Positions 1 to 64,000 of a stretch of DNA of 64,000 nt are shown in pieces. The stretch covers positions 248,001-312,000 of the forward strand of contig NZ_NKRG01000001.1 in the NCBI RefSeq assembly GCF_003351105.1. The letters run 5' to 3'. The DNA comes from Thermosipho africanus Ob7 (GTDB lineage: Bacteria > Thermotogota > Thermotogae > Thermotogales > Fervidobacteriaceae). A program made the translations under genes and the position numbers. The notes beneath the pieces were generated by a model. The model had not been told where the DNA came from, ran no database searches, and saw nothing but the letters and a program-made list of their open reading frames with translations. Position 1 is the stretch's first letter. Each line of letters opens with the position of its first letter.

Positions 1-561
1 GTGTATAATTCATCAATTGAAATTAGAGATAGTGATGAAAAATTAAAAATGGTACTTAGGAAGTTAGAATTTTCAGAAGGTATAAAATATTTGGTGCTTG
101 GCAGTATATTTAAGATTTACTTTGAAAATATTTATGGAACAAAATACTGTACTGAAATACCATATGATGAACTAAAGAAATTGTCAAATTTTATATGGAA
201 AATTGATGAGTTTAAAAATCAAATTTCATTGGTTCTTGAAAAAGAGATTAAAGAGATTGAAAGTTTGTTTGATTATATAGAAGAAGGAGAAGAAATACTT
301 TTTGATTTAGAGATTCTCAAATCAAGGAAAAATGAAAGTATAGAAGGCGAAGAAAAGGTTGAAAATACAAAAAAAGAACTAGAACCTGAAAATGATGAAT
401 TAAAAAAACAAAATAGTAAAGAAAATTTCTCAAGAGAAGAAAGAAACTTTGTTGCTCATGGTAGTTTATCTAAAAACACTTTTTATTTGAAAAAGTATAA
501 TTCAATGGTTTGCATAAGGTTAAATGAAGAAAAAATATGTGAATTAGGAAAAGCAATATAG
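1..561 (+). CDS. CRISPR-associated Csx1/TM1812-like protein, C-terminal part with HEPN motif (5' end outside window)
   Basis: This is an open frame from the first base, followed after 10 bases by cas6, so it is probably the 3' part of a longer gene. The visible 186 residues are charged and coiled-coil-like in the middle (residues 80-140). They end in a HEPN RNase motif, R148-N-F-V-A-H153 (Rx4H), inside REERNFVAHG. In type III systems, CARF-HEPN proteins of the Csx1/Csm6 group are non-specific RNases switched on by cyclic oligoadenylate made by Cas10. The sensory CARF half would lie upstream and is not visible. The position at the head of a cmr operon supports the assignment. The exact subfamily is uncertain. 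Confidence 0.65.
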   Translation: MYNSSIEIRDSDEKLKMVLRKLEFSEGIKYLVLGSIFKIYFENIYGTKYCTEIPYDELKKLSNFIWKIDEFKNQISLVLEKEIKEIESLFDYIEEGEEILFDLEILKSRKNESIEGEEKVENTKKELEPENDELKKQNSKENFSREERNFVAHGSLSKNTFYLKKYNSMVCIRLNEEKICELGKAI

Positions 562-571
562 GGGGAGTTTA

Positions 572-1294
572 ATGAGAATTTATTTAGATTTAGATTTTGA
601 AAAGTTAGAGCTTCCAATTCATTATAATCATATATTACAGTCTATCATTATAAACATGATAGATTCTAGCGGATATAGAAAATTTATACACGATGAAGGG
701 TATGTTTTGGGAAAAAGAAAATTCAAATTATATACTTTTTCAAGATTGCTTGGGAAATTTCAAATATTTGGTAATAAAATAGCTTTTTTCAATGGTGCAA
801 GGCTTATTATATCTTCGTTAGATGATGCTATGGTCGAATATATTATAAATTATATTTTGAAGAAAGGATATATAAATGTATTAGGTGAAAAAATATATGT
901 TAAAGCTGCTGTTTTAAAGTCCTTTCCTTCTGCAAATTATCTTAGAGTTTCAACAAAATCTCCCGTGGTAGTTTATTCAACTTTGTTTAATTATGAAAAT
1001 AAAAAAGAAACAATTTTTTATGAACCGGATTCAAGTAAATTTTTATCTCTTGTATATGAAAACATTTTAAAAAAATACACTGCTTTTTATGGAAGCATAT
1101 CTAAAAATAATATTGAAATAAAACATGTAGGTAAAAATCCAAAAAGAGTAAAGGTAGTTTATAAGAATACGGTAATTTTTGGTTGGCTTACTGCATTTGA
1201 TATATATGGAGATTTTGAGTTACTAAAGGTTGCTTATGACGCTGGAATAGGAATGAAAAATTCAATGGGATTTGGATGTGTGGAGTTAATTTAG
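572..1294 (+). CDS. cas6: Cas6 CRISPR pre-crRNA endoribonuclease
   Basis: This is a 240-residue RAMP protein that cuts the CRISPR transcript within each repeat to give crRNAs with a repeat-derived 5' handle. The N-terminus has the Cas6 pattern of a beta strand followed by LPIHYNH (14-20). FIHDEGY follows with H40 at the position of the family's catalytic histidine, then KRKFKLYTFSRL. The C-terminus carries the glycine-rich loop GIGMKNSMGFG typical of Cas6. The start ATG follows GGGGGAG at good spacing. It sits between the HEPN gene and cmr1, so it probably serves this Cmr complex. Confidence 0.92.
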   Translation: MRIYLDLDFEKLELPIHYNHILQSIIINMIDSSGYRKFIHDEGYVLGKRKFKLYTFSRLLGKFQIFGNKIAFFNGARLIISSLDDAMVEYIINYILKKGYINVLGEKIYVKAAVLKSFPSANYLRVSTKSPVVVYSTLFNYENKKETIFYEPDSSKFLSLVYENILKKYTAFYGSISKNNIEIKHVGKNPKRVKVVYKNTVIFGWLTAFDIYGDFELLKVAYDAGIGMKNSMGFGCVELI

Positions 1295-1317
1295 GATTTT
1301 AAAGGGAGAGTGATTTT

Positions 1318-2562
1318 ATGAAAGGTTTGGAAACTTTAAAATTTAATATTGAATTTATTTCTCCATTGATAAATCGCAGAGGAAAATATAAAGATTCGAT
1401 TCTTCTGCCACAAACTGTACGTGGAGTAATGAGATATTACTTTAGGGCAACAGCTGCAAGAGTTTTTGGAAATAATTATAAAAAGATCAAAGAATTGGAA
1501 GATATTATATTTGGTTCTATTAATAACAAGTCTTTTTTTGATGTAACAGTTACTTTGCAAAAAGAAAGGAAAATAAAATTATCTGAGTTAAAGGCTTTGA
1601 GATATCCATTATATGGTGTTATTTTTACTAAAAAAAATGAAATAAAATTCAATGAAAAAATAAGTTTATTAGATTCTAGGAGTGAGTTTTTGGTAAATTT
1701 TATATTTTTTAAATCATTTTTCAAAAGAAAAATAAAAGATTGTAATAAAGTAGATGAATATTTTCATAAATTTAAGGAGTTTATCAAGGATTTATTTGTC
1801 TTAATTTCATTGGTTGGAGGATTTGGAGCAAAGGTAAAGAAAGGATTTGGACAATTTGTTATAAGAAACATAGAAAGAGATATTAAATTAGAGGACATAG
1901 GTACAATATTAAAGAATTTAGAGGAAAAGATAAAATATTTGGATAAAATTTTTATAAAAGAAAACGAGAAAAATAAGGAAAGTATTACGAATAATAGTAG
2001 TAGCATAAGTAATGAGGCTTTTGATTTTCCAGCGTTTGTTGATGGATTTTTTTATGTATATAAATTAAAAAAAGAATTTTATTCATACGAAAATGCTCTT
2101 AGGAATATATATTTTTCTAAAAAAAATAATTTTTCATATTTAAATTTGAAAAAAAAGTTAAGAGGTTCTGCGTTTAAAGATGCTATACAAAATTTTAATG
2201 ACAAAAAGAAAGTTGATTTTAATGATGCATTACTTGGATTGCCTGTTTTGTTCTTTTATGGTAAAGCAAACTATAAATTAAATGCTTTAGATGATAAAGG
2301 AAATGAATATAGAAAATCATCTTTACTAACAATAAAATTGTGGAGAGAGAGGAATGGGAAATATAAAGTTTATTTAATTGTTTTATTAAGTAAAATACAT
2401 TTAAAAAATTCAAAAATTGTATTAAAGAAAATAGTACAAACAAATGGCAGTGAAGGTAAATCTAAGAAGAAAGAATTTAAATCCTCAATAAATATAGATT
2501 TTGATTACAATAAGTTAAAAAATACAATAGAAAAATATAAAGAATTAAATAAAATAATCTAG
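1318..2562 (+). CDS. cmr1: Cmr1, type III-B RAMP subunit
   Basis: This 414-residue protein belongs to the Cmr effector complex, where Cmr1 caps the target-proximal end of the Cmr4 filament. The start LKFNIEFISPLIN followed by a TVRGVMRYYFRA segment is the typical Cmr1 N-terminus, in which the RAMP binds near the first ferredoxin-like fold. The glycine-rich SLVGGFGAKVKKGFGQF (about residues 163-179) is the RAMP G-loop. A long lysine-rich low-complexity stretch (about 190-225) separates the two halves. The ATG is preceded by AAGGGAGAG. It lies 17 bases upstream of cmr2 in the same operon. Confidence 0.9.
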   Translation: MKGLETLKFNIEFISPLINRRGKYKDSILLPQTVRGVMRYYFRATAARVFGNNYKKIKELEDIIFGSINNKSFFDVTVTLQKERKIKLSELKALRYPLYGVIFTKKNEIKFNEKISLLDSRSEFLVNFIFFKSFFKRKIKDCNKVDEYFHKFKEFIKDLFVLISLVGGFGAKVKKGFGQFVIRNIERDIKLEDIGTILKNLEEKIKYLDKIFIKENEKNKESITNNSSSISNEAFDFPAFVDGFFYVYKLKKEFYSYENALRNIYFSKKNNFSYLNLKKKLRGSAFKDAIQNFNDKKKVDFNDALLGLPVLFFYGKANYKLNALDDKGNEYRKSSLLTIKLWRERNGKYKVYLIVLLSKIHLKNSKIVLKKIVQTNGSEGKSKKKEFKSSINIDFDYNKLKNTIEKYKELNKII

Positions 2563-2579
2563 TTTTTGAGGTGATATAA

Positions 2580-5063
2580 ATGAATGAAATTAATTGGAAA
2601 AAGAAGGTTGAAGCTTTTTTACACGATCCAGTGAATAAAATGGCAAATATTAGAGGACATAAAAACTTAGCTAAAACTTTATTAAATAAAGTCGGCTTGG
2701 AACAAAATAATAATCCGAGATATGATTATATTGCTTCTGCTGCAACTAGGATATTGTTTCCTCAAGAAGTAACAAAGATTAAAAGAAATTCTGAGCAAAT
2801 AAGGATTGAATTTGATGAATCAAAGTTTTTTCATCCGTTTTCTGGAAATGATTTGAGCGAATACCATAAAGTAAAGGAAAAAATTAAAAATATCGATGAA
2901 GAAAATTTTATATCTAAATTGGCCAAAATAGAAGATTATAAAAAACTTGCGTATAGGCTTTGGTGGGAAATTCCTAAAATTTCGGATTATTCGTATCTAA
3001 TATTGGAAGATACAAGGCTTACAAATCAAAGTATTATAGATCACTTAGATATTTCTTCAGCTTTTGCAACAGCAGATGAAGAAAGCAATGGATATTTAAT
3101 TTTGTCTGTAAGTATAGGTCCAGTACAAGAATTTATTGCAGCTGGAAGAAAGATTAGAGATTTACGGTCAGGAAGTTATCTTCTTTCTTATCTTACATTT
3201 AAGGGGATTCAAGTAATAGGTGAAAAGTTTGGATTTGATTGTATTATATTTCCAGATTTGAGAAATAATTATTTAGTAAAAAAATATCTTGAAAATATTG
3301 ATGACTTTTTTAAAAATAATTCGGAAAAATTTTTAATGCAGCCAGAAGTTGCTTCTTTACCAAACGTTTTTACAGCTATTATTCCATATAAAGAAGAATA
3401 CATAGATAAAAATAGTGAGGAAAATATAGAAATTTTAATTAAAAGTGCTATAAAAAAGGAAATAGATAATATTTCTAAGTTTATCTTTGATTTGATAAAA
3501 AACAAAAAGTTAAAAGAATACACATTTTCAAAAGAGATTGAAAATAATCCAGAATTATACTGGAATAGACAAGTGAATATTTTTCCTGACATTATAGTTG
3601 AAAGTGTTATGTTTTATATATTTGGTGATGAGAAGCTTAATAAAGAAAATTGGATATTTAAAGAATGGGAAAAATTTATCGGTTCAAATGAGTTAGAAGA
3701 TTACTATGAACAGTTGTCAAAATTAGAAAATACATATAGTTTATCTGAAGCAAATATGTACAATTATCATACAAAAATACTTCAAGCAAAAAGTTTTTTG
3801 AGAAAAAACACACGAAATTTTAAGGCCTTAATTGAAGATTTTGAAACTCCAGGAGATGATTTATCAGGAGGATTAAAATCTTTAGTTATTTATGAAAAGG
3901 GAGATAGAAAAGAAAATCTGTCGGCTTTAAGTGTAATAAAAAGGGAGTTTTATAGATATCTTAAAAATGTAGGTTTAGATGAAGCAGGTGAAGGAATAAG
4001 AAATACAAGACCAATAAGCTATGAAGATTCTGAAGATGAGGAAGAAAACAACAAAGAAAGTATAGTGAAAGAATATAAGTTAGGTGTTTTATTAATGGAT
4101 GGAGATCAAATGGGCAAATGGATAACTGGCGATAAAATAGAGGATAATTTAAAAAGTGTTCATCCAAAAGCAAAAGAATTTCTTGAAAAACAATCAAGTG
4201 ACTATTTAGATTTTTTAAAGAAACATAAGTTAATAAATCCAACTTATCAAAAATCTATAAGTAGGACTTTAAACAAATTTTCTTACTTTGTACCTCATAT
4301 TGTTAGAGAATTTGAAGGTGAACTAATTTATGCGGGTGGAGATGATGTGCTTGCGATATTTCCCGCTAATAGAGTTCTAGAAGCTGCAAATAAGATAAGA
4401 AAAGTTTATTCTGGAATAGGAAATGTAAGAGTGGAGGTTAATAAAAATGATGGAAAGAGAGATATATATGAATTTAGGAATGGTTTTTGTTATAAAGATG
4501 ATTTACCTTTATTTAATATGATGGGAGAAAAAGCTACAATGTCAGCAGGTATTGTTGTTTGTAATCCGAAGTTAAATTTGTCGCTTGTTCTTGACGAGGT
4601 AAGAAAAGCAGAAAAAGAAGCAAAAAATGAAGGAAGAAACAGATTTTCTCTAAGAACAATTAGAAGAAGTGGAAAAATAACTAATTTAGTGTTTGAGTGG
4701 GAGTATTTAAGTAAATCAAAAGAAGTTTTTGATATTTTAGATGAGGTAGAATTTGTATACTCATTATTTGAAAAAAACGAAACAAAAAAAGAAAAGTCAT
4801 ATAATTCATTCTTTCGAAGGTTAAAAGTTGAATATGAAAAGTTGGAAATTAGTAAAAAAGAATTTATAGAACAGGTAATTCCTTATGTGTTAAAACGAAT
4901 AAAAAAGATCAAAGGAATAGAAAAAGTTATAGAAGTACTAGAAAAATATGTTCAAATCTTGGAAGAAAATAGTAAAAATTTTGAAAACAACAACCTTGAA
5001 AAATTTATTGATCTATTATTAGAGTACGAATACATAAAAAGGAAGGTTGATAAATATGAGTAA
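2580..5063 (+). CDS. cmr2: Cmr2 (Cas10), large subunit with HD and GGDD motifs
   Basis: This is the 827-residue Cas10 protein of the type III-B complex. It begins VEAFLHDPVNK, with H15-D16 as the HD-nuclease signature, although other HD-domain residues cannot be checked here. The polymerase/cyclase palm contains MDGDQMG near residue 505 and the intact A-GGDD motif at 586-589 followed by VLAIFP, so cyclic oligoadenylate synthesis is likely retained. That fits the HEPN effector gene at the head of the operon. Length is normal for Cmr2. Its last 8 bases overlap cmr3, suggesting coupled translation. Confidence 0.95.
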   Translation: MNEINWKKKVEAFLHDPVNKMANIRGHKNLAKTLLNKVGLEQNNNPRYDYIASAATRILFPQEVTKIKRNSEQIRIEFDESKFFHPFSGNDLSEYHKVKEKIKNIDEENFISKLAKIEDYKKLAYRLWWEIPKISDYSYLILEDTRLTNQSIIDHLDISSAFATADEESNGYLILSVSIGPVQEFIAAGRKIRDLRSGSYLLSYLTFKGIQVIGEKFGFDCIIFPDLRNNYLVKKYLENIDDFFKNNSEKFLMQPEVASLPNVFTAIIPYKEEYIDKNSEENIEILIKSAIKKEIDNISKFIFDLIKNKKLKEYTFSKEIENNPELYWNRQVNIFPDIIVESVMFYIFGDEKLNKENWIFKEWEKFIGSNELEDYYEQLSKLENTYSLSEANMYNYHTKILQAKSFLRKNTRNFKALIEDFETPGDDLSGGLKSLVIYEKGDRKENLSALSVIKREFYRYLKNVGLDEAGEGIRNTRPISYEDSEDEEENNKESIVKEYKLGVLLMDGDQMGKWITGDKIEDNLKSVHPKAKEFLEKQSSDYLDFLKKHKLINPTYQKSISRTLNKFSYFVPHIVREFEGELIYAGGDDVLAIFPANRVLEAANKIRKVYSGIGNVRVEVNKNDGKRDIYEFRNGFCYKDDLPLFNMMGEKATMSAGIVVCNPKLNLSLVLDEVRKAEKEAKNEGRNRFSLRTIRRSGKITNLVFEWEYLSKSKEVFDILDEVEFVYSLFEKNETKKEKSYNSFFRRLKVEYEKLEISKKEFIEQVIPYVLKRIKKIKGIEKVIEVLEKYVQILEENSKNFENNNLEKFIDLLLEYEYIKRKVDKYE

Positions 5064-6108
5064 AGTAAAGGTTCTTAAATTTATACCTATAGATTGGGTT
5101 TCTTTCAGAAAGTCAAAAAATTTTTCAACTTTTGAAAATACAATTTTTCCAAATATTAAAACTTTTTACGGTGCAATATTTTCAGCTTACTTTAGAAAAA
5201 GGGGAACTAAAAATGCTATAAAAGAAATAGAAAAAATGATTGAAGAAAAATTAATAAATTTAATCGGGCCATTTATTGTTTCGGAAAGAAATGAAATATA
5301 TTTTAGAAAGCCGGCTAATTTAAAACTCAGAAAAATTTGTAAAAATGAAAATTCATGCGAATATGAGTATGAGTATTATAAAGGATTTCCATGTCAAGAC
5401 TCTTTTGCTGTTGATGACAAGAATTTGAGATATATAAAATATAGTAATATAGATAATCTTTCAGAAGAAGGAATAACTTTTATTTCGATAAGTGATCTTG
5501 AAACTTTTAAAAAGTCTTCAGACAAAAAATTATATTTAAACTTACACAAATACAACAAAAATTTACCTTTTAGTATAGAAAGAAAAGTTGGTATAGCACT
5601 AGATAATAAAAAAAGAATGGTAGATAAGGAGCATGGGGCATTTTATTTATTATCAACCTACCGTTTTAGAGATGGGGCAGGATTTGGGGTTTTTATTGAT
5701 GAAAAGACTGAGCAGTTTTTAAATGAAAATAAAATTAACACAGTAAATATTGGAAGTAAAGGTAAATTGGCAAGATTAGAAATTTTCGAAATTGAAACTG
5801 ATTTGTTTTCTAAAGAAAGCAGTAGTAAGATTAAAGGATTGATGCTTTTAACTCCTGCCGTTTTTAAAAATGGATTTCTTCCAACGAGCGAATATATCAG
5901 GCAAAAAATTGTTGCTGTTTGCAATTACAAGCCTGAGGTTTATTCTGGATGGGATTTAAAGAAAAACAAGCCAGGTAAAATGTTTAGAATTGTTCCACCA
6001 GGCTCAGTTTTTTTTACTGAAGAAAAGTATTTAGAAAATTTAGAATTAACTGAGGAATTTAATGAATATAATTATGGAAAGTTTATAGTATTAGAAAATT
6101 GTGAATAG
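5056..6108 (+). CDS. cmr3: Cmr3, crRNA 5'-handle-binding RAMP subunit
   Basis: This 350-residue RAMP protein pairs with Cmr2 and binds the crRNA 5' tag in type III-B complexes. The sequence shows the Cmr3 N-terminal pattern KFIPIDWVSFRKSKNF, then IKTFYGAIFSAYFRKRG, and later GAFYLLSTYRFRDGAGFGVFID with a glycine loop. I chose ATG 5056 because GGAAGG lies nine bases upstream, whereas the in-frame TTG at 5047 directly abuts that site. It overlaps the end of cmr2 by 8 bases. Confidence 0.9.
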   Translation: MSKVKVLKFIPIDWVSFRKSKNFSTFENTIFPNIKTFYGAIFSAYFRKRGTKNAIKEIEKMIEEKLINLIGPFIVSERNEIYFRKPANLKLRKICKNENSCEYEYEYYKGFPCQDSFAVDDKNLRYIKYSNIDNLSEEGITFISISDLETFKKSSDKKLYLNLHKYNKNLPFSIERKVGIALDNKKRMVDKEHGAFYLLSTYRFRDGAGFGVFIDEKTEQFLNENKINTVNIGSKGKLARLEIFEIETDLFSKESSSKIKGLMLLTPAVFKNGFLPTSEYIRQKIVAVCNYKPEVYSGWDLKKNKPGKMFRIVPPGSVFFTEEKYLENLELTEEFNEYNYGKFIVLENCE

Positions 6109-6121
6109 GGGAGGTAATATT

Positions 6122-7006
6122 ATGAATCATGAAGTAGGAAGAATAGGATTTTTTTATGCTGTTACACAGATACATGCTGGGAAAGGTTTTGATGTTGGAA
6201 TAGTTGATCAACCAATTCAAAGAGAGATTCATACAAGATTTCCTGTAATAAATGGTGTTAAGGGGGCAATTAGAAATGAGATAAGCAGGTTAATAAATAT
6301 AAATTATAATGACATTACACAAATTTTTGGAACGGAATTTCAAGACAACGAAGCATCCGAAGCTGGTAAGGTAAGTTTTTCAGAGGGGAAATTAGCTTTT
6401 TATCCCGTTAGAAGTATCGATAGAGGAATTGTATGGATAACTTGTCCGTTAATTTTATCTAGATTAAAAATAGCATTTGACGTTGTTGGACTAGAAGAAT
6501 TTAAAAAACTAATTGAGAAAATAAATATAAGTTATAAAGAGGATTATAAAGCATTGTCAACAATCAATGATTCTAAAATTTGCTTGGAAGAATTTGAGCA
6601 AGACATTGAGTATTCTGAAGATTTAATGAGTTTTGTAAATCATTTAAGAAATATTTTTCCTGATGAAAGACTTTTTGAGAGATTTTCTAGTAATTTAGTT
6701 ATTTTAAGTGATGAAGATTTTTCATATTTTGTTACTAATAGTACAGAAGTTATTGCAAGAATAAGAATTAACCCTCAAAAACGAACAGTTGATAAAGGAG
6801 CATTATGGTATGAGGAATATATTCCACAAGATTCTGTGTTGTTTTTTATTTCAAAATTACTAGTTAATGACGCAGATTATTTATTAAAAAAAATTGATGA
6901 ATTAAATTCAAAATTTTTAAATATAGGTGGTAATGCTTCAATAGGGAAGGGGATCGTTTATATTTCATTTTTACCTTTTAAGGGGGAAGATAAAAATGAG
7001 AAATAA
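6122..7006 (+). CDS. cmr4: Cmr4, backbone and target-RNA cleaving subunit
   Basis: This 294-residue protein is the repeated backbone subunit of the Cmr complex; in this family it cuts bound target RNA at 6-base intervals. It shows FYAVTQIHAGKGFDVG and VDQPIQREIHTRFPVI with D29 at the site of the family's catalytic aspartate, then INGVKGAIRNE. The C-terminus has the glycine-rich NIGGNASIGKGIVY. The start is the ATG after GGGGAGGT at 6109-6116. An upstream in-frame GTG overlaps the cmr3 stop and has no ribosome binding site. It overlaps cmr5 by 11 bases. Confidence 0.94.
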   Translation: MNHEVGRIGFFYAVTQIHAGKGFDVGIVDQPIQREIHTRFPVINGVKGAIRNEISRLININYNDITQIFGTEFQDNEASEAGKVSFSEGKLAFYPVRSIDRGIVWITCPLILSRLKIAFDVVGLEEFKKLIEKINISYKEDYKALSTINDSKICLEEFEQDIEYSEDLMSFVNHLRNIFPDERLFERFSSNLVILSDEDFSYFVTNSTEVIARIRINPQKRTVDKGALWYEEYIPQDSVLFFISKLLVNDADYLLKKIDELNSKFLNIGGNASIGKGIVYISFLPFKGEDKNEK

Positions 7007-7406
7007 AATTGAAATAAAGAACTTTTCTCAAAATAAAATAAAAGAAAATTTAAAGGAAATGGAAAGTAATAATGAATTAAAAAAAAGTTATAAAAGTTTA
7101 GTGAAAAGTTTAGGTGCGTTAGTTTTGCAGAATGGGTTATACGCTTCAATAGTTTTTATTATTTCTAAAACAAAAGATAAAAATAATTACTATTATGTAC
7201 TAAAAGATATTCAAAAATTTTTAAAAGAATATTTTAAGGATAGTTATGTAGTAAACAATAAAGATATTAAAGATATTAAACAAGAAGTATTAGAATTTTT
7301 AGAAAGTGAATCTTTCAAAAAAGCTTATAAACAATTTTCGGAACAATTTATAGAATTTATAAAATGGCATAGGAGATATGTTGATATCTACATTGATATT
7401 GATTAA
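6996..7406 (+). CDS. cmr5: Cmr5, small alpha-helical subunit
   Basis: This is a small, highly helical, lysine-rich protein of 136 residues. The segment SLVKSLGALVLQNGLYASIVFIISK (split here around residues 30-55) matches the Cmr5 core, in which a conserved glycine-leucine pair precedes a hydrophobic helix. In the complex Cmr5 lines the inner filament facing the target RNA. The position between cmr4 and cmr6 is the standard order. The ATG follows AAGGGGGAAG and overlaps the end of cmr4. Confidence 0.88.
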   Translation: MRNKIEIKNFSQNKIKENLKEMESNNELKKSYKSLVKSLGALVLQNGLYASIVFIISKTKDKNNYYYVLKDIQKFLKEYFKDSYVVNNKDIKDIKQEVLEFLESESFKKAYKQFSEQFIEFIKWHRRYVDIYIDID

Positions 7407-7423
7407 TTTGTGGGAGTGATAAT

Positions 7424-8170
7424 ATGAAGGTGGGTTATAAAGAAGATTTGGGTAATAAAAATATTAAATCATTTAGTTTGTTTTATGATAAGTATGTTTA
7501 TTATAATTTACATAAAAATTTATCTAAAAAGAAAAATGAGGATAAATTAAAAGATTTAAATAATATACTTAAAGTATTTTTCAATAATAATAGATATATT
7601 TATGAAAATTCAAAAATTTTAAATGATGTATTTTCGAAAGCTTTAAAGCAGCTTCAAACTTCAGGGTATCAAATATATGAAAAAAGTTTTGAGTTGAGTT
7701 CTCCCTTGTTAATTGGTTCAGGTATTCCTTCAGCTTACGAAGTTGGAATTTATTTAAATAGAAATTATGGCTTGCCTGTTATTCCAGGACAATCTATTAA
7801 AGGGTCATTTAAAGCATTTTTAGATGAAATTGATGAAAACGATCTTATTTTTTTTGGAAATAATGAGAATTCTTCTGAAATTTTCTTTTTCGATGCTGTC
7901 CCAGAAAAATACAAATTAGGAATTGATATTTTAAATCCACATTTTAAGGAGTACTATTTGAGCGAAAATGTGCCAAACGATGTTTATCAACCTGTTCCAA
8001 TTAATTTTATTAGTGTATTTGAAGGAACATATGTATTTAGATATGTTATAGTATCAGAAAAAAATGATGATAATAAAAATAAAAAAATATCAGAATATTT
8101 TGAAGAATTTCTAACTATATATGGAATAGGTGCAAAAACTTCTATGGGTTATGGTAGATTTAAAAAGTGA
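7424..8170 (+). CDS. cmr6: Cmr6, type III-B RAMP subunit
   Basis: This is a 248-residue RAMP protein. After a charged N-terminal region it shows FELSSPLLIGSGIPSAYEVG, then LPVIPGQSIKGSFKAFLDE, the typical Cmr6 core. It ends in the glycine loop GIGAKTSMGYGRF. Cmr6 sits next to Cmr1 at the 3' end of the crRNA. It is the last gene of the operon; the next gene on this strand is more than 1.4 kb away. Confidence 0.92.
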   Translation: MKVGYKEDLGNKNIKSFSLFYDKYVYYNLHKNLSKKKNEDKLKDLNNILKVFFNNNRYIYENSKILNDVFSKALKQLQTSGYQIYEKSFELSSPLLIGSGIPSAYEVGIYLNRNYGLPVIPGQSIKGSFKAFLDEIDENDLIFFGNNENSSEIFFFDAVPEKYKLGIDILNPHFKEYYLSENVPNDVYQPVPINFISVFEGTYVFRYVIVSEKNDDNKNKKISEYFEEFLTIYGIGAKTSMGYGRFKK

Positions 8171-8460
8171 TTTATTGTTTTCAATATTGAAATCTTCGTT
8201 TTTCAATATGGTATAAAGTAAAACATAGAATGTTGTAGGAAAGTAAAAAAAGGTTGTCAGATATAAGTAGTATAAGTAGAAAGTGAAAAGGCAAATTTCT
8301 AGGGCTGTTTTTAAAAGAAAAAATAAAACGAGGGAGCAGTAATAAACTAGGAGAATATTTAAAAAATAATATTTTGTAAAAGCAGCATTAGATTTTCTGC
8401 AGGAATCGATAAATTAAAAACTAAATTTAATTTATAAGTTATAAATAATAAGTAACAAAA
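8171..8460. other. Non-coding AT-rich gap between cmr6 and the CRISPR array
   Basis: No credible gene is visible. There is a 14-base palindrome TTTCAATATTGAAA at 8179-8192. TTTTCAATAT recurs about 20 bases later, followed by a TATAAA-like box near 8212. Nothing downstream of that box is open for more than a few codons. A small RNA or a decayed gene cannot be excluded. Confidence 0.4.
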
Positions 8461-8490
8461 TAAAAGGAGGTTATCCCTCCTTTTTTTGTT
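8461..8490. terminator. Bidirectional Rho-independent terminator between cmr operon and array
   Basis: The hairpin arms AAAAGGAGG and CCTCCTTTT are separated by a short TTATC-type loop and followed by a run of seven T on the + strand. On the minus strand it is followed by TTTTATTTT. It can therefore end both the cmr transcript and an array transcript coming leftward. Confidence 0.75.
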
Positions 8491-8547
8491 TGTTTAGATA
8501 ATATTAAGCTATAAAATTTCATAAAGTGAAGAAAATAAATGTTTTAT

Positions 8548-8995
8548 CTATAATAACCTCAACGATAGAGTCTAAACGCTTATGTTGATGAAGATTATTA
8601 TGGTAAACATCATTATGCAATTTCATTCCTCATAGGTAGATTCTAAACAACAATTATCCCCGTTGCAAATTGGAGACAGTTTCGTACGTTTTCATTCCTC
8701 ATAGGTAGATTCTAAACACGATTTCTTTGGTTCAACAAAAAGCGACTATGTTTTAGAATCGTTTTCATTCCTCATAGGTAGATTCTAAACCATATAAAGG
8801 ACGTTTGCCACAAGGAGCAGTAACTAGTCCGTTTTCATTCCTCATAGGTAGATTCTAAACGTTTCCTAGTTGACTCATAGAGCCAGTGCCGGAAACATGT
8901 TTTCATTCCTCATAGGTAGATTCTAAACTAAGTGAAGGTGTAATTATGGATACATATGAATTTGTGTTTTCATTCCTCATAGGTAGATTCTAAAC
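8548..8995 (-). CRISPR. CRISPR array, 7 repeats (one degenerate) and 6 spacers, read on the minus strand
   Basis: Repeats of 30 bases lie at 8548-8577 (degenerate), 8619-8648 (first two bases changed), 8688-8717, 8761-8790, 8831-8860, 8899-8928 and 8966-8995. Spacers are 41, 39, 43, 40, 38 and 37 bases. On the minus strand the repeat begins GTTTAGAATC, contains CTATGAGG and ends GAATGAAAAC. This resembles the clostridial/thermophile repeats ending in ATTGAAAC, whose last eight bases become the crRNA handle. The degenerate copy keeps its minus-strand 5' half and has lost its 3' half, as expected for a leader-distal terminal repeat. The array therefore most likely runs leftward, away from a leader at about 8996-9300. 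Confidence 0.93.
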
Positions 8996-9300
8996 CTATA
9001 CTATATAAATAAATATAACAAGAAAAAGTAACAAAACCTTTGAGCGGAAGTAAACAGTAAGTTAAATGTAGTATTTATAAGCTTTCATTTAATTTTATCT
9101 TCGGAAACATCTCCTAAAAATTTGTCTAATTTTAATTTGTTAACATAAAAGTTACAAATATAAAAACAGGAAACTAGTAAAAAAGAGTTTTTTTCAAAAT
9201 TGGTTACAAAAGTGTTAACATGACGTTTTATCTTAAAATATTTTTGTGATTTTTAATTGTTAATAATAAATTGTTATTTTATTAATATAATTTTTCTAAT
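8996..9300 (-). promoter_or_regulatory. Probable CRISPR leader, AT-rich, with repeated GTTAACAT/GTTACAAA motifs
   Basis: The region directly right of the last intact repeat is very AT-rich and has no gene, as expected of a leader for a minus-strand array. It holds GTTAACAT at 9139-9146 and 9214-9221, and GTTACAAA at 9151-9158 and 9203-9210, in opposite relative order. I could not identify a convincing minus-strand promoter by eye. The rest of the gap to 9560 also shows no supported gene. Confidence 0.5.
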
Positions 9301-9560
9301 GTTATTTAGTAGTCCAGCCAAGATAGTTTGAAATTGGGTAAAAAATTGCTTTTATGATCAAGAATTGGCAGCGGATAAAAAATAAAATATAGTTTATGAA
9401 AGTCAAAAGAAAATAAAGGGAAAACATTATAAAAGCAAGATTTATATATTATTTTTGGCGTATCGGTTAAAAAAATGGAAGTAGATGCACTCTTGACATG
9501 TAAAAAAATAATTAGTTGTTTTTTAAAAGTTTTGATATTTATGTATGCTTTATACAAATC

Positions 9561-9591
9561 AATTGACATCTGCTGTAAATTTGTGTAAACT
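9561..9591 (+). promoter_or_regulatory. niaR promoter overlapped by a candidate NiaR operator
   Basis: TTGACA (9563-9568) and TAAACT (9586-9591) are 17 bases apart and lie just upstream of the niaR start. An imperfect 21-base palindrome, AATTGACA-N5-TGTAAATT (9561-9581, 7 of 8 pairs), covers the -35 box. NiaR proteins repress their own NAD-salvage operons, so this dyad is a natural operator candidate. The binding assignment is inference. Confidence 0.55.
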
Positions 9592-9608
9592 TGTATTGAG
9601 GTGATAAT

Positions 9609-10115
9609 ATGAAAGAAAGATTAAAAAAAATATTAAGTATTTTAGAAAATTCAAATAAGCCAGTTAAAGGAAGAGATTTGGCAGAAGTTTTAAAAGTAAG
9701 TAGACAAGTTATCGTTCAAGATATATCTGTGTTAAAGACAAAAGGATATAAGATTTATTCAACCAGAGAAGGATACATTTTAGAAAAAAAGAGAGATGTT
9801 GTAAGAAAGATGATTGCCGTAAAACATAGTGAAGATGAAATATATGATGAGCTGTTAAAAATTGTTAAAGCTGGTGGGAAGGTAATAGATGTTATTGTCG
9901 AGCATCCTCTATATGGTGAAATAAAAGGAAGGCTTGATATAGAAACTATGGATGATATTTCAAAATTTATGGCACTGATGGAGAGTTCTAATGCAACTCC
10001 TCTATTAAAATTGTCTGGAGGAGTTCATATACATACTATTGAAGCACCCAACAAAAAAATAATGAATGATGTTTTGGATGCAATAAGTAAATATTTATTG
10101 GGGGTGGAAAAATGA
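9609..10115 (+). CDS. niaR: NiaR-type transcriptional repressor (HTH_11 plus 3H domain)
   Basis: This 168-residue regulator has an N-terminal winged helix-turn-helix (residues 1-55: LEVLKVSRQVIVQDISVLK type) and a C-terminal 3H domain. That domain is named for its conserved histidines, seen here in AVKHSEDE, IVEHPLYGE and GGVHIHTIEA. NiaR family members bind niacin and repress genes for NAD-precursor uptake and salvage. The next gene, overlapping by ATGA, is a transporter, which fits a niaR-niaP pair. The start ATG follows GAGGTGAT. Confidence 0.88.
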   Translation: MKERLKKILSILENSNKPVKGRDLAEVLKVSRQVIVQDISVLKTKGYKIYSTREGYILEKKRDVVRKMIAVKHSEDEIYDELLKIVKAGGKVIDVIVEHPLYGEIKGRLDIETMDDISKFMALMESSNATPLLKLSGGVHIHTIEAPNKKIMNDVLDAISKYLLGVEK

Positions 10116-11380
10116 AGATAGATCAAGTGGTTGATTTAATTGTCTCAAAGAAAGAACAAAAAAATTTGTTGATTTTAACTTCGATTCTTTGGATAATCGG
10201 ATCAGCAGGTGTAATGGTAATGCCATTTGTTGTTCCTGACCTTGTTTCTGAGTGGAATTTAACAACAGTACAAGCAAGTAGTTTAATTAGCTCAGTTTTT
10301 ATTGGTATGCTATTAGGTGCATTATTTTCTGGAATTATACTAGACTATTTTGGAAGAAAGATTGGTGTAATATTTTATTTGCTTGTTACTGTTATATTTA
10401 CTGTTTTATTTGGTTTTTCAAAATCTTTTGGTAGTGCATATGTATTTAGACTTCTTTCTGGTTTTGGATATGGAGGTTTGCTGCCTTCAGTTAATACTTA
10501 TTTATCAGAGTATACCTCTATCAGGCTTAGGGGAAGATATTTAGTGATATTAGAGGCAAGTTGGGCTGTTGGTAGTATTTTAATAGCTCTTTTTGCTGTC
10601 ACTTTGGGCGAAAAATTAGGCTGGAGATGGGATTTTTATATTTTTTCAATTGGAATTATTTCTTTAATTCCGTTTTTTAGAAAAAAAGATACTCCAAAAT
10701 ATATATTTGAAAAAAGAGGGGTTGAAGGTTTAAAAAAGATTTTTAACAAAGTACCTGAAAATATTGAAGAGATAGAAAAAGTAAAGGTAACTTTCAGTGG
10801 ACTTTTTAGAAAAGAACATATAAAACAAACTATTTTAGTTATTGTATCTTGGTTTGTGGTTAGTTTTGTATATTATGCATTATTTTCATGGGCACCAAAG
10901 ATATTTATTGCAAGTTTAGGGATAACTATTACAAAGGCAAAATGGTATACATTCTTTGTATATCTCGCACAGCTTCCGGGTTATCTTTCAGTTGCTTATT
11001 TGATTGAAAAGTGGGGACGTAAAAAAACTCTTGCAACATATTTCATAGGTATGGGTTTATCTTCTTTCCTATTGCTGCTTGCAACTGGCAATTTGAGCTT
11101 TCTGTTTATAGTATTGATCCTTTCATTTTTCACTTTGGGAGTTTGGGGACTTGTGTACGCATATACTCCTGAGCTATTTCCAACTTCATTTAGGGGAACT
11201 GCAAATGGTGTTGCAGGTGCAACTGCAAGAATAGCAGGAATTATTGCCCCGTACTTTACTGGTTATTTCGTTGACAAATCTATAGTAGCAGCTCTTTCAT
11301 TTGTGTCTTTGTTTGCTATATTTGCAGCGGTTATGACTCTTGTATTGGGAGTAGAGACAAAAGATAAAGCGGTAAATTAA
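10112..11380 (+). CDS. MFS transporter, probable niacin/NAD-precursor permease
   Basis: This is a 422-residue major facilitator with 12 predicted membrane segments. The cytoplasmic loop 2-3 motif is seen as GIILDYFGRKIG, with the symmetric copy AYLIEKWGRKKT in the second half. Further family motifs are RLLSGFGYGG and YTPELFPTSFRGTANG. These place it near the metabolite:H+ symporter/NiaP group of MFS. It overlaps niaR by 4 bases (ATGA), so it is co-translated with a niacin repressor, and niacin is the likeliest substrate. The family is clear from sequence; the substrate is inferred from the neighbour only. Confidence 0.8.
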   Translation: MKIDQVVDLIVSKKEQKNLLILTSILWIIGSAGVMVMPFVVPDLVSEWNLTTVQASSLISSVFIGMLLGALFSGIILDYFGRKIGVIFYLLVTVIFTVLFGFSKSFGSAYVFRLLSGFGYGGLLPSVNTYLSEYTSIRLRGRYLVILEASWAVGSILIALFAVTLGEKLGWRWDFYIFSIGIISLIPFFRKKDTPKYIFEKRGVEGLKKIFNKVPENIEEIEKVKVTFSGLFRKEHIKQTILVIVSWFVVSFVYYALFSWAPKIFIASLGITITKAKWYTFFVYLAQLPGYLSVAYLIEKWGRKKTLATYFIGMGLSSFLLLLATGNLSFLFIVLILSFFTLGVWGLVYAYTPELFPTSFRGTANGVAGATARIAGIIAPYFTGYFVDKSIVAALSFVSLFAIFAAVMTLVLGVETKDKAVN

Positions 11381-11400
11381 ATAAAAGTAATATTTTTTAA

Positions 11401-11434
11401 AATAAAGGCTCCATATTGGAGCCTTTATTTATTT
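11401..11434 (+). terminator. Rho-independent terminator after the niaR operon
   Basis: The 13-base arms AATAAAGGCTCCA and TGGAGCCTTTATT enclose a TAT loop and are followed by a T-rich tail. It separates the transporter gene from the hrcA promoter. Confidence 0.85.
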
Positions 11435-11489
11435 GACTGTAAAATCGTTTTATGATATACTATTATCAGACAAAGATAAAGAGTGATAA
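11433..11489 (+). promoter_or_regulatory. hrcA promoter with CIRCE-like operator
   Basis: TTGACT (11433-11438) and TATACT (11456-11461) are 17 bases apart, with a TGA extension before the -10. Directly after lies TTATCAGAC-N9-GAGTGATAA (11463-11489). Against the CIRCE consensus TTAGCACTC-N9-GAGTGCTAA the right arm matches 8 of 9 and the left arm 6 of 9. The element spans the expected transcription start, where HrcA would block initiation. Confidence 0.75.
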
Positions 11490-11514
11490 GATGGCTGATA
11501 AATGGGGTGAGAAA

Positions 11515-12528
11515 ATGAAAGAATTGTCTACAAGACAAGAGCAGATATTATATTGTCTTGTAAGAGAATATGTGAAATCTGGGACCCCAGTAAGTTCTCA
11601 AAAGATTTTAGAATCTACAAATCTTGAGTGGAGTGGTGCAACTGTAAGAAATGATATGAGAAAGTTAGATTATCTTGGATACGTATTTCAGCCACATACT
11701 TCTGCGGGAAGAGTCCCGACAGATAAAGGTTTAAGATTTTACGTAAATGAAATATTAAAACTTAGAAAAGAAACAAAGAAATCAGGAAGTTCTATAGACG
11801 TTAGTATAGATTTTCCAATAGGTGACTTGGATAAGATTATTCAAGGTGCTGCAAAGCTACTTGCAACCACAGTTAAAGCTTTTGTTATAATTGAAAAACC
11901 TAATCCTATGTATTTAAGAATTAGAAGAGTTGTTTTAACACCAGTTACTAAAAACTTTTCCATTGTTAATATAATTACCGAACTTGGACTTACATCAGTT
12001 CTTCCAATTCAGCATTCAGAAATTTACAATATTCAAGAAATAGAAGAATTTTTAAACAAAAGTCTTGATGGAATTTTGCTTAGTGAATTTAGGGCTAAAC
12101 TGAGAGAAGTTGTTGAAAGATTTTCATGGGTTGGAGGAAGGCTGAAAGAATTTATTGAACTTTCAGAAAAGATAGCTTCTGAAAAGTATGAAGAATATAT
12201 TACAGAAGGTGTTTTTAATCTTGTTAATGCAAAAAGATTCGATGAAGAAAAGTTAAAAGAGATTGTTAGATTTTCAACAAATGAAGAATATTATTCTAAG
12301 ATTTTTGAACTTGGAGAAGGCATATTCATTGGAAAAGAGCATAATATTAAAAACTTTGAGCAGTATTCAATTTTGATAATGCCGTACTTTGTTTTCAACA
12401 GAGAAGTCGGGAAAATAGCTGTTATTTTTGATAAATTTAGTGATTACAACAGAGTATTCGATAGTGTGGAATATGTAGTGAATAGATTAACTGAATACTT
12501 TACTGTTGTTGCAAGAAATGTTGAATAA
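11515..12528 (+). CDS. hrcA: HrcA, heat-inducible repressor of the CIRCE regulon
   Basis: This is the repressor of class I heat-shock operons, kept active by GroEL in other bacteria. The N-terminal winged helix contains STRQEQILYCLVREYVKSG, VSSQKILE and SGATVRNDMRKLDYLGY. The characteristic QPHTSAGRVPTDKGLRFYV follows. The C-terminal half is the GAF-like dimerisation region. I prefer ATG 11515 because GGGGTGAG lies just before it. ATG 11491 is in frame but directly follows the operator, and the more upstream frame lies inside the promoter. It heads hrcA-grpE-dnaJ and is probably autoregulated. Confidence 0.93.
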   Translation: MKELSTRQEQILYCLVREYVKSGTPVSSQKILESTNLEWSGATVRNDMRKLDYLGYVFQPHTSAGRVPTDKGLRFYVNEILKLRKETKKSGSSIDVSIDFPIGDLDKIIQGAAKLLATTVKAFVIIEKPNPMYLRIRRVVLTPVTKNFSIVNIITELGLTSVLPIQHSEIYNIQEIEEFLNKSLDGILLSEFRAKLREVVERFSWVGGRLKEFIELSEKIASEKYEEYITEGVFNLVNAKRFDEEKLKEIVRFSTNEEYYSKIFELGEGIFIGKEHNIKNFEQYSILIMPYFVFNREVGKIAVIFDKFSDYNRVFDSVEYVVNRLTEYFTVVARNVE

Positions 12529-12542
12529 TGGAGGTGGAAGAT

Positions 12543-13133
12543 ATGGAAAAAAAGGAAATGAAAAAAGAAAAAATGATTGAAAATGAAAAAGTTGAAAATG
12601 TTAAAGAGGATGCTAATAAAGAAAAGAAAGAAAAAGGAAAGGAAAAAGATTTAGAAAAAATAATTGATGAACAATCAAAAAAGATTGAGGAACTTGAAAA
12701 TCAGTTAAAAGAATTTGAAAATTACGCTAGAATTTTAAAATCTCAATTTGAGAATTATAAAAAAGATGTTGCAAGGGAAAAGGAACAAATTTCTATTTCA
12801 ACAATTGGTAGAATTGTAGAAAAATTAGTTCCTATAATTGATGATTTTAAAAGAGCATTTAAAAATGTTGATGATGAGACTAAAAAAACACAATTTTTCA
12901 AGGGAATGGAAATTATATACAAAAACTTATTTAAAATACTAGAAGGACTTGGTTTGCAGGAAATTAAAGTTGGAGATAAATTCGACCCGTTTGAGCATGA
13001 GGCTGTAGAAAGAGTTGAGGATGAAGAAAAAGAAGAATATTCAATTGTTGAAATTGTGGAAGATGGTTACAAATTTAATGGACGAGTTCTAAAACCTGTG
13101 AAGGTAAAGGTCTCGATTAAGCCTAGGAGGTGA
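12543..13133 (+). CDS. grpE: GrpE, nucleotide exchange factor for DnaK
   Basis: This 196-residue protein has a highly charged lysine/glutamate N-terminal tail (1-45), a long coiled-coil helix (45-100) and the GrpE core with [38 protein letters not shown] and [12 protein letters not shown] follow. It releases ADP from DnaK. The start ATG follows GGAGGTGG at 12530-12537; a frame opening at 12528 lacks a ribosome binding site. No dnaK gene is present in the window. Confidence 0.93.
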
Positions 13134-13138
13134 AATAT

Positions 13139-14278
13139 ATGGCCAAAAAAGACTATTATGAGATTCTTGGTGTTTCAAGAAATGCGTCTCAAGAAGAAAT
13201 AAGGCAGGCATATAAACAATTAATAAAAAAATGGCATCCGGATAGAAATCATCAAAATAGAAAAGAAGCGGAAGAAAAATTTAAAGAAATACAAGAAGCA
13301 TACGAAGTTCTTTCTGATCCTGAAAAAAGAGCAATGTACGATAGGTTCGGATATGTAGGTGATGTCCCACCAAACGCTGGTAGTGGAGGCGGTTTTGGTG
13401 GCTTTGGTGGTTTTGGTGGTTTTGAAGATATATTCAAAGACTTTGGTGATTTTATTAATAACGATATATTTAACATATTCTTTGGTGATCAAAGAACATC
13501 TTCAAGACAAAAACAAAGAAGAGCAAAACGCGGAGAAGACATAAATATAACTGTTGATGTGCCTTTTGAGCAGGTATTTACAGGAACAACTATCCCAATT
13601 GAATACGATAGGTATGAGGTATGTAGTCATTGTAATGGTGAAGGGGTAGAGCCAGGAAGTGGATGGGTAAGCTGTCCGAAATGTCATGGAACAGGGGTAG
13701 TTAGAGAAGAAAGAAGAACGTTTCTTGGAGTTATTGTAAATCAATACACATGTAATCAATGTGGTGGCACAGGAAAGATACCTGGAGAGACATGTCATGT
13801 ATGTGGTGGCAGTGGAAGAATAAGAAAAAGACATAGAGTGGAAGTAAAAATTCCAGCTGGAGTTGACAACGGAACCGTTATTAGAGTTCAAGGTAAAGGT
13901 AATGCAGGGTATAACGGTGGTGGATATGGCGATTTATATGTAAATGTAAGAATTACAGGACATATTGATTTTGAAAGACGTGGAAATGATTTAATAAAGG
14001 AGATAAAAATAGATTATGTTGAAGCAATACTTGGAACCAAAGTAAAAATTAAGATGCCTGACGGTAGAGTTAAAGAAGTTAAGATACCATCAGGTGTTCA
14101 AGATGGAGAAAACATTTATGTATACGGAGAAGGCGTACCAGATATGAGAACGGGAAGAAGGGGAGATTTAATTTTAAAGATCAAAGTAGATATTCCAAAA
14201 AGAGTATCTCGCTCTGAGAAAAAGTTATTAAAGGAAATTGCGAAATTGAGGGGAAAGGATGTTGACGAAGAAGAGTGA
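13139..14278 (+). CDS. dnaJ: DnaJ, Hsp40 co-chaperone
   Basis: This 379-residue type I Hsp40 carries a J domain with HPD at 33-35 and a glycine/phenylalanine-rich linker (about 77-100). Four zinc motifs follow, [24 protein letters not shown] and CHVCGGSG, then the C-terminal substrate-binding domains. ATG 13139 follows AGGAGGTG. A GTG at 13130 in frame lies within that site and is not used. Its end overlaps nadE by 20 bases, tying NAD synthesis to the chaperone operon. Confidence 0.96.
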
Positions 14279-15134
14279 AAAGATTGTTAATTTTTTAAGA
14301 GAGACAGTTGCACAATATAATTTTAGAGGATTAGTTCTTGGAGTTAGTGGAGGACTTGATTCAGCAGTAGTTTTAGCACTTCTTGTAAAAGCATTTGATA
14401 GGGATAAGATAAAGTGCTTTATTTTGCCTGAAAGAGATAGTCCTAAAGATTCAGTTAAAGATGCTGTTTTTGTTTGTAAATACTTTGGAGTTGAATATGA
14501 AATAAAGAATATTACAAAGATTCTTCGAGCACTTGGCATTTATAAATATTACCCACCAGCATTTTTTGTGCCCTGGAAGGTAAAGGAAAATTTTGCAAAG
14601 AGAAGATGGCAAAAGTATAAAGAAAAAGGTAATCCTTTTGAATTTGATATAGAAGGAATCTATGATGAAGAGTTTTTAAAAGGTATAAGCTACTATAGGG
14701 CAAAACATAGGGTGAGAATGGTTTATCTATACAAAGAGGCGGAAAGAAGGAATTACGCTGTTGTTGGAACTACTAATAAAACAGAATTTTTAACAGGGTT
14801 GTATGTAAAGTGGGGAGATGATTCAACAGATATTGAACCAATTTTGCATCTTTATAAAACTCAGGTATACGAACTTGCAAAAGAATTAAATGTCCCTGAA
14901 AAAATAATTATGAAACCAGCTTCACCAGATTTAATTCCAGGAATTGGTGATGAAGAAATATTTGGGCTTGATTATTCTACTCTTGATAGGATATTAGATA
15001 AGCTAGTAAATAACAAAAGTTTGGATGGTGAAGACCCTGAAAAGGTTAAACTAGTAAAAAGGCTTTATCAAATTGGAAAAAAGAGAAATTCATTAAGGAA
15101 TGTAAGCATGGTAGATGATTTATATGGAACTTAA
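14259..15134 (+). CDS. nadE: NH3-type NAD+ synthetase
   Basis: This enzyme amidates nicotinic acid adenine dinucleotide to NAD+ using ATP. At 291 residues it contains the PP-loop SGGLDSAV near residue 30 and the [25 protein letters not shown] segment (split here around 170-195). [19 protein letters not shown] and [21 protein letters not shown] follow, typical of NadE. There is no N-terminal glutaminase domain, so ammonia is the likely direct donor or a partner supplies it. The start lies inside the end of dnaJ after GAGGGGAAAGG. Confidence 0.93.
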
Positions 15135-16347
15135 AACGTTAGCAAAAAAGCTAATTTTTGATACTTTAGAAGATATCCAACCTGAAAAGCTAGTAAAAGA
15201 AAAGTTAAAAGAAATAAGGGTTGATAAGAAAGTATATGTTCTTTCAATTGGAAAAGCAGCATGGAAGATGGCAAAGGCTGCAAATGATGTATTGGATATA
15301 GAGTATGGAATAGTTATAACAAAATATGGATATAATTTTGGAAATATTGAAAATTTTGATATATTTGAAGCAGGGCACCCTCTACCGGATGAAAACTCAC
15401 TTTCTGCTACAAAATTTGCCGTTGAAAAATTTTCAAAATTATCAAGAGATGATATCCTATTGTTTTTAATATCTGGAGGAGGTTCATCTACTTTTGAACT
15501 ATTGCAAGATGGACTTTCATTGGATGATTTAAAAGATGTAACGACGCAGCTCTTAAAAAGTGGTGCAGATATTAAGGAGATTAATACTATTCGCTCAAGA
15601 CTTTCAAAAGTAAAAGGTGGAAGGTTTTTAAATTTTGTTAAATCAAAGGTAATTACATTGGTTTTATCAGATGTACTTGAAAATGATTTAAGGTACATTG
15701 CATCAGGTCCAACATATGAAGCATGTAGTACCTTTGAAGATGCTTACAAAATAATTAAAAAGTACAATTTAGATTTTAATGAAAATATAATTAATGTTTT
15801 AAAAAAAGATGTAAAAATCAACAAGCAGATTGATGTAGAGCATTACATAATAGGGAGTATTGATATAGCATGTGATATTCTAGAAAAACATGCAAGAAAG
15901 TATAATTTAAACACACTTGTTTTAACTACAAGACTTGATTGTGAGGCAAAAGAAGCTGGAAAGTTTATTGCAAGTATAGCAAAAAGTAGTAAATTAAAAA
16001 CACCATATTGTATTATTTTTGGTGGAGAAACTGTTGTAAAGGTAAAAGGAAGCGGAAAAGGTGGAAGAAATCAAGAACTCTGTTATTCAGCAGCACTTGA
16101 AATAGAAAATATGAAAGATGTGGTTATTGCAAGTGTTGGAACAGATGGAACAGATGGTCCAACGGATGCTGCAGGGGCAATTGTTGATGGAAAAACTATC
16201 TCAAAGGTGAGAAAATTTTCGAATGATCCAAATGAATTTCTTTTAAATAACGATACCTATAATGCCTTAAAACTTTCTAGAGATCTCTTAATAACGGGTC
16301 CAACGGGAACTAATTTAAATGACATAGGATTTATACTCAAGGGGTGA
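15115..16347 (+). CDS. Glycerate 2-kinase (MOFRL/GckA type)
   Basis: This enzyme phosphorylates D-glycerate to 2-phosphoglycerate. Family hallmarks visible are VLSIGKAAWKMAKAA, AGHPLPDENS, FLISGGGSS, INTIRSRLSKVKGGRF, LVLSDVLENDL, IASGP and GGETVVKVKGSGKGGRNQE. The GTDGTDGPTDAAGAIVDG segment and ITGPTGTNLND follow. Length (410) is normal. It overlaps nadE by 20 bases; an in-frame ATG at 15124 is an alternative start and neither has a strong ribosome binding site. The next gene, a hydroxyacid dehydrogenase, could supply glycerate from hydroxypyruvate. Confidence 0.9.
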   Translation: MIYMELKTLAKKLIFDTLEDIQPEKLVKEKLKEIRVDKKVYVLSIGKAAWKMAKAANDVLDIEYGIVITKYGYNFGNIENFDIFEAGHPLPDENSLSATKFAVEKFSKLSRDDILLFLISGGGSSTFELLQDGLSLDDLKDVTTQLLKSGADIKEINTIRSRLSKVKGGRFLNFVKSKVITLVLSDVLENDLRYIASGPTYEACSTFEDAYKIIKKYNLDFNENIINVLKKDVKINKQIDVEHYIIGSIDIACDILEKHARKYNLNTLVLTTRLDCEAKEAGKFIASIAKSSKLKTPYCIIFGGETVVKVKGSGKGGRNQELCYSAALEIENMKDVVIASVGTDGTDGPTDAAGAIVDGKTISKVRKFSNDPNEFLLNNDTYNALKLSRDLLITGPTGTNLNDIGFILKG

Positions 16348-16354
16348 TAATGTG

Positions 16355-17314
16355 ATGAAGGCTCTTGTTTTAACAAAGATAACTGATTATTTTAGAAAAA
16401 AGATGGAAGAGTTTAATGAGATTGAATGGTATACTCCAAAAGATATAGATTACGTCTTAGAAGATGTGGAAATAATAGTTACTGGATATTTGACTGAAGA
16501 ACAAGTAGATAAAGCAAAAAAATTAAAAGCTATTTTTATTCCTTGGACTGGTGCAGATAAACTTCCATGGAAAAAGATAAAAGAAAGGAATATAATTGTT
16601 TCAAATTCGCACGGTAACGGAAAGATGGTAGCTGAACGTGCGCTATCTTTATCCCTTGCTCTTCTTGGAAGAATAGTAGAATTTCACAACGACCTTGAAA
16701 AGGGAATATGGCATGGCTTTGCCGTAGGATTTAAGGAAGAAGATTATTGGTACTCACTTCAAAGAAAAAATGTAGCGATACTTGGGACTGGGGTTATTGG
16801 AAGACATCTTGCAAAGCTTTTAAAAGGTTTTGATTGTCATATAACAGGTTTTAAAAGAAGCAAAGAACAAATAGCAGGATTTGATAGGATTGTAACTTCA
16901 ATAGAAGAAGCAATATCAGATGCACAGGTAATATATCTTGCACTACCTTTAACTGAAAAGACTTACAAAATTATCGATGAAAAGATGTTTGAAAAAATGA
17001 GAGGAAAGTTTTTAATAAATGTTGGAAGAGGAGAATTGATAGATGAATACTCACTTTTTAAGGCGCTTAATGAGAACATATTAAGAGGTTTTGCATCGGA
17101 TGTCTGGTATAAGTATCCTTCAAAAGATGAACAAGTTATCTTACCTTTTAATTTTCCAATCCATAAGTTCAAAAATGTAGTTCTTTCTCCACACGTTGGA
17201 GGGTTTACAATAGAGGGTCAGCAAGGAAGAATAGATGAACTATTTGAAAATATAGAATCATTCCTGAAAAAAGGTTTTCCAAAAACAGCTGTAGATCCCG
17301 AATTGATGTATTAA
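16355..17314 (+). CDS. D-isomer specific 2-hydroxyacid dehydrogenase
   Basis: This is a 319-residue NAD(P)-dependent dehydrogenase. It has the Rossmann motif ILGTGVIGRHLAKLL, the LPLTEKTYKIIDEKMFEKM stretch, and NVGRGELID with the catalytic arginine. LSPHVGG carries the catalytic histidine. A hydroxypyruvate/glyoxylate reductase role is suggested by the glycerate kinase upstream (7 bases away), but substrate specificity cannot be read from the sequence. ATG 16355 sits 6 bases after GGGGTGAT; GTG 16352 is a less likely start. Confidence 0.85.
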   Translation: MKALVLTKITDYFRKKMEEFNEIEWYTPKDIDYVLEDVEIIVTGYLTEEQVDKAKKLKAIFIPWTGADKLPWKKIKERNIIVSNSHGNGKMVAERALSLSLALLGRIVEFHNDLEKGIWHGFAVGFKEEDYWYSLQRKNVAILGTGVIGRHLAKLLKGFDCHITGFKRSKEQIAGFDRIVTSIEEAISDAQVIYLALPLTEKTYKIIDEKMFEKMRGKFLINVGRGELIDEYSLFKALNENILRGFASDVWYKYPSKDEQVILPFNFPIHKFKNVVLSPHVGGFTIEGQQGRIDELFENIESFLKKGFPKTAVDPELMY

Positions 17315-17349
17315 TTGTTAAAACAAATTTATATTTAGGGGGGATAAAA

Positions 17350-18429
17350 ATGAACATTACAGTTATTGGAGCAGGAAACGGAGGACTTGCTCTTGCTGGT
17401 TTTTTAGCTATGAGGGGATTTGCTGTTACTTTATATAACAGAAGCTTAAAAAGAATTTCATCCTTTATCAAATCTAGAGTTATAAAATTGGAAGGAGAAA
17501 TTACTGGTAGTGTAAAAATAAAGAATGTTACAAATAACTTGGAAGAAGCCTTAAAAGATGCAGAATTAGTAATGATCGTTGTTCCAGCTTTTGCACATGC
17601 AGATATTGCGGAAAAAGTTTCAAAATACGTAAAAGATGGTCAAATTTTTATTTTAAATCCAGGTAGAACGTTTGGTGCACTTGAGTTTTATAACATATTT
17701 AGAAAGAATCGGGTAGATAAGGATGTTATAATAGCAGAGACTCAGACCTTTCTTTTTGCCTCTAGAACTTCCAATCCTGGAGTTTCTCACATATTTAGGG
17801 TTAAAAATGCTGTTCCAATTTCTGCAATTCCATCGACAAAAAATGAAAAATTGAAAAAGGTTATTGAAGATATAGTCCCCGAGTTTCATGTAGTGGATTC
17901 TATAATTTATACTAGTTTTAATAACATTGGTGCGGTTTTTCATCCAGCAACTCTTATTCTTAACTCCGGACGTGTTGAAAGCACGTTTGGAAAGTTTGAA
18001 TTTTATCTTGAAGGTATTACTCCTTCAGTTGCAAGAGTTCTAGAAAAGATAGATGCAGAAAGATGTTCTGTTGCAAGAACACTTGGAATTGAGCCAATGA
18101 CGGCAAAAGATTGGTTAAATTATGCATACGATGTTTTAGGTAACAACTTGTATGAAGCTATACATAACAATGCTGGCTACCAAGGAATTATCGCACCGCC
18201 GAGTCTTCAAAATAGATATATATTTGAAGATGTGCCTATGAGCCTTGTTCCAATATCTGAAATGGCAAAAAAATTAGGTATAAATACTCCCGCGATAGAT
18301 TCTATTATTTACCTGTCTTCAATAATGATGGGGCGTGATTTTTATAGAGAAGGTAGGACCTTGGAACGTTTAGGAATTAGTAAATTAAGCCTTGATGAGA
18401 TAAAGAATCTGATATACAAGGGGGTGTGA
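17350..18429 (+). CDS. NAD/NADP octopine/nopaline-type (opine) dehydrogenase
   Basis: This is a 359-residue two-domain oxidoreductase. The N-terminus ITVIGAGNGGLALAGFLA is a dinucleotide-binding fold. The middle carries NPGRTFGALEF, ETQTFLFASRT and a NNIGAVFHPATLILN segment containing the histidine expected of the opine dehydrogenase C-terminal domain. Enzymes of this fold join or split a 2-oxo acid and an amino acid by reductive amination. The real substrate here is unknown. It has a GGGGGG-type ribosome binding site and is followed 1 base later by the B12-binding gene, so the two are probably partners. Confidence 0.8.
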   Translation: MNITVIGAGNGGLALAGFLAMRGFAVTLYNRSLKRISSFIKSRVIKLEGEITGSVKIKNVTNNLEEALKDAELVMIVVPAFAHADIAEKVSKYVKDGQIFILNPGRTFGALEFYNIFRKNRVDKDVIIAETQTFLFASRTSNPGVSHIFRVKNAVPISAIPSTKNEKLKKVIEDIVPEFHVVDSIIYTSFNNIGAVFHPATLILNSGRVESTFGKFEFYLEGITPSVARVLEKIDAERCSVARTLGIEPMTAKDWLNYAYDVLGNNLYEAIHNNAGYQGIIAPPSLQNRYIFEDVPMSLVPISEMAKKLGINTPAIDSIIYLSSIMMGRDFYREGRTLERLGISKLSLDEIKNLIYKGV

Positions 18430-18430
18430 A

Positions 18431-20071
18431 ATGGTGAAGAAGATTTTAGGTGGTTCGATAGGTAGCTGTGTACATGTTGCTGGTGTCTTGAATTTTTTAA
18501 AGCTTGCAGAAAAAGAGGGCTATAAATCAATTTACCTTGGTGGGGCAGTTCCTTTAGAAAAATTTGTTGGTGCAATTGTAGAGAGTGATCCAGATATAGT
18601 TGCTATTTCATACAGACTTGATCCCAAAGCACTTGAAAAGCTTTTAAATGAGTTTTATAAAATGATAAAAGAAAAGAATTTACTTGATAAGGTTTACATA
18701 TTTGGTGGAACAGTTGAAACGGCAGCTGTTGCAAGAAAATTTGAGTTTATTTCTAAAATTTTTGATGGTTCACAAGACATTGACGAAGTTATTTTATGGC
18801 TCAGGAACGCAAAAAAGGATAAGGAAAAAAAAGAAATACCTCCACAGTTTTTACCTGAGAGAATAATTTACAAAAGGCCTTATCCTCTTATTAGGCATCA
18901 TATAGGGCTTGCAAGTCTAGAGGAAACGGAAAAGCATATAAGAATTCTTGCTGAATCTGGCCTACTTGATATTATTTCACTTGCACCTGACCAAAATTGT
19001 CAGCAGTATTTTTTTGAACCTGAAAAGATGGATAGAAAACAAGACGGTGCAGGTGGGGCACCAATTAGGACGAAAGAAGATTTTATTAGACTCTATAATG
19101 CTTCAAGAACAGGCAATTACCCACTAATGAGATGTTATTCTGGAACAAGAAATTTGGTTGAATTTTCCAAATTACTTAAAGATACGATTAATAACGCATG
19201 GGCAGCTATACCTTTAACATGGTATTCCGATCTTGATAGAAGATCTGATAGACCATTGCTTGAAGCAATAAAGGAAAATCAAGAAGCAATAAAATGGAAT
19301 GCTGAAAATAATGTTCCAGTAGAAATAAATGAAGCTCACCAATGGTCATTGAGGTATGCACATGATGCAATGGAAGTTGCAACGTTTTATCTTGCAGCAT
19401 ACAATGCTAAAAAGTTAGGAGTAAGACATTATGTTGCGCAATACATGTTGAGCACACCACCAGGTCTTTCACCAAAATTTGATCTTGCAAAGCATATTGC
19501 AAAAAAGCAATTGATTGAAACTTTGGAGGATGAAGCCTTTACTTCGTATACTATGATAAGAACTGGACTTTTATCATTCCCTGCTGATGAACATTCTGCA
19601 ATGGGGCAGCTTGTAAGTACCATGTTTTATGGAATGTATTTAAAGCCTGACATAATTCATGTGGTTTCTTATTCAGAAGCAATAAGGCGTGCTACTAGTA
19701 AAGAAATCATAGAAAGTGTAAAAATGGTAAAGCAGGCAATGAGGAATGCGATGAATGGCCTTCCCGATTTTCTGGAAGACAAATCGATTAGAAATAGAGT
19801 GGAAGTGTTAAAGAATGAAGCCATGATGATAATTGATGCAATTAAGCAAATTGGAAAAGAATTCGATGATCCTTTGATAGAACCTGAAGTAATATATAAT
19901 GCAGTAAAGCTAGGGATTTTAGATGCTCCAGGATTAAAAGGTATGTCTGTTGCAAAAGGAAGGTTTGAAACGCAAATTATAGATGGTGCATGTTATGCTG
20001 TGGATGAAAATGGTAAAATACTTACTGAAGAGAAGAGGTTGGAAATTATAAGAAAGGAGGCGGGAATGTGA
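18431..20071 (+). CDS. Cobalamin-binding mutase-like protein, function unknown
   Basis: This 546-residue protein begins with a B12-binding Rossmann domain (1-130). IGSCVHVAG matches the D-x-H-x-x-G signature of glutamate mutase-type enzymes, with the axial ligand H15 and G18 present but the aspartate replaced by C13. AISYRL and IFGGT follow where the other cobalamin loops are expected. Residues 145-540 look like a TIM-barrel-type catalytic region with many charged and aromatic blocks, for example PLTWYSDLDRRSDRPLLEAI, EINEAHQWSLRYAHDA and QYMLSTPPGLSP. The layout resembles a fused MutS+MutE glutamate mutase. A carbon-skeleton or amino-group rearrangement is inferred, not shown. Confidence 0.65.
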   Translation: MVKKILGGSIGSCVHVAGVLNFLKLAEKEGYKSIYLGGAVPLEKFVGAIVESDPDIVAISYRLDPKALEKLLNEFYKMIKEKNLLDKVYIFGGTVETAAVARKFEFISKIFDGSQDIDEVILWLRNAKKDKEKKEIPPQFLPERIIYKRPYPLIRHHIGLASLEETEKHIRILAESGLLDIISLAPDQNCQQYFFEPEKMDRKQDGAGGAPIRTKEDFIRLYNASRTGNYPLMRCYSGTRNLVEFSKLLKDTINNAWAAIPLTWYSDLDRRSDRPLLEAIKENQEAIKWNAENNVPVEINEAHQWSLRYAHDAMEVATFYLAAYNAKKLGVRHYVAQYMLSTPPGLSPKFDLAKHIAKKQLIETLEDEAFTSYTMIRTGLLSFPADEHSAMGQLVSTMFYGMYLKPDIIHVVSYSEAIRRATSKEIIESVKMVKQAMRNAMNGLPDFLEDKSIRNRVEVLKNEAMMIIDAIKQIGKEFDDPLIEPEVIYNAVKLGILDAPGLKGMSVAKGRFETQIIDGACYAVDENGKILTEEKRLEIIRKEAGM

Positions 20072-21006
20072 AGATAGCAATTGTTTGTGATAAGAATATC
20101 AATGATGAAGAAAAAAGAATGGTTGAGGCGGTAAAAAATGCAGTGTCTAAAAAATATAATTGTGAAGTAGTACAATTTGATGAGAATTTTATCAATAAAA
20201 TAAAAGATTTTGATTTTGTGTTTAATCTATCAAATAAGGGTGGAAAGGAAACAATACAAGTTCATGTTCCTGCTCTCCTAGATTTGTTAAATATTCCATA
20301 TACTTCTTCAAATGCATATTCACATTCATTGTGTCTTGATAAAATAACTACTAAGATAATTATGCAGCATTATAACATTCCAACACCAAGATTTTATGTA
20401 TATGATCTAGGACAAATTCCAGAGAAAATAGATAATGGCACCTTTATAGTAAAGCCACCACGTGAAGGAAGTGCACGTGGTATTTCAAAAGATAGCGTAG
20501 TTGATAATTTAAAAGCTCTACAAAAAATGGTAAAGTATATACATGAAGAGTTTAAACAACCAGCACTTGTAGAAGAATTTATTGATGGTACAGAGTTAAG
20601 TGTTGGTATAATAGGAAATGGGGATAGTTTAGAAGTTTTGCCAATTTTGGAGATAGATTTTTCAACCCTTCCAGAAGGTCTTGAAAGATTTTATTCTTAC
20701 AATGTAAAGCATAATTATGGTGAGATGACTAATTATATATGCCCTGCAAGAATTTCAAATAATGTAAAAGAAAAACTTGAATTTTATGCTAAAAAACTTT
20801 TTAGAGTATTAAATCTTAGAGATTATGCAAGAATGGATGTTAGAATTAGGGATGATGAGATATACTTCTTGGAAGTTAATTCAGCTCCTCAGCTTGTTCC
20901 AGTATATTCAGACATAACAAAAATGGCGAAAGCTGCAGGATATGAATATGATGATTTAATTTTGAAAATTTTAGAAATATCAATGGAAAGGTGGGGACTT
21001 AAATGA
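20068..21006 (+). CDS. D-alanine-D-alanine ligase-like ATP-grasp ligase
   Basis: This 312-residue ATP-grasp protein shows [20 protein letters not shown] and [32 protein letters not shown] is the ATP-binding lysine loop, and [21 protein letters not shown] and [12 protein letters not shown] are also visible. In true Ddl the end reads EVNTxPG; here it is EVNSAPQ, and the G-rich N-terminal substrate loop is changed. A substrate other than D-Ala-D-Ala is therefore likely. It starts at GTG, overlapping the B12 gene by 4 bases after GGAGGCGGG. Its context points to ligation of an amino acid or opine product. Confidence 0.75.
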
Positions 21007-21413
21007 AGAGTTACACTGAATATCTCTGGTTTAATACTAAAAAAAGGAAAGAACTCATAAGGATTACAGATACTATTGAGGAAATTGTAGAAAAAAGCGG
21101 TATAAAAGAGGGACTTTGTCTTGTATCGGCAATGCATATAACTGCTGGTATAATTGTAAATGATGATGAATCGGGTTTACACAAAGATATATGGGAGTGG
21201 CTTGAAAAACTCGCACCAGTTGGAGATTATAACCATCATTGGACTGGCGAAGATAATGGAGATGCACATTTAAAAAGGATTTTGACACACCATCAAGTGG
21301 TGCTACCTGTTACAAACGGGAAACTTGATCTTGGGCCTTGGGAGCAGATCTTTTACGCCGAATATGATGGACAGAGAAGAAAAAGAGTAGTTGTGAAGGT
21401 TATTGGTGAATAA
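21003..21413 (+). CDS. YjbQ/UPF0047 family protein
   Basis: This 136-residue protein has the family blocks [34 protein letters not shown] and [44 protein letters not shown] (split around residues 100-123) also fits YjbQ. The family is trimeric. In databases it is called secondary thiamine-phosphate synthase because of a weak in vivo activity; its true role is unsettled. The start overlaps the ATP-grasp gene by 4 bases. No thiamine genes are nearby. Confidence 0.88.
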
Positions 21414-21415
21414 TT

Positions 21416-23101
21416 ATGGAACTAATGAAGTTTTATAGAACTGTGTTAGAATCTATTATTGAAGGTGTAATAATAGTTGATAGTGACGCACGGATCTTGT
21501 ATATAAACAAGATGGCCGTGCGTCTTTTAAATTTGAAAGATGGATTTTTAGGAAAACATGTGGTTGAAGTTATTCCAAATACAAGACTCCATATAGTTGT
21601 AAGAACAGGTATTCCAGAGGTTGATGAGGTGCAAAATGTTGGAGATAACATAATAATTACTTCTAGGATGCCTTTAAAAGATGAAAATGATAATGTTGTT
21701 GGTGCTGTTGCAGTATTTAGAGATATAACTAGCATGCGAAAACTTGCAGAGGAAATTACCAATCTTCATCAAATTGAAGCAAGGCTGAAGGCAATAATTG
21801 ATTCTACATATGATGCTATATCAGTTGCTGATGAAAATGGAAATGTAGTCTTAGTAAATAAAGCTTATACCAAAATTACGGGATTAAAACCTGAAGATGT
21901 TATAGGAAAACCTGCAACAGTAGATATTGCTGAAGGTGAAAGTATTCATATGATGATTTCTAAAACTAAAAAGCCAATTTATAATGCAAGGTTAAAGGTT
22001 TACCCTTCCAAAAGAGAAGTTATAGTAAATGCTTTACCACTTTTTGTTAAAGGTGAATTTCGTGGGAGTGTTGCTGTTGTTCATGATGTTTCTGAGATTT
22101 TAAATTTGACTAAAGAGCTTGAAGCTGTAAAAAGGTATATAAGACATATAAAGGCAAAATATACTTTTGATGATATTATTGGTCAAAGTGAAAAAATGTT
22201 AATAGCAAAAGAGCAAGCTAAAAAGGTTGCTAAGACCCCTGCAACGGTATTACTTAGGGGTGAAAGTGGTACGGGAAAAGAGTTATTTGCACATGCGATT
22301 CACAATGCAAGTAATAGATCTGATAAGCCATTTGTTACGGTTAATTGTGCGGCGATTCCTGAAAATATGCTTGAGGTTGAATTATTTGGATATGTAGAAG
22401 ATGCCTTTATGGGCACAAAAGGAGAAAAGGTCGGACTTATTGAAGAAGCAGATGGTGGTACATTATTTTTAGATGAAATTGGTAAGATGCCGCTTTCGTT
22501 ACAGGCAAAAATTGTTAGGTTTATTGAAAACGGTGAATTTATTCCAGTTGGTTCAAATAGAATAAAAAAGGTAAATGTAAGAATAATTGCATCTACAAAT
22601 ATGGATTTAGAACAAATGCTTAAAAGAAGGGAATTTTTATCGGAGCTTTACTATAGACTAAATGTCTTTCCAATATTTATTCCACCGCTTCGGGAGAGAA
22701 AAGAAGATATAGATGAACTTGCAAATCACTTTGTTAAGAAGATAAGCAATCAGTATAGAAGAAATATTACAAAAATTACTGATAATGCTATTTCATATTT
22801 AAAGTCATATGATTGGCCTGGAAATGTTAGAGAGCTAGAAAATGTTATTGGCAGGGCAATAATTAATATGTCAATTACAGAGAATATTTTAGATAAAAGG
22901 CATTTTCCAACACTCTTTTTGGAAAATACTAATCAAACTAAGTATGAGGGATCTTTAAAATCACTTGTGGAGGATTTTGAAAGAAAGGTTATAGAAGCTG
23001 CATTAAGAGAAAATAAAGGTGATAGAAATTTGACAGCAAAAAAGTTAGGTATAAGCTTGAGGACTTTGTACTATAAAATGGAAAAATATGGTTTGATTTA
23101 G
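21416..23101 (+). CDS. PAS-PAS-AAA+-Fis enhancer-binding-type regulator with degenerate GAFTGA loop
   Basis: This 561-residue regulator has two PAS domains (about 8-110 and 120-230) and an AAA+ domain with Walker A GESGTGKE at 282-289 and Walker B GGTLFLDEIG. The arginine-finger region LPLRERKEDI-like segment and NYDWPGNVRELEN-type motif are present. It ends in a Fis-type helix-turn-helix (NLTAKKLGISLRTLYYKMEKYGL). The sigma54-contact loop GAFTGA is replaced by D329-A-F-M-G-T334. It is therefore probably unable to activate sigma54 polymerase in the classical way and may act like TyrR-type regulators. It probably controls the surrounding cluster. Confidence 0.85.
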   Translation: MELMKFYRTVLESIIEGVIIVDSDARILYINKMAVRLLNLKDGFLGKHVVEVIPNTRLHIVVRTGIPEVDEVQNVGDNIIITSRMPLKDENDNVVGAVAVFRDITSMRKLAEEITNLHQIEARLKAIIDSTYDAISVADENGNVVLVNKAYTKITGLKPEDVIGKPATVDIAEGESIHMMISKTKKPIYNARLKVYPSKREVIVNALPLFVKGEFRGSVAVVHDVSEILNLTKELEAVKRYIRHIKAKYTFDDIIGQSEKMLIAKEQAKKVAKTPATVLLRGESGTGKELFAHAIHNASNRSDKPFVTVNCAAIPENMLEVELFGYVEDAFMGTKGEKVGLIEEADGGTLFLDEIGKMPLSLQAKIVRFIENGEFIPVGSNRIKKVNVRIIASTNMDLEQMLKRREFLSELYYRLNVFPIFIPPLRERKEDIDELANHFVKKISNQYRRNITKITDNAISYLKSYDWPGNVRELENVIGRAIINMSITENILDKRHFPTLFLENTNQTKYEGSLKSLVEDFERKVIEAALRENKGDRNLTAKKLGISLRTLYYKMEKYGLI

Positions 23102-23120
23102 AAAAAGGAGGGGCCATGCT

Positions 23121-23750
23121 ATGAAAATGGATATACTACTTGAGGGTGGAATAATTAGTGTTCCAAGCAGAGCAAAAGCGACATTTTCTACCATTGTATT
23201 GCTTGAAGATGGTGATAGAAAAATTCTTATAGAACCTGGAGATTATGTAACTCATTCAATCTTGGAGGAGGAATTGAAAAAAAGAAATTTAAAGACTGAA
23301 GATATTACAGATATTGTACTTACTCACTTTCACCTTGACCATGCTTATAACTCCATCTTTTTTAAAAACGCTACGGTTCATTTGCATGAAAACTTTTTAA
23401 AGAAGAATTACGAGAAATTTGGTATGATAGTTGGAAAGCAATACAAGATGATTATAGACTCTTGGAATGCGTTCCAAACATTTAAGGATGGTGATATATT
23501 ATTTGATAAAATTAATGTGTATCATACACCCTGGCATTCAAAGGAGCATTGTTCTTTTGTTGTAGATACAGAAAATATGGGAAAGGTGTTTTTTGCAGGA
23601 GATATTGTTATGACTAGAGTAGAGTTTTATGATATAATGAGAATGCTAAGAGATGACGATTGTGCAAGATTTGTTAGAGAAATGGTTAATAAATGTGATT
23701 ATTTGGTTTTAACTCACGATAGTGGGGTGTTTTTGGAAAATTGGAGGTGA
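23121..23750 (+). CDS. Metallo-beta-lactamase fold hydrolase
   Basis: This 209-residue protein has the metal-binding motif THFHLDHA near residue 72. A further histidine lies in TPWHSKEH, an aspartate in FAGDIVM and a final histidine in LTHDSG. This is a complete dinuclear zinc site of the lactonase/glyoxalase II-like superfamily. The substrate is unknown. The start follows GGAGGGG. It ends within the ribosome binding site of glgA. It may hydrolyse a lactone or thioester made by the preceding cluster, or be unrelated. Confidence 0.85.
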   Translation: MKMDILLEGGIISVPSRAKATFSTIVLLEDGDRKILIEPGDYVTHSILEEELKKRNLKTEDITDIVLTHFHLDHAYNSIFFKNATVHLHENFLKKNYEKFGMIVGKQYKMIIDSWNAFQTFKDGDILFDKINVYHTPWHSKEHCSFVVDTENMGKVFFAGDIVMTRVEFYDIMRMLRDDDCARFVREMVNKCDYLVLTHDSGVFLENWR

Positions 23751-23755
23751 AAACC

Positions 23756-25213
23756 GTGAAGGTTGCACTTGTTTCTTATGAAGTATATCCATTTGCTAAA
23801 GTAGGGGGACTTGCTGACGTTGTAGGGGCTTTACCAAAATATCTTAAAAAATTTTCAGTTGAACCAATTGTTATAATGCCAAAGCATAAGATCGTAGAAA
23901 AAAATGCAGAAAAGTTTTCATATAGTCTAAGAAAGATAAAAGAAAATATTAGTGTTCCAAATTTAAAAACGGATGAAAAATTTGATATTTATCAAACATT
24001 TATACCTGGAACACAAATTCCTGTCTACCTTATTGCAAATGATTACTATTTTTCTGCAGAACAAGTATATGAAGGGCCTGATTTGGCCGAACAGGCAATA
24101 TACTTTTCTGCAGCTGTTTTTGAAGCATTAAAAGTGCTCGGGGAAAAAGTTGATGTTTTACATATCAATGATTGGCAAACGGGATTGGTACCAGTATATT
24201 TAAAGACATTGTATAAAGATGATGAGTTTTTCTCAAAGACTGTTGTACTATTGACAATACATAACCTTGGCTATCAGGGAATTTTTGATAGTTCATATAT
24301 GAATTTTTCAGGTTTACCTGATTATCTATATAACATTGATGGTATTGAGTTTTATGGGAAAATTAACTTCTTAAAGGGTGGAATTTTATTCTCTGATGTT
24401 ATTAACACAGTAAGTCCTACTTACGCTCAAGAAATTCAAACTAAAGAGTATGGCGAAAAGCTGGATGGTGTATTAAGACTTAGAAGTTCTGATTTGTATG
24501 GAATATTAAATGGTATCGATTATGATGAATATAATCCTGAAACGGATAAAAGAATTTATGTAAATTACAGCTTACAAGAGATTGAGAAAAAATATGAAAA
24601 TAAGAAAATGCTTCAAAAAGAATTGAATCTTCCACAAACTAATGATGTTCCAGTTATTGGTATGATTACGAGACTTGTTGATCAAAAAGGGTTAGATATA
24701 TTATCAGAGGTTTTAAGATACATTTTAAATATGGATGTTCAATTTGTACTTCTTGGAACGGGTGATAAAAAGTATGAAGAAATGTTTAAAGAGATTGAAA
24801 AGGAATTTCCTGATAAAATGTCTGCAAACATTACTTTTGATATAGTACTTGCTCAAAAAATTTATGCTTCAAGCGATATGTTTTTGATGCCTTCAAGGTA
24901 TGAACCATGCGGTCTTGGCCAAATGTATAGTTTAAGGTATGGTACTATTCCAGTTGTTAGGTATACTGGAGGGCTTGCAGATACGGTTATGGAATATGAT
25001 GAAGAAGCTATGAAAGGAAATGGTTTCGGGTTTAAGGAATATGATTCGGCATACTTACTAAAGGCCGTTGCAAGGGCAGTTGACTTTTTCAAAAACAAAA
25101 AAGGTCACTGGAAAAAATTGATTGAAAATGCTATGAAAACAGATTTATCGTGGGAAAGATCGGCAAATGAATACGTTAAGATATACAATAAAGCTTTGAA
25201 TAAAAGGCGTTAA
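23756..25213 (+). CDS. glgA: Glycogen (starch) synthase, GT5
   Basis: This 485-residue enzyme transfers glucose from ADP- or UDP-glucose to a growing alpha-1,4-glucan. Motifs are VSYEVYPFAKVGGLADVVGA at the N-terminus with the KxGGL sugar-nucleotide site, LHINDWQTGLVP, LLTIHNLGYQG and NTVSPTYAQEI. GMITRLVDQKGLD and PSRYEPCGLGQMYSLRYGT carry the acceptor/donor loop. GTG 23756 is chosen because GGAGGTG precedes it; the preceding in-frame TTG lies in that site. It is followed by galT. Confidence 0.94.
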   Translation: MKVALVSYEVYPFAKVGGLADVVGALPKYLKKFSVEPIVIMPKHKIVEKNAEKFSYSLRKIKENISVPNLKTDEKFDIYQTFIPGTQIPVYLIANDYYFSAEQVYEGPDLAEQAIYFSAAVFEALKVLGEKVDVLHINDWQTGLVPVYLKTLYKDDEFFSKTVVLLTIHNLGYQGIFDSSYMNFSGLPDYLYNIDGIEFYGKINFLKGGILFSDVINTVSPTYAQEIQTKEYGEKLDGVLRLRSSDLYGILNGIDYDEYNPETDKRIYVNYSLQEIEKKYENKKMLQKELNLPQTNDVPVIGMITRLVDQKGLDILSEVLRYILNMDVQFVLLGTGDKKYEEMFKEIEKEFPDKMSANITFDIVLAQKIYASSDMFLMPSRYEPCGLGQMYSLRYGTIPVVRYTGGLADTVMEYDEEAMKGNGFGFKEYDSAYLLKAVARAVDFFKNKKGHWKKLIENAMKTDLSWERSANEYVKIYNKALNKRR

Positions 25214-25227
25214 GGGAGGATTTAGAT

Positions 25228-26226
25228 ATGCCAGAATATAGAAAGGATCCAGTTGTAAGAAGATGGGTTATTATTGCAACTGAACGTGCAAAAAGACCTC
25301 ATGATTTTACAGTTCCAAAGGAAGAAGCAAAAGGTGGCTTTTGCCCCTTTGATTATGGAAATGAGCACACCACACCACCAGAAATTTTTGCTTTTAGACC
25401 AGAAAATACAGAACCTAATTCTCCAGGTTGGTGGGTAAGAGTTGTTCCAAATAAGTTTCCAGCGGTTAATCCAGATATAGAAATCGAAAAATATGGACAT
25501 GGTATGTATGATGCAATGGCTGGTTTTGGATATCATGAAGTAGTAGTTGAAACACCAGAGCACAGCAGCACTTTTGCATTGTATGATGACAAACAGGCAG
25601 AAGAAGTTGTTTGGGCATATGTAAAAAGGTTTAGACAACTTAGAGAAGATAAAAGATTAAAGTATATATTGATATTTAAAAATCATGGTGCACTTGGTGG
25701 GGCATCTCTTCCTCATCCACATAGTCAAATTATTGCAATTCCAAGTGTTCCAAAAAGGGTATTGGAGGAGTTAAACGGAGCAAAAGACTATTATGATTAT
25801 AAGGAAAGATGTGTATTTTGTGATATGATCTCTCAAGAAAAAATAGAAAACCGTAGGATTGTTGAAGAAAATGAGGATTTTATTGCTTTTGCACCATATG
25901 CTTCAAGATTTCCATTTGAAGTATGGATTGCTCCGAAGGTTCACTCTCATGATTTTGGAAAGATTGAGGACAGCCAAGTAAAAACATTTGCGATTATTTT
26001 AAGGAATACTTTGAAGAGAATATATAAAGTTCTTGATAACCCACCATATAACTTTGTAATTCATACCTCGCCAACTTACGAGGAAGGAAAGATTTATTAT
26101 CATTGGCATGTTGAAATAATGCCAAGGCTTACGAGAGTGGCAGGTTTTGAGTGGGGCTCTGGCTTTTATATTAATCCTGTTCCACCTGAAGATGCTTCAA
26201 AATACTTGAAAAATGTTGAATTATAA
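25228..26226 (+). CDS. galT: Galactose-1-phosphate uridylyltransferase
   Basis: This 332-residue HIT-superfamily enzyme swaps UMP between UDP-glucose and galactose-1-phosphate in the Leloir pathway. The N-terminus has YRKDPVVRRWVIIATERAKRP. The central active site is NHGALGGASLPHPHSQIIA with the H-P-H nucleophile motif. CVFCDMI and YHWHVEIMPRL provide further conserved residues. The ATG follows GGGAGGA. It is the last gene of the long + strand run and is followed directly by a terminator. Confidence 0.95.
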   Translation: MPEYRKDPVVRRWVIIATERAKRPHDFTVPKEEAKGGFCPFDYGNEHTTPPEIFAFRPENTEPNSPGWWVRVVPNKFPAVNPDIEIEKYGHGMYDAMAGFGYHEVVVETPEHSSTFALYDDKQAEEVVWAYVKRFRQLREDKRLKYILIFKNHGALGGASLPHPHSQIIAIPSVPKRVLEELNGAKDYYDYKERCVFCDMISQEKIENRRIVEENEDFIAFAPYASRFPFEVWIAPKVHSHDFGKIEDSQVKTFAIILRNTLKRIYKVLDNPPYNFVIHTSPTYEEGKIYYHWHVEIMPRLTRVAGFEWGSGFYINPVPPEDASKYLKNVEL

Positions 26227-26228
26227 AA

Positions 26229-26270
26229 AAAACAACCGAAGGCAAATGCCTTCGGTTGTTTTATATTTTT
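26229..26270. terminator. Bidirectional terminator between galT and the TPR gene
   Basis: The long arms AAAACAACCGAAGGCA and TGCCTTCGGTTGTTTT have a two-base loop and an A/T-rich flank on each side. They serve galT on the + strand and the minus-strand gene ending at 26261, whose stop codon lies at the edge of the arm. Confidence 0.88.
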
Positions 26271-27370
26271 ATCCTCTTTAGTATGTTATACTCTTCCAAT
26301 GCTTTGTCATACATTCCAGCCTCTTCGTATAACTGTGCAAGCTTTAAATGTTTTTCTTCATTTAATGGATCCTTATCAACAATTTTTTTATATACTTTTG
26401 CTGCCATTTTTTTCAGTCCTAGTATGTAAAAAAGATAAAATCTTACTAGTTTAAATGAAACTACAATTATTGCAAGCATTACTAAGAGCAATATCATTAT
26501 GTAATTGGTATTATTGCTAGAATTTTGAGATGTACTTGTTTTTTTAGAAGAGTCTTTAATATTGTTTTTTTGTGTATTGTTTAAAATGTTTTCAAGTTTT
26601 GATGATAAATTATATTTTTTTATTGAAAGATTTTCTATCGTTAATTTTGCTTTATTTATATCTATATTTTCAGATGTTTCATTTAAGATATTACTTAATT
26701 CTACATACTTTTTAAGATCATTTAAATATTTTGAAGTAAATTTTCCACCAATTTTTTCTGCAAATTCTACTATTCTATTAAGAATTGGATATTGGACTTC
26801 TTCAAAGTTTTCAATGTTATCCACGATATATTTTAGTATGTTGTACCCAAGATCCTTTGAAAAGTCTTTTTGAGATAGAATATTTATAACTTCGTATGTT
26901 AACATAGTAGGATATTTAAGGAAAAAATTTGTAAGGTTTTGGGCGCTTATTTTTTCATCAATTTCTGGATTTGCTATTTTTAGCAAAATAATATTATCAA
27001 GAAAAGTGTCATACTCAGGTTTCTCAAGTGTATTTTTAGATATTTCATTTATTTGGGGAAAAAGTTGAAAAATTATTTCAACTTCTGTTGCACTTGGTGT
27101 TGTGTTCTTTAAAAAATTCTTAAGTTCTTTTATATCCTGCTTTATTAAAAATGAAAGTCTAGGATCATTCATTAGGGAAATTTTAACTTTTAATTCTTTT
27201 CCCATAGTTTCAAGAGAAGTATCAGTTGGATTATCAAGCACATATTCAAGGTAAAGTTTCCAAGCTTCTTTTGGATTTTCTTTGGAAAGATTTATTATTT
27301 CATCTTTTGTTACTGAAAATCCGATGATACTTATGAATATTAAAATTAAGACTACAGCTTTACTTTTCAT
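26261..27370 (-). CDS. Membrane-anchored TPR protein with signal peptide
   Basis: This 369-residue protein begins with a signal peptide (SKAVVLILIFISIIGFSV). A large helical region (20-285) follows, then an asparagine/serine-rich linker, a transmembrane segment (YIMILLLVMLAIIVVSFKLV) and a C-terminal pair of tetratricopeptide-like helices (EEKHLKLAQLYEEAGMYDKALEEYNIL). The N-terminal part is probably outside the cytoplasm and the TPR end inside. No specific function is recognised. The start at 27370 follows GGGGGGA; the longer frame would overlap the upstream gene extensively. Confidence 0.65.
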   Translation of the reverse strand: MKSKAVVLILIFISIIGFSVTKDEIINLSKENPKEAWKLYLEYVLDNPTDTSLETMGKELKVKISLMNDPRLSFLIKQDIKELKNFLKNTTPSATEVEIIFQLFPQINEISKNTLEKPEYDTFLDNIILLKIANPEIDEKISAQNLTNFFLKYPTMLTYEVINILSQKDFSKDLGYNILKYIVDNIENFEEVQYPILNRIVEFAEKIGGKFTSKYLNDLKKYVELSNILNETSENIDINKAKLTIENLSIKKYNLSSKLENILNNTQKNNIKDSSKKTSTSQNSSNNTNYIMILLLVMLAIIVVSFKLVRFYLFYILGLKKMAAKVYKKIVDKDPLNEEKHLKLAQLYEEAGMYDKALEEYNILKRIKI

Positions 27371-28274
27371 TTTTCCCCCCGATACCGTAAGGTTCATTTT
27401 CAACATTCTGATAAGGTTCAACATGAATGACAACATCATAAACTTTATCATTTAAAAGTTTTTTTATTTTATCTTTTATACACAAAGTAAGTTCATGAGA
27501 TTTTTGAACATTTATTTTAGGATCAACCTCTATATCCATATCAATGTCGAAGCATTCTCCAATTTTCCTAATTCTTATCTTATGTGGATTTTTAACACCT
27601 TCACATTCATTACACAAATTGATTATTTCATCGTAAATCCACTCTTCGTCTTTTTTTATTCCATCAAGGAGTGCAACAGCGTTTTCATTAAATATTTCAA
27701 ATGCTACTTTAATAATTATAACAGACATTATCATTCCAACCAAAGGATCCATGAAAGAAAGACCAATTTTGTTTAAAAGTATTCCAAAAAATACGATCGA
27801 TGAAAGGAGTATATCATTTCTCATATTTAAAGCTTCTGCTATTAATGAAGGTCTTTTGTATTTTTTGCCAATTCTATATTCTATTATAAACAAAAATGTC
27901 TTAAAGATAACTGATATAAGTGTTACAGTTATTGGAATTATTCCTTGTATTAAAGTATAATTATGTGTAACTAATCTTTTGATACTCTCAATTAAAAGTG
28001 AAATACCCGCATAAAAAACAATAAATGAAATTATTTTCGCACCTATGTTTTCTATCTTTCTATGCCCGTATGGATGTAGTTTATCTGGTGGTTTTGAAGA
28101 AAGTCTTGTTGCAAAGTAAACAATTGATGCCGTTAAGATATCTGTAGCACTGTCAATCCCATCTGCTAAAACAGCCATACTGTTAAATAAGAAACCTATG
28201 ATTATTTTTAAAGCAGCAAGAAAAGTATTTACTACAACAGCAATGCTTGTTACAATTTTAATGTTTTTTTCCAT
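27360..28274 (-). CDS. Cation diffusion facilitator family transporter
   Basis: This 304-residue protein has about six membrane helices. Metal-site motifs are ADGIDSATD in helix 2, HPYGHRKIEN in the loop, and an aspartate pair in the fifth helix region. A cytoplasmic C-terminal domain (about 205-295) contains NPHKIRIRKIGECFDIDMDIEV and ends in a histidine-containing strand. CDF proteins export Zn2+, Mn2+ or Fe2+ in exchange for protons; the metal is not predictable here. ATG 28274 follows GGGAGG. It lies 15 bases after the nicotinamidase gene. Confidence 0.9.
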   Translation of the reverse strand: MEKNIKIVTSIAVVVNTFLAALKIIIGFLFNSMAVLADGIDSATDILTASIVYFATRLSSKPPDKLHPYGHRKIENIGAKIISFIVFYAGISLLIESIKRLVTHNYTLIQGIIPITVTLISVIFKTFLFIIEYRIGKKYKRPSLIAEALNMRNDILLSSIVFFGILLNKIGLSFMDPLVGMIMSVIIIKVAFEIFNENAVALLDGIKKDEEWIYDEIINLCNECEGVKNPHKIRIRKIGECFDIDMDIEVDPKINVQKSHELTLCIKDKIKKLLNDKVYDVVIHVEPYQNVENEPYGIGGKNEK

Positions 28275-28289
28275 CAAATCCTCCCTGCT

Positions 28290-28814
28290 TTAGAAAATAT
28301 TTGCCTGTAAAACTTGAGACATTATTTTTAGTGCAGCGTTATGCAGCTGCTTATCGTATGAGCCGGTTCCATCTTTGTATAAGTTTACTTTAATATCCCT
28401 GTTTCTTAATTCTTCAACTGTGAATAGAACACAAATATTACTAACAAGACCAACAACGTCAACTTCATCTATCGAAAGATTTTCTAATATATTTTCAAGA
28501 TCTGTCTTATAAAAAGCAGAATACCTTGTTTTTTTGATATAGTAAACGTTGTTGTAGTCATTTAATAATTCTTGTATTTCGCTTACAATCATAGCACCAG
28601 ATGTATTTTTTATACAGTGTTTTGGCCAAATTTCAAATTCTTTGTCATCTTCATCGTGCCAATCTTGTGTTAATATTATTGGTAAATTTTTGTTTTTTGC
28701 CTCTTTTATTAAATCAATAATTTTTGGTATAACTTTTTCTGCTCCTTCAAAGTAAAGTGCGCCACCTTTTTTTGCAAAGTCGTTTTGCATATCAATTATC
28801 ATTAAGGCTTTCAT
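28290..28814 (-). CDS. pncA: Nicotinamidase (isochorismatase-like fold)
   Basis: This 174-residue hydrolase converts nicotinamide to nicotinic acid for NAD salvage. The catalytic triad is visible as D8 (IIDMQNDF), K95 (KKTRYSAF) and C128 (LVSNICV). Metal ligands are D51, H53 and H66 (DWHDEDD, WPKHC). Together with niaR, the transporter and nadE elsewhere in the window it completes uptake and salvage of niacin. It sits in a minus-strand operon between the YitT-type protein and the CDF transporter. Confidence 0.9.
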   Translation of the reverse strand: MKALMIIDMQNDFAKKGGALYFEGAEKVIPKIIDLIKEAKNKNLPIILTQDWHDEDDKEFEIWPKHCIKNTSGAMIVSEIQELLNDYNNVYYIKKTRYSAFYKTDLENILENLSIDEVDVVGLVSNICVLFTVEELRNRDIKVNLYKDGTGSYDKQLHNAALKIMSQVLQANIF

Positions 28815-28823
28815 ACTCTCACC

Positions 28824-29687
28824 TCACAAATTCCTTTTGAAGCCTTCCCCTAGAACATACCTTGACTCGTTTACTATCATAAAAGCGTTAGGATCCACCT
28901 TTTTAACAAAATTTATTAATTCCCCAAGCTCTCTTCTTCTAATGGAGACAAAGATAATGTCTCTATCTTTTTTGGTATAACCGCCTTTTCCTTTAAGATA
29001 TGTGAATCCTCTACCCATGTTTGTTAAGATAAATTCTTCGATTGGTTTATTATTTTCTGAGATTATTGTAACCGTTATTGCAAGTTCTAAACCTTTGAGA
29101 ACAAAGTCAATTGTAATGCCATTTATAATTATAGCAAGAATTGAGTACATACCAATTTTTGGATTGAAAGCAACGCCAGCAAAGAAACCAATGGTGAAGT
29201 CTATTATTAGTAATGTTGTACCCATTGGAGTTGAAAAGAATTTGTTAAATATCTTTGCGAGTATATCAGTACCACCTGTAGAAGCATTTTGTGAGAAGGT
29301 TATTGCCATACCAATTGCCGTTAAAATATCTCCAAAAAATACCGCAAGGATCAAGTCTCCTCCATTGTATGTAGGAATATGAATAATTCTATCAAAAAGG
29401 TCAATAAAAAAGTTTAATAAGAATGTACAGTATATTGTTTTATAACTAAAATCAAAACCGATGATTAGAAAGGCAATTAAAAATAGAATTCCATTTAAAA
29501 TATACATCCACACTCCAACGGATAATGGAATAATCGAGTGTAAAATTATAGCAAGACCCGAAGCACCACCAGCTGCTATATTGTTTGGAATTAAAAATAT
29601 AACTAATCCAAGGGCAGTTAGTATAACTCCTATTGTAGAAAAAATATATTCTTTAATAGTTTCTCTTAATGGAATGTTTTTTGCCAT
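28824..29687 (-). CDS. YitT/DUF161 family membrane protein with C-terminal DUF2179 domain
   Basis: This 287-residue protein has five to six membrane segments. Family blocks are IPNNIAAGGASGLAIILH near residue 35 and ITFSQNASTGGTDILAKI near 130. The soluble C-terminal domain (about 210-285) includes TNMGRGFTYLKGKGGYTKKDRDIIFVSI (split around 222-250), typical of YitT. The transported substrate, if any, is unknown. It lies downstream of miaB (13 bases) and upstream of pncA (9 bases). Confidence 0.88.
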   Translation of the reverse strand: MAKNIPLRETIKEYIFSTIGVILTALGLVIFLIPNNIAAGGASGLAIILHSIIPLSVGVWMYILNGILFLIAFLIIGFDFSYKTIYCTFLLNFFIDLFDRIIHIPTYNGGDLILAVFFGDILTAIGMAITFSQNASTGGTDILAKIFNKFFSTPMGTTLLIIDFTIGFFAGVAFNPKIGMYSILAIIINGITIDFVLKGLELAITVTIISENNKPIEEFILTNMGRGFTYLKGKGGYTKKDRDIIFVSIRRRELGELINFVKKVDPNAFMIVNESRYVLGEGFKRNL

Positions 29688-29700
29688 TTTTCTACCCCCT

Positions 29701-30990
29701 TTATATAATTTTTATTATATCTCCATATAATGGACCTGCGGTAGTTTTTTTTATTTTCACTAGAATTTTTTTGCCAATTAGGCTTTCATCGCCTTCAAAG
29801 GCGATAATCTTGTTTCTAATATCTCTTCCATAGAATAATCCGGATTTTGCACGTTCTTCAACTATTACTTCTACTGTTTTATCTAGGTAAGATTCGTTAA
29901 GCATTTTGTTTATTTCTTTTTGAAGATTTAAAAGATACGCCATTCTTCTTGTTTTTATTGCACGTGGCACGTTATCTTCAAAATATTTCCATGCAATAGT
30001 GCCTTCACGTGGGGAATATATCGCAAGGTTTAATCTTTCAAATTTTATCTCTTCTACTAACTTTACCGTCTGTTGGAAGTCATCTTCAGTTTCATCAGGA
30101 AAGCCAACTATAATATCACTTGAAATGGAGGCATCAGGAACTATTTCTCTAATGCTTTTAATTAATTCATAGTACTCTTCTATTGTATAACGTCTATTCA
30201 TTTTTTTCAAAATTTTATTACTTCCGTGTTGAACAGGAAGGTGTATGCTTTTGGCGATTTTTTCACTACTTGCAATCTCTCTTGCAATATCCAAAGAAAA
30301 ATCAGTTGGATATGATGTCAAAAACCATATTCTTTCTATATTTTCAATATTTTTGGTTTCATTTAAAAGTTTTGCAAGTGATGTACCATCATTTAAGTCT
30401 TTTCCATATGCATCTACATTTTGTCCAAGATATGTAATTTCTCTTACTCCATTTAGAGAGAGGTTTTTAACTTCTTGGAGAATATCTTCCATTTTTCTTG
30501 ATTTTTCACGGCCTCTTGTATATGGAACTATACAGTAAGTGCAAAATCTATTACAACCATATATAATAGTTATCCAAGCATGATGTTTTGAATTTCTTTT
30601 TAAAATATTTCTATAATCTATTTCATCTAATTTATCATCGAATATTGCTGCTTTTTTTCCTTTTATTGAAAGTTCAACTGCTTCAGGTATTCTTGATATT
30701 GCGCGTGTTCCAATAACAAAATTTACTCCTCTTTTAAAAAGGTCTTCTTTTAGTTTTTCAGCACCACATCCCATAACTCCTATTTTTTTATTCTTTTTTC
30801 TTAATTCACCTATAGTACTGAGAAATTTATCTTCTGCTTTTTTTCTAACAACACATGTATTTAATATTACAATATCTGCTTCATTTTCATTTTCAGCAGA
30901 TTCATAACCTTCCTGTTCAAGATAATATCTTGCAACTTCACTATCATTTTCATTCATTTGACAGCCATATGTTTTAATAAAGAATTTCAT
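29701..30990 (-). CDS. miaB: MiaB, tRNA-i6A37 methylthiotransferase
   Basis: This 429-residue radical SAM enzyme adds the 2-methylthio group to i6A37 in tRNA. The N-terminal UPF0004 domain starts [16 protein letters not shown] with further cysteines in [13 protein letters not shown] and [10 protein letters not shown] for the second iron-sulfur cluster. The radical SAM site is [16 protein letters not shown]. The C-terminal TRAM domain runs from about 370. The start follows GGAGGG. It is the first gene of the minus-strand operon that continues through the TPR gene. Confidence 0.95.
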
Positions 30991-31056
30991 TTTTTCCCTC
31001 CTAACAATAATTATCGAGATAATTTTAACATTTTAAAAATAACTTTCTACAAATTA

Positions 31057-31083
31057 AATATAACAGAAGTGTTAAATGTGTTA
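31057..31083 (-). promoter_or_regulatory. Probable miaB operon promoter
   Basis: On the minus strand TATATT (31057-31062) is preceded by TGT, giving an extended -10. A weak CTAACA box lies 16 bases upstream. The start of miaB is about 65 bases downstream. Confidence 0.45.
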
Positions 31084-31109
31084 GAATTATTATGGGGGGA
31101 TTTGAAAAA

Positions 31110-32120
31110 ATGAGAATTAGAGAAATTGATGTTTCAAGAGGTATTTTAATATTGATGATTATTTTTGTTCATTCATATATTCCCTATTCTCTGGCAGTTT
31201 ATTTTTCTTACATTTTAGCCAGTTTTATGTTTATTTCTGGATACTTATTCAAGGATGGAAAATTTAGTAAAAAGTTTGAAAAAATATTATTAAACCTTTT
31301 AATACCATTTGTTTTTTTAAGTTTAGTTGGATACATCATTTATTACATTTTGAATATATTTATAGAATATAGCAATAGTGTTTTTTCAAATTTTTTAAAT
31401 TTTGTTATTTTTGGATATTCAACATTTGATGTTCCGGTAAATGTCCTTCCTTTATGGTATTTGTATATGTTTGCAGTTGCTGAATTAATTTTTATATTAT
31501 TTATTAAGTTAAGAATAATCCATTTTATACCTATATTATCAATTTTGTCAACCCTTTTAATTAATGTACAGACGAAGTTCTTTAAGATTGGTGTTGCACT
31601 TCATGGATTAATTTGGTTTTATTTAGGATATATTTTGAAAAACAGAGGTTTTAAATTTAAATTTAAAAATCCATTTTTGCTTTTTATAATTTTTTCTGGT
31701 TTATTAGCTGTAGTTGCAACATTTAACGGATTTGATGATTGGAGAATAAATAGCTATGGAAATTATCCTCTACTTTCCTATGTTGGAGAATTTTCGTCTG
31801 TTATAATAATTATTTCTCTTGCACAAATGATAAAAAACGATAAAATCAAAAGATTTTTTGAGTTATTTGGTAAAAATACAATATTTCTACTTGGTTATCA
31901 TATTGTGTTGCCAGGTACTTTAGCAATATTTATAAAAGACCCTGTGCAATTTTTGGAAAAGTATTGGTTCATATATTATATTTTGGCTGTTTTTATACTA
32001 TACTTATTTTTAAAAATTGTTCCTGAGAATTTAATCTATTTACTTGAGGGAAGGTTTTATTTATTGAAGAATTCATCAAGTATTGCTGAGAATAAATATT
32101 TTAAAAAACAGAATGGTTAA
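31110..32120 (+). CDS. Membrane acyltransferase family 3-like protein
   Basis: This is a 336-residue protein with about ten membrane helices. The N-terminus REIDVSRGILILMIIFVHS carries the aspartate/arginine/histidine pattern of acyltransferase 3 proteins, which acylate sugars or envelope glycans. FMFISGYLFK and LWYLYMFAVAELI are further typical segments. The substrate is unknown. ATG 31110 follows GGGGGGA at nine bases; the ATG at 31092 lies before that site and is not a plausible start. It is monocistronic and ends in a terminator. Confidence 0.75.
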   Translation: MRIREIDVSRGILILMIIFVHSYIPYSLAVYFSYILASFMFISGYLFKDGKFSKKFEKILLNLLIPFVFLSLVGYIIYYILNIFIEYSNSVFSNFLNFVIFGYSTFDVPVNVLPLWYLYMFAVAELIFILFIKLRIIHFIPILSILSTLLINVQTKFFKIGVALHGLIWFYLGYILKNRGFKFKFKNPFLLFIIFSGLLAVVATFNGFDDWRINSYGNYPLLSYVGEFSSVIIIISLAQMIKNDKIKRFFELFGKNTIFLLGYHIVLPGTLAIFIKDPVQFLEKYWFIYYILAVFILYLFLKIVPENLIYLLEGRFYLLKNSSSIAENKYFKKQNG

Positions 32121-32160
32121 AAAAAGAGATGTGATTTAAAAATTTTATGTATTAGAAATC

Positions 32161-32198
32161 AAAAAGTGGCTTTGGTTTATACCAAAGCCACTTTTTTA
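32161..32198. terminator. Bidirectional terminator
   Basis: The arms AAAAAGTGGCTTTGGT and ACCAAAGCCACTTTTT enclose TTAT, followed by T on the + strand. It separates the acyltransferase gene from the convergent surface-protein operon. Confidence 0.88.
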
Positions 32199-32213
32199 AA
32201 AGAATAGTATAAA

Positions 32214-32876
32214 TTATTTTTTTACTATACTTATATCATCAAAGTAGATTGTTGTTGGTTTGTCAAGACCTAATTGGAAGCTAAAGTTTACTATTTCGTC
32301 TGCATCTTCAGGATGAGTGTATTCAAATGTAAATGTTTGCCATTCAGTTGTAAGATCATATGTTAATATGTACGGTTCTGGTAAATATGAAGACCATGGT
32401 TCGTGATTTTGTGCTATATTTAACCAAATTTTTCTTGCAATATCTGCTTTTGCTTTAAATGAAACTTCATATGTTGCTCCTCTTTCAAGTTTTATCCATT
32501 GGTTAAATTGAATGTGCCATGTTTCTCCTCCGGGGTATTTAACTTTTAAATATGCATATCCATCTTTTACGCCATAACTTGAAACTCTTGCATTACTTAT
32601 GTTGTAATCACTTGCTTGCCATATCCACCATCTATATGGATTTTCTGGATCATTTGTTATTGGTTCATCAAATGTTCCGTTATTAATTACTAAATCTACT
32701 TCAGGAGTTACAGAAGTTGTTTCATTTTCATCTAAAACTGTTGTTGTGCTTTCTTCAACTGCATTTTCTTGTTGAGATGTTACAGGAGCAGGAATATTAT
32801 TAAATATAAATCCTCCAATTAGTAAGACAGAAAGAAGACCAATTGATATGTAAAAAAGAATTTGGTTAGTAGACAT
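32214..32876 (-). CDS. Membrane-anchored protein with carbohydrate-binding-module-like domain
   Basis: This 220-residue protein has an N-terminal hydrophobic anchor (7-26), a low-complexity serine/threonine/glutamate linker (30-58) and a C-terminal beta-sandwich-like domain (60-220). The domain starts DLVINNGTFDEPI and ends TTIYFDDISIVKK. It shows WHIQFNQWIKLERGATYEVS, the pattern of CBM4/9-type modules (N-G-F start, aromatic residues, YxDDI end). No catalytic domain is attached. It probably displays the module on the outside of the inner membrane. It lies 17 bases after a related lipoprotein gene, and the two domains share the same outline. Confidence 0.7.
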   Translation of the reverse strand: MSTNQILFYISIGLLSVLLIGGFIFNNIPAPVTSQQENAVEESTTTVLDENETTSVTPEVDLVINNGTFDEPITNDPENPYRWWIWQASDYNISNARVSSYGVKDGYAYLKVKYPGGETWHIQFNQWIKLERGATYEVSFKAKADIARKIWLNIAQNHEPWSSYLPEPYILTYDLTTEWQTFTFEYTHPEDADEIVNFSFQLGLDKPTTIYFDDISIVKK

Positions 32877-32893
32877 TTTTTCACTCCTCCTAA

Positions 32894-33526
32894 TTATTTT
32901 TCTATAAATTTTACATTATCTATATAGATTGTTGCATCTGTAGCGGAAAGTCCAAATTCAAAACCAACTTTTACATAAACTTCTTCAGGATTCCAAGGAT
33001 CCCAACCAGATAAATCTACATCAAAACTAAAAGAAGTACTATCAGGTGTTAGTGCAATAATTTGGTCCAAATTAGCTGTTGGCCACCAGTCATCACCTGG
33101 ATTATCTGGATCATTTGGTGCATGAAGAGTTACAACTACATGCATTTCTGTATTAGTATCGGCTGAAGCATCAAAACTTAATGTATAAATAGTGTTTGTT
33201 GCTCCATTTACAAATTGTGCTAATTGGAGCATCCACCAATGTGGTTGGTTGTCCCCAGAATCAATTCCCCTTGAGTTAACAGTTGTTTGGAATACTTCAT
33301 TAGAATTAATTGTAGCATCCATAGATGCTCTTGCCCAGTCTGAAACTACAGTAAACCATTTTGATAATGTGGTTGTTGATGCTGTTAAGTTATCAAACAA
33401 AAGTGGTTCTGAAAAATCGCCGTTTACAATTAAGTTTACTGGTTCATTTTCACTATCTTTATTGGTTGGAAGACTTACACAGCCAGAAAAAACAAAGAAT
33501 AATCCTACAGTTAAAAATAATGCCAA
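32894..33526 (-). CDS. Carbohydrate-binding-module-like lipoprotein, apparent frameshift in signal peptide
   Basis: The domain (from about residue 30) opens NLIVNGDFSEPL and ends ATIYIDNVKFIEK, like the downstream gene's CBM4/9-type domain, with tryptophan-rich middle parts. The frame given starts at a TTG and reads a hydrophobic stretch to the lipobox VFSGC. A perfect AGGAGGTGAA site, however, precedes ATG at 33543. That ATG reads MRKKFF, then hits a seven-T run (33524-33530 region on the minus strand) and stops. One extra T would give MRKKFFLALFLTVGLFFVFSG-C, a textbook lipoprotein signal. The sequence may contain an error, a real mutation, or a slippage site. The gene is part of the beta-barrel operon. 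Confidence 0.65.
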   Translation of the reverse strand: MALFLTVGLFFVFSGCVSLPTNKDSENEPVNLIVNGDFSEPLLFDNLTASTTTLSKWFTVVSDWARASMDATINSNEVFQTTVNSRGIDSGDNQPHWWMLQLAQFVNGATNTIYTLSFDASADTNTEMHVVVTLHAPNDPDNPGDDWWPTANLDQIIALTPDSTSFSFDVDLSGWDPWNPEEVYVKVGFEFGLSATDATIYIDNVKFIEK

Positions 33527-33563
33527 AAAAACTTTTTTCTCATAATTTCACCTCCTAGAATTT

Positions 33564-34436
33564 TTAAAAGTTAAATGAAAGTTCTAGAGCCCCTGAAATT
33601 GCATACGGATTTTTGTTTTCCCATGAAATTGAAGGGACAACTAATATATCGTTATATTTGTAATTAGAATAGAAATTTAAATTAATATTTGAACTTTGCG
33701 AATTATAATCAATATTACTTCCGAATTGGTAATTATTATTTAAGGTGTATAAACCAGATAAGTCTATTTCAAAGTATTGAAAATTAGAAACATCTGGGGT
33801 AAATGATAATGTTAAATCGGCTTTTTCAATTTTTGTATTAAAACCAAATGTTAATTTTTTCAAATTACTATTTAAAATATCATATTTAAAATATCCAAGA
33901 ATCTTTGAATTACTATACGGTATTTCAATCCCGGTTTCTAAATTTGAATAATTGTTATAAAAAACAGAATTTACTATAATAAAATTTTCAAGATTTAAAT
34001 TCAATGATAAAACGTTAACTTTGGGATTATCTGAATTTGAATAACTGGGATCAATTGCAACGTATAAATTGCCTATTTCAAATGGTATTTCAGCTGAAAT
34101 ATTTCCGCCAAGCCATAAATCATTACCAAGAGTGGAAACTCTAAAATTTTGAATTTTTGTCCCTAAAAAAATGTTTGCAAAACCAAAATTAAAAATACCG
34201 TAAGCCTGATCAATTGTGAACATGTAAGGGTAAGTTGAATTTTGTGATAAGAAACCTATAAAATAAGACTTACCCTTTACACCTACGTACATAAAGTTAT
34301 TAGTTGTAAACGTTGAAAGTTTTGGAGAAGAATCTACTGAAAATTTTACACTTATGTTCCCATCAAAAATAACTTCTTCAGCAAAGAAAAATGAAAATAA
34401 TAAAAACGATAACATCAAGGTTAACAGTTTTCTCAT
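33564..34436 (-). CDS. Outer-envelope (toga) beta-barrel-like protein
   Basis: This 290-residue protein has a signal peptide (RKLLTLMLSFLLFSFFFAEE). The mature part is made almost entirely of alternating polar/hydrophobic strands rich in asparagine, serine, tyrosine and phenylalanine. It ends in ALELSFNF with a terminal phenylalanine. These are features of outer-membrane beta-barrels. In Thermotogota the outer sheath (toga) contains such proteins. It is the first gene of an operon with two carbohydrate-binding-module-like proteins, suggesting a glycan-related envelope function. No family-level match is claimed. Confidence 0.65.
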   Translation of the reverse strand: MRKLLTLMLSFLLFSFFFAEEVIFDGNISVKFSVDSSPKLSTFTTNNFMYVGVKGKSYFIGFLSQNSTYPYMFTIDQAYGIFNFGFANIFLGTKIQNFRVSTLGNDLWLGGNISAEIPFEIGNLYVAIDPSYSNSDNPKVNVLSLNLNLENFIIVNSVFYNNYSNLETGIEIPYSNSKILGYFKYDILNSNLKKLTFGFNTKIEKADLTLSFTPDVSNFQYFEIDLSGLYTLNNNYQFGSNIDYNSQSSNINLNFYSNYKYNDILVVPSISWENKNPYAISGALELSFNF

Positions 34437-34497
34437 TTTAAAACCTCCTTAAATAAATAAAATTTCAAAATCTCTTTACTCAAGATAACAATAACAA

Positions 34498-34512
34498 ATG
34501 TAACTGTTACAT
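34498..34512. promoter_or_regulatory. Perfect inverted repeat upstream of the beta-barrel operon
   Basis: ATGTAAC-T-GTTACAT is a perfect 7-1-7 dyad about 60 bases upstream of the beta-barrel start codon, in the region expected for its promoter. It is a candidate operator for an unidentified dimeric regulator. No flanking T-tract is present, so it is not a terminator. Confidence 0.5.
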
Positions 34513-34616
34513 ACAAAATTTCAAAAATTAAGGTAAAGAATAGATATTATCAGAAGCTAATAATGAATTAGTGCTTTTTATGAAATTTAAAGAGTATTTT
34601 ATTAAATATATTGTTA

Positions 34617-34649
34617 ATAAAAAAAGCTCCAGCTTTAAAGCTGGAGCTT
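34617..34649 (-). terminator. Terminator of the uracil permease gene
   Basis: On the minus strand the arms AAGCTCCAGCTTT and AAAGCTGGAGCTT form a hairpin followed by a run of T. Confidence 0.85.
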
Positions 34650-34672
34650 GATATTGTTAAAATATCTTTTTA

Positions 34673-35887
34673 TTATCGATTTTTTTCAGGTATTATTAAA
34701 TTAGCTAATATTCCTACCAAAGCAGCTAAGGCAAGACCTTTTAACTCAACTGTTCCTATTTTTATACTTGCCCCACCGATACCTATTGTCAGTATTAATG
34801 AAGCAACTATTAGATTTTTTGGTTTTGAAAAATCTACTTTTTCATTCACGATAGTTCTTATACCAACAGAGGCAATCATACCAAACAGTATTAAACTTAC
34901 TCCTCCAATAACTGGTTGTGGAATAGTTTGTAATATACTTCCAAATTTTGATAAAAATGACATAAATATTGCAAAAACTGCAGCGAGCCTTAGTATAGAT
35001 GGATCGTATACCTTAGTTAGTGCAAGAACTCCTGTATTTTCACTGTATGTTGTATTTGCAGGTCCACCTAAGAAACCCGCGACCATTGTTGCGACTCCAT
35101 CACCTATTAAGGTTCTATGAAGTCCCGGTTTTTCTAAAAAGTTTTTTCCAACAACCGCTCCATTTGTTGTTATATCTCCTATGTGTTCCATGAAAGTTGC
35201 AAGTGCTACTGGAGCAATTAATAGAATTGATGATAAATCAAATTTTGGAAACATAAACTTTGGGATAGAAATCCAACTGCTATTTATGATAGGAGAAAAC
35301 TCAACATTTCCTGTAATTATAGCAACTAAATATCCAACACTAACACCAATTAGTACCGGAATTAGGTTAAAGAATCCTTTGAAAACTGTTGAAGCAAGAA
35401 TTACGGAAACAATTACTGTTATTGAAATTCCCCAATTTTGAGAAGCCCAATTTATTGCAACTGGACTTAAGCTTAAACCAATAACCATAATCATTGGACC
35501 AGTAACAACAGGTGGGAATAGTTTTTTAATTTTTTTAATACCTATTATTTTGACCAGTGTTGCAAGTAATAGATATACAAATCCAGCAGCAACAATACCA
35601 CCACTTGCATATCTTAAATCTCCAGTTTGTGATTTGACAATTAAAATAGGACCAATAAAAGCAAAACTTGAACCTAGAAATACTGGTACTTCTTTTTTAG
35701 TTAAAAAGTGGAAAATCAAAGTTCCAATTCCTGCGGTAAATAGAGCAACAAGGGGATCAAAACCTGTGAGGAGGGGAACTAAAACAGTAGCACCAAACAT
35801 AGCAATGAAATGTTGAAGAGCTAAAACGAACTTTTGCGGACCTTCTACCTTAGAATAAAACTCAACAGTTTCTTGTAAATCGATCAT
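34673..35887 (-). CDS. uraA: Uracil permease (NCS2 family)
   Basis: This is a 404-residue nucleobase transporter with about 14 membrane segments. Family motifs are FVLALQHFIAMFGATVLVP, VFLGSSFAFIGPI, ALATFMEHIGDITTNGAVVG with the glutamate/histidine site, and GLHRTLIGDGVATMVAGFLG. NTTYSENTGVLALTKV also fits. ATG 35887 lies nine bases after GGAGG; ATG 35893 is in frame but only three bases away. A PyrR-type RNA element in the leader supports pyrimidine specificity over xanthine. Confidence 0.92.
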   Translation of the reverse strand: MIDLQETVEFYSKVEGPQKFVLALQHFIAMFGATVLVPLLTGFDPLVALFTAGIGTLIFHFLTKKEVPVFLGSSFAFIGPILIVKSQTGDLRYASGGIVAAGFVYLLLATLVKIIGIKKIKKLFPPVVTGPMIMVIGLSLSPVAINWASQNWGISITVIVSVILASTVFKGFFNLIPVLIGVSVGYLVAIITGNVEFSPIINSSWISIPKFMFPKFDLSSILLIAPVALATFMEHIGDITTNGAVVGKNFLEKPGLHRTLIGDGVATMVAGFLGGPANTTYSENTGVLALTKVYDPSILRLAAVFAIFMSFLSKFGSILQTIPQPVIGGVSLILFGMIASVGIRTIVNEKVDFSKPKNLIVASLILTIGIGGASIKIGTVELKGLALAALVGILANLIIPEKNR

Positions 35888-35904
35888 ACCCATATTCCTC
35901 CTTT

Positions 35905-35923
35905 CTGGCCTCACTGGGCCAAA
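35905..35923 (-). promoter_or_regulatory. PyrR-binding-loop-like RNA element in the uraA leader
   Basis: The minus-strand leader contains GGCCCAGTGAGGCC, in which CCNGNGAGG matches the core of PyrR-binding RNA hairpins of pyr operons. The stem GGCC/GGCC closes it. It ends four bases before the AAAGGAGG ribosome binding site. UMP-bound PyrR would be expected to hinder translation here rather than cause attenuation. The motif is seen; PyrR control is inferred. Confidence 0.6.
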
Positions 35924-35943
35924 TTAAAGGCGCCTTCTGTGGA

Positions 35944-35972
35944 TTTATATCATAAAAAATCTATTTTGTCAA
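35944..35972 (-). promoter_or_regulatory. uraA promoter
   Basis: On the minus strand TTGACA (35967-35972) and TATAAA (35944-35949) are 17 bases apart, with a TGA extension before the -10. The resulting 5' leader is about 45 bases and consists mainly of the PyrR-type hairpin. Confidence 0.8.
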
Positions 35973-36104
35973 TACATATTTTTAAGTTGAATGTAGAATT
36001 TTGTTACATTAAATTTGTAAATAATTTAATTTATAAGACAAGATAAGATAATGGAAGTGTGGTATAATAAAACACAAAGTAAAAGCTAATTAGGAGGTGT
36101 CTTA

Positions 36105-37526
36105 ATGGTTAGATTAAGGTTTGCTCCAAGCCCTACTGGATATTTACATGTTGGTGGTGCAAGAACAGCTTTATTTAACTTTTTATACGCGAGAAAAATG
36201 AATGGTAAGTTTATTTTAAGAATTGAAGATACAGATTTGGAAAGATCTGAAAAAGAATTTGAAGAAGGTTTAATAGAATCAATGAAGTGGTTAGGTTTAA
36301 ATTGGGACGAAGGGCCAGATGTTGGTGGTGGATATGGCCCATATAGACAGAGCGAAAGACTTGATATTTACAACAAATATGCCCAAAAACTTGTAGAAGA
36401 AGGAAAAGCATACAAAGTATATGCTTACCCTGAAGAAATAGAAAAATTAAGAGAAGAGCTTCTTTCACAAGGAAAAGCTCCTCATTATACACGTGAAATG
36501 CTTGAAAGTTTTACAACTCCTGAAAGGATAAAGGAATACGAAGAGAAGGGTTTAAAACCAGCTATATATTTTCAAATGCCAAGAAAAGAATATGTTTTAA
36601 ATGACATTGTAAAGGGTCAAGTTGTATTTAAAGAAGGTACATTAGGAGACTTTGCGATTATTAGAAGCAATGGAGTTCCGATATACAACTTTGCATGTGT
36701 TATTGACGATTATCTAATGAAAATTACACATGTTATAAGAGGTGACGATCATCTTTCAAATACAGTTAAGCAACTTGCTATTTACGAAGCTTTAGGATGG
36801 AATCCACCAGAATTTGGACATGTTTCAATGATTCTTGGACCAGATGCTAAAAAATTAAGTAAAAGGCACGGTGCAACATCGGTTGAAGAGTTTAAGGAAA
36901 GAGGTTATTTACCACAAGCTGTAGTAAACTTTTTAGCACTTCTTGGATGGTCACACCCAGAAGGAAAGGAAATTATGTCTTTAGAAGAATTAATTAGTGC
37001 ATTTTCTTTGGATAGATTGGGGAAAAATCCTGCAATTTTTGATCCACAAAAATTAAAATGGATGAATGCTGAGCATTTCAGACATTTAAGTGATGAAGAA
37101 ATGCTTGAAGTTTCAAAGCCTTACTTGGAAAAGTTTGCAAGAGAAGAAGAAATAAATGAAAGAAAAGAGTGGATTATAAGACTTCTTAAAGCGATTAAGG
37201 ATAGAGTTGAAGAATTAAGTCAGATACCAGAACTAGTAGAATTTTTCTTTGTAGAACCAGAAAATAAAGTAGAATTGTCAGATGAAGTAAAGCAAGTATA
37301 TAGTGAATTAGTAAAGGAAATAGAAAACATTGAACAGTGGGATGAAAAGAATATTTATCAAGCGTTTAAAAATGCAATGAAGAAAGGAAAAGTTAAAGGA
37401 AAAGACTTTTATATGAATCTTAGGATTGTATTAACTGGAAGAGAAGAAGGTCCAGAATTAATTGATATAGTTTATCTTCTAGGAAAGGAAAATATTGTTA
37501 AAAGGATTCAAAAACAACTGGGGTGA
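36105..37526 (+). CDS. gltX: Glutamyl-tRNA synthetase
   Basis: This 473-residue class Ic synthetase has [20 protein letters not shown] with the HIGH-equivalent [14 protein letters not shown] and [11 protein letters not shown] are typical, and KKLSKRHGA is the KMSKS-equivalent. It charges tRNA-Glu and, in organisms lacking GlnRS, possibly tRNA-Gln if it is non-discriminating. Some Thermotogota carry two gltX copies, so which copy this is cannot be told. It follows an extended -10 (TGGTATAAT at 36060-36068) and TAGGAGGTG, and leads a gltX-cysS-proS run. Confidence 0.96.
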
Positions 37527-37532
37527 TTTAGT

Positions 37533-38942
37533 ATGGCTATATATATAACAAACACTGAAACGGGAAAAAAAGAAGAGCTTAAAACAATTGAACCTGGCGT
37601 TGTAAAAATGTATGTTTGTGGACCAACTGTGTATAACTATATACATATTGGAAATGCAAGGCCTGCAGTGGTTTTTGATGCGTTCAGGCGTTTTTTAGAA
37701 TATAGAGGTTATAAGGTTATAATGGTTCAAAATTTTACTGATATTGATGATAAAATTATCAACGAAGCAAATGAATGGGGCGTTGATTTTAAAGACGTTG
37801 CAGATACATTTATTGCAGAGTACTGGAAAGACGCACAAAGTTTGGGGATACGTGCAGCAAATTTTCATCCAAGAACAACCGATTATGTTAATGAGATTGT
37901 AGAGGCTGTTGAAAAGTTGATTTCAAAAGGGTATGCATATACTGCTGAAAATGGCGATGTGTATTTTAGTGTTAAAAAATTTGAGAGGTATGGAAAACTT
38001 TCTGGTAAAAAAATTGAAGATTTAATTTCGGGTGCAAGAGTTGAAGTAAATACATTGAAAAAAGATCCTCTTGACTTTGCACTTTGGAAGGCTGTAAAAC
38101 CTGGAGAACCTAATTGGGATAGTCCATGGAGTTGTGGAAGACCAGGGTGGCATATAGAATGTTCAGTTATGTCTCAAAAGCTTTTGGGAGATACATTTGA
38201 TATTCATGCTGGTGGAGAAGATTTGATCTTTCCACATCATGAAGATGAAAAGGCACAGAGTGAAGCGCTGACTGGAAAGCCTTTTGCAAGTTATTGGATG
38301 CATAATGGAATGATAATTACTCGTGGAGATAAAATGAGTAAGTCAATAGGAAATGTATTTTTGGTCAGAGAAGCTGTTAAAAGATATGGAAAAGATGCAG
38401 TAAAGCTATTTTTACTTTCAAAGCATTATAGAACTCCTATAGAATTTTCGGATGAAATTATGATGGAAAATAAAAAAGCAGCTTTAAAGGTATTAAAAAC
38501 CCTAAATAGATTTGAAGAAAAGTATCCGTATCCAAAAGTTCCAAAGCGTGATGAATATATGAATGATATTGAGCAAAAATTTGTAGAAGCGCTTGAAGAT
38601 GATTTTAATACCCCAAAAGCAATTGCACTTATATTTGACCTTTCAAAAGAATTAAATAAAGCAATGGATGAAGGGAAAGATGATGAAGCACTAAAGAGAT
38701 ATCATCTTATTACAAGAGTTTTTGGAAGCATTCTTGGGTTATTTGAAGGTGGAGTGAAAATTTCAGAAGGTGAAAATACAAATAAAGTAATTGAAGAGAT
38801 ATTAAAGGTAAGACAGGAATTTAGAAAAGCTAAGAATTTTGAAGCTGCTGATAAAATTCGCGATGCACTGTTAAATTCCAATGTTAAGATATTAGATACT
38901 CCTGATGGTACAAAGTGGGAGATTTTGGAGGTGGAGGAATGA
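37533..38942 (+). CDS. cysS: Cysteinyl-tRNA synthetase
   Basis: This 469-residue class I synthetase shows [19 protein letters not shown] with the zinc cysteine and [17 protein letters not shown] carries a further zinc ligand, and [11 protein letters not shown] and DKMSKSIGN are present. It starts six bases after gltX. It ends overlapping proS by ATGA, indicating translational coupling of the three synthetase genes. Confidence 0.96.
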
Positions 38943-40624
38943 GATTTTCGAGGCTTTATGCACCAACACTCAGGGAAGATCCATCAGATGCAGAAATTCC
39001 AAGTCAAGCACTACTTCAAAGAGCTGGTTTTATTAGAAAGATCGCAGCAGGAGTTTACACATATCTTCCACTTGCAAGGAGAACTCTTTTGAAAATTGAG
39101 AATATAGTTAGGGAAGAAATGGATAAAATTGGTGCTCAAGAAATACTTATGCCTATAATTCAGCCTGCAGAGCTTTGGCAAAGAAGTGGACGATGGGATG
39201 ATTATGGCCCTGAAATGATGAAGTTAAAAGACAGGCACAATAGAGATTTTACGTTGGGTCCAACACATGAAGAGCTTGTTACTGAATTGATTAGAAATGA
39301 ATTGAATTCATATAAACAGCTTCCAGTTTCTTTATATCAGATAACTACGAAATTTAGGGATGAAATTAGACCTAGATTTGGTGTCTTACGTGCAAGAGAA
39401 TTTATTATGAAAGATGCATACAGTTTTCATGACTCATGGGAGTCGCTGGATGAGACTTATCAATTATTTAAAGATGCATATTCAAAAATAATGGAAAGAA
39501 TTGGATTGAGATATTCTGTAATAGAAGCGGCAACTGGAGCAATTGGTGGTAATGAATCTCATGAATTTGTTGCTTTTGCAAATACTGGAGAGAGTAATGT
39601 TTTATATTGTGATTGTGGGTATGCAGGAAGTGATGAAAGGGTACCGTATAAAGGAGATTACGAAAAAGATGATGAAGCTGAAAAGACTTTAGAAAAGGTA
39701 TATACGCCAAATGTGAGAACTGTTGAGCAAGTAGCAGAATTTTTAAACGTTCCAATTAGAAAGATAGTTAAATCTTTAGTCTTTAAGGGACGTGATGGAT
39801 TTGTTATGGCTCTTGTTCCTGGAGATAGAGAACTTAATTTTGAAAAGTTAAAGGCATACTTAGGTGATCAATCATTGCAGATGGCAGAAGCCGAAGAAAT
39901 TCTTGAAGAGTTTGGAGTTCCAATAGGATTTTTAGGGCCGGTTGGAGCAGATAAGGTTAGAATAGTTGCAGATTATGGAATTAAATATATGAAAAACTTT
40001 GTTGTGGGTGGAATGGAAAAAGATTATCACTATTTAAATGTAAATTTAGATAGGGACTTTAAGGTTAATGAATGGACTGATTTGGTAGTAGTTCAAATTG
40101 GTGATCCATGTCCTGTTTGTGGGAAACCTTTGAAAGGCGAAAAAGGTATTGAACTAGGTCATATATTCAAGCTTGGAACAAAGTATTCAGACTCAATGGA
40201 TGTAAAATATATGGATAAAGATGGTAAAATGAAGTCATTTATTATGGGATGTTACGGATGGGGAATTTCAAGAACTTTAGGTGCAATAGTTGAACAGCTC
40301 CATGATGATGATGGAATAATTTGGCCTCGTTCAGTTGCACCATATGAAGTGGACATTGTTGTAGTTGGAAAGGAAAAGGAAAAAGAATTTTCTGAAAAGT
40401 TGTACAGTTATTTATTAGATAAAGGTGTTGATGTAATTATTGACGATAGAAACGTATCGCCAGGTGTTAAGTTTAAAGATGCGGATTTAATAGGATTTCC
40501 AATAAGAATTACTGTGGGTAGGAAATTAAAAGAAGGAAAAGTAGAAATAAAAGAAAGAGGGAAAGAAGCGATATTGGTTGATGCAAATATGGAGCAAATT
40601 TTAAATGCTATAAATGAGATGTAA
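38939..40624 (+). CDS. proS: Prolyl-tRNA synthetase, bacterial type
   Basis: This 561-residue class II synthetase has [20 protein letters not shown], motif 2 [21 protein letters not shown], and the YbaK-like editing insertion (about residues 225-380). The C-terminal anticodon-binding domain includes [24 protein letters not shown] 38939 overlaps the cysS stop and follows GGAGGTGGAGG. A longer upstream frame would begin inside cysS. Confidence 0.96.
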
Positions 40625-40627
40625 ATA

Positions 40628-40656
40628 TTGACTTTTGAACAAAATTAATGTATCAT
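40628..40656 (+). promoter_or_regulatory. rpsO promoter
   Basis: TTGACT (40628-40633) and TATCAT (40651-40656) are 17 bases apart. Transcription should start near 40663, giving a leader of about 70 bases. Confidence 0.75.
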
Positions 40657-40662
40657 ATATTT

Positions 40663-40710
40663 GACCCCTACTCGGTAGGTGGATTAGTCCCCTACTTGGT
40701 AGTGGGAATA
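40663..40710 (+). promoter_or_regulatory. Tandem-hairpin rpsO leader, candidate S15 autoregulatory RNA
   Basis: Two similar hairpins lie in the leader. The first is CCTAC-TCG-GTAGG (40667-40679). The second is TCCCCTAC-TTG-GTAGTGGGA (40688-40707) with one bulged base. S15 represses its own mRNA in several bacterial groups by binding leader structures that differ between phyla. The duplicated CCTAC/GTAG tips are seen directly; the regulatory role is inferred. Confidence 0.55.
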
Positions 40711-40730
40711 AAGTATGGAGGTGCAAAGAT

Positions 40731-40985
40731 ATGAACAAAGAGGAAATCATTAAGGAATTTCAAATTCACGAGGGTGATACTGGAAGTACAGAAGTACAAA
40801 TTGCTCTTTTAACTGCAAGAATTAAACACTTAACAGAGCACTTGAAAAAACATCCAAAAGATTATCACTCAAGAAGAGGACTTATGAAACTTGTCGGAAG
40901 AAGAAGAAAAATTTTGAAATATTTAAGAAACAAGGATCCAGAATCATACAAGAATGTAATTCAAAAATTAGGATTAAGAAAATAA
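40731..40985 (+). CDS. rpsO: Ribosomal protein S15
   Basis: This is the 84-residue small-subunit protein binding the 16S central domain. It has [22 protein letters not shown] (split at 10-31), [19 protein letters not shown] and [10 protein letters not shown] as in all bacterial S15. Length is about four residues short of the usual 88-89. The ATG follows GGAGGTG. It is transcribed alone and ends in a strong terminator. Confidence 0.97.
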
Positions 40986-40991
40986 TCGAAA

Positions 40992-41026
40992 AATGGGGAG
41001 GTGAAATTACCTCCCCAATTTTTTAG
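40992..41026 (+). terminator. rpsO terminator
   Basis: The arms TGGGGAGGT and ACCTCCCCA enclose a six-base loop and are followed by ATTTTTT. It ends just before the queA ribosome binding site. Confidence 0.85.
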
Positions 41027-41040
41027 AAGGAGGAAGATAG

Positions 41041-42048
41041 ATGAAGCTTAGCGATTTTGATTATTACTTGCCAGAGGAGTTGATTGCTCAAACTCCTGCA
41101 GAACCGAGAGATTCTTCTAGATTGATGGTGTTAAATAGAAAAGAAAAAACAATTGAGCATAGAATTTTTAGAGATATTGTTGAGTATTTAAAGCCTGGAG
41201 ATTTGCTAGTTAGAAATATTACAAAAGTAATTCCTGCAAGGCTATATGGTGTAAAAGAAACGGGAGCCAGAGTTGAAATTTTACTTTTAGAGAAAATAAG
41301 TGAAGGTGTTTGGGAGGCGTTGGTAAAACCGGGCAGTAAAGTTAAAAAGGGAACCAAAATTATTTTATCTGAAGGCGTTGAAGTAATATGTAAAGATTAT
41401 TCACAGCAAGGAGCAAGAATCTTAGAGTTTAATTGCAGTGATGATAAATTATTTGAACTTGGAAATGCACCACTACCACCATATATAAAGAATCAGAAAG
41501 TTCCGTTTGAAAGATATCAAACAGTATATTCAAAAGAAACTGGGTCGGTTGCAGCACCTACAGCTGGGCTTCATTTTACAGAAGAACTTCTTGAAAGGTT
41601 AAGGAATAAAGGTTTGGAATTTGCAGACTTAATCTTACATGTTGGACTTGGGACTTTTAGACCAGTAAAGGTTGAAGATATAAGAGAGCATAAAATGCAT
41701 TCAGAAAGGTACTATGTGCCAGCTGAAACGGTTAAAAAGATAAGAGAAACAAGGAAGAATAAAGGAAGAATAATAGCAGTTGGGACAACCAGTGTAAGAA
41801 CTCTTGAGACAATTGCAAGACTTCCTAATCAAGAAAGCTACCATGGAAAAACTGATATATTTATTTATCCACCTTTTGAATTTAAATTGACAGATGCAAT
41901 AATCACGAATTTTCATCTTCCAAAATCTACACTTTTAATGCTTGTTGCTGCTTTTGCAGGAAAAGATTTTATTCTAGAAGCTTATAATACCGCGGTAAAG
42001 ATGAAGTATAGATTTTTCTCGTTAGGTGATGCATGTTTTATTTACTAA
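41041..42048 (+). CDS. queA: QueA, S-adenosylmethionine:tRNA ribosyltransferase-isomerase
   Basis: This 335-residue enzyme makes epoxyqueuosine in tRNA from preQ1-modified bases. Motifs are FDYYLPEELIAQTPAEPRDSSRLMVL (split at residues 5-30), LVRNITKVIPARLYG, VAAPTAGLHFT, HVGLGTFRPV and AVGTTSVRTLE. TNFHLPKSTLLMLVAAFAG near the end is also typical. The ATG follows AGAAGGAGG. It lies downstream of rpsO behind a terminator, with no clear promoter of its own seen. Confidence 0.96.
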   Translation: MKLSDFDYYLPEELIAQTPAEPRDSSRLMVLNRKEKTIEHRIFRDIVEYLKPGDLLVRNITKVIPARLYGVKETGARVEILLLEKISEGVWEALVKPGSKVKKGTKIILSEGVEVICKDYSQQGARILEFNCSDDKLFELGNAPLPPYIKNQKVPFERYQTVYSKETGSVAAPTAGLHFTEELLERLRNKGLEFADLILHVGLGTFRPVKVEDIREHKMHSERYYVPAETVKKIRETRKNKGRIIAVGTTSVRTLETIARLPNQESYHGKTDIFIYPPFEFKLTDAIITNFHLPKSTLLMLVAAFAGKDFILEAYNTAVKMKYRFFSLGDACFIY

Positions 42049-42066
42049 AATGTAAAAGTATTTAAA

Positions 42067-42083
42067 AATTCGCAATGCGAATT
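42067..42083. repeat. Perfect 17-base inverted repeat AATTCGCA-A-TGCGAATT
   Basis: This 8-1-8 dyad lies 19 bases after the queA stop and about 65 bases before the -10 of the next gene. It lacks a T-tract on either strand, so it is a poor terminator. It could be an operator. Confidence 0.5.
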
Positions 42084-42127
42084 GTAACTTTAGTAAGACT
42101 ATTTAAAAGAAAAATAAATATAATTTA

Positions 42128-42136
42128 TGTTATAAT
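42128..42136 (+). promoter_or_regulatory. Extended -10 promoter of the recombinase-like gene
   Basis: TGT followed by TATAAT at 42131-42136 forms an extended -10. No good -35 box is visible. The start codon lies about 45 bases downstream. Confidence 0.5.
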
Positions 42137-42180
42137 CAAAATACGAATAAATTTCTTAATTTTTCGGAGGTGGATATAGA

Positions 42181-43272
42181 GTGAATATAAACTCAGATTT
42201 AGAAAGATTTATAGAATATATAAACACTCAAAATATATCAGAGAGTACCAAGAAAAATTATGTTAATATGGTTGATTCGTTTTTAAAATTTGTAGAAGGT
42301 AATGTAACGAGCGAAAACGTTAGAAAATGGCTTTCAAAAATAAAAGAAAATTACAAGTCAACAGCGTGGAGACAATATTTTGTTCCTTTGAGAGCTTTTT
42401 TACAAAGATTTTATCCACTAATTTATTCAGAAGTAGTAGAAGATTTAAAAGTTCCTTATAAAAAGGCAGATTACGAAATGATAAATTACTTAGATTTTTG
42501 GAAATTATATGAAGAAGCGGAAAAAATGGCAAAACACGGCAACGAAAAGTATGTGCTTTTAGTTGGGCTTGCCGGTATTTTAGGGTTGAAATCTGGAGAC
42601 ATTGTAAAGCTTAAAGGAACAGATATAAGAGGAAACTATTTGTATGTCTCAGATGAAAATTATGAAGTAGAAATTGTGCCACCGATTGATAAGTGGTTGA
42701 AAAAATACGAAGGAAAGGATGAATATTTAATTTCGACAGGAGATGGAGAAGCAGTAAAACCTTCTTACCTTGCTTTAATGCTAAGGGGACTTCAAAAAAA
42801 GGTTGATATAAGTCTGAAAAGACCATTGTCGGTTGAAATATTAAGAAATGTTGCTGTTGCAAGGCAAGTTATTGCACAACCTTCACTACCGTATGTTATG
42901 GACTTATTTAAATATAGCTCAACAAAAACAATAGAAGATATTGCAAGATATATAACCGAGAGTGGAGATTTGAGAACAATTTTATCAATAGAAGTTGTTG
43001 ATGAAATGGAACCTGTTTTGGAATTTTTTAATAAATTATCAATTCCTGTTAGAAAGATAGAAAATGCATATATTGTATCAAGAACAGCTTATATTAAAAG
43101 AGGAGATAAATTTTCAAGGTTAAATACATTGTTTGTAGTAAGAAATCTTGATGGATGGCAAGAATATATTGAAAAGTTGGGGTATGAAGTGAAAAGAAAA
43201 CCAAACGATAACTTCTTTATTTTCTTGGCTGGAAAGTTAAGAGTAGCATTTTTAGAGCTAAATGATATATAA
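42181..43272 (+). CDS. Degenerate tyrosine-recombinase-like (Xer-like) protein
   Basis: This 363-residue protein opens with a SAM-like DNA-binding domain of integrase type (residues 5-95, SESTKKNYVNMVDSFLKFVE). A catalytic-like domain follows. GILGLKSGDIVKL matches the GLRxxEllxL motif but has K137 where the first catalytic arginine belongs. The HxLRH box reads E219-I-L-R222-N, keeping only the second arginine. The GH pair is K244-Y245, and a tyrosine (Y257, ARYI) occurs near the nucleophile position. A further 100-residue domain of unknown type ends the protein. It is unlikely to recombine DNA by the usual chemistry. The GTG start follows GGAGGTGG. Confidence 0.65.
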   Translation: MNINSDLERFIEYINTQNISESTKKNYVNMVDSFLKFVEGNVTSENVRKWLSKIKENYKSTAWRQYFVPLRAFLQRFYPLIYSEVVEDLKVPYKKADYEMINYLDFWKLYEEAEKMAKHGNEKYVLLVGLAGILGLKSGDIVKLKGTDIRGNYLYVSDENYEVEIVPPIDKWLKKYEGKDEYLISTGDGEAVKPSYLALMLRGLQKKVDISLKRPLSVEILRNVAVARQVIAQPSLPYVMDLFKYSSTKTIEDIARYITESGDLRTILSIEVVDEMEPVLEFFNKLSIPVRKIENAYIVSRTAYIKRGDKFSRLNTLFVVRNLDGWQEYIEKLGYEVKRKPNDNFFIFLAGKLRVAFLELNDI

Positions 43273-43273
43273 A

Positions 43274-43312
43274 ATAAAAAATGCCTGATCATATGGTCAG
43301 GCATTTTTTATA
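43274..43312. terminator. Bidirectional terminator
   Basis: The arms AAAAATGCCTGA and TCAGGCATTTTT enclose an eight-base loop. It lies between the convergent recombinase-like and racemase genes, overlapping the end of the latter. Confidence 0.85.
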
Positions 43313-44373
43313 TACTCTTTTTTAACAAAAGGACTAGTAAACGCCCTAAGTGCTGCACCATAGGAAAGATGAAATTTTAAGGTGTCTCCAATAGAATATT
43401 TTTTATTAGAATCTGTGTAATCTATTATTGTATGGTCACTTGATGCGTGAAGTACTTTTAATTTTTCATCGAATGGTTTGAGGCCCGAAGAATCAATATC
43501 TTGCTCACCAATTGCTAATATTATTCTATTTCTCCATCCAAAATCTTCAAAATGCGGAATTCTGCCCATAGAATCTCTTCCGATTTTTCCCACAGGAACA
43601 GATGGTTTATAATCAACTTCAATTACTTCAGCTTCTAAAATTATTGTATCTTGTGAAAGGTATGGAATATCTCTGTTTCCAGTTGCATCGGTACCTAGTA
43701 ATATCCCTTCACCTATTCTAAATTGATTTATTTTAGAAGGTAGTTCATTGTTTTCTATAAGTGATAAAGTTACGGTGCTCCCCCCAGAAATTTTAAGATT
43801 TGTGTTTAGTTTGCCGTCAAGATAATCTTTTATTTCTACGAGAATATTTAAATTTTCTTTCGTTGGTAAAACACCACCAAAGCATCCAACGTTTGTCCCA
43901 ATTCCAACAATTTTAGCCATTTTTAACTTTTTAGCTACTTTTTCTATTGTATAAGCAGCTTTTTCATACCAAATTCCTTCCCTTAAGTCTCCAACATCTA
44001 TCATGTAGATCAATTCAATATTTTTATCATATTTTTTTGCAATTTCATCAATCATATATGCAACTTTTTCTTCGGAAATTAATATTTCATCGGTTAAAAG
44101 TACTGCATCTTCCAATTCTGATGGCATAGGGATTCTTAAAAGTTGAAAAGGTCCAGGTACATTATTTTCAATCATTCTTTTAATATTTTTTAATCTTGAT
44201 TCACCTAACTTTATTACCCCGGCATCTTTAAGTGTTTTTGCAATGATTGGATCGCCTAAAGTTAGTTTAGTTACGGCAACAAGTTCAATATTAAGTTTTG
44301 AGAGTGTTTCAAGTAGTTTTTCTGCATTTTCTCTAATTTTTTTGAGGTTAACAAACAACTTAGGGAAATCCAC
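43297..44373 (-). CDS. Alanine/ornithine/lysine-type PLP racemase (fold type III)
   Basis: This 358-residue PLP enzyme has an alanine-racemase-like barrel. The cofactor lysine is K36 in LVAVTKLTLGDP. GESRLKNI, YMIDVGDLREGIW, GIGTNVGCFGG, LKISGGSTVTL and FRIGEGILLG are hallmarks of the ornithine racemase group. Thermotoga-type peptidoglycan contains D-lysine, so a lysine or ornithine racemase is plausible. No ornithine-degradation genes are adjacent. It starts with GTG after GGGAGGGGG. Confidence 0.75.
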   Translation of the reverse strand: MDFPKLFVNLKKIRENAEKLLETLSKLNIELVAVTKLTLGDPIIAKTLKDAGVIKLGESRLKNIKRMIENNVPGPFQLLRIPMPSELEDAVLLTDEILISEEKVAYMIDEIAKKYDKNIELIYMIDVGDLREGIWYEKAAYTIEKVAKKLKMAKIVGIGTNVGCFGGVLPTKENLNILVEIKDYLDGKLNTNLKISGGSTVTLSLIENNELPSKINQFRIGEGILLGTDATGNRDIPYLSQDTIILEAEVIEVDYKPSVPVGKIGRDSMGRIPHFEDFGWRNRIILAIGEQDIDSSGLKPFDEKLKVLHASSDHTIIDYTDSNKKYSIGDTLKFHLSYGAALRAFTSPFVKKEYIKNA

Positions 44374-44437
44374 TTTTCCCCCTCCCCATTCTTAAAGGTA
44401 CAACTTAATTTTAATCTAATTTTTGTTTTTTGTAAAT

Positions 44438-44463
44438 AAAAAAGGCGGAGAGAAATCCGCCTT
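44438..44463 (-). terminator. Terminator of the mrnC-tldE operon
   Basis: On the minus strand the arms AAGGCGGA and TCCGCCTT are followed by a run of T. The stop codon of tldE lies at the base of the hairpin. Confidence 0.8.
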
Positions 44464-45769
44464 ATTCACCAGCAATATCAAGTTCACTTATTAAAATACT
44501 TGGAGTTATTATTCCATAGAAGATTTTTGAGTCATTTCCAACTGCTTCAACTTTTTCAAATAGTTGTAAGAAATTTCCAGAGATGGTTATTTGCTCTATA
44601 GGATGGGATATTTCTCCATTAATTACTCTAAAGCCTCTTGCACCGAGTGAGAAATTTCCAGATATTGGATTTGCACCTGAATGCATTCCATCTACACCTA
44701 TAATTACTATTCCATCATCTAATTTTTTTAGGAGGTTTTCAAAGTCATATTCTCCACTTTCTACAAGTAAATTTATTGGTCTAATTGAACCACCAAGGGA
44801 ATTTCCAGTTGGTTCAGTGTTATCTTTTTTTGCAGTTTTTAAATCGTATAAGAAACTCTTTAATATTCCGTTTTCTATTATTGGTGTTTCTTTTGTTGGA
44901 ACCCCTTCATCGTCAAAAGGCCTATTTGAAATACTGTTTTTATAGTAAGGAACATCTTTAATATTTAAAATTGTACTTGCAATCTTTTGGTTTTGTTTTC
45001 CCTTTAATGGGGACATATTTTTTTGAACATTTTCTGCTGAAATCATGCTAATAAGAAGGCTGAGCATATCTTCAAAAGCGGTATTTTTGATTATTACTCT
45101 GTACTTACCGCTTTTAACAGATTTTGCGCCAAGTAAACTTAGTGCATTTTGACAAGCAGTTTTTCCAATTTTTTCTGGATCAAGATCAGAAAATTTAGTT
45201 CCAACTTCCATCCATAATCCAGAATGTGTTGATTCGTCTTTTGATACTGCCATTGCATAGCTATATCCACCATCTGCAGTCGTTGAAACATCAAGCCCTA
45301 AAGTATTTGAAATTTTTTTTGAAACTTTAAAATTATTGTACATTGCATAAGGGACCATAACTATTCTATCATCACATTTTGCACTGTTATAGAGCTTTTT
45401 GACAAATTCTATTTTTTCTGAAACGCTTGTTTTTTCAAAACTTCCATTGTAAAGATCCATTTCAATGTATTTGCCGGTTCCATCATAGAAAAATTCTTCA
45501 TCTTCACTATCTGTTAACTCCCAGTTTTTTAGGGCTTCTTCAAATAATTTTTCTGGATTTTCTAGTTGTTCAGTATAAACTCTTCCTATCTTTCCATCTT
45601 TTAAAATTTTTATAGAAACTGAAAATTTTGAAGCGTCTGTATATTGATCTATATCATCATTAGCATATCTTAGTGAAAATTCTGAACTTTCTGATAGATC
45701 AATCTGAGCTTCAAATCCTTTTTCTTTTGCAATAGAAAATAATTTTTCTTTAAATTCGTTGTATGTCAT
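44462..45769 (-). CDS. pmbA: TldE/PmbA, partner subunit of the TldD metalloprotease
   Basis: This 435-residue protein of the TldD/PmbA family lacks the HExxxH zinc motif present in its neighbour. It includes SLLGAKSVKSGKYRVIIKN, DVPYYKNSISNRPFDDEG-type and GNSLGGSIRPINLLVESGEY blocks, ending with GNFLQLFEKVEAVGND. TldD and TldE form a heterodimer that degrades or matures small peptides. ATG 45769 overlaps the tldD stop (ATGA), so expression is coupled; the longer frame would run into tldD. Confidence 0.92.
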   Translation of the reverse strand: MTYNEFKEKLFSIAKEKGFEAQIDLSESSEFSLRYANDDIDQYTDASKFSVSIKILKDGKIGRVYTEQLENPEKLFEEALKNWELTDSEDEEFFYDGTGKYIEMDLYNGSFEKTSVSEKIEFVKKLYNSAKCDDRIVMVPYAMYNNFKVSKKISNTLGLDVSTTADGGYSYAMAVSKDESTHSGLWMEVGTKFSDLDPEKIGKTACQNALSLLGAKSVKSGKYRVIIKNTAFEDMLSLLISMISAENVQKNMSPLKGKQNQKIASTILNIKDVPYYKNSISNRPFDDEGVPTKETPIIENGILKSFLYDLKTAKKDNTEPTGNSLGGSIRPINLLVESGEYDFENLLKKLDDGIVIIGVDGMHSGANPISGNFSLGARGFRVINGEISHPIEQITISGNFLQLFEKVEAVGNDSKIFYGIITPSILISELDIAGE

Positions 45770-47154
45770 TTGTTTCGCCCCCCAACGATTATTTCTGAAA
45801 CTCTTATTGTAGGTTGTCCTACATCTGCAGGAACAGCTCCTGAAATTGATCCACAAACTCCTTGACCTCTACCAACATCGTTTCCGACCATATCAATTTT
45901 TTGAATTATTTCATATCCTTTTCCAATAAGTGTTGCTCCCTTAACTGGTTTTGTAATCTTACCTTTTTCAATTAAATATGCTTCATTAACTGCAAAATTA
46001 AATTCACCAGTACTTGGGTTAACTGAGCCCCCACCCATTTCTTTTGCATAAAGACCGTATTCAGTTGCTGCTATAATTTCTTCAGGGTGGTAATCACCAG
46101 GTAGTATAAATGTATTACTCATTCTGGAAGTTGGAGCAAATGTATAATCTTGTCTTCGAGCACTTCCTGTGCTTTCCATTCCCATTCTTCTTCCACCTAA
46201 TTTATCAATTAAATATCCAACTAACACACCTTTATCTATAAGAAGGTTTCTTCTTGTTGGTGTTCCCTCATCATCTACATTTGCTGAACCCCAAGCATTT
46301 GGTATTGTTGCATCATCAACAGCTGATACACATTCAGCGGCAACTTTTTGACCTAATTTTCCAGCAAAAACTGATGCCCCTTTTGCAACAGAAGTTGCTT
46401 CAAGTGCATGTCCAACTGCTTCGTGGAATATAACACCACCAAATTCATTTGAAATAATTACTGGCATTTTACCTGCAGGTGCTGGTTCGGCATCTACCAT
46501 TCTTGCAGCGATCCTTGCAGCTCTTTTTGCAGCTTCTTCAACGTCTATTCTATCAAATAGTTCAAATCCCATGCTTGTTCCTGGTCCATAAAAGCCTCTT
46601 TCCATATTACCATTATGTTCGGCTATAGCATTAATCATAAGTCTTGCTTTTACACGTCTATCTTCTGCCCAAACCCCTTCAGAGTTTGCAATTAATACTT
46701 CTTGATCGTATTCCCAGAACCATACTTGAACTTGCTTAATTAATTGTGAATAATTTTTGGCTGATTCGTACGCTTTTTTCATTACTTTTACTTTTTCTGT
46801 TTTTTCAACATCTCTTGGGTATAAATATATAACATGCCTGTTTTTTAATTTTTTGTTATCAAAGTCTAAAGTTAAATCATTAATTTTAACTTCAGATAAA
46901 GCTTCTCCTACTCTTTTTGCTACAGATAATAAATTTTCTTTTTCAAAAACATTAGTATATGCATATATTGCCTTTTTTCCAAGAAATCCTCTAATACCGA
47001 CACCAGAGATGTTATTAGTATTTGCTTTTTGAATTTTTCCATCTGTAAGTTCTATCCTGTTTTCATATTTGTTTTCTACAAAAACTTCTGCAAAGTCTCC
47101 CCCATATTTTAATACTGTGCCAATAATATCTTTTATTAAAGATTGATTTAACAC
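45766..47154 (-). CDS. tldD: TldD metalloprotease subunit
   Basis: This 462-residue metalloprotease carries the zinc motif in FHEAVGHALEA (HExxxH). AKGASVFAGKLGQKVA, DDEGTPTRRNLLIDKGVLVG and a GGGSVNPSTGEFNFAVNEAY segment are typical of TldD. It pairs with the TldE product. GTG 47154 is chosen because AGGGGTGA lies upstream and the upstream gene ends at 47159; a TTG at 47175 is an alternative. Confidence 0.93.
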   Translation of the reverse strand: MLNQSLIKDIIGTVLKYGGDFAEVFVENKYENRIELTDGKIQKANTNNISGVGIRGFLGKKAIYAYTNVFEKENLLSVAKRVGEALSEVKINDLTLDFDNKKLKNRHVIYLYPRDVEKTEKVKVMKKAYESAKNYSQLIKQVQVWFWEYDQEVLIANSEGVWAEDRRVKARLMINAIAEHNGNMERGFYGPGTSMGFELFDRIDVEEAAKRAARIAARMVDAEPAPAGKMPVIISNEFGGVIFHEAVGHALEATSVAKGASVFAGKLGQKVAAECVSAVDDATIPNAWGSANVDDEGTPTRRNLLIDKGVLVGYLIDKLGGRRMGMESTGSARRQDYTFAPTSRMSNTFILPGDYHPEEIIAATEYGLYAKEMGGGSVNPSTGEFNFAVNEAYLIEKGKITKPVKGATLIGKGYEIIQKIDMVGNDVGRGQGVCGSISGAVPADVGQPTIRVSEIIVGGRNK

Positions 47155-47158
47155 TATT

Positions 47159-48877
47159 TCACCCCTTTTGCTCAATGATTTTCATTAATGCTTTTGCTGC
47201 AAGCATAGTTCCTTCTTTTTCGTACCCTTCAACTCCAAGCATCGTTCTTATTTCACCAACCTTCACCCCCGTTTCAAACATTTTTTTGAAGAATTTTTGC
47301 GCAATTTTTTCATGTTTTTCTTTCATTTGTATTGCACCAAATGGGTTTGCAAAATATGATGTAGTTAATCCTTTTTCAGAGGTTGTTCCTTTTGCCATTC
47401 TCTTTCCTTCTGAGAATACTTTTAAGGCATCTTCATATGTTTCAAAGAACTTTATTCTTTCGCTTTCATCTTTGACTTCTGTGTAGTTATTTGCATAGAA
47501 TAAAAAGTCAATTTTGATTGGGGTAATAATATCTTTATAGTTGTTGAATGGAACAATAACTCTTGCGTTAATTTTATCTGGGTTCATGAATATACTTCTA
47601 TCCATTGTATGATATGCATATCCTGGTGGTAGATCATCGAGTCTAACAAATGCTCCAGTTTCAGTTCCATATGCTACAACGGAATCGTTGTATATATCTA
47701 AACTTCCCATATCATCTATTATAATATTTACTTCTGCTACTTCTTCCATTCTATTTAGTGCATCAAGTGTTTCACTTTTTCCAGCACCGCTGTCACCTAC
47801 AAACATAGCTGTTGCTTTTTTTCCAGATTTTAATGTTATTTGAGCCATTGAGCCATGGATTGGAAGTTTTTCGTTATCTATCATTATCAAATTGTGAACC
47901 GTCAAGGTAGTTTTTTTCATGTATCCAAAGTAGTCATTTTCGTCTGTTCCAGGTATCACACCAACGTAGCAATTTTTGTCTTTAAAAACTACTGCATTTT
48001 TCCATTTTTCATTATAATCTGGTATTTTTTCTGGAGCAATTCCAAATATTATTATTCCGTCGGGTTTTTTATTTTTTATATCCTTTGGTGAGGCTATTTC
48101 AAACAAATTCGCAAGTCCAGCACCATGTGCAAGATATTCTTTATGTACAAAATTAAAAAACAATAATTTTCCAACGTATATTGGGATCCTAAACCATTCA
48201 TTACTAGAAAGATTTATTTTGTCTAAAATATCTTTTTCCTCTATTGGAATTATTCCCTTTCTTTTGTTTGATTTTGTATAAAAAATTGCGGGTGGATCAA
48301 AAATTGCTCCCCATATTGTAGGAATGCTTTTCATCCATTTTGCACCAAAATCGTCACACTCAATATAATCGTATAAGAACATTGCTTGAGCTCCGCTTGG
48401 CAACTGTCTCATTACTTTTGGAAACTCGTTTGATATATTTGAAATTAGTTGTCTGTATAAATTTTTAATAACGGCTTTAAATTGATCGCCAATCATTGTC
48501 ATTGTATATTCTATACTTGCACGCCTATTGTAGTCACTTACGTATTTTTCATGCCTTACCATAAATCTGTGTTTTGATCTCCAGAATGAGTAAAAGCCTT
48601 CGATAAATTTTTCAAGTTTTTCGGGATTTACGTAATTCATTATGTGAATTAATTCTCTAATATTTCTCATAGATAAAAGATGGAGATATTCAGATAACCT
48701 TCTAATGTCGTATTCATTTCCAAATTTGAAGGGTGAAATTGCTTCTAGGAGTGGGCTATTTTTTTCAGAGAGTATGGTTATAAATTCTTTTAAAAGTTCT
48801 TCAAATTTCCTGTGTCCCATGATTTGGCTATAATTAGTATAAATAACTGAACCATCAATGATTACAGAGCGACTCAT
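47159..48877 (-). CDS. PEPCK/HPr-kinase-like P-loop protein of unknown function
   Basis: This is a 572-residue protein. The N-terminal 330 residues are not recognisable. A kinase-like domain follows with P-loop G361-D-S-G-A-G-K-S-E-T370, nearly the HPr kinase/PEPCK pattern, then EVNIIIDDMGSL as a kinase-2/metal-binding strand. ARVIVPFNNY resembles the arginine segment after the PEPCK active site. It is clearly not canonical ATP- or GTP-type PEPCK in length and spacing. A small-molecule or protein kinase of the PEPCK fold is plausible. It lies between mrnC (4-base overlap) and tldD. Confidence 0.7.
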   Translation of the reverse strand: MSRSVIIDGSVIYTNYSQIMGHRKFEELLKEFITILSEKNSPLLEAISPFKFGNEYDIRRLSEYLHLLSMRNIRELIHIMNYVNPEKLEKFIEGFYSFWRSKHRFMVRHEKYVSDYNRRASIEYTMTMIGDQFKAVIKNLYRQLISNISNEFPKVMRQLPSGAQAMFLYDYIECDDFGAKWMKSIPTIWGAIFDPPAIFYTKSNKRKGIIPIEEKDILDKINLSSNEWFRIPIYVGKLLFFNFVHKEYLAHGAGLANLFEIASPKDIKNKKPDGIIIFGIAPEKIPDYNEKWKNAVVFKDKNCYVGVIPGTDENDYFGYMKKTTLTVHNLIMIDNEKLPIHGSMAQITLKSGKKATAMFVGDSGAGKSETLDALNRMEEVAEVNIIIDDMGSLDIYNDSVVAYGTETGAFVRLDDLPPGYAYHTMDRSIFMNPDKINARVIVPFNNYKDIITPIKIDFLFYANNYTEVKDESERIKFFETYEDALKVFSEGKRMAKGTTSEKGLTTSYFANPFGAIQMKEKHEKIAQKFFKKMFETGVKVGEIRTMLGVEGYEKEGTMLAAKALMKIIEQKG

Positions 48878-49254
48878 TTTAACACCTCCATTAATAAATT
48901 GTAAAGACGTTCTTGGTTAGTTAGATACAAATATCCTACCAGAACTTCAAAACCAGTACTTTTTCTGTAGGCGGGATCATTTCCATACCTTCCGGCTCCT
49001 TTACTGTTTATACCTCTTTTTACAAATGCTTTTTCTTCTTCATTAAGTAGGGGAAGGACTTTATCTAGGAGGGTAGATTGAAATTTTCTATTTACAAGGA
49101 GTTGAGAATCTTTGTGTAAATTTTTTACACTTGTATTTTTGAAATATAACACCTTTACGAAAAGGTTGAATACTGCATCACCAAGATAAGCAAGACTATC
49201 TGTAGATAGTTCATTAACATTAAGATTAGGATGAATTTTTTCAAAAATGTTCAA
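48874..49254 (-). CDS. mrnC: Mini-ribonuclease III
   Basis: This 126-residue RNase III catalytic domain lacks a dsRNA-binding domain. LSTDSLAYLGDAVFNLFVK contains the signature aspartate D26, and TGFEVLVGYLYLT carries the second acidic residue. Family members mature 23S rRNA ends. Its start is TTG, 11 bases after GGGGGCG-type sequence. It opens the minus-strand mrnC-kinase-tldD-tldE operon. Confidence 0.9.
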   Translation of the reverse strand: MNIFEKIHPNLNVNELSTDSLAYLGDAVFNLFVKVLYFKNTSVKNLHKDSQLLVNRKFQSTLLDKVLPLLNEEEKAFVKRGINSKGAGRYGNDPAYRKSTGFEVLVGYLYLTNQERLYNLLMEVLK

Positions 49255-49311
49255 TTTATACGCCCCCTATTTTTAACAATTTTACCATATAATTATATTT
49301 TGTGCTAAATG

Positions 49312-49340
49312 TTGACTGAAAATAGAAAATATGATAAATT
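49312..49340 (+). promoter_or_regulatory. tRNA-Ala promoter
   Basis: TTGACT (49312-49317) and TAAATT (49335-49340) are 17 bases apart, with a TGA extension before the -10. The tRNA begins 11 bases later. Confidence 0.65.
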
Positions 49341-49351
49341 ATATATTGTAA

Positions 49352-49427
49352 GGGGCCGTAGCTCAATTGGGAGAGCGCTACCATGGCACGGTAGAGGCAG
49401 TGGGTTCAAATCCCATCGGCTCCACCA
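49352..49427 (+). tRNA. tRNA-Ala (anticodon GGC)
   Basis: This is a 76-base cloverleaf. The acceptor GGGGCCG pairs with CGGCTCC, including one G-U pair. The anticodon stem CTACC/GGTAG has loop ATGGCAC, giving GGC. The T loop is GTTCAAATC. CCA is encoded in the gene. Confidence 0.96.
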
Positions 49428-49462
49428 GAAGGGAGGCAGAAAATGCCTCCCTTCCTTTTTTA
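49428..49462 (+). terminator. tRNA-Ala terminator
   Basis: The arms GAAGGGAGGCA and TGCCTCCCTTC start directly at the tRNA 3' end and are followed by CTTTTTT. Confidence 0.9.
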
Positions 49463-49567
49463 TGATATAAAAAGTGTGAAAATAAAAGAAAATATATGTT
49501 ATTTGGTTTTAATTGTTGATAAATTCTAATAATCTTCAATAATTGGACTTCACAATTTTGATATTTT

Positions 49568-49607
49568 TGGTAAACTTAAATTAGCAGTCGATGAATAAGA
49601 GTGACAA
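49568..49607 (+). promoter_or_regulatory. groESL promoter and CIRCE element
   Basis: TTAGCAGTC-N9-GAGTGACAA (49581-49607) matches CIRCE in 8 of 9 left-arm and 7 of 9 right-arm positions. An extended -10, TGGTAAACT (49568-49576), lies immediately upstream. HrcA from the gene at 11515 would bind here. Confidence 0.8.
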
Positions 49608-49633
49608 CAAAAACTTTGAAAGGGGGTACGATT

Positions 49634-51542
<1,909 letters not shown>

Positions 51543-51559
51543 TAATCATTTTAATAGAC

Positions 51560-51596
51560 AAATTCCCCGGAAACTTTTCCGGGGAATTTTTTTATG
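51560..51596 (+). terminator. groESL terminator
   Basis: The 12-base arms AATTCCCCGGAA and TTCCGGGGAATT enclose ACTT and are followed by a run of T. Confidence 0.92.
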
Positions 51597-51627
51597 CTTG
51601 ATTTTTTCAAACCTTTATTTTTTATTA

Positions 51628-51677
51628 TTGACTTTTCAAATTAATATGTTATACTTAAATTAGGAAAAACTAATTAA
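51628..51677 (+). promoter_or_regulatory. suf promoter with overlapping inverted repeat
   Basis: TTGACT (51628-51633) and TATACT (51650-51655) are 16 bases apart, with TGT extending the -10. Right after lies TAAATTAG-N6-CTAATTAA (51656-51677), matching in 7 of 8 pairs, at the expected transcription start. It is a good position for a repressor such as an Rrf2-type iron-sulfur sensor; the regulator is not identified here. Confidence 0.65.
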
Positions 51678-51689
51678 GGAGGTAATATC

Positions 51690-52433
51690 ATGGAAAAATT
51701 GCTTGAAGTTAGAAATTTGCATGCATCTGTGAAAGAAGAAAACTTAAAAATATTAAAAGGTGTTAATTTGGATATAGGTTATGGAGAATTACATGCTATT
51801 ATGGGTCCAAACGGTTCTGGAAAATCGACTCTTGCAAACGTTATAATGGGGAATCCCAGATATAAAGTTGATTCAGGCGAAATAATTTTTGAAGGTGAAA
51901 ATATTGTTGAATTAACAACTGATGAGAGAGCAAAAAAAGGTATTTTTATGACTTTTCAAAATCCATTTGAAATAGACGGTGTAAAATTCAGTAATTTTCT
52001 TTTAAGTGCGTATAGAAAAATTCATGGAGATAATGAATCTTTTGCACAACTAAATAAGCAAATAGATGAAATATTAAGTGAGCTTGTTGTTTCAGATAAT
52101 TTCTTAAATAGGTTTTTGAATGTTGGATTTTCTGGTGGTGAAAAGAAAAAATCTGAAATTTTGCAAGCAAGGTTTTTAAAACCAAAGCTTTTAATTTTAG
52201 ATGAAATTGATTCCGGTTTAGATGTTGATGCTTTAAGAATTGTTGCAAATCAGATTAATAAGATAAGAGAGTCTGGGACAAGTGTACTTATTATAACTCA
52301 TTACAAAAGAATACTTAATTATTTAGATGTTGATAAAGTTCATGTTTATACAGATGGAAAAATTGTAAAGAGTGGAGACTTTTCATTGGCTGATGAGATA
52401 GAGAAAAATGGCTATTCTGTAATTGCGGGGTGA
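51690..52433 (+). CDS. sufC: SufC, ABC-type ATPase of the SUF iron-sulfur assembly system
   Basis: This 247-residue ATPase has Walker A GPNGSGKST at about residue 38, the Q-loop MTFQNPFEIDG, signature FSGGEKKKSEI and Walker B LLILDEIDSGLD. It drives conformational change of the SufB-SufD scaffold. The ATG follows AAGGAGG. It is the first gene of sufCBDSU. Confidence 0.96.
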   Translation: MEKLLEVRNLHASVKEENLKILKGVNLDIGYGELHAIMGPNGSGKSTLANVIMGNPRYKVDSGEIIFEGENIVELTTDERAKKGIFMTFQNPFEIDGVKFSNFLLSAYRKIHGDNESFAQLNKQIDEILSELVVSDNFLNRFLNVGFSGGEKKKSEILQARFLKPKLLILDEIDSGLDVDALRIVANQINKIRESGTSVLIITHYKRILNYLDVDKVHVYTDGKIVKSGDFSLADEIEKNGYSVIAG

Positions 52434-52437
52434 TGAC

Positions 52438-53829
52438 ATGTTTGATATAAAACAGAATGAAGATAGGTTTAATTATATTGCTAATATTGAGCCAGAGTAT
52501 AAAAGTTTACCTGGCTTGACACCAAAAATAATTGAAGAAATTTCTGAGATTAAAGGTGAGCCTAAATGGATGAGAGAACTTAGGCTTAAATCTTTGGAAA
52601 TTTTTCAAAAATGGCATGATCCAAGATTTGGAGTTGATATTTCTGAATTGGATTTAAATAAGATAATTCCATATATTAAGCCAAAGGCCAATAAGCAGAC
52701 AAGTTGGGAAGAAGTTCCTGAAGAAATTAAAAAGGCTTTTGATAAACTTGGAATTCCTGAAGCTGAAAGAAAATATTTTGCTGGTGTTGGAGCACAATTT
52801 GATTCTGAGATAGTGTATCAAAATATAAAGAAAGAACTTGAAAGCCTTGGTGTGATTTTTATGGATATGGAAAGTGCAGTAAGAGAATATCCGGACTTGG
52901 TAAAAGAATACTTTATGAAACTTGTTCCAGCACATGATCATAAATTTGCGGCACTACATGGCGCAATTTGGAGCGGAGGAACATTTTTGTATGTTCCAAA
53001 GGGTGTTAAAGTTCCAATGCCACTTCAAGCTTATTTTTTAATGAGTAATCCTGGTATGAGTCAGCTTGAACATACAGTTATTGTTGCTGATGAAGGCTCT
53101 GAGGTAACTTTCATTGAGGGATGTTCAGCTCCAAGATACAATGTTATAAATTTACATACAGGAATGGTTGAGATTTATGTAAAAAAAGATGCAAAAGTAA
53201 AATACATGACAATTCAAAATTGGAGTAAAAATACATATAACTTGAATACAAAACGTTCTATAGTAGAAGAAAATGGAGTGATGTCTTGGGTTTCAGGATC
53301 GCTAGGTAGTATGAAAACAATGTTGTATCCTATGACGATCCTTAAAGGAAAGGGAGCAAAAGCAGAAAGTTTAGGTATTACATATGCAGGACCAGGCCAA
53401 CATATGGATACAGGCTCAAAAGTCGTACATCTTGCACCTTATACAAGTTCCACAATTGATGCAAGGAGTATCAGTGTTGGTGGCGGCTGGGCTTTTTATA
53501 GAGGACTATTAAGAATAGCGCAAGATGCTAAAAAAAGTAAATCACATGTTCAATGTACAGCATTAATGCTTGATAATAAATCAAAAAGTGATACAGTACC
53601 ATTAATAGAAGTATATAATAGTGATTCTGATGTAGGTCATGAAGCTAGAATTGGAAGAATTAAAGATGAACAAATCTTTTACTTAATGACAAGAGGTTTA
53701 AGTGAAACAGAAGCTAAAAGTATGATTGTTAAAGGTTTTATTGAACCGATTGTTAGTAGTTTGCCATTTGAGTATGCCCTTGAGCTTAATAGGTTAATTG
53801 AAATGGAAATTGAATCATCAATAGGGTGA
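52438..53829 (+). CDS. sufB: SufB, iron-sulfur cluster scaffold subunit
   Basis: This 463-residue scaffold has RLKSLEIFQKWHDPRFG, AVREYPDLVKEYF, VPKGVKVPMPLQAYF and FIEGCSAPRYNVINLHTGMV (from the GC-containing strand). KSKSDTVPLIEVYNSDSDVG and HEARIGRIKDEQIFYLMTRG follow. It receives sulfur from SufS. ATG 52438 follows GGGGTGATG; the upstream frame start overlaps sufC. Confidence 0.95.
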   Translation: MFDIKQNEDRFNYIANIEPEYKSLPGLTPKIIEEISEIKGEPKWMRELRLKSLEIFQKWHDPRFGVDISELDLNKIIPYIKPKANKQTSWEEVPEEIKKAFDKLGIPEAERKYFAGVGAQFDSEIVYQNIKKELESLGVIFMDMESAVREYPDLVKEYFMKLVPAHDHKFAALHGAIWSGGTFLYVPKGVKVPMPLQAYFLMSNPGMSQLEHTVIVADEGSEVTFIEGCSAPRYNVINLHTGMVEIYVKKDAKVKYMTIQNWSKNTYNLNTKRSIVEENGVMSWVSGSLGSMKTMLYPMTILKGKGAKAESLGITYAGPGQHMDTGSKVVHLAPYTSSTIDARSISVGGGWAFYRGLLRIAQDAKKSKSHVQCTALMLDNKSKSDTVPLIEVYNSDSDVGHEARIGRIKDEQIFYLMTRGLSETEAKSMIVKGFIEPIVSSLPFEYALELNRLIEMEIESSIG

Positions 53830-53839
53830 GGTGTTAGTT

Positions 53840-54964
53840 ATGGAAAAGAATTTAGAATTATTTTTAGATAATGAAAAAGCAGTGGTAAGTGTCCCAAAAC
53901 AATTTTTCGAAGGTGACTATACTGAAAAAGATTTAGAAAGAGCACTTTCAAGTATTGAAAATAAATTTGTTAGAAAGTATGTATTGGAAAAGTATAGTGA
54001 ATATACAAAAATAGGTTTTCCTATATGGAAAAGGTTGAAAATTAATAGTTTAAGTTTGCCGGAGTATAAATATGAAGGGTATTTTAAAGGTGTTGAAGAA
54101 GATTTAGATTTAATAGATTTTGAAGGAACTCATAGAAAATATGTTTTGTTATCGGATATATTTTCATCTATGGGTGAATATATAAAGGTTGATAATGAAA
54201 AAGATGTAAAAGTTGAATATATTGATAGAATAACAAATGATGTGTATAAGGTTAATGGTAAGTTAGTTCTTGTAAGAATTTTGAAAACGAATAATTTTTC
54301 AAACAACACATTAAGAGTTGTGGCAGAAGATAATGCAGAAGTTGAAATTTACAACATTCATGTAAGTGAAGAAAACTCTTTTTCAGTTGACAATATTTTT
54401 ATTATGGTTGAAGATAAGGTACAAGTAAAGGTTAGAGATATATATATCGGGGAAGGGAAAGTAGCAGGATATTTAGGAGTAAAAATGAATGGTAATGAAA
54501 GTAATGTAGATGTTAAACCATACTTTTTGGGAAGTAAAAGCGCAATTTTTGATCTTCAATATCTTTTAAGATTTGTAGGACTTGAAAATAAAGGTTCAAT
54601 AAAAGCTGAAGGTGCACTTTCTGATGAAGCAAAAGTAGTATTTCGTGGTATACTTGATTTAAAAAGAGGTGCAAAAAATAGCGAAGCAGAAGAGATGGAA
54701 AGATGTATATTATTATCAAAAGATTCAAAAATGGAAGCTATCCCAAGTTTGTTAGTAGATGAAAATGAAGTTACTGCATCACATGCAGCAAGTTCTGCTC
54801 CACTTGATGAAGATGCAATTTTCTATTTAATGAGCAGAGGATTTAATAGAAAGGAAGCAAAAAGCTTTATATTAAATGGTATTTTTGAAAATTTAATTAA
54901 TGAGCTTTCGGTATTTGGCCTTGAGGAGGTCGTAAAAAATGCTCTCAAAAAATATATTGAGTGA
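53840..54964 (+). CDS. sufD: SufD, partner of SufB
   Basis: This 374-residue beta-helix protein is paralogous to SufB. It has a diverged N-terminus but a conserved C-terminal part with [20 protein letters not shown], then [20 protein letters not shown] and [14 protein letters not shown]. The start follows GGGTGAGGTG. It overlaps sufS by 26 bases. Confidence 0.92.
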
Positions 54965-56180
54965 TTTTCCTGCACTTTCAAGAACAATAAAAGGAAATCG
55001 AATTGTTTACCTTGACAGTGCTGCAAGCACATTAAAACCAAAGCCAGTAATTGATAAATTATCCAAATTTTATTTAGAAAATTATGCAAATGTCCATAGA
55101 GCAGTTCATACTCTAGCATCTGAATCGACTCAGATGCTAGAGTTTTCTAGAAAAAACTTTGCAAATTTTTTGAATTCTAGCGAACATGAGATAATTTTCA
55201 CATCAGGAACAACAATGTCAATAAATCTCATAGTTGAAAGTTTAGTAAGAAGTAAGATGTTGAACGAGAATGATATAGTTTTAACAACTTTAGTGGAGCA
55301 TCATGCAAATTTTGTTCCATGGGTAAGACTTTCCAAACTACATGGATTTAGAGTAGAATTTGTTGAACCTAGTTTGCGTTTTGGAACCTTAGCTATAGAT
55401 GATTTTTTAAAAAAAGATATAAATCCTAAGGTTGTTGCTATTACAGGGCATTCAAATGTAACGGGGCAGTTAATTGATATAGAAAAAATTCGCAATATTT
55501 TTCCTAATTCAATATTAATAGTTGATGGAGCACAACTTATTCCGCATCAGAGGATTGATGTTAAGAGCTTAGATATTGATTTTCTTTGTTTTTCAGTCCA
55601 TAAAATGCTTGGGCCAAGTGGAATTGGGGTTTTATATGGGAAAAGCCAATATTTGGAAACACTTGAACCTTTTTTGTATGGTGGTGAAATGATCGATAAG
55701 GTTAGTGTTGAAGATGTTACCTTTAATGTGCTTCCGTACAAATTTGAGGCAGGGACTCCAAATATTGGTGGAATTGTCGGTGCAAATTATGCGCTTGAAT
55801 ATTTAAATAATATTGGGTATGATGAGGTAAAAAAACACATTCTAGATCTTACAAAATATGCTATTGAAAAATTTAGAAATATTGAAAATGTCGAGGTTTA
55901 TGGACCACTTGATGAATCTCACTGCGGTATTTTAAGTTTTAATATTAATGGAATTCATCCACATGATGTTGCACATCTTTTGGATGAAAAATTTGGAGTG
56001 GCAATAAGGAGCGGTCATCATTGTGCACAACCTTTAATGAATGTTTTAAAGTCACAAAGTAGACTGTCTCAATTTCCAAACAGTACATGTAGAGCAAGTT
56101 TTTATATATACAACACATATGAAGACATAAATATATTAATAGAAGGTATAAAAAGGATAAAGGAGTGGTTTGATGTATAA
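54939..56180 (+). CDS. sufS: SufS, group II cysteine desulfurase
   Basis: This 413-residue PLP enzyme removes sulfur from cysteine as an enzyme-bound persulfide. It shows [41 protein letters not shown] and the PLP lysine region [16 protein letters not shown]. The catalytic cysteine is C362 in [11 protein letters not shown]. The start lies inside the end of sufD. It overlaps sufU by 8 bases. Confidence 0.94.
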
Positions 56181-56571
56181 TGAATTAATCATGGACTATT
56201 CTAAACTTAAAAAGTATAAAGGAAAGATTGAAGATGCAACTAAAGTGGAAGAGGGTAAAAATCTTTCTTGTGGTGATGAAATAACTTTATATTTAAAAAT
56301 TGAAAATGAGCGAATAGTTGATGCAAAATTTGAAGGGATTGGGTGTGCAATTAGTCAAGCTTCTGCTAACTTGATGATAGAAAATATTATTAATAAATCA
56401 ATTGATGAGGTAAAAATATTGATAGATAATGTATATAAAATGACACGTGGAGAAGAATACGACAAATCGGTTTTAGGATTGATAGAGGAGCTCAAAAGTA
56501 TTAAAGACTATCCAATGAGAATTAAATGTTTTTTACTTGCATGGAAAACTTTAGAACTTTCATTTAAATAA
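56173..56571 (+). CDS. sufU: SufU-type sulfur acceptor/scaffold protein
   Basis: This 132-residue NifU-N/IscU-like protein has cysteines in [23 protein letters not shown] and [10 protein letters not shown], the three conserved positions. It accepts sulfur from SufS. ATG 56173 follows AAGGAGTGG; the frame opening at TTG 56170 is less likely. It is the last gene of the suf operon. Confidence 0.92.
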
Positions 56572-56623
56572 GTTGTAACAAATATATAATTTTAATCCAT
56601 TTTAATTGAAAAAGAATATTTTC

Positions 56624-56693
56624 TTGAAATTTATAATTTTTATGATATAAGTTTAGTAAAAGTGATAATCAAAGTTTATCACTTTGTTTTTTT
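56624..56693 (+). promoter_or_regulatory. Promoter plus hairpin just upstream of the chemoreceptor-like gene
   Basis: TTGAAA (56624-56629) and TATAAG (56646-56651) are 16 bases apart with a TGA extension. A 10-base-pair hairpin, AAAGTGATAA/TTATCACTTT (56659-56685), follows at the expected transcript start and is itself followed by GTTTTTTTT. The next bases are the GGTGAGGTG ribosome binding site. The hairpin may end suf read-through, attenuate this gene, or protect its 5' end. Confidence 0.6.
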
Positions 56694-56707
56694 GGTGAGG
56701 TGAAAAG

Positions 56708-58408
56708 ATGCCTATCGAGAAAAAGTTATTGAATCTTGTTTTATTTTTTCTATTAGTTTTAGATTTTCCTGCACTTCTTTTTTCATATTATGTATTTTCA
56801 GGATTAAAAAATTATCCTGTAATTAATCTTTTACTTGGTTATATTCTCGCTGTTGCTACATTTGGTGCATTAGTAGTTGTTCTTATATATAAAAATGTAA
56901 AAAATGCAAAACAAGGAAAAGGCTTTAACGTTCCTTATTACTCTACTATTGTGCTATTTTTTGGAAACTTTATTGCAGCAACAATAGTGGGTTTAATTGC
57001 ATCTAAAATGGCAGAGCTTCCAAGCGAAACTTTGGCATTAAGATTAAATGGTGCATTTGCAATAAATATGAACATAATAGCATTATTTATTTTTGCTTAC
57101 TCAAAGATTGTTAATTTTGATGAAATAAAGCATTTATTTAATAAGTTTAAAATTAGTGCTAATTTGAAAATTATTATTTCTGTTTTATCGATTACTCTCT
57201 GGATTGGGCCTATAATTATAAGATATCTTTATTCGAAAGGAATTTTGGATCAACATAACAGTTGGAATGCAACATATATTAGTTTATTATTGAATGTTAT
57301 TTTAGCTTTTACGATATATTTGGTTATTAAATATATTTTAAAACCAGTTGAAGAACTTAATAATAGTATGCAAAGTTATGGCCAAGGTGATTTTACAAGA
57401 AAAATTAACATTTCATCTTTAGATGAATTTAAAGAAATTTCTTTGAATCTAGAAAATATGGTTAATGAAATTTCAAATATAATAAGGGAATTTAAAGGTA
57501 CGATATATAAATCTAAAGATGTAACTGAATTTGCAAATAAGAATTTTGAAAAACTGATTTCTTCAATTGAAGAGACTAGAAATAGTACAATTGAGCAAAC
57601 AAAATCTGTTGAGAAAATAAGTGCTGCTGTTGAAGAAATTACTGCAAGTCTTGAAGAGTTATCAAACCAAGCAGCAACTTTAAACAATACAGCATCCGAT
57701 ACCTTAGAAATTAACGAAAAACTATTAAATACTACAAATCTTGGAAAGGAAAATCTTGAAAAAGTAAAGAATGCAAATAGCAGGGTAGTTTCAAAGTATC
57801 ATGGACTAGATGAAAAAATATCTAAGCTTCTTGATTTTACACAAAATATTGGAGAAATAGTAAATACTATACGTAATATAGCAGAACAAACAAATCTTCT
57901 TGCACTAAACGCAGCAATTGAGGCGGCTCGTGCTGGTGAGGCAGGAAAAGGTTTTGCGGTAGTTGCTGATGAAATTAGAAAGCTTGCTGAAGAAACAAAA
58001 GGTGCTACAGATGTAATAACAAAAACTATTCAAGAGATAACAAAAAGTTCTGATGTGATTAAAGATGAAACAGATCAAGTGAAGGAAGAAATAGAAAAAT
58101 CACAAGAAGAGATAGAAAAATTGGCAAGTGTATTGGATGAAATTTTAGAGTCGTTTAATAAACTCTCTTCTATTGTTGATGTTCTAGCAGCACATTCTCA
58201 AGAGCAAAATGCATCTGTAGAAGAAATGTCTAGTGCAGCAAATGAGGTTTTAAACCAGGTCAATAATGTGTATAAGTTATCAGAAGATGTGCAGAAATTT
58301 TCAGAGGAAGATAAAGAAATTGCAAATATTTTGTACAGTAATATTTCAAGTTTAACTGAAATGATATTTAAGTTAAATCAAGAAATCAAAAAATTCAAAT
58401 TTGAATAG
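56708..58408 (+). CDS. Methyl-accepting-chemotaxis-type signalling protein with polytopic membrane input domain
   Basis: This is a 566-residue protein. The first 220 residues contain about six hydrophobic segments rather than the usual two flanking a ligand domain. A HAMP-like linker (about 210-265, [18 protein letters not shown]) and a long coiled-coil signalling domain follow. Its hairpin tip is the classical [20 protein letters not shown] and the following [18 protein letters not shown]. It would signal to CheA/CheW. No che genes are adjacent. The input could be a membrane-dissolved or transport-like signal, which is speculation. Confidence 0.85.
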
Positions 58409-58436
58409 TTGATAAAAATTATTAGGATGATATAAT
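58409..58436 (+). promoter_or_regulatory. rib operon promoter
   Basis: TTGATA (58409-58414) and TATAAT (58431-58436) are 16 bases apart, with TGA before the -10. The riboswitch begins a few bases after the expected start. Confidence 0.78.
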
Positions 58437-58448
58437 ATTTTTGAAAAT

Positions 58449-58559
58449 GTCCTCGGGGCAGGGTGAAATTCCCGACCGGCGGTGAAAGCCCGCGAGCCCT
58501 TAATGGGGTTGATCCGGTGGAATTCCGGAGCCGACGGTAAAAGTCCGGATGGGAGAGGG
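58449..58559 (+). ncRNA. FMN riboswitch (RFN element)
   Basis: The conserved RFN blocks are present in order: GGGGCAGGGTGAAATTCCCG, ACCGGCGGT, AAGCCCGCGAGC, GATCCGGTG, AATTCCGGAGCCGACGGT and AAAGTCCGGATGGGAGAGG. It precedes ribD, so FMN represses the whole rib operon. Confidence 0.97.
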
Positions 58560-58560
58560 C

Positions 58561-58614
58561 AAGCATAAATGAATACGTTTATGCTTTTTTCCTCTCCCTC
58601 CTGAAAAAGGAGGG
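58561..58614 (+). terminator. Riboswitch expression platform: terminator and ribosome-binding-site hairpin
   Basis: AAGCATAAA/TTTATGCTT (58561-58586) with a T run is a terminator. Right after, CCCTCCT/AGGAGGG (58596-58614) hides the ribD ribosome binding site. CCTCTCCC (58591-58598) is also a perfect complement of GGGAGAGG (58551-58558) at the riboswitch 3' edge, allowing an alternative pairing. Confidence 0.75.
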
Positions 58615-58621
58615 ATTTATT

Positions 58622-59653
58622 TTGGAAAAATTCATGAAACTTGCACTAAAGCTTGCAAAGAAAGGTACAGGAAGAGTATCTCCAAATCCATTAGTTGGTG
58701 CTGTTATCGTAAAAGATGGTAAGATTATTAGCACGGGATATCACAAAAGATACGGTGATTTTCATGCTGAAAGAAACGCTATTTTAAATGCAAAAACTTC
58801 TCTTGAAGGAAGTACTTTGTTTGTAAACCTTGAACCTTGTTGCCACCATGGTAAAACCCCACCTTGTACTGATTTAATTATAAAGTCTAAAATTTCTCAA
58901 GTTTTTATTTCCATCCTAGATCCAAATCCTTTAGTAAATGGTAAAGGTGTTGATATTTTAAGAAAAAATGGAATAAAAGTTCATGTAGGGCTTCTTGAAA
59001 AAGAAGCAAGTTATCTTAATAGGGTTTTTATAAAGTTCATTACTAAAAAGACACCTTATGTAGCTTTAAAAGCTGCAATGACTCTTGATGGATTTATCTG
59101 CGATAACTTGGGGAAGTCTAAGTGGATAACAAAAAATAATTTTAATATTTCACATAATTTACGTAATTTTTTTACTGCAATAATGGTTGGGGCAAATACA
59201 GTGTTAAAAGATAATCCACAACTTACTTGTAGAAATGGTGGCAGAAATCCAATCAGAATAATTTTGGATTATGAAGGAAAACTTGCGGGGAAAAATTTTA
59301 ATGTTTTTGATGAACAATCTAGAACAATTATTTTTTCAAGTAGATGTGAGAAATACAATGGATTTGAATGCTATCCTGAAACCCGCCCTGAGGATATTTT
59401 AGAAAGGTTATATAGATTAAATATTGACTCAGTTTTGATTGAAGGAGGTGCTAGTGTAATATCTCAATTTTATGATTTTTCTGATGAACTACACCTTTTT
59501 TATGCTCCAAAAATTTTTGGAAGAGGGCTTTCTGCATTTTCAGGGTTTGAAAAATACATTGATGAAGAGTTTGATTTGAAGATTAAAAAAATAAGACGAT
59601 TAAAAAATGAGTTTTATTTGGAGGTAATAAAAAATGTTTACGGGAATTATTGA
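58622..59653 (+). CDS. ribD: RibD, bifunctional riboflavin deaminase/reductase
   Basis: This 343-residue enzyme carries out the second and third steps of riboflavin synthesis. The N-terminal deaminase has GRVSPNPLVGAV, HAERNAI and EPCCHHGKTPPCTD with zinc ligands. The C-terminal reductase has KAAMTLDGFI, IMVGANTVLKDNPQLTCR and VLIEGGASVISQF. The TTG start at 58622 is seven bases from AAGGAGGG; the next ATG (58634) is too far. It overlaps ribE by 20 bases. Confidence 0.95.
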   Translation: MEKFMKLALKLAKKGTGRVSPNPLVGAVIVKDGKIISTGYHKRYGDFHAERNAILNAKTSLEGSTLFVNLEPCCHHGKTPPCTDLIIKSKISQVFISILDPNPLVNGKGVDILRKNGIKVHVGLLEKEASYLNRVFIKFITKKTPYVALKAAMTLDGFICDNLGKSKWITKNNFNISHNLRNFFTAIMVGANTVLKDNPQLTCRNGGRNPIRIILDYEGKLAGKNFNVFDEQSRTIIFSSRCEKYNGFECYPETRPEDILERLYRLNIDSVLIEGGASVISQFYDFSDELHLFYAPKIFGRGLSAFSGFEKYIDEEFDLKIKKIRRLKNEFYLEVIKNVYGNY

Positions 59654-60173
59654 ATATGTAGCTAAGGATTTTAAAATTGTTGGAAATACACTGGAGATTA
59701 AGCTGCCTTTTTCATGTAATGTTGGCGATAGTGTGGCTGTAAATGGTATATGCCTGACGGTAAAAGAAGTAAAAGGGGATGTTTACTATTTTGATTTGGG
59801 ATATGAAACTATTGAAAAAACGAATATAAGAAAAGCTAAATACTTAAATATAGAGCGAGCTTTAAAGGTTGGAGATAGATTGAATGGGCATTTTGTTCTT
59901 GGACATGTTGATGGTGTGATAACTTTTCTTGAAAGAAAAGCAATGAATTCTGGAATTTTATATAAATTTTCAATGCCTAAAGAAAATTATGCGATAAAGA
60001 GAAAAGGTTCTATTTCATTAAATGGTATTAGTTTAACTATTGCTAATGTCTCTCTTGATACGTTTGAGGTTCAAGTTATTCCTTTTACAAATGAAAATAC
60101 AAATTTAAAGTATTTAAAAACCGGAGATATTGTAAATTATGAAATTGATGTATTTGCAAGATATAGGGGGTGA
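59634..60173 (+). CDS. ribE: Riboflavin synthase alpha chain
   Basis: This 179-residue enzyme forms riboflavin by dismutation of two lumazines. It shows the two internal repeats, each starting with the lumazine synthase/riboflavin synthase fold: MFTGIIEYV and NGHFVLGHVDGV. VAVNGICLTV in the first half and GSISLNGISLTIANV in the second are symmetric counterparts. It lies between ribD and ribBA with overlaps on both sides. Confidence 0.95.
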   Translation: MFTGIIEYVAKDFKIVGNTLEIKLPFSCNVGDSVAVNGICLTVKEVKGDVYYFDLGYETIEKTNIRKAKYLNIERALKVGDRLNGHFVLGHVDGVITFLERKAMNSGILYKFSMPKENYAIKRKGSISLNGISLTIANVSLDTFEVQVIPFTNENTNLKYLKTGDIVNYEIDVFARYRG

Positions 60174-60178
60174 ATTTA

Positions 60179-61303
60179 TTGAAGCCTTATATTTTAATTG
60201 ATAAAAAGAATGAATTAGAAGGTGATTTTTTTATTCCAGCTCAAATTTGTGATGAAAAAATTTTAAACTTTATTATTGAAAAAGGTAAAGGGCTTTTATG
60301 CGTTAGTGCTCATGAAGATGATCTATTAAAAAGAGGCTTTTTTAAATTACCTTCTAATGGTTCCAAAACAAATTTTTTTATTACGGTAGACTATGGAAAA
60401 GGTACAGGAATATCTATTAGTGAAAGGTGTAACACAATACAAAAAATTTCAGAAGGGCTAAGTATTAAAGATTTTGTTTATCCAGGGCATGTAAATGTGC
60501 TAGGTGCAAAGGAAAAGCGATGGGGACATACGGAAGCTTCGGTGTTTTTTTCTGAGCATCTTGGGTATAAACCTTACGGTGTAATTATTGAGATCTTAAA
60601 TAGTAATGGTGATTCACATGATTTTGAATATATTTTAGAGCTTTCAAAAAAGTACAAATTGGAAATAATTGATATAGAAGATTTGTACAAGGAATATGTA
60701 AAAAAGAGATTTTCTATTGATACATCAGTTAAACTTCCAACGGCAATTGATGAAGATTTTGACATTTATACTTTTAAGAATCCATATGATTCTAGAGAAC
60801 ATATTGCAATTGTAAAAAGGCCATTTAAAGAATCAATTCCTTATTTAAGAATTCATTCTGAATGTGCCACCGGTGATATTTTTCATTCACTTCGTTGTGA
60901 TTGTGGAGAGCAGCTAGAAAATTCATTGAAAATCATTTCTAAAAAAGGTGGTGTGTTAATTTATCTTCGACAAGAAGGAAGAGGAATAGGTTTAAATAAT
61001 AAGGTAAAAGCTTATAAATTGCAAGATGAAGGATATGATACAGTGGAAGCAAATTTAAAGCTGGGATTTAAAGATGATGAAAGGGATTATTTTGCAGCAT
61101 ATTTAATACTTAAAGCTTTGAAAATAAATGAAGTTAAGATTTTAACTAACAATCCGAAAAAATATGAAGATTTGAAAAGATATGGGATAAAAATTAAAGA
61201 AATAGTTAGTATTTATGGAAAGGTTAATAAGTATAACAAAAAGTATCTTTTTACAAAGGCAAAAAAGATGAAGCATAATTTAAAATTGGAAGGAGTGGAA
61301 TAA
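60179..61303 (+). CDS. ribBA: RibBA, DHBP synthase and GTP cyclohydrolase II fusion
   Basis: This 374-residue protein supplies both precursors of riboflavin. The RibB half is divergent: the usual RENEGD reads NELEGD, DRxxT reads SERCNT, RPGH reads YPGH, while GHTEA is intact. The GTP cyclohydrolase II half is canonical, with ECATGDIFHSLRCDCGEQ (zinc cysteines), YLRQEGRGIGL and ILTNNPKKYEDLKRYGI. The TTG at 60179 is eight bases after AGGGGG; a GTG at 60170 overlaps that site. Confidence 0.92.
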   Translation: MKPYILIDKKNELEGDFFIPAQICDEKILNFIIEKGKGLLCVSAHEDDLLKRGFFKLPSNGSKTNFFITVDYGKGTGISISERCNTIQKISEGLSIKDFVYPGHVNVLGAKEKRWGHTEASVFFSEHLGYKPYGVIIEILNSNGDSHDFEYILELSKKYKLEIIDIEDLYKEYVKKRFSIDTSVKLPTAIDEDFDIYTFKNPYDSREHIAIVKRPFKESIPYLRIHSECATGDIFHSLRCDCGEQLENSLKIISKKGGVLIYLRQEGRGIGLNNKVKAYKLQDEGYDTVEANLKLGFKDDERDYFAAYLILKALKINEVKILTNNPKKYEDLKRYGIKIKEIVSIYGKVNKYNKKYLFTKAKKMKHNLKLEGVE

Positions 61304-61773
61304 TGATTTTAGAGGGTCAATACCAAAATTGTGAGGATTTAAAAATAGGTATTGTTGTTTCAAGATTTAATAGTCAAATTACTGAAATGTTGCTAAATGG
61401 AGCACTTGATTGTCTTAAAAGACATGGAGTCAAGAATACTGAAATCATAAAGGTACCTGGAAGTATGGAAATTGGGTTTGTATTAAAAAAACTTGTGAAC
61501 TTAGACTATGATGCTCTTATTGCACTAGGTGCTATTATAAGAGGGGAAACGTATCATTTTGAAGTTGTTTCAAATGAGATATCAAAAGCTGTTATGCAGT
61601 TAAATTTAGAAGGGAAAGTACCAATTTCATTTGGTGTTGTTACTGCAGATACTTTAGAACAAGCAATTAATCGTGCAGGTGCAAAAATGGGGAATAAAGG
61701 TTTTGAAGCTGCTATGGTTGCACTTGAAATGGCCAATATAAATAGAAAGATAAATTCAATAAAAAGTACTTGA
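61303..61773 (+). CDS. ribH: 6,7-dimethyl-8-ribityllumazine synthase
   Basis: This 156-residue shell-forming enzyme condenses the RibBA and RibD products. It has IGIVVSRFNSQITEMLLNGA, VPGSMEIGFVLKKL, ALGAIIRGETYHFEVVSNE with the catalytic histidine, and VPISFGVVTADTLEQAINRAG (split at its start). The ATG overlaps the ribBA stop by one base. Confidence 0.96.
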   Translation: MILEGQYQNCEDLKIGIVVSRFNSQITEMLLNGALDCLKRHGVKNTEIIKVPGSMEIGFVLKKLVNLDYDALIALGAIIRGETYHFEVVSNEISKAVMQLNLEGKVPISFGVVTADTLEQAINRAGAKMGNKGFEAAMVALEMANINRKINSIKST

Positions 61774-61797
61774 CCAAATTTATAATTGTGGTATAAT
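61770..61797 (+). promoter_or_regulatory. tRNA-Leu promoter
   Basis: TTGACC (61770-61775) and TATAAT (61792-61797) are 16 bases apart with a TGG extension. The tRNA starts 12 bases after the -10. The promoter overlaps the end of ribH. Confidence 0.82.
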
Positions 61798-61808
61798 AAT
61801 TTACGCGA

Positions 61809-61897
61809 GCCGAGGTGGTGGAATTGGCAGACACGCATGGTTGAGGGCCATGTGAGCATCAGCGCTCGTGCGGGTTCAAGTCCCGCCCTCGGCACCA
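61809..61897 (+). tRNA. tRNA-Leu (anticodon GAG)
   Basis: This is an 89-base class II tRNA. The acceptor GCCGAGG pairs with CCTCGGC. The anticodon stem CATGG/CCATG has loop TTGAGGG, giving GAG. A long variable arm and T loop GTTCAAGTC follow. CCA is encoded. Confidence 0.96.
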
Positions 61898-61923
61898 GGT
61901 CCCGAATGCGGGACCTTTTTTTT
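61897..61923 (+). terminator. tRNA-Leu terminator
   Basis: The arms AGGTCCCG and CGGGACCT start at the last base of the tRNA and are followed by eight T. Confidence 0.9.
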
Positions 61924-61958
61924 GAACTTCGGTCTTTTAAAACAGGTCAAATATATAC

Positions 61959-62319
61959 GGGGGCGAACTGGTTTCGACGGGGATGAAATTCCCCAAGAAG
62001 CGAGCCGAGGTTTCCGGGTTCCTCGTAAAAAAAACTCGGGAAAAAGATAAGTGCCAACGAAGAATTAGCATTAGCAGCTTAATTTAAAAAGCTGCCGTCC
62101 TACCAGGGTTTGACCGGGGCTCTGGCTAGGGCGTGACATAACCGGTCTAGCGGCTTTGGATTTGCCTTTCGTCCAAAGTCGCGAAATCTTAGAAAGGCTT
62201 GGGTTTGGAAAGCCTGTCCGTGGGCGTTCCAAATCCGAAATTTAAAACACGGACTGCGCTCGGAGAAGCTTGGGGGATTTTGTCTTCGGACGCGGGTTCG
62301 ATTCCCGCCGCCTCCACCA
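61959..62319 (+). ncRNA. ssrA: tmRNA
   Basis: This is a 361-base transfer-messenger RNA. The acceptor GGGGGCG pairs with CGCCTCC, and CCA is encoded. The 5' part has AACTGGTTTCGACGG and the 3' part GGGTTCGATTCCCGCC. The tag frame at 62053-62082 reads ANEELALAA then TAA, with the preceding alanine coming from the tRNA part. Pseudoknot-like GC blocks fill 62090-62250. It ends two bases before the convergent sigH stop. Confidence 0.97.
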
Positions 62320-62321
62320 GA

Positions 62322-62942
62322 TTAATTATTAAAGACTTGTTCGATTATAAACCTATCAATCTTTGTTCTTCCAATCCTTTTTGCCTTCTGTATTGTATTA
62401 TCTACCTTTTTAAAGTTTACATTTAATTCCTCCTGAATTTCAGCATATGAATAACCATCTAACCACATTTCAAAAATATCTATTTCCACGTCTTTTAAAT
62501 GTTTGACAATTGTTTCCTTAATTATATCTATGAATATTTTTTTGGGTATATTTGTTGATTTGTCTTGGAGTGAGTAATCGGCTTGTTCTCCACTTTCTTC
62601 TTCATCAAAAACATCTATACTTGATGAATCTGAAAGGATTTTATTTTTCTTTCTATTTAAATAAGTAATAAATGTTTGAACTTCCCCCTCTATACTTTTC
62701 CAGGCAAATGAGTTAAAAGAACTTTTTTCATTATCAAAATAAAAAACTGCCTTAATTAATCCAATAAGGCCATTTTGGACGATGTCTTCAAATTCAGCCC
62801 ATGGTGCATAATATTTTGATGAAATTCTAATGACCATTGGATAATACTTTTCAATTATGAGTTCTAATGCTTCTTTTAATCCACTTTGGGCTAGCTCAAC
62901 TAGTTTTTCTATTCTTTTTCCCCTAAGGTTGTACTTTATCAT
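62322..62942 (-). CDS. RNA polymerase sigma factor, SigH-like
   Basis: This 206-residue sigma70-family factor has region 2 (AEFEDIVQNGLIGLIKAVFY and NEKSSFNSFAWKSIEGEV) and region 4 (EMWLDGYSYAEIQEELNVNF with VDNTIQKAKRIGR). There is no region 1.1 or 3. An acidic linker lies between (about 105-135). It looks like the SigH group found in Thermotoga. The start follows TAGGTGAT. It is 10 bases after a HAD phosphatase gene. Confidence 0.85.
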   Translation of the reverse strand: MIKYNLRGKRIEKLVELAQSGLKEALELIIEKYYPMVIRISSKYYAPWAEFEDIVQNGLIGLIKAVFYFDNEKSSFNSFAWKSIEGEVQTFITYLNRKKNKILSDSSSIDVFDEEESGEQADYSLQDKSTNIPKKIFIDIIKETIVKHLKDVEIDIFEMWLDGYSYAEIQEELNVNFKKVDNTIQKAKRIGRTKIDRFIIEQVFNN

Positions 62943-62952
62943 TATTTATCAC

Positions 62953-63756
62953 CTAAATGTATTTTGAAATCTCACCAATTTCTTGAGCAATTATATCAGG
63001 TTTTATATTTTTTATATCACTCTCTTTTGCTTCACCAGTTAATACTAAAATGGTCAGCACTCCAGCTCTTTTGCCAAGAAGAATATCCGTATAGAGTCTA
63101 TCTCCAATTACACATGTTTCTTCTTTTTTTACATTATTTTTTTGCATGATCATTTCAAGAATTAATGGATCGGGTTTTCCAAATATTATGTCTGGCTCTT
63201 TTCCAGTAGCCTTTGTGATTATACTTGCAATTGCTCCTGTATCAGGGATAGGTCCATCTTTTGATGGACAATTTAGGTCAGGGTTTGTTAGAACAAACAA
63301 TTTTCCTTTTGAAACATAATTACAAGCCTTAGCTAGTTTTTCATAGTTTAAAGTAGTATCAAATGTAACAACAACAATATCAGGTTCTTCACTATCTACA
63401 ACCTTATGTCCAATATTTTCAAATACTTGTTTAATTGCCTTGTTTCCTACAAGATATATTTTTTTGGGTCCAAATTTTTCAATCAAATATTCAGCAGTTT
63501 CAATGCCAGCAGTAAAAATTTGATCAGCATTTATTGAAAGACCAGCGTTTTTAAACTCTAATAAATAATCATCAATTGATTTGTTTGAATTGTTTGTCAA
63601 GAAAACAAATTTTTTGTTTGCTTTTAAAACAGTGTTTGCAAACTCAATTGAACCAGGGAAAAGCTTTCCACTTAAGGAAAAAGTACCATCGATGTCAAGA
63701 ACGAATAACTTAACATTCTCTAATTTTTTAAGAGAATCTTTTATAAGAATTTTCAT
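62953..63756 (-). CDS. HAD-superfamily IIA phosphatase (NagD-like)
   Basis: This 267-residue phosphatase has motif I FVLDIDGTFSLSG, motif II FLTNNSNKS, motif III region IIFGKPDPLILEMI and motif IV VIGDRLYTDILLGKRAG. This is the NagD/p-nitrophenylphosphatase arrangement with a type II cap in the middle. Its substrate, a nucleotide or sugar phosphate, is not predictable. It lies between a FecCD-type permease gene and sigH. Confidence 0.9.
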   Translation of the reverse strand: MKILIKDSLKKLENVKLFVLDIDGTFSLSGKLFPGSIEFANTVLKANKKFVFLTNNSNKSIDDYLLEFKNAGLSINADQIFTAGIETAEYLIEKFGPKKIYLVGNKAIKQVFENIGHKVVDSEEPDIVVVTFDTTLNYEKLAKACNYVSKGKLFVLTNPDLNCPSKDGPIPDTGAIASIITKATGKEPDIIFGKPDPLILEMIMQKNNVKKEETCVIGDRLYTDILLGKRAGVLTILVLTGEAKESDIKNIKPDIIAQEIGEISKYI

Positions 63757-63783
63757 TTTTTCACCTCAAAAGATATTATACTA

Positions 63784-64000
63784 TTATTTTTGTTTTTTAA
63801 GAAGGATGAACATTAATGGTGCACCAATAAACGATGTAACAACACCTATTGGAACTTCAATGGGAGAAGCTATTGTTCTAGATATGGTGTCAGAAAAGGA
63901 GAGAAAAATTCCACCAAGTAAGATACTGCCAATAAGGCTGTATTTATGTTTTGAACCAGTAAGAATTCTTGCAGCATGAGGAATTATTAAACCAACAAAG
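63784..64000 (-). CDS. FecCD/BtuC-type ABC permease, C-terminal part (5' end outside window)
   Basis: The last 72 codons on the minus strand read FVGLIIPHAARILTGSKHKY, later ASPIEVPIGVVTSFIGAPLM and end LLKKQK. This is the conserved C-terminus of iron-siderophore/cobalamin permeases, with the FVGLxxPHxxR coupling loop. A B12 import role would fit the cobalamin-dependent protein at 18431, but iron is equally possible. Confidence 0.85.
   Translation of the reverse strand, partial: FVGLIIPHAARILTGSKHKYSLIGSILLGGIFLSFSDTISRTIASPIEVPIGVVTSFIGAPLMFILLKKQK

Follow-up and report, generated by a model that had tools for sequence, protein, structure and literature searches.

Spacers of type III CRISPR systems are biased toward the coding strand, at 65% on average, and selection acting at the interference stage yields this same bias (PMC8482600). 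For Thermosipho, type III systems are reported in all genomes of one study, along with mostly unique spacers and prophages (PMC6211235); a term search of this study of Thermosipho CRISPR loci returned no mention of reverse transcriptase (RT). No report of a CRISPR spacer directed against a retron RT was found in a limited search of the open-access literature. The locus described here lies in a window of 64 kb (the whole stretch of DNA that was analyzed, to which coordinates refer unless a contig or locus is named). It resembles type III-B (Cmr) systems that also comprise Cas6, Csx1 and CalpL/T/S-like proteins in its gene content, in the GAAAAC 3′ end of its repeat, in spacers of 37-43 nt, in the Cas1-Cas2 genes nearby and in the coding-strand bias of its spacers, and no categorical difference from type III-B systems was observed.

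The type III-B locus and its array

The window opens within the 3′ part of csx1 (1-561), which codes for a HEPN RNase with R-x4-H and whose full gene (367 aa) starts upstream. It is followed, also on the + strand, by cas6 (572-1294), cmr1 (1318-2562), cas10/cmr2 (2580-5063), cmr3 (5047-6108), cmr4 (6101-7006), cmr5 (6996-7406) and cmr6 (7424-8170). All six genes from cmr1 to cmr6 scored above curated cut-offs, as for a type III-B gene set, and Cas10 presents both the HD motif (near residue 15) and the cyclase GGDD motif (from residue 586) of such systems. The locus extends upstream of the window, where it includes cas1b, cas2, another array and, before the csx1-cas6-cmr genes, genes matching CalpL (SAVED-Lon, 480 aa), CalpT (CRISPR-T, 254 aa) and, weakly, HTH models (G000:C1:244362-247123; L133:16363-19124). 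The product of the last one, a 182-aa HTH protein, may be CalpS. Genes of both the Csx1 and the Calp signalling branches are carried by this III-B locus. Elsewhere in the host genome (31% G+C, with an HrcA close to PDB 1STZ), a second cas1 is broken by 5 internal stops (G000:C8:12974-13567; L089).

The CRISPR array (8619-8995) consists of 30-nt repeats at 8619 (two changes), 8688, 8761, 8831, 8899 and 8966, separated by five spacers of 37-43 nt, and three further arrays with the same repeat are found in the host genome. To its left, a strongly degenerate leader-distal repeat (8548-8577, minus strand) occurs at the same place in the sister species, and the oldest, leader-distal spacer (8578-8618, minus strand) recurs with 100% identity over 40 bases in the sister genome G001, where it occupies the equivalent position next to cmr6. 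This match belongs to the sister's own array and was rejected as a protospacer. To the right, the leader (8996-9215, minus strand) comprises about 200 conserved nt, located on the same side of the genome's other arrays and of most sister arrays. With the leader on the right and the ancestral spacer at the left end, the array is read leftwards, so that its crRNA would be a minus-strand product, antisense to the RT mRNA considered below. The orientation of the array is firm, and we infer that it is transcribed from the leader. The proposal that a minus-strand crRNA would be antisense to an RT mRNA, made in an earlier sequence-only reading, agrees with the leader side, the shared old spacer, the sense frame on the + strand and the strand bias of the genus's 148 spacers described below. 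The newest, leader-proximal spacer (8929-8965) carries a ribosome-binding site followed by ATG (GAAGGTGTAATTATGGAT...) on the + strand, which points to another likely sense-strand protospacer. Besides, one spacer (TATATTATCTCTATCAAAAGAAG...) is present twice in another array of the host (L078, G000:C9).

The spacer and its relatives among reverse transcriptases

Perfect repeats (GTTTTCATTCCTCATAGGTAGATTCTAAAC) at 8761-8790 and 8831-8860 set the exact bounds of spacer S3 (40 nt) at 8791-8830. On the + strand, taken as the protospacer-sense strand, the sole open frame of this spacer is that starting at 8793, the codons of which (8793-8828) encode YKGRLPQGAVTS and are followed by CC(N), that is, proline. 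The RT-like peptide read earlier from this frame, with its forced proline, is thereby confirmed as YKGRLPQGAVTS(P), and neither of the other + frames is open. The leading CA is also compatible with an RT, since Thr can be encoded by ACA and C-T-[YF]-K-G is the reading in both of the closest relatives. Translated in this way, with strand and frame both as required, the spacer spells motif 4 (LPQGAxTSP after [YF]KG), the signature of a retron-type RT. According to a first-order model built from the genus's own spacers, LPQGxxTS is expected by chance about 4e-7 times per spacer and 6e-5 times across all 148 spacers of the genus, and the longer [YF]KGxLPQGAxTS about 8e-13 times per spacer and about 1e-10 times across the 148 spacers.

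Among 84,980 species genomes scanned, [YF]KGxLPQGA[VIM]TSP was encoded at only two places, both of them in retron-type RTs with Y[SA]DD downstream of the motif. One belongs to a Clostridiaceae MAG from coal (L074, YKGLLPQGAVTSP), with 31/40 bases as in the spacer and an exact run of 18 nt, and the other to a Lentisphaerae MAG (L075, FKGHLPQGAVTSP), with 30/40 bases. The Clostridiaceae RT (L074:1831-2801) is split across two overlapping frames, indicating a pseudogene or an assembly error. In the plasmid collection, the only two matches were Enterococcus pVEF3 and pF104_1, both in retron Ec67-type RTs and in the spacer's frame, with 29/40 bases and an E value of 6 that makes them suggestive only. 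Within the host's order, a retron-like RT reading FKGVLPQGAITSP was found in G034 (L030). All these independent matches to [YF]KGxLPQGA[VIMP]TSP (L074, L075, pVEF3, pF104_1 and L030) fall in RTs having retron RTs as their best NCBIfam/PADLOC models. The RT of G034 (365 aa; L115:10703-11800) adjoins type I-D genes (Cas4-Cas1 fusion, helicase, Csc2) and is possibly a CRISPR-associated retron-type RT. Phages do carry such RTs, as illustrated by an IMG/VR phage contig with terminase and nicotinamide phosphoribosyltransferase genes whose RT reads RGSLPQGAVTSP. A tblastn search against phages, whose query was extended beyond the spacer with residues borrowed from relatives, indicates no more than the presence of such RTs in some temperate phages and was not counted as evidence. 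In the host's family, two very long open frames with an RT domain (L034, G001:C3:103327, 1375 aa; L035, G010:C5:33324, 1419 aa), the former matching RT_UG6/DRT models in part, are candidate defence RTs.

The spacer shares with retron RTs (NCBIfam retron_St85_RT and retron_Ec67_fus; PADLOC retron types II-A and III-A) the motif [YF]KGxLPQGAxTSP, the frame and up to 31/40 bases, whereas the target is known here from 12-13 residues only. LPQGxxxSP had been presented as a signature common to retron, group II intron and related RTs. It is indeed a real RT motif, occurring far beyond chance, but group II introns fit more poorly than retron-type RTs: the group II RTs found in the host's phylum have xPQGGxxSP at motif 4, and their loci share only 19-24/40 bases with the spacer, which is background identity. 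A group II intron RT was therefore rejected as the target on its motif, the spacer having LPQGAVTSP. The flanking residues matter in this assignment. The bare 9-mer LPQGAVTSP is encoded at 5 places in IMG/VR, at 4 of which translation in that frame reveals no RT context, whereas both genome matches to the 9-mer with the flanking [YF]KG are RTs. In a very large database, LPQGAVTSP without its flank is accordingly not decisive as proof of an RT.

Protospacer search and strand bias

The search for an exact or near-exact protospacer of the spacer 8791-8830 was negative in the host's own genome, 100 relatives, IMG/VR, PLSDB, INPHARED and GTDB genomes. Nor was a better match found in a non-RT locus, the best phage matches being with endonuclease VII genes of Klebsiella phages (26 nt, E = 2), which were judged to be due to chance. 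Self-targeting was rejected, as the only match in the host genome is the array itself and as this genome is without an RT gene. Relatives of the G034 RT and codon-degenerate variants of two neighbouring spacers were sought in IMG/VR with no match, and no RT was present in nine viral contigs akin to the prophage of G001. The sequence-only reading had concluded that the system was immunised against an RT-bearing element. The RT motif and the antisense strand agree with this conclusion, while the element, in view of the negative protospacer searches, is a putative one.

Then, the strand of the spacers was considered over three species of the genus. According to a codon model, 113 of the 148 spacers are coding-sense on the repeat-plus strand, i.e., about 76% against an average of 65% in type III systems (PMC8482600), a value estimated by the model rather than counted on mapped protospacers. 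The model was calibrated on the 64-kb window, where 86% of true sense 40-mers were positive. By array, the coding-sense share was 15/26 in L078, lower than in L076 (23/27) and L077 (14/16). Ribosome-binding site plus ATG signals were present in 8 spacers on the repeat-plus strand versus 0 on the other strand. Counting open frames per strand gave no bias because 40-nt pieces are too short, whereas the codon model does show it. Three other host spacers (L077_0, L078_10 and L078_15) match a siphovirus-like prophage that two sister species carry in L110, L111 (G001:C1:284000-322000) and L112 (G003), at 85-94% identity and on the coding strand in each case. A single helicase-loader-like gene of this prophage accounts for two of these matches.

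Origin of the spacer and its significance

We propose that a retron-type RT gene was the source of the spacer 8791-8830, which would come from its sense strand in the region of RT motif 4 (LPQG), and that this gene would have been carried by a mobile element entering an ancestor of the host bacterium. Read leftwards from the leader, the array would yield a crRNA antisense to the RT mRNA, the predicted minus-strand crRNA beginning with ATGAAAAC. The Cmr complex would bind this mRNA, Cas10 (HD, GGDD) would synthesise cyclic oligoadenylate, and the effectors would be Csx1 and the upstream CalpL/CalpT/CalpS-like set. Given the motif and its relatives, a retron-type RT gene is very likely to have contained the protospacer. 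The whole chain, from such a protospacer on a mobile element to the Cmr/Cas10/effector response, is likely: the array, the frame, the motif, the leader side, the cas gene set and the lack of an RT in the host are observed, and the retron-type target, its place on a mobile element and a functional crRNA are predicted. The mechanism is otherwise that known for type III-B systems and in this respect ordinary: the initial observation was sound, and its reading, right in outline, is sharpened here to a retron-type RT.

Thirteen residues are too few to fix an RT subfamily, and the nearest relative in the host's order adjoins type I-D cas genes with no obvious retron cassette, which would leave room for a protospacer in a non-retron RT, either CRISPR-associated or otherwise unclassified, with the same motif. 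This origin seems unlikely, however, since retron RT models give the best scores for this relative and are the nearest ones for every matching RT, and since all group II RTs found in the phylum read xPQGGxxSP. It is far less probable that the RT reading is a chance translation of a spacer actually derived from an unrelated gene or from intergenic DNA. Although the protospacer searches were negative and bare LPQGAVTSP occurs outside RTs in very large collections, such a coincidence has to be set against the expectation of about 1e-10 for the flanked motif in 148 spacers, the nucleotide similarity to retron RT genes (29-31/40, well above the background of 19-24/40) and the agreement of the strand of the spacer with the array-wide bias. 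Finally, acquisition from RNA by an RT-Cas1 would account for the sense-strand bias, which resembles that of other type III systems. However, RT-Cas1 is not needed for this bias because interference-stage selection suffices (PMC8482600). Besides, the host genome gave no RVT_1 match, and Cas1, encoded next to Cas2, is an ordinary Cas1b of 327 aa with no RT domain fused or adjacent. As far as recognisable RT domains are concerned, this route is refuted for the present genome and is the least credible of the three.

Under the retron-type RT reading, a mobile element with such a gene probably invaded the cell at some time in the past, and the spacer would be a fossil record of this encounter in a lineage whose own genome holds no RT. 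It would add a case of CRISPR defence directed against a gene that is usually part of another defence, the retrons, in the antisense orientation needed for RNA targeting. A more speculative and rather doubtful extension is that RNA-targeting CRISPR serves as a weapon against a rival defence, the crRNA silencing a phage- or plasmid-borne retron at its most conserved coding motif; if true, one spacer could cover many retron variants. Since a spacer taken from a less conserved part of an RT would escape recognition, such spacers may be commoner than is apparent.
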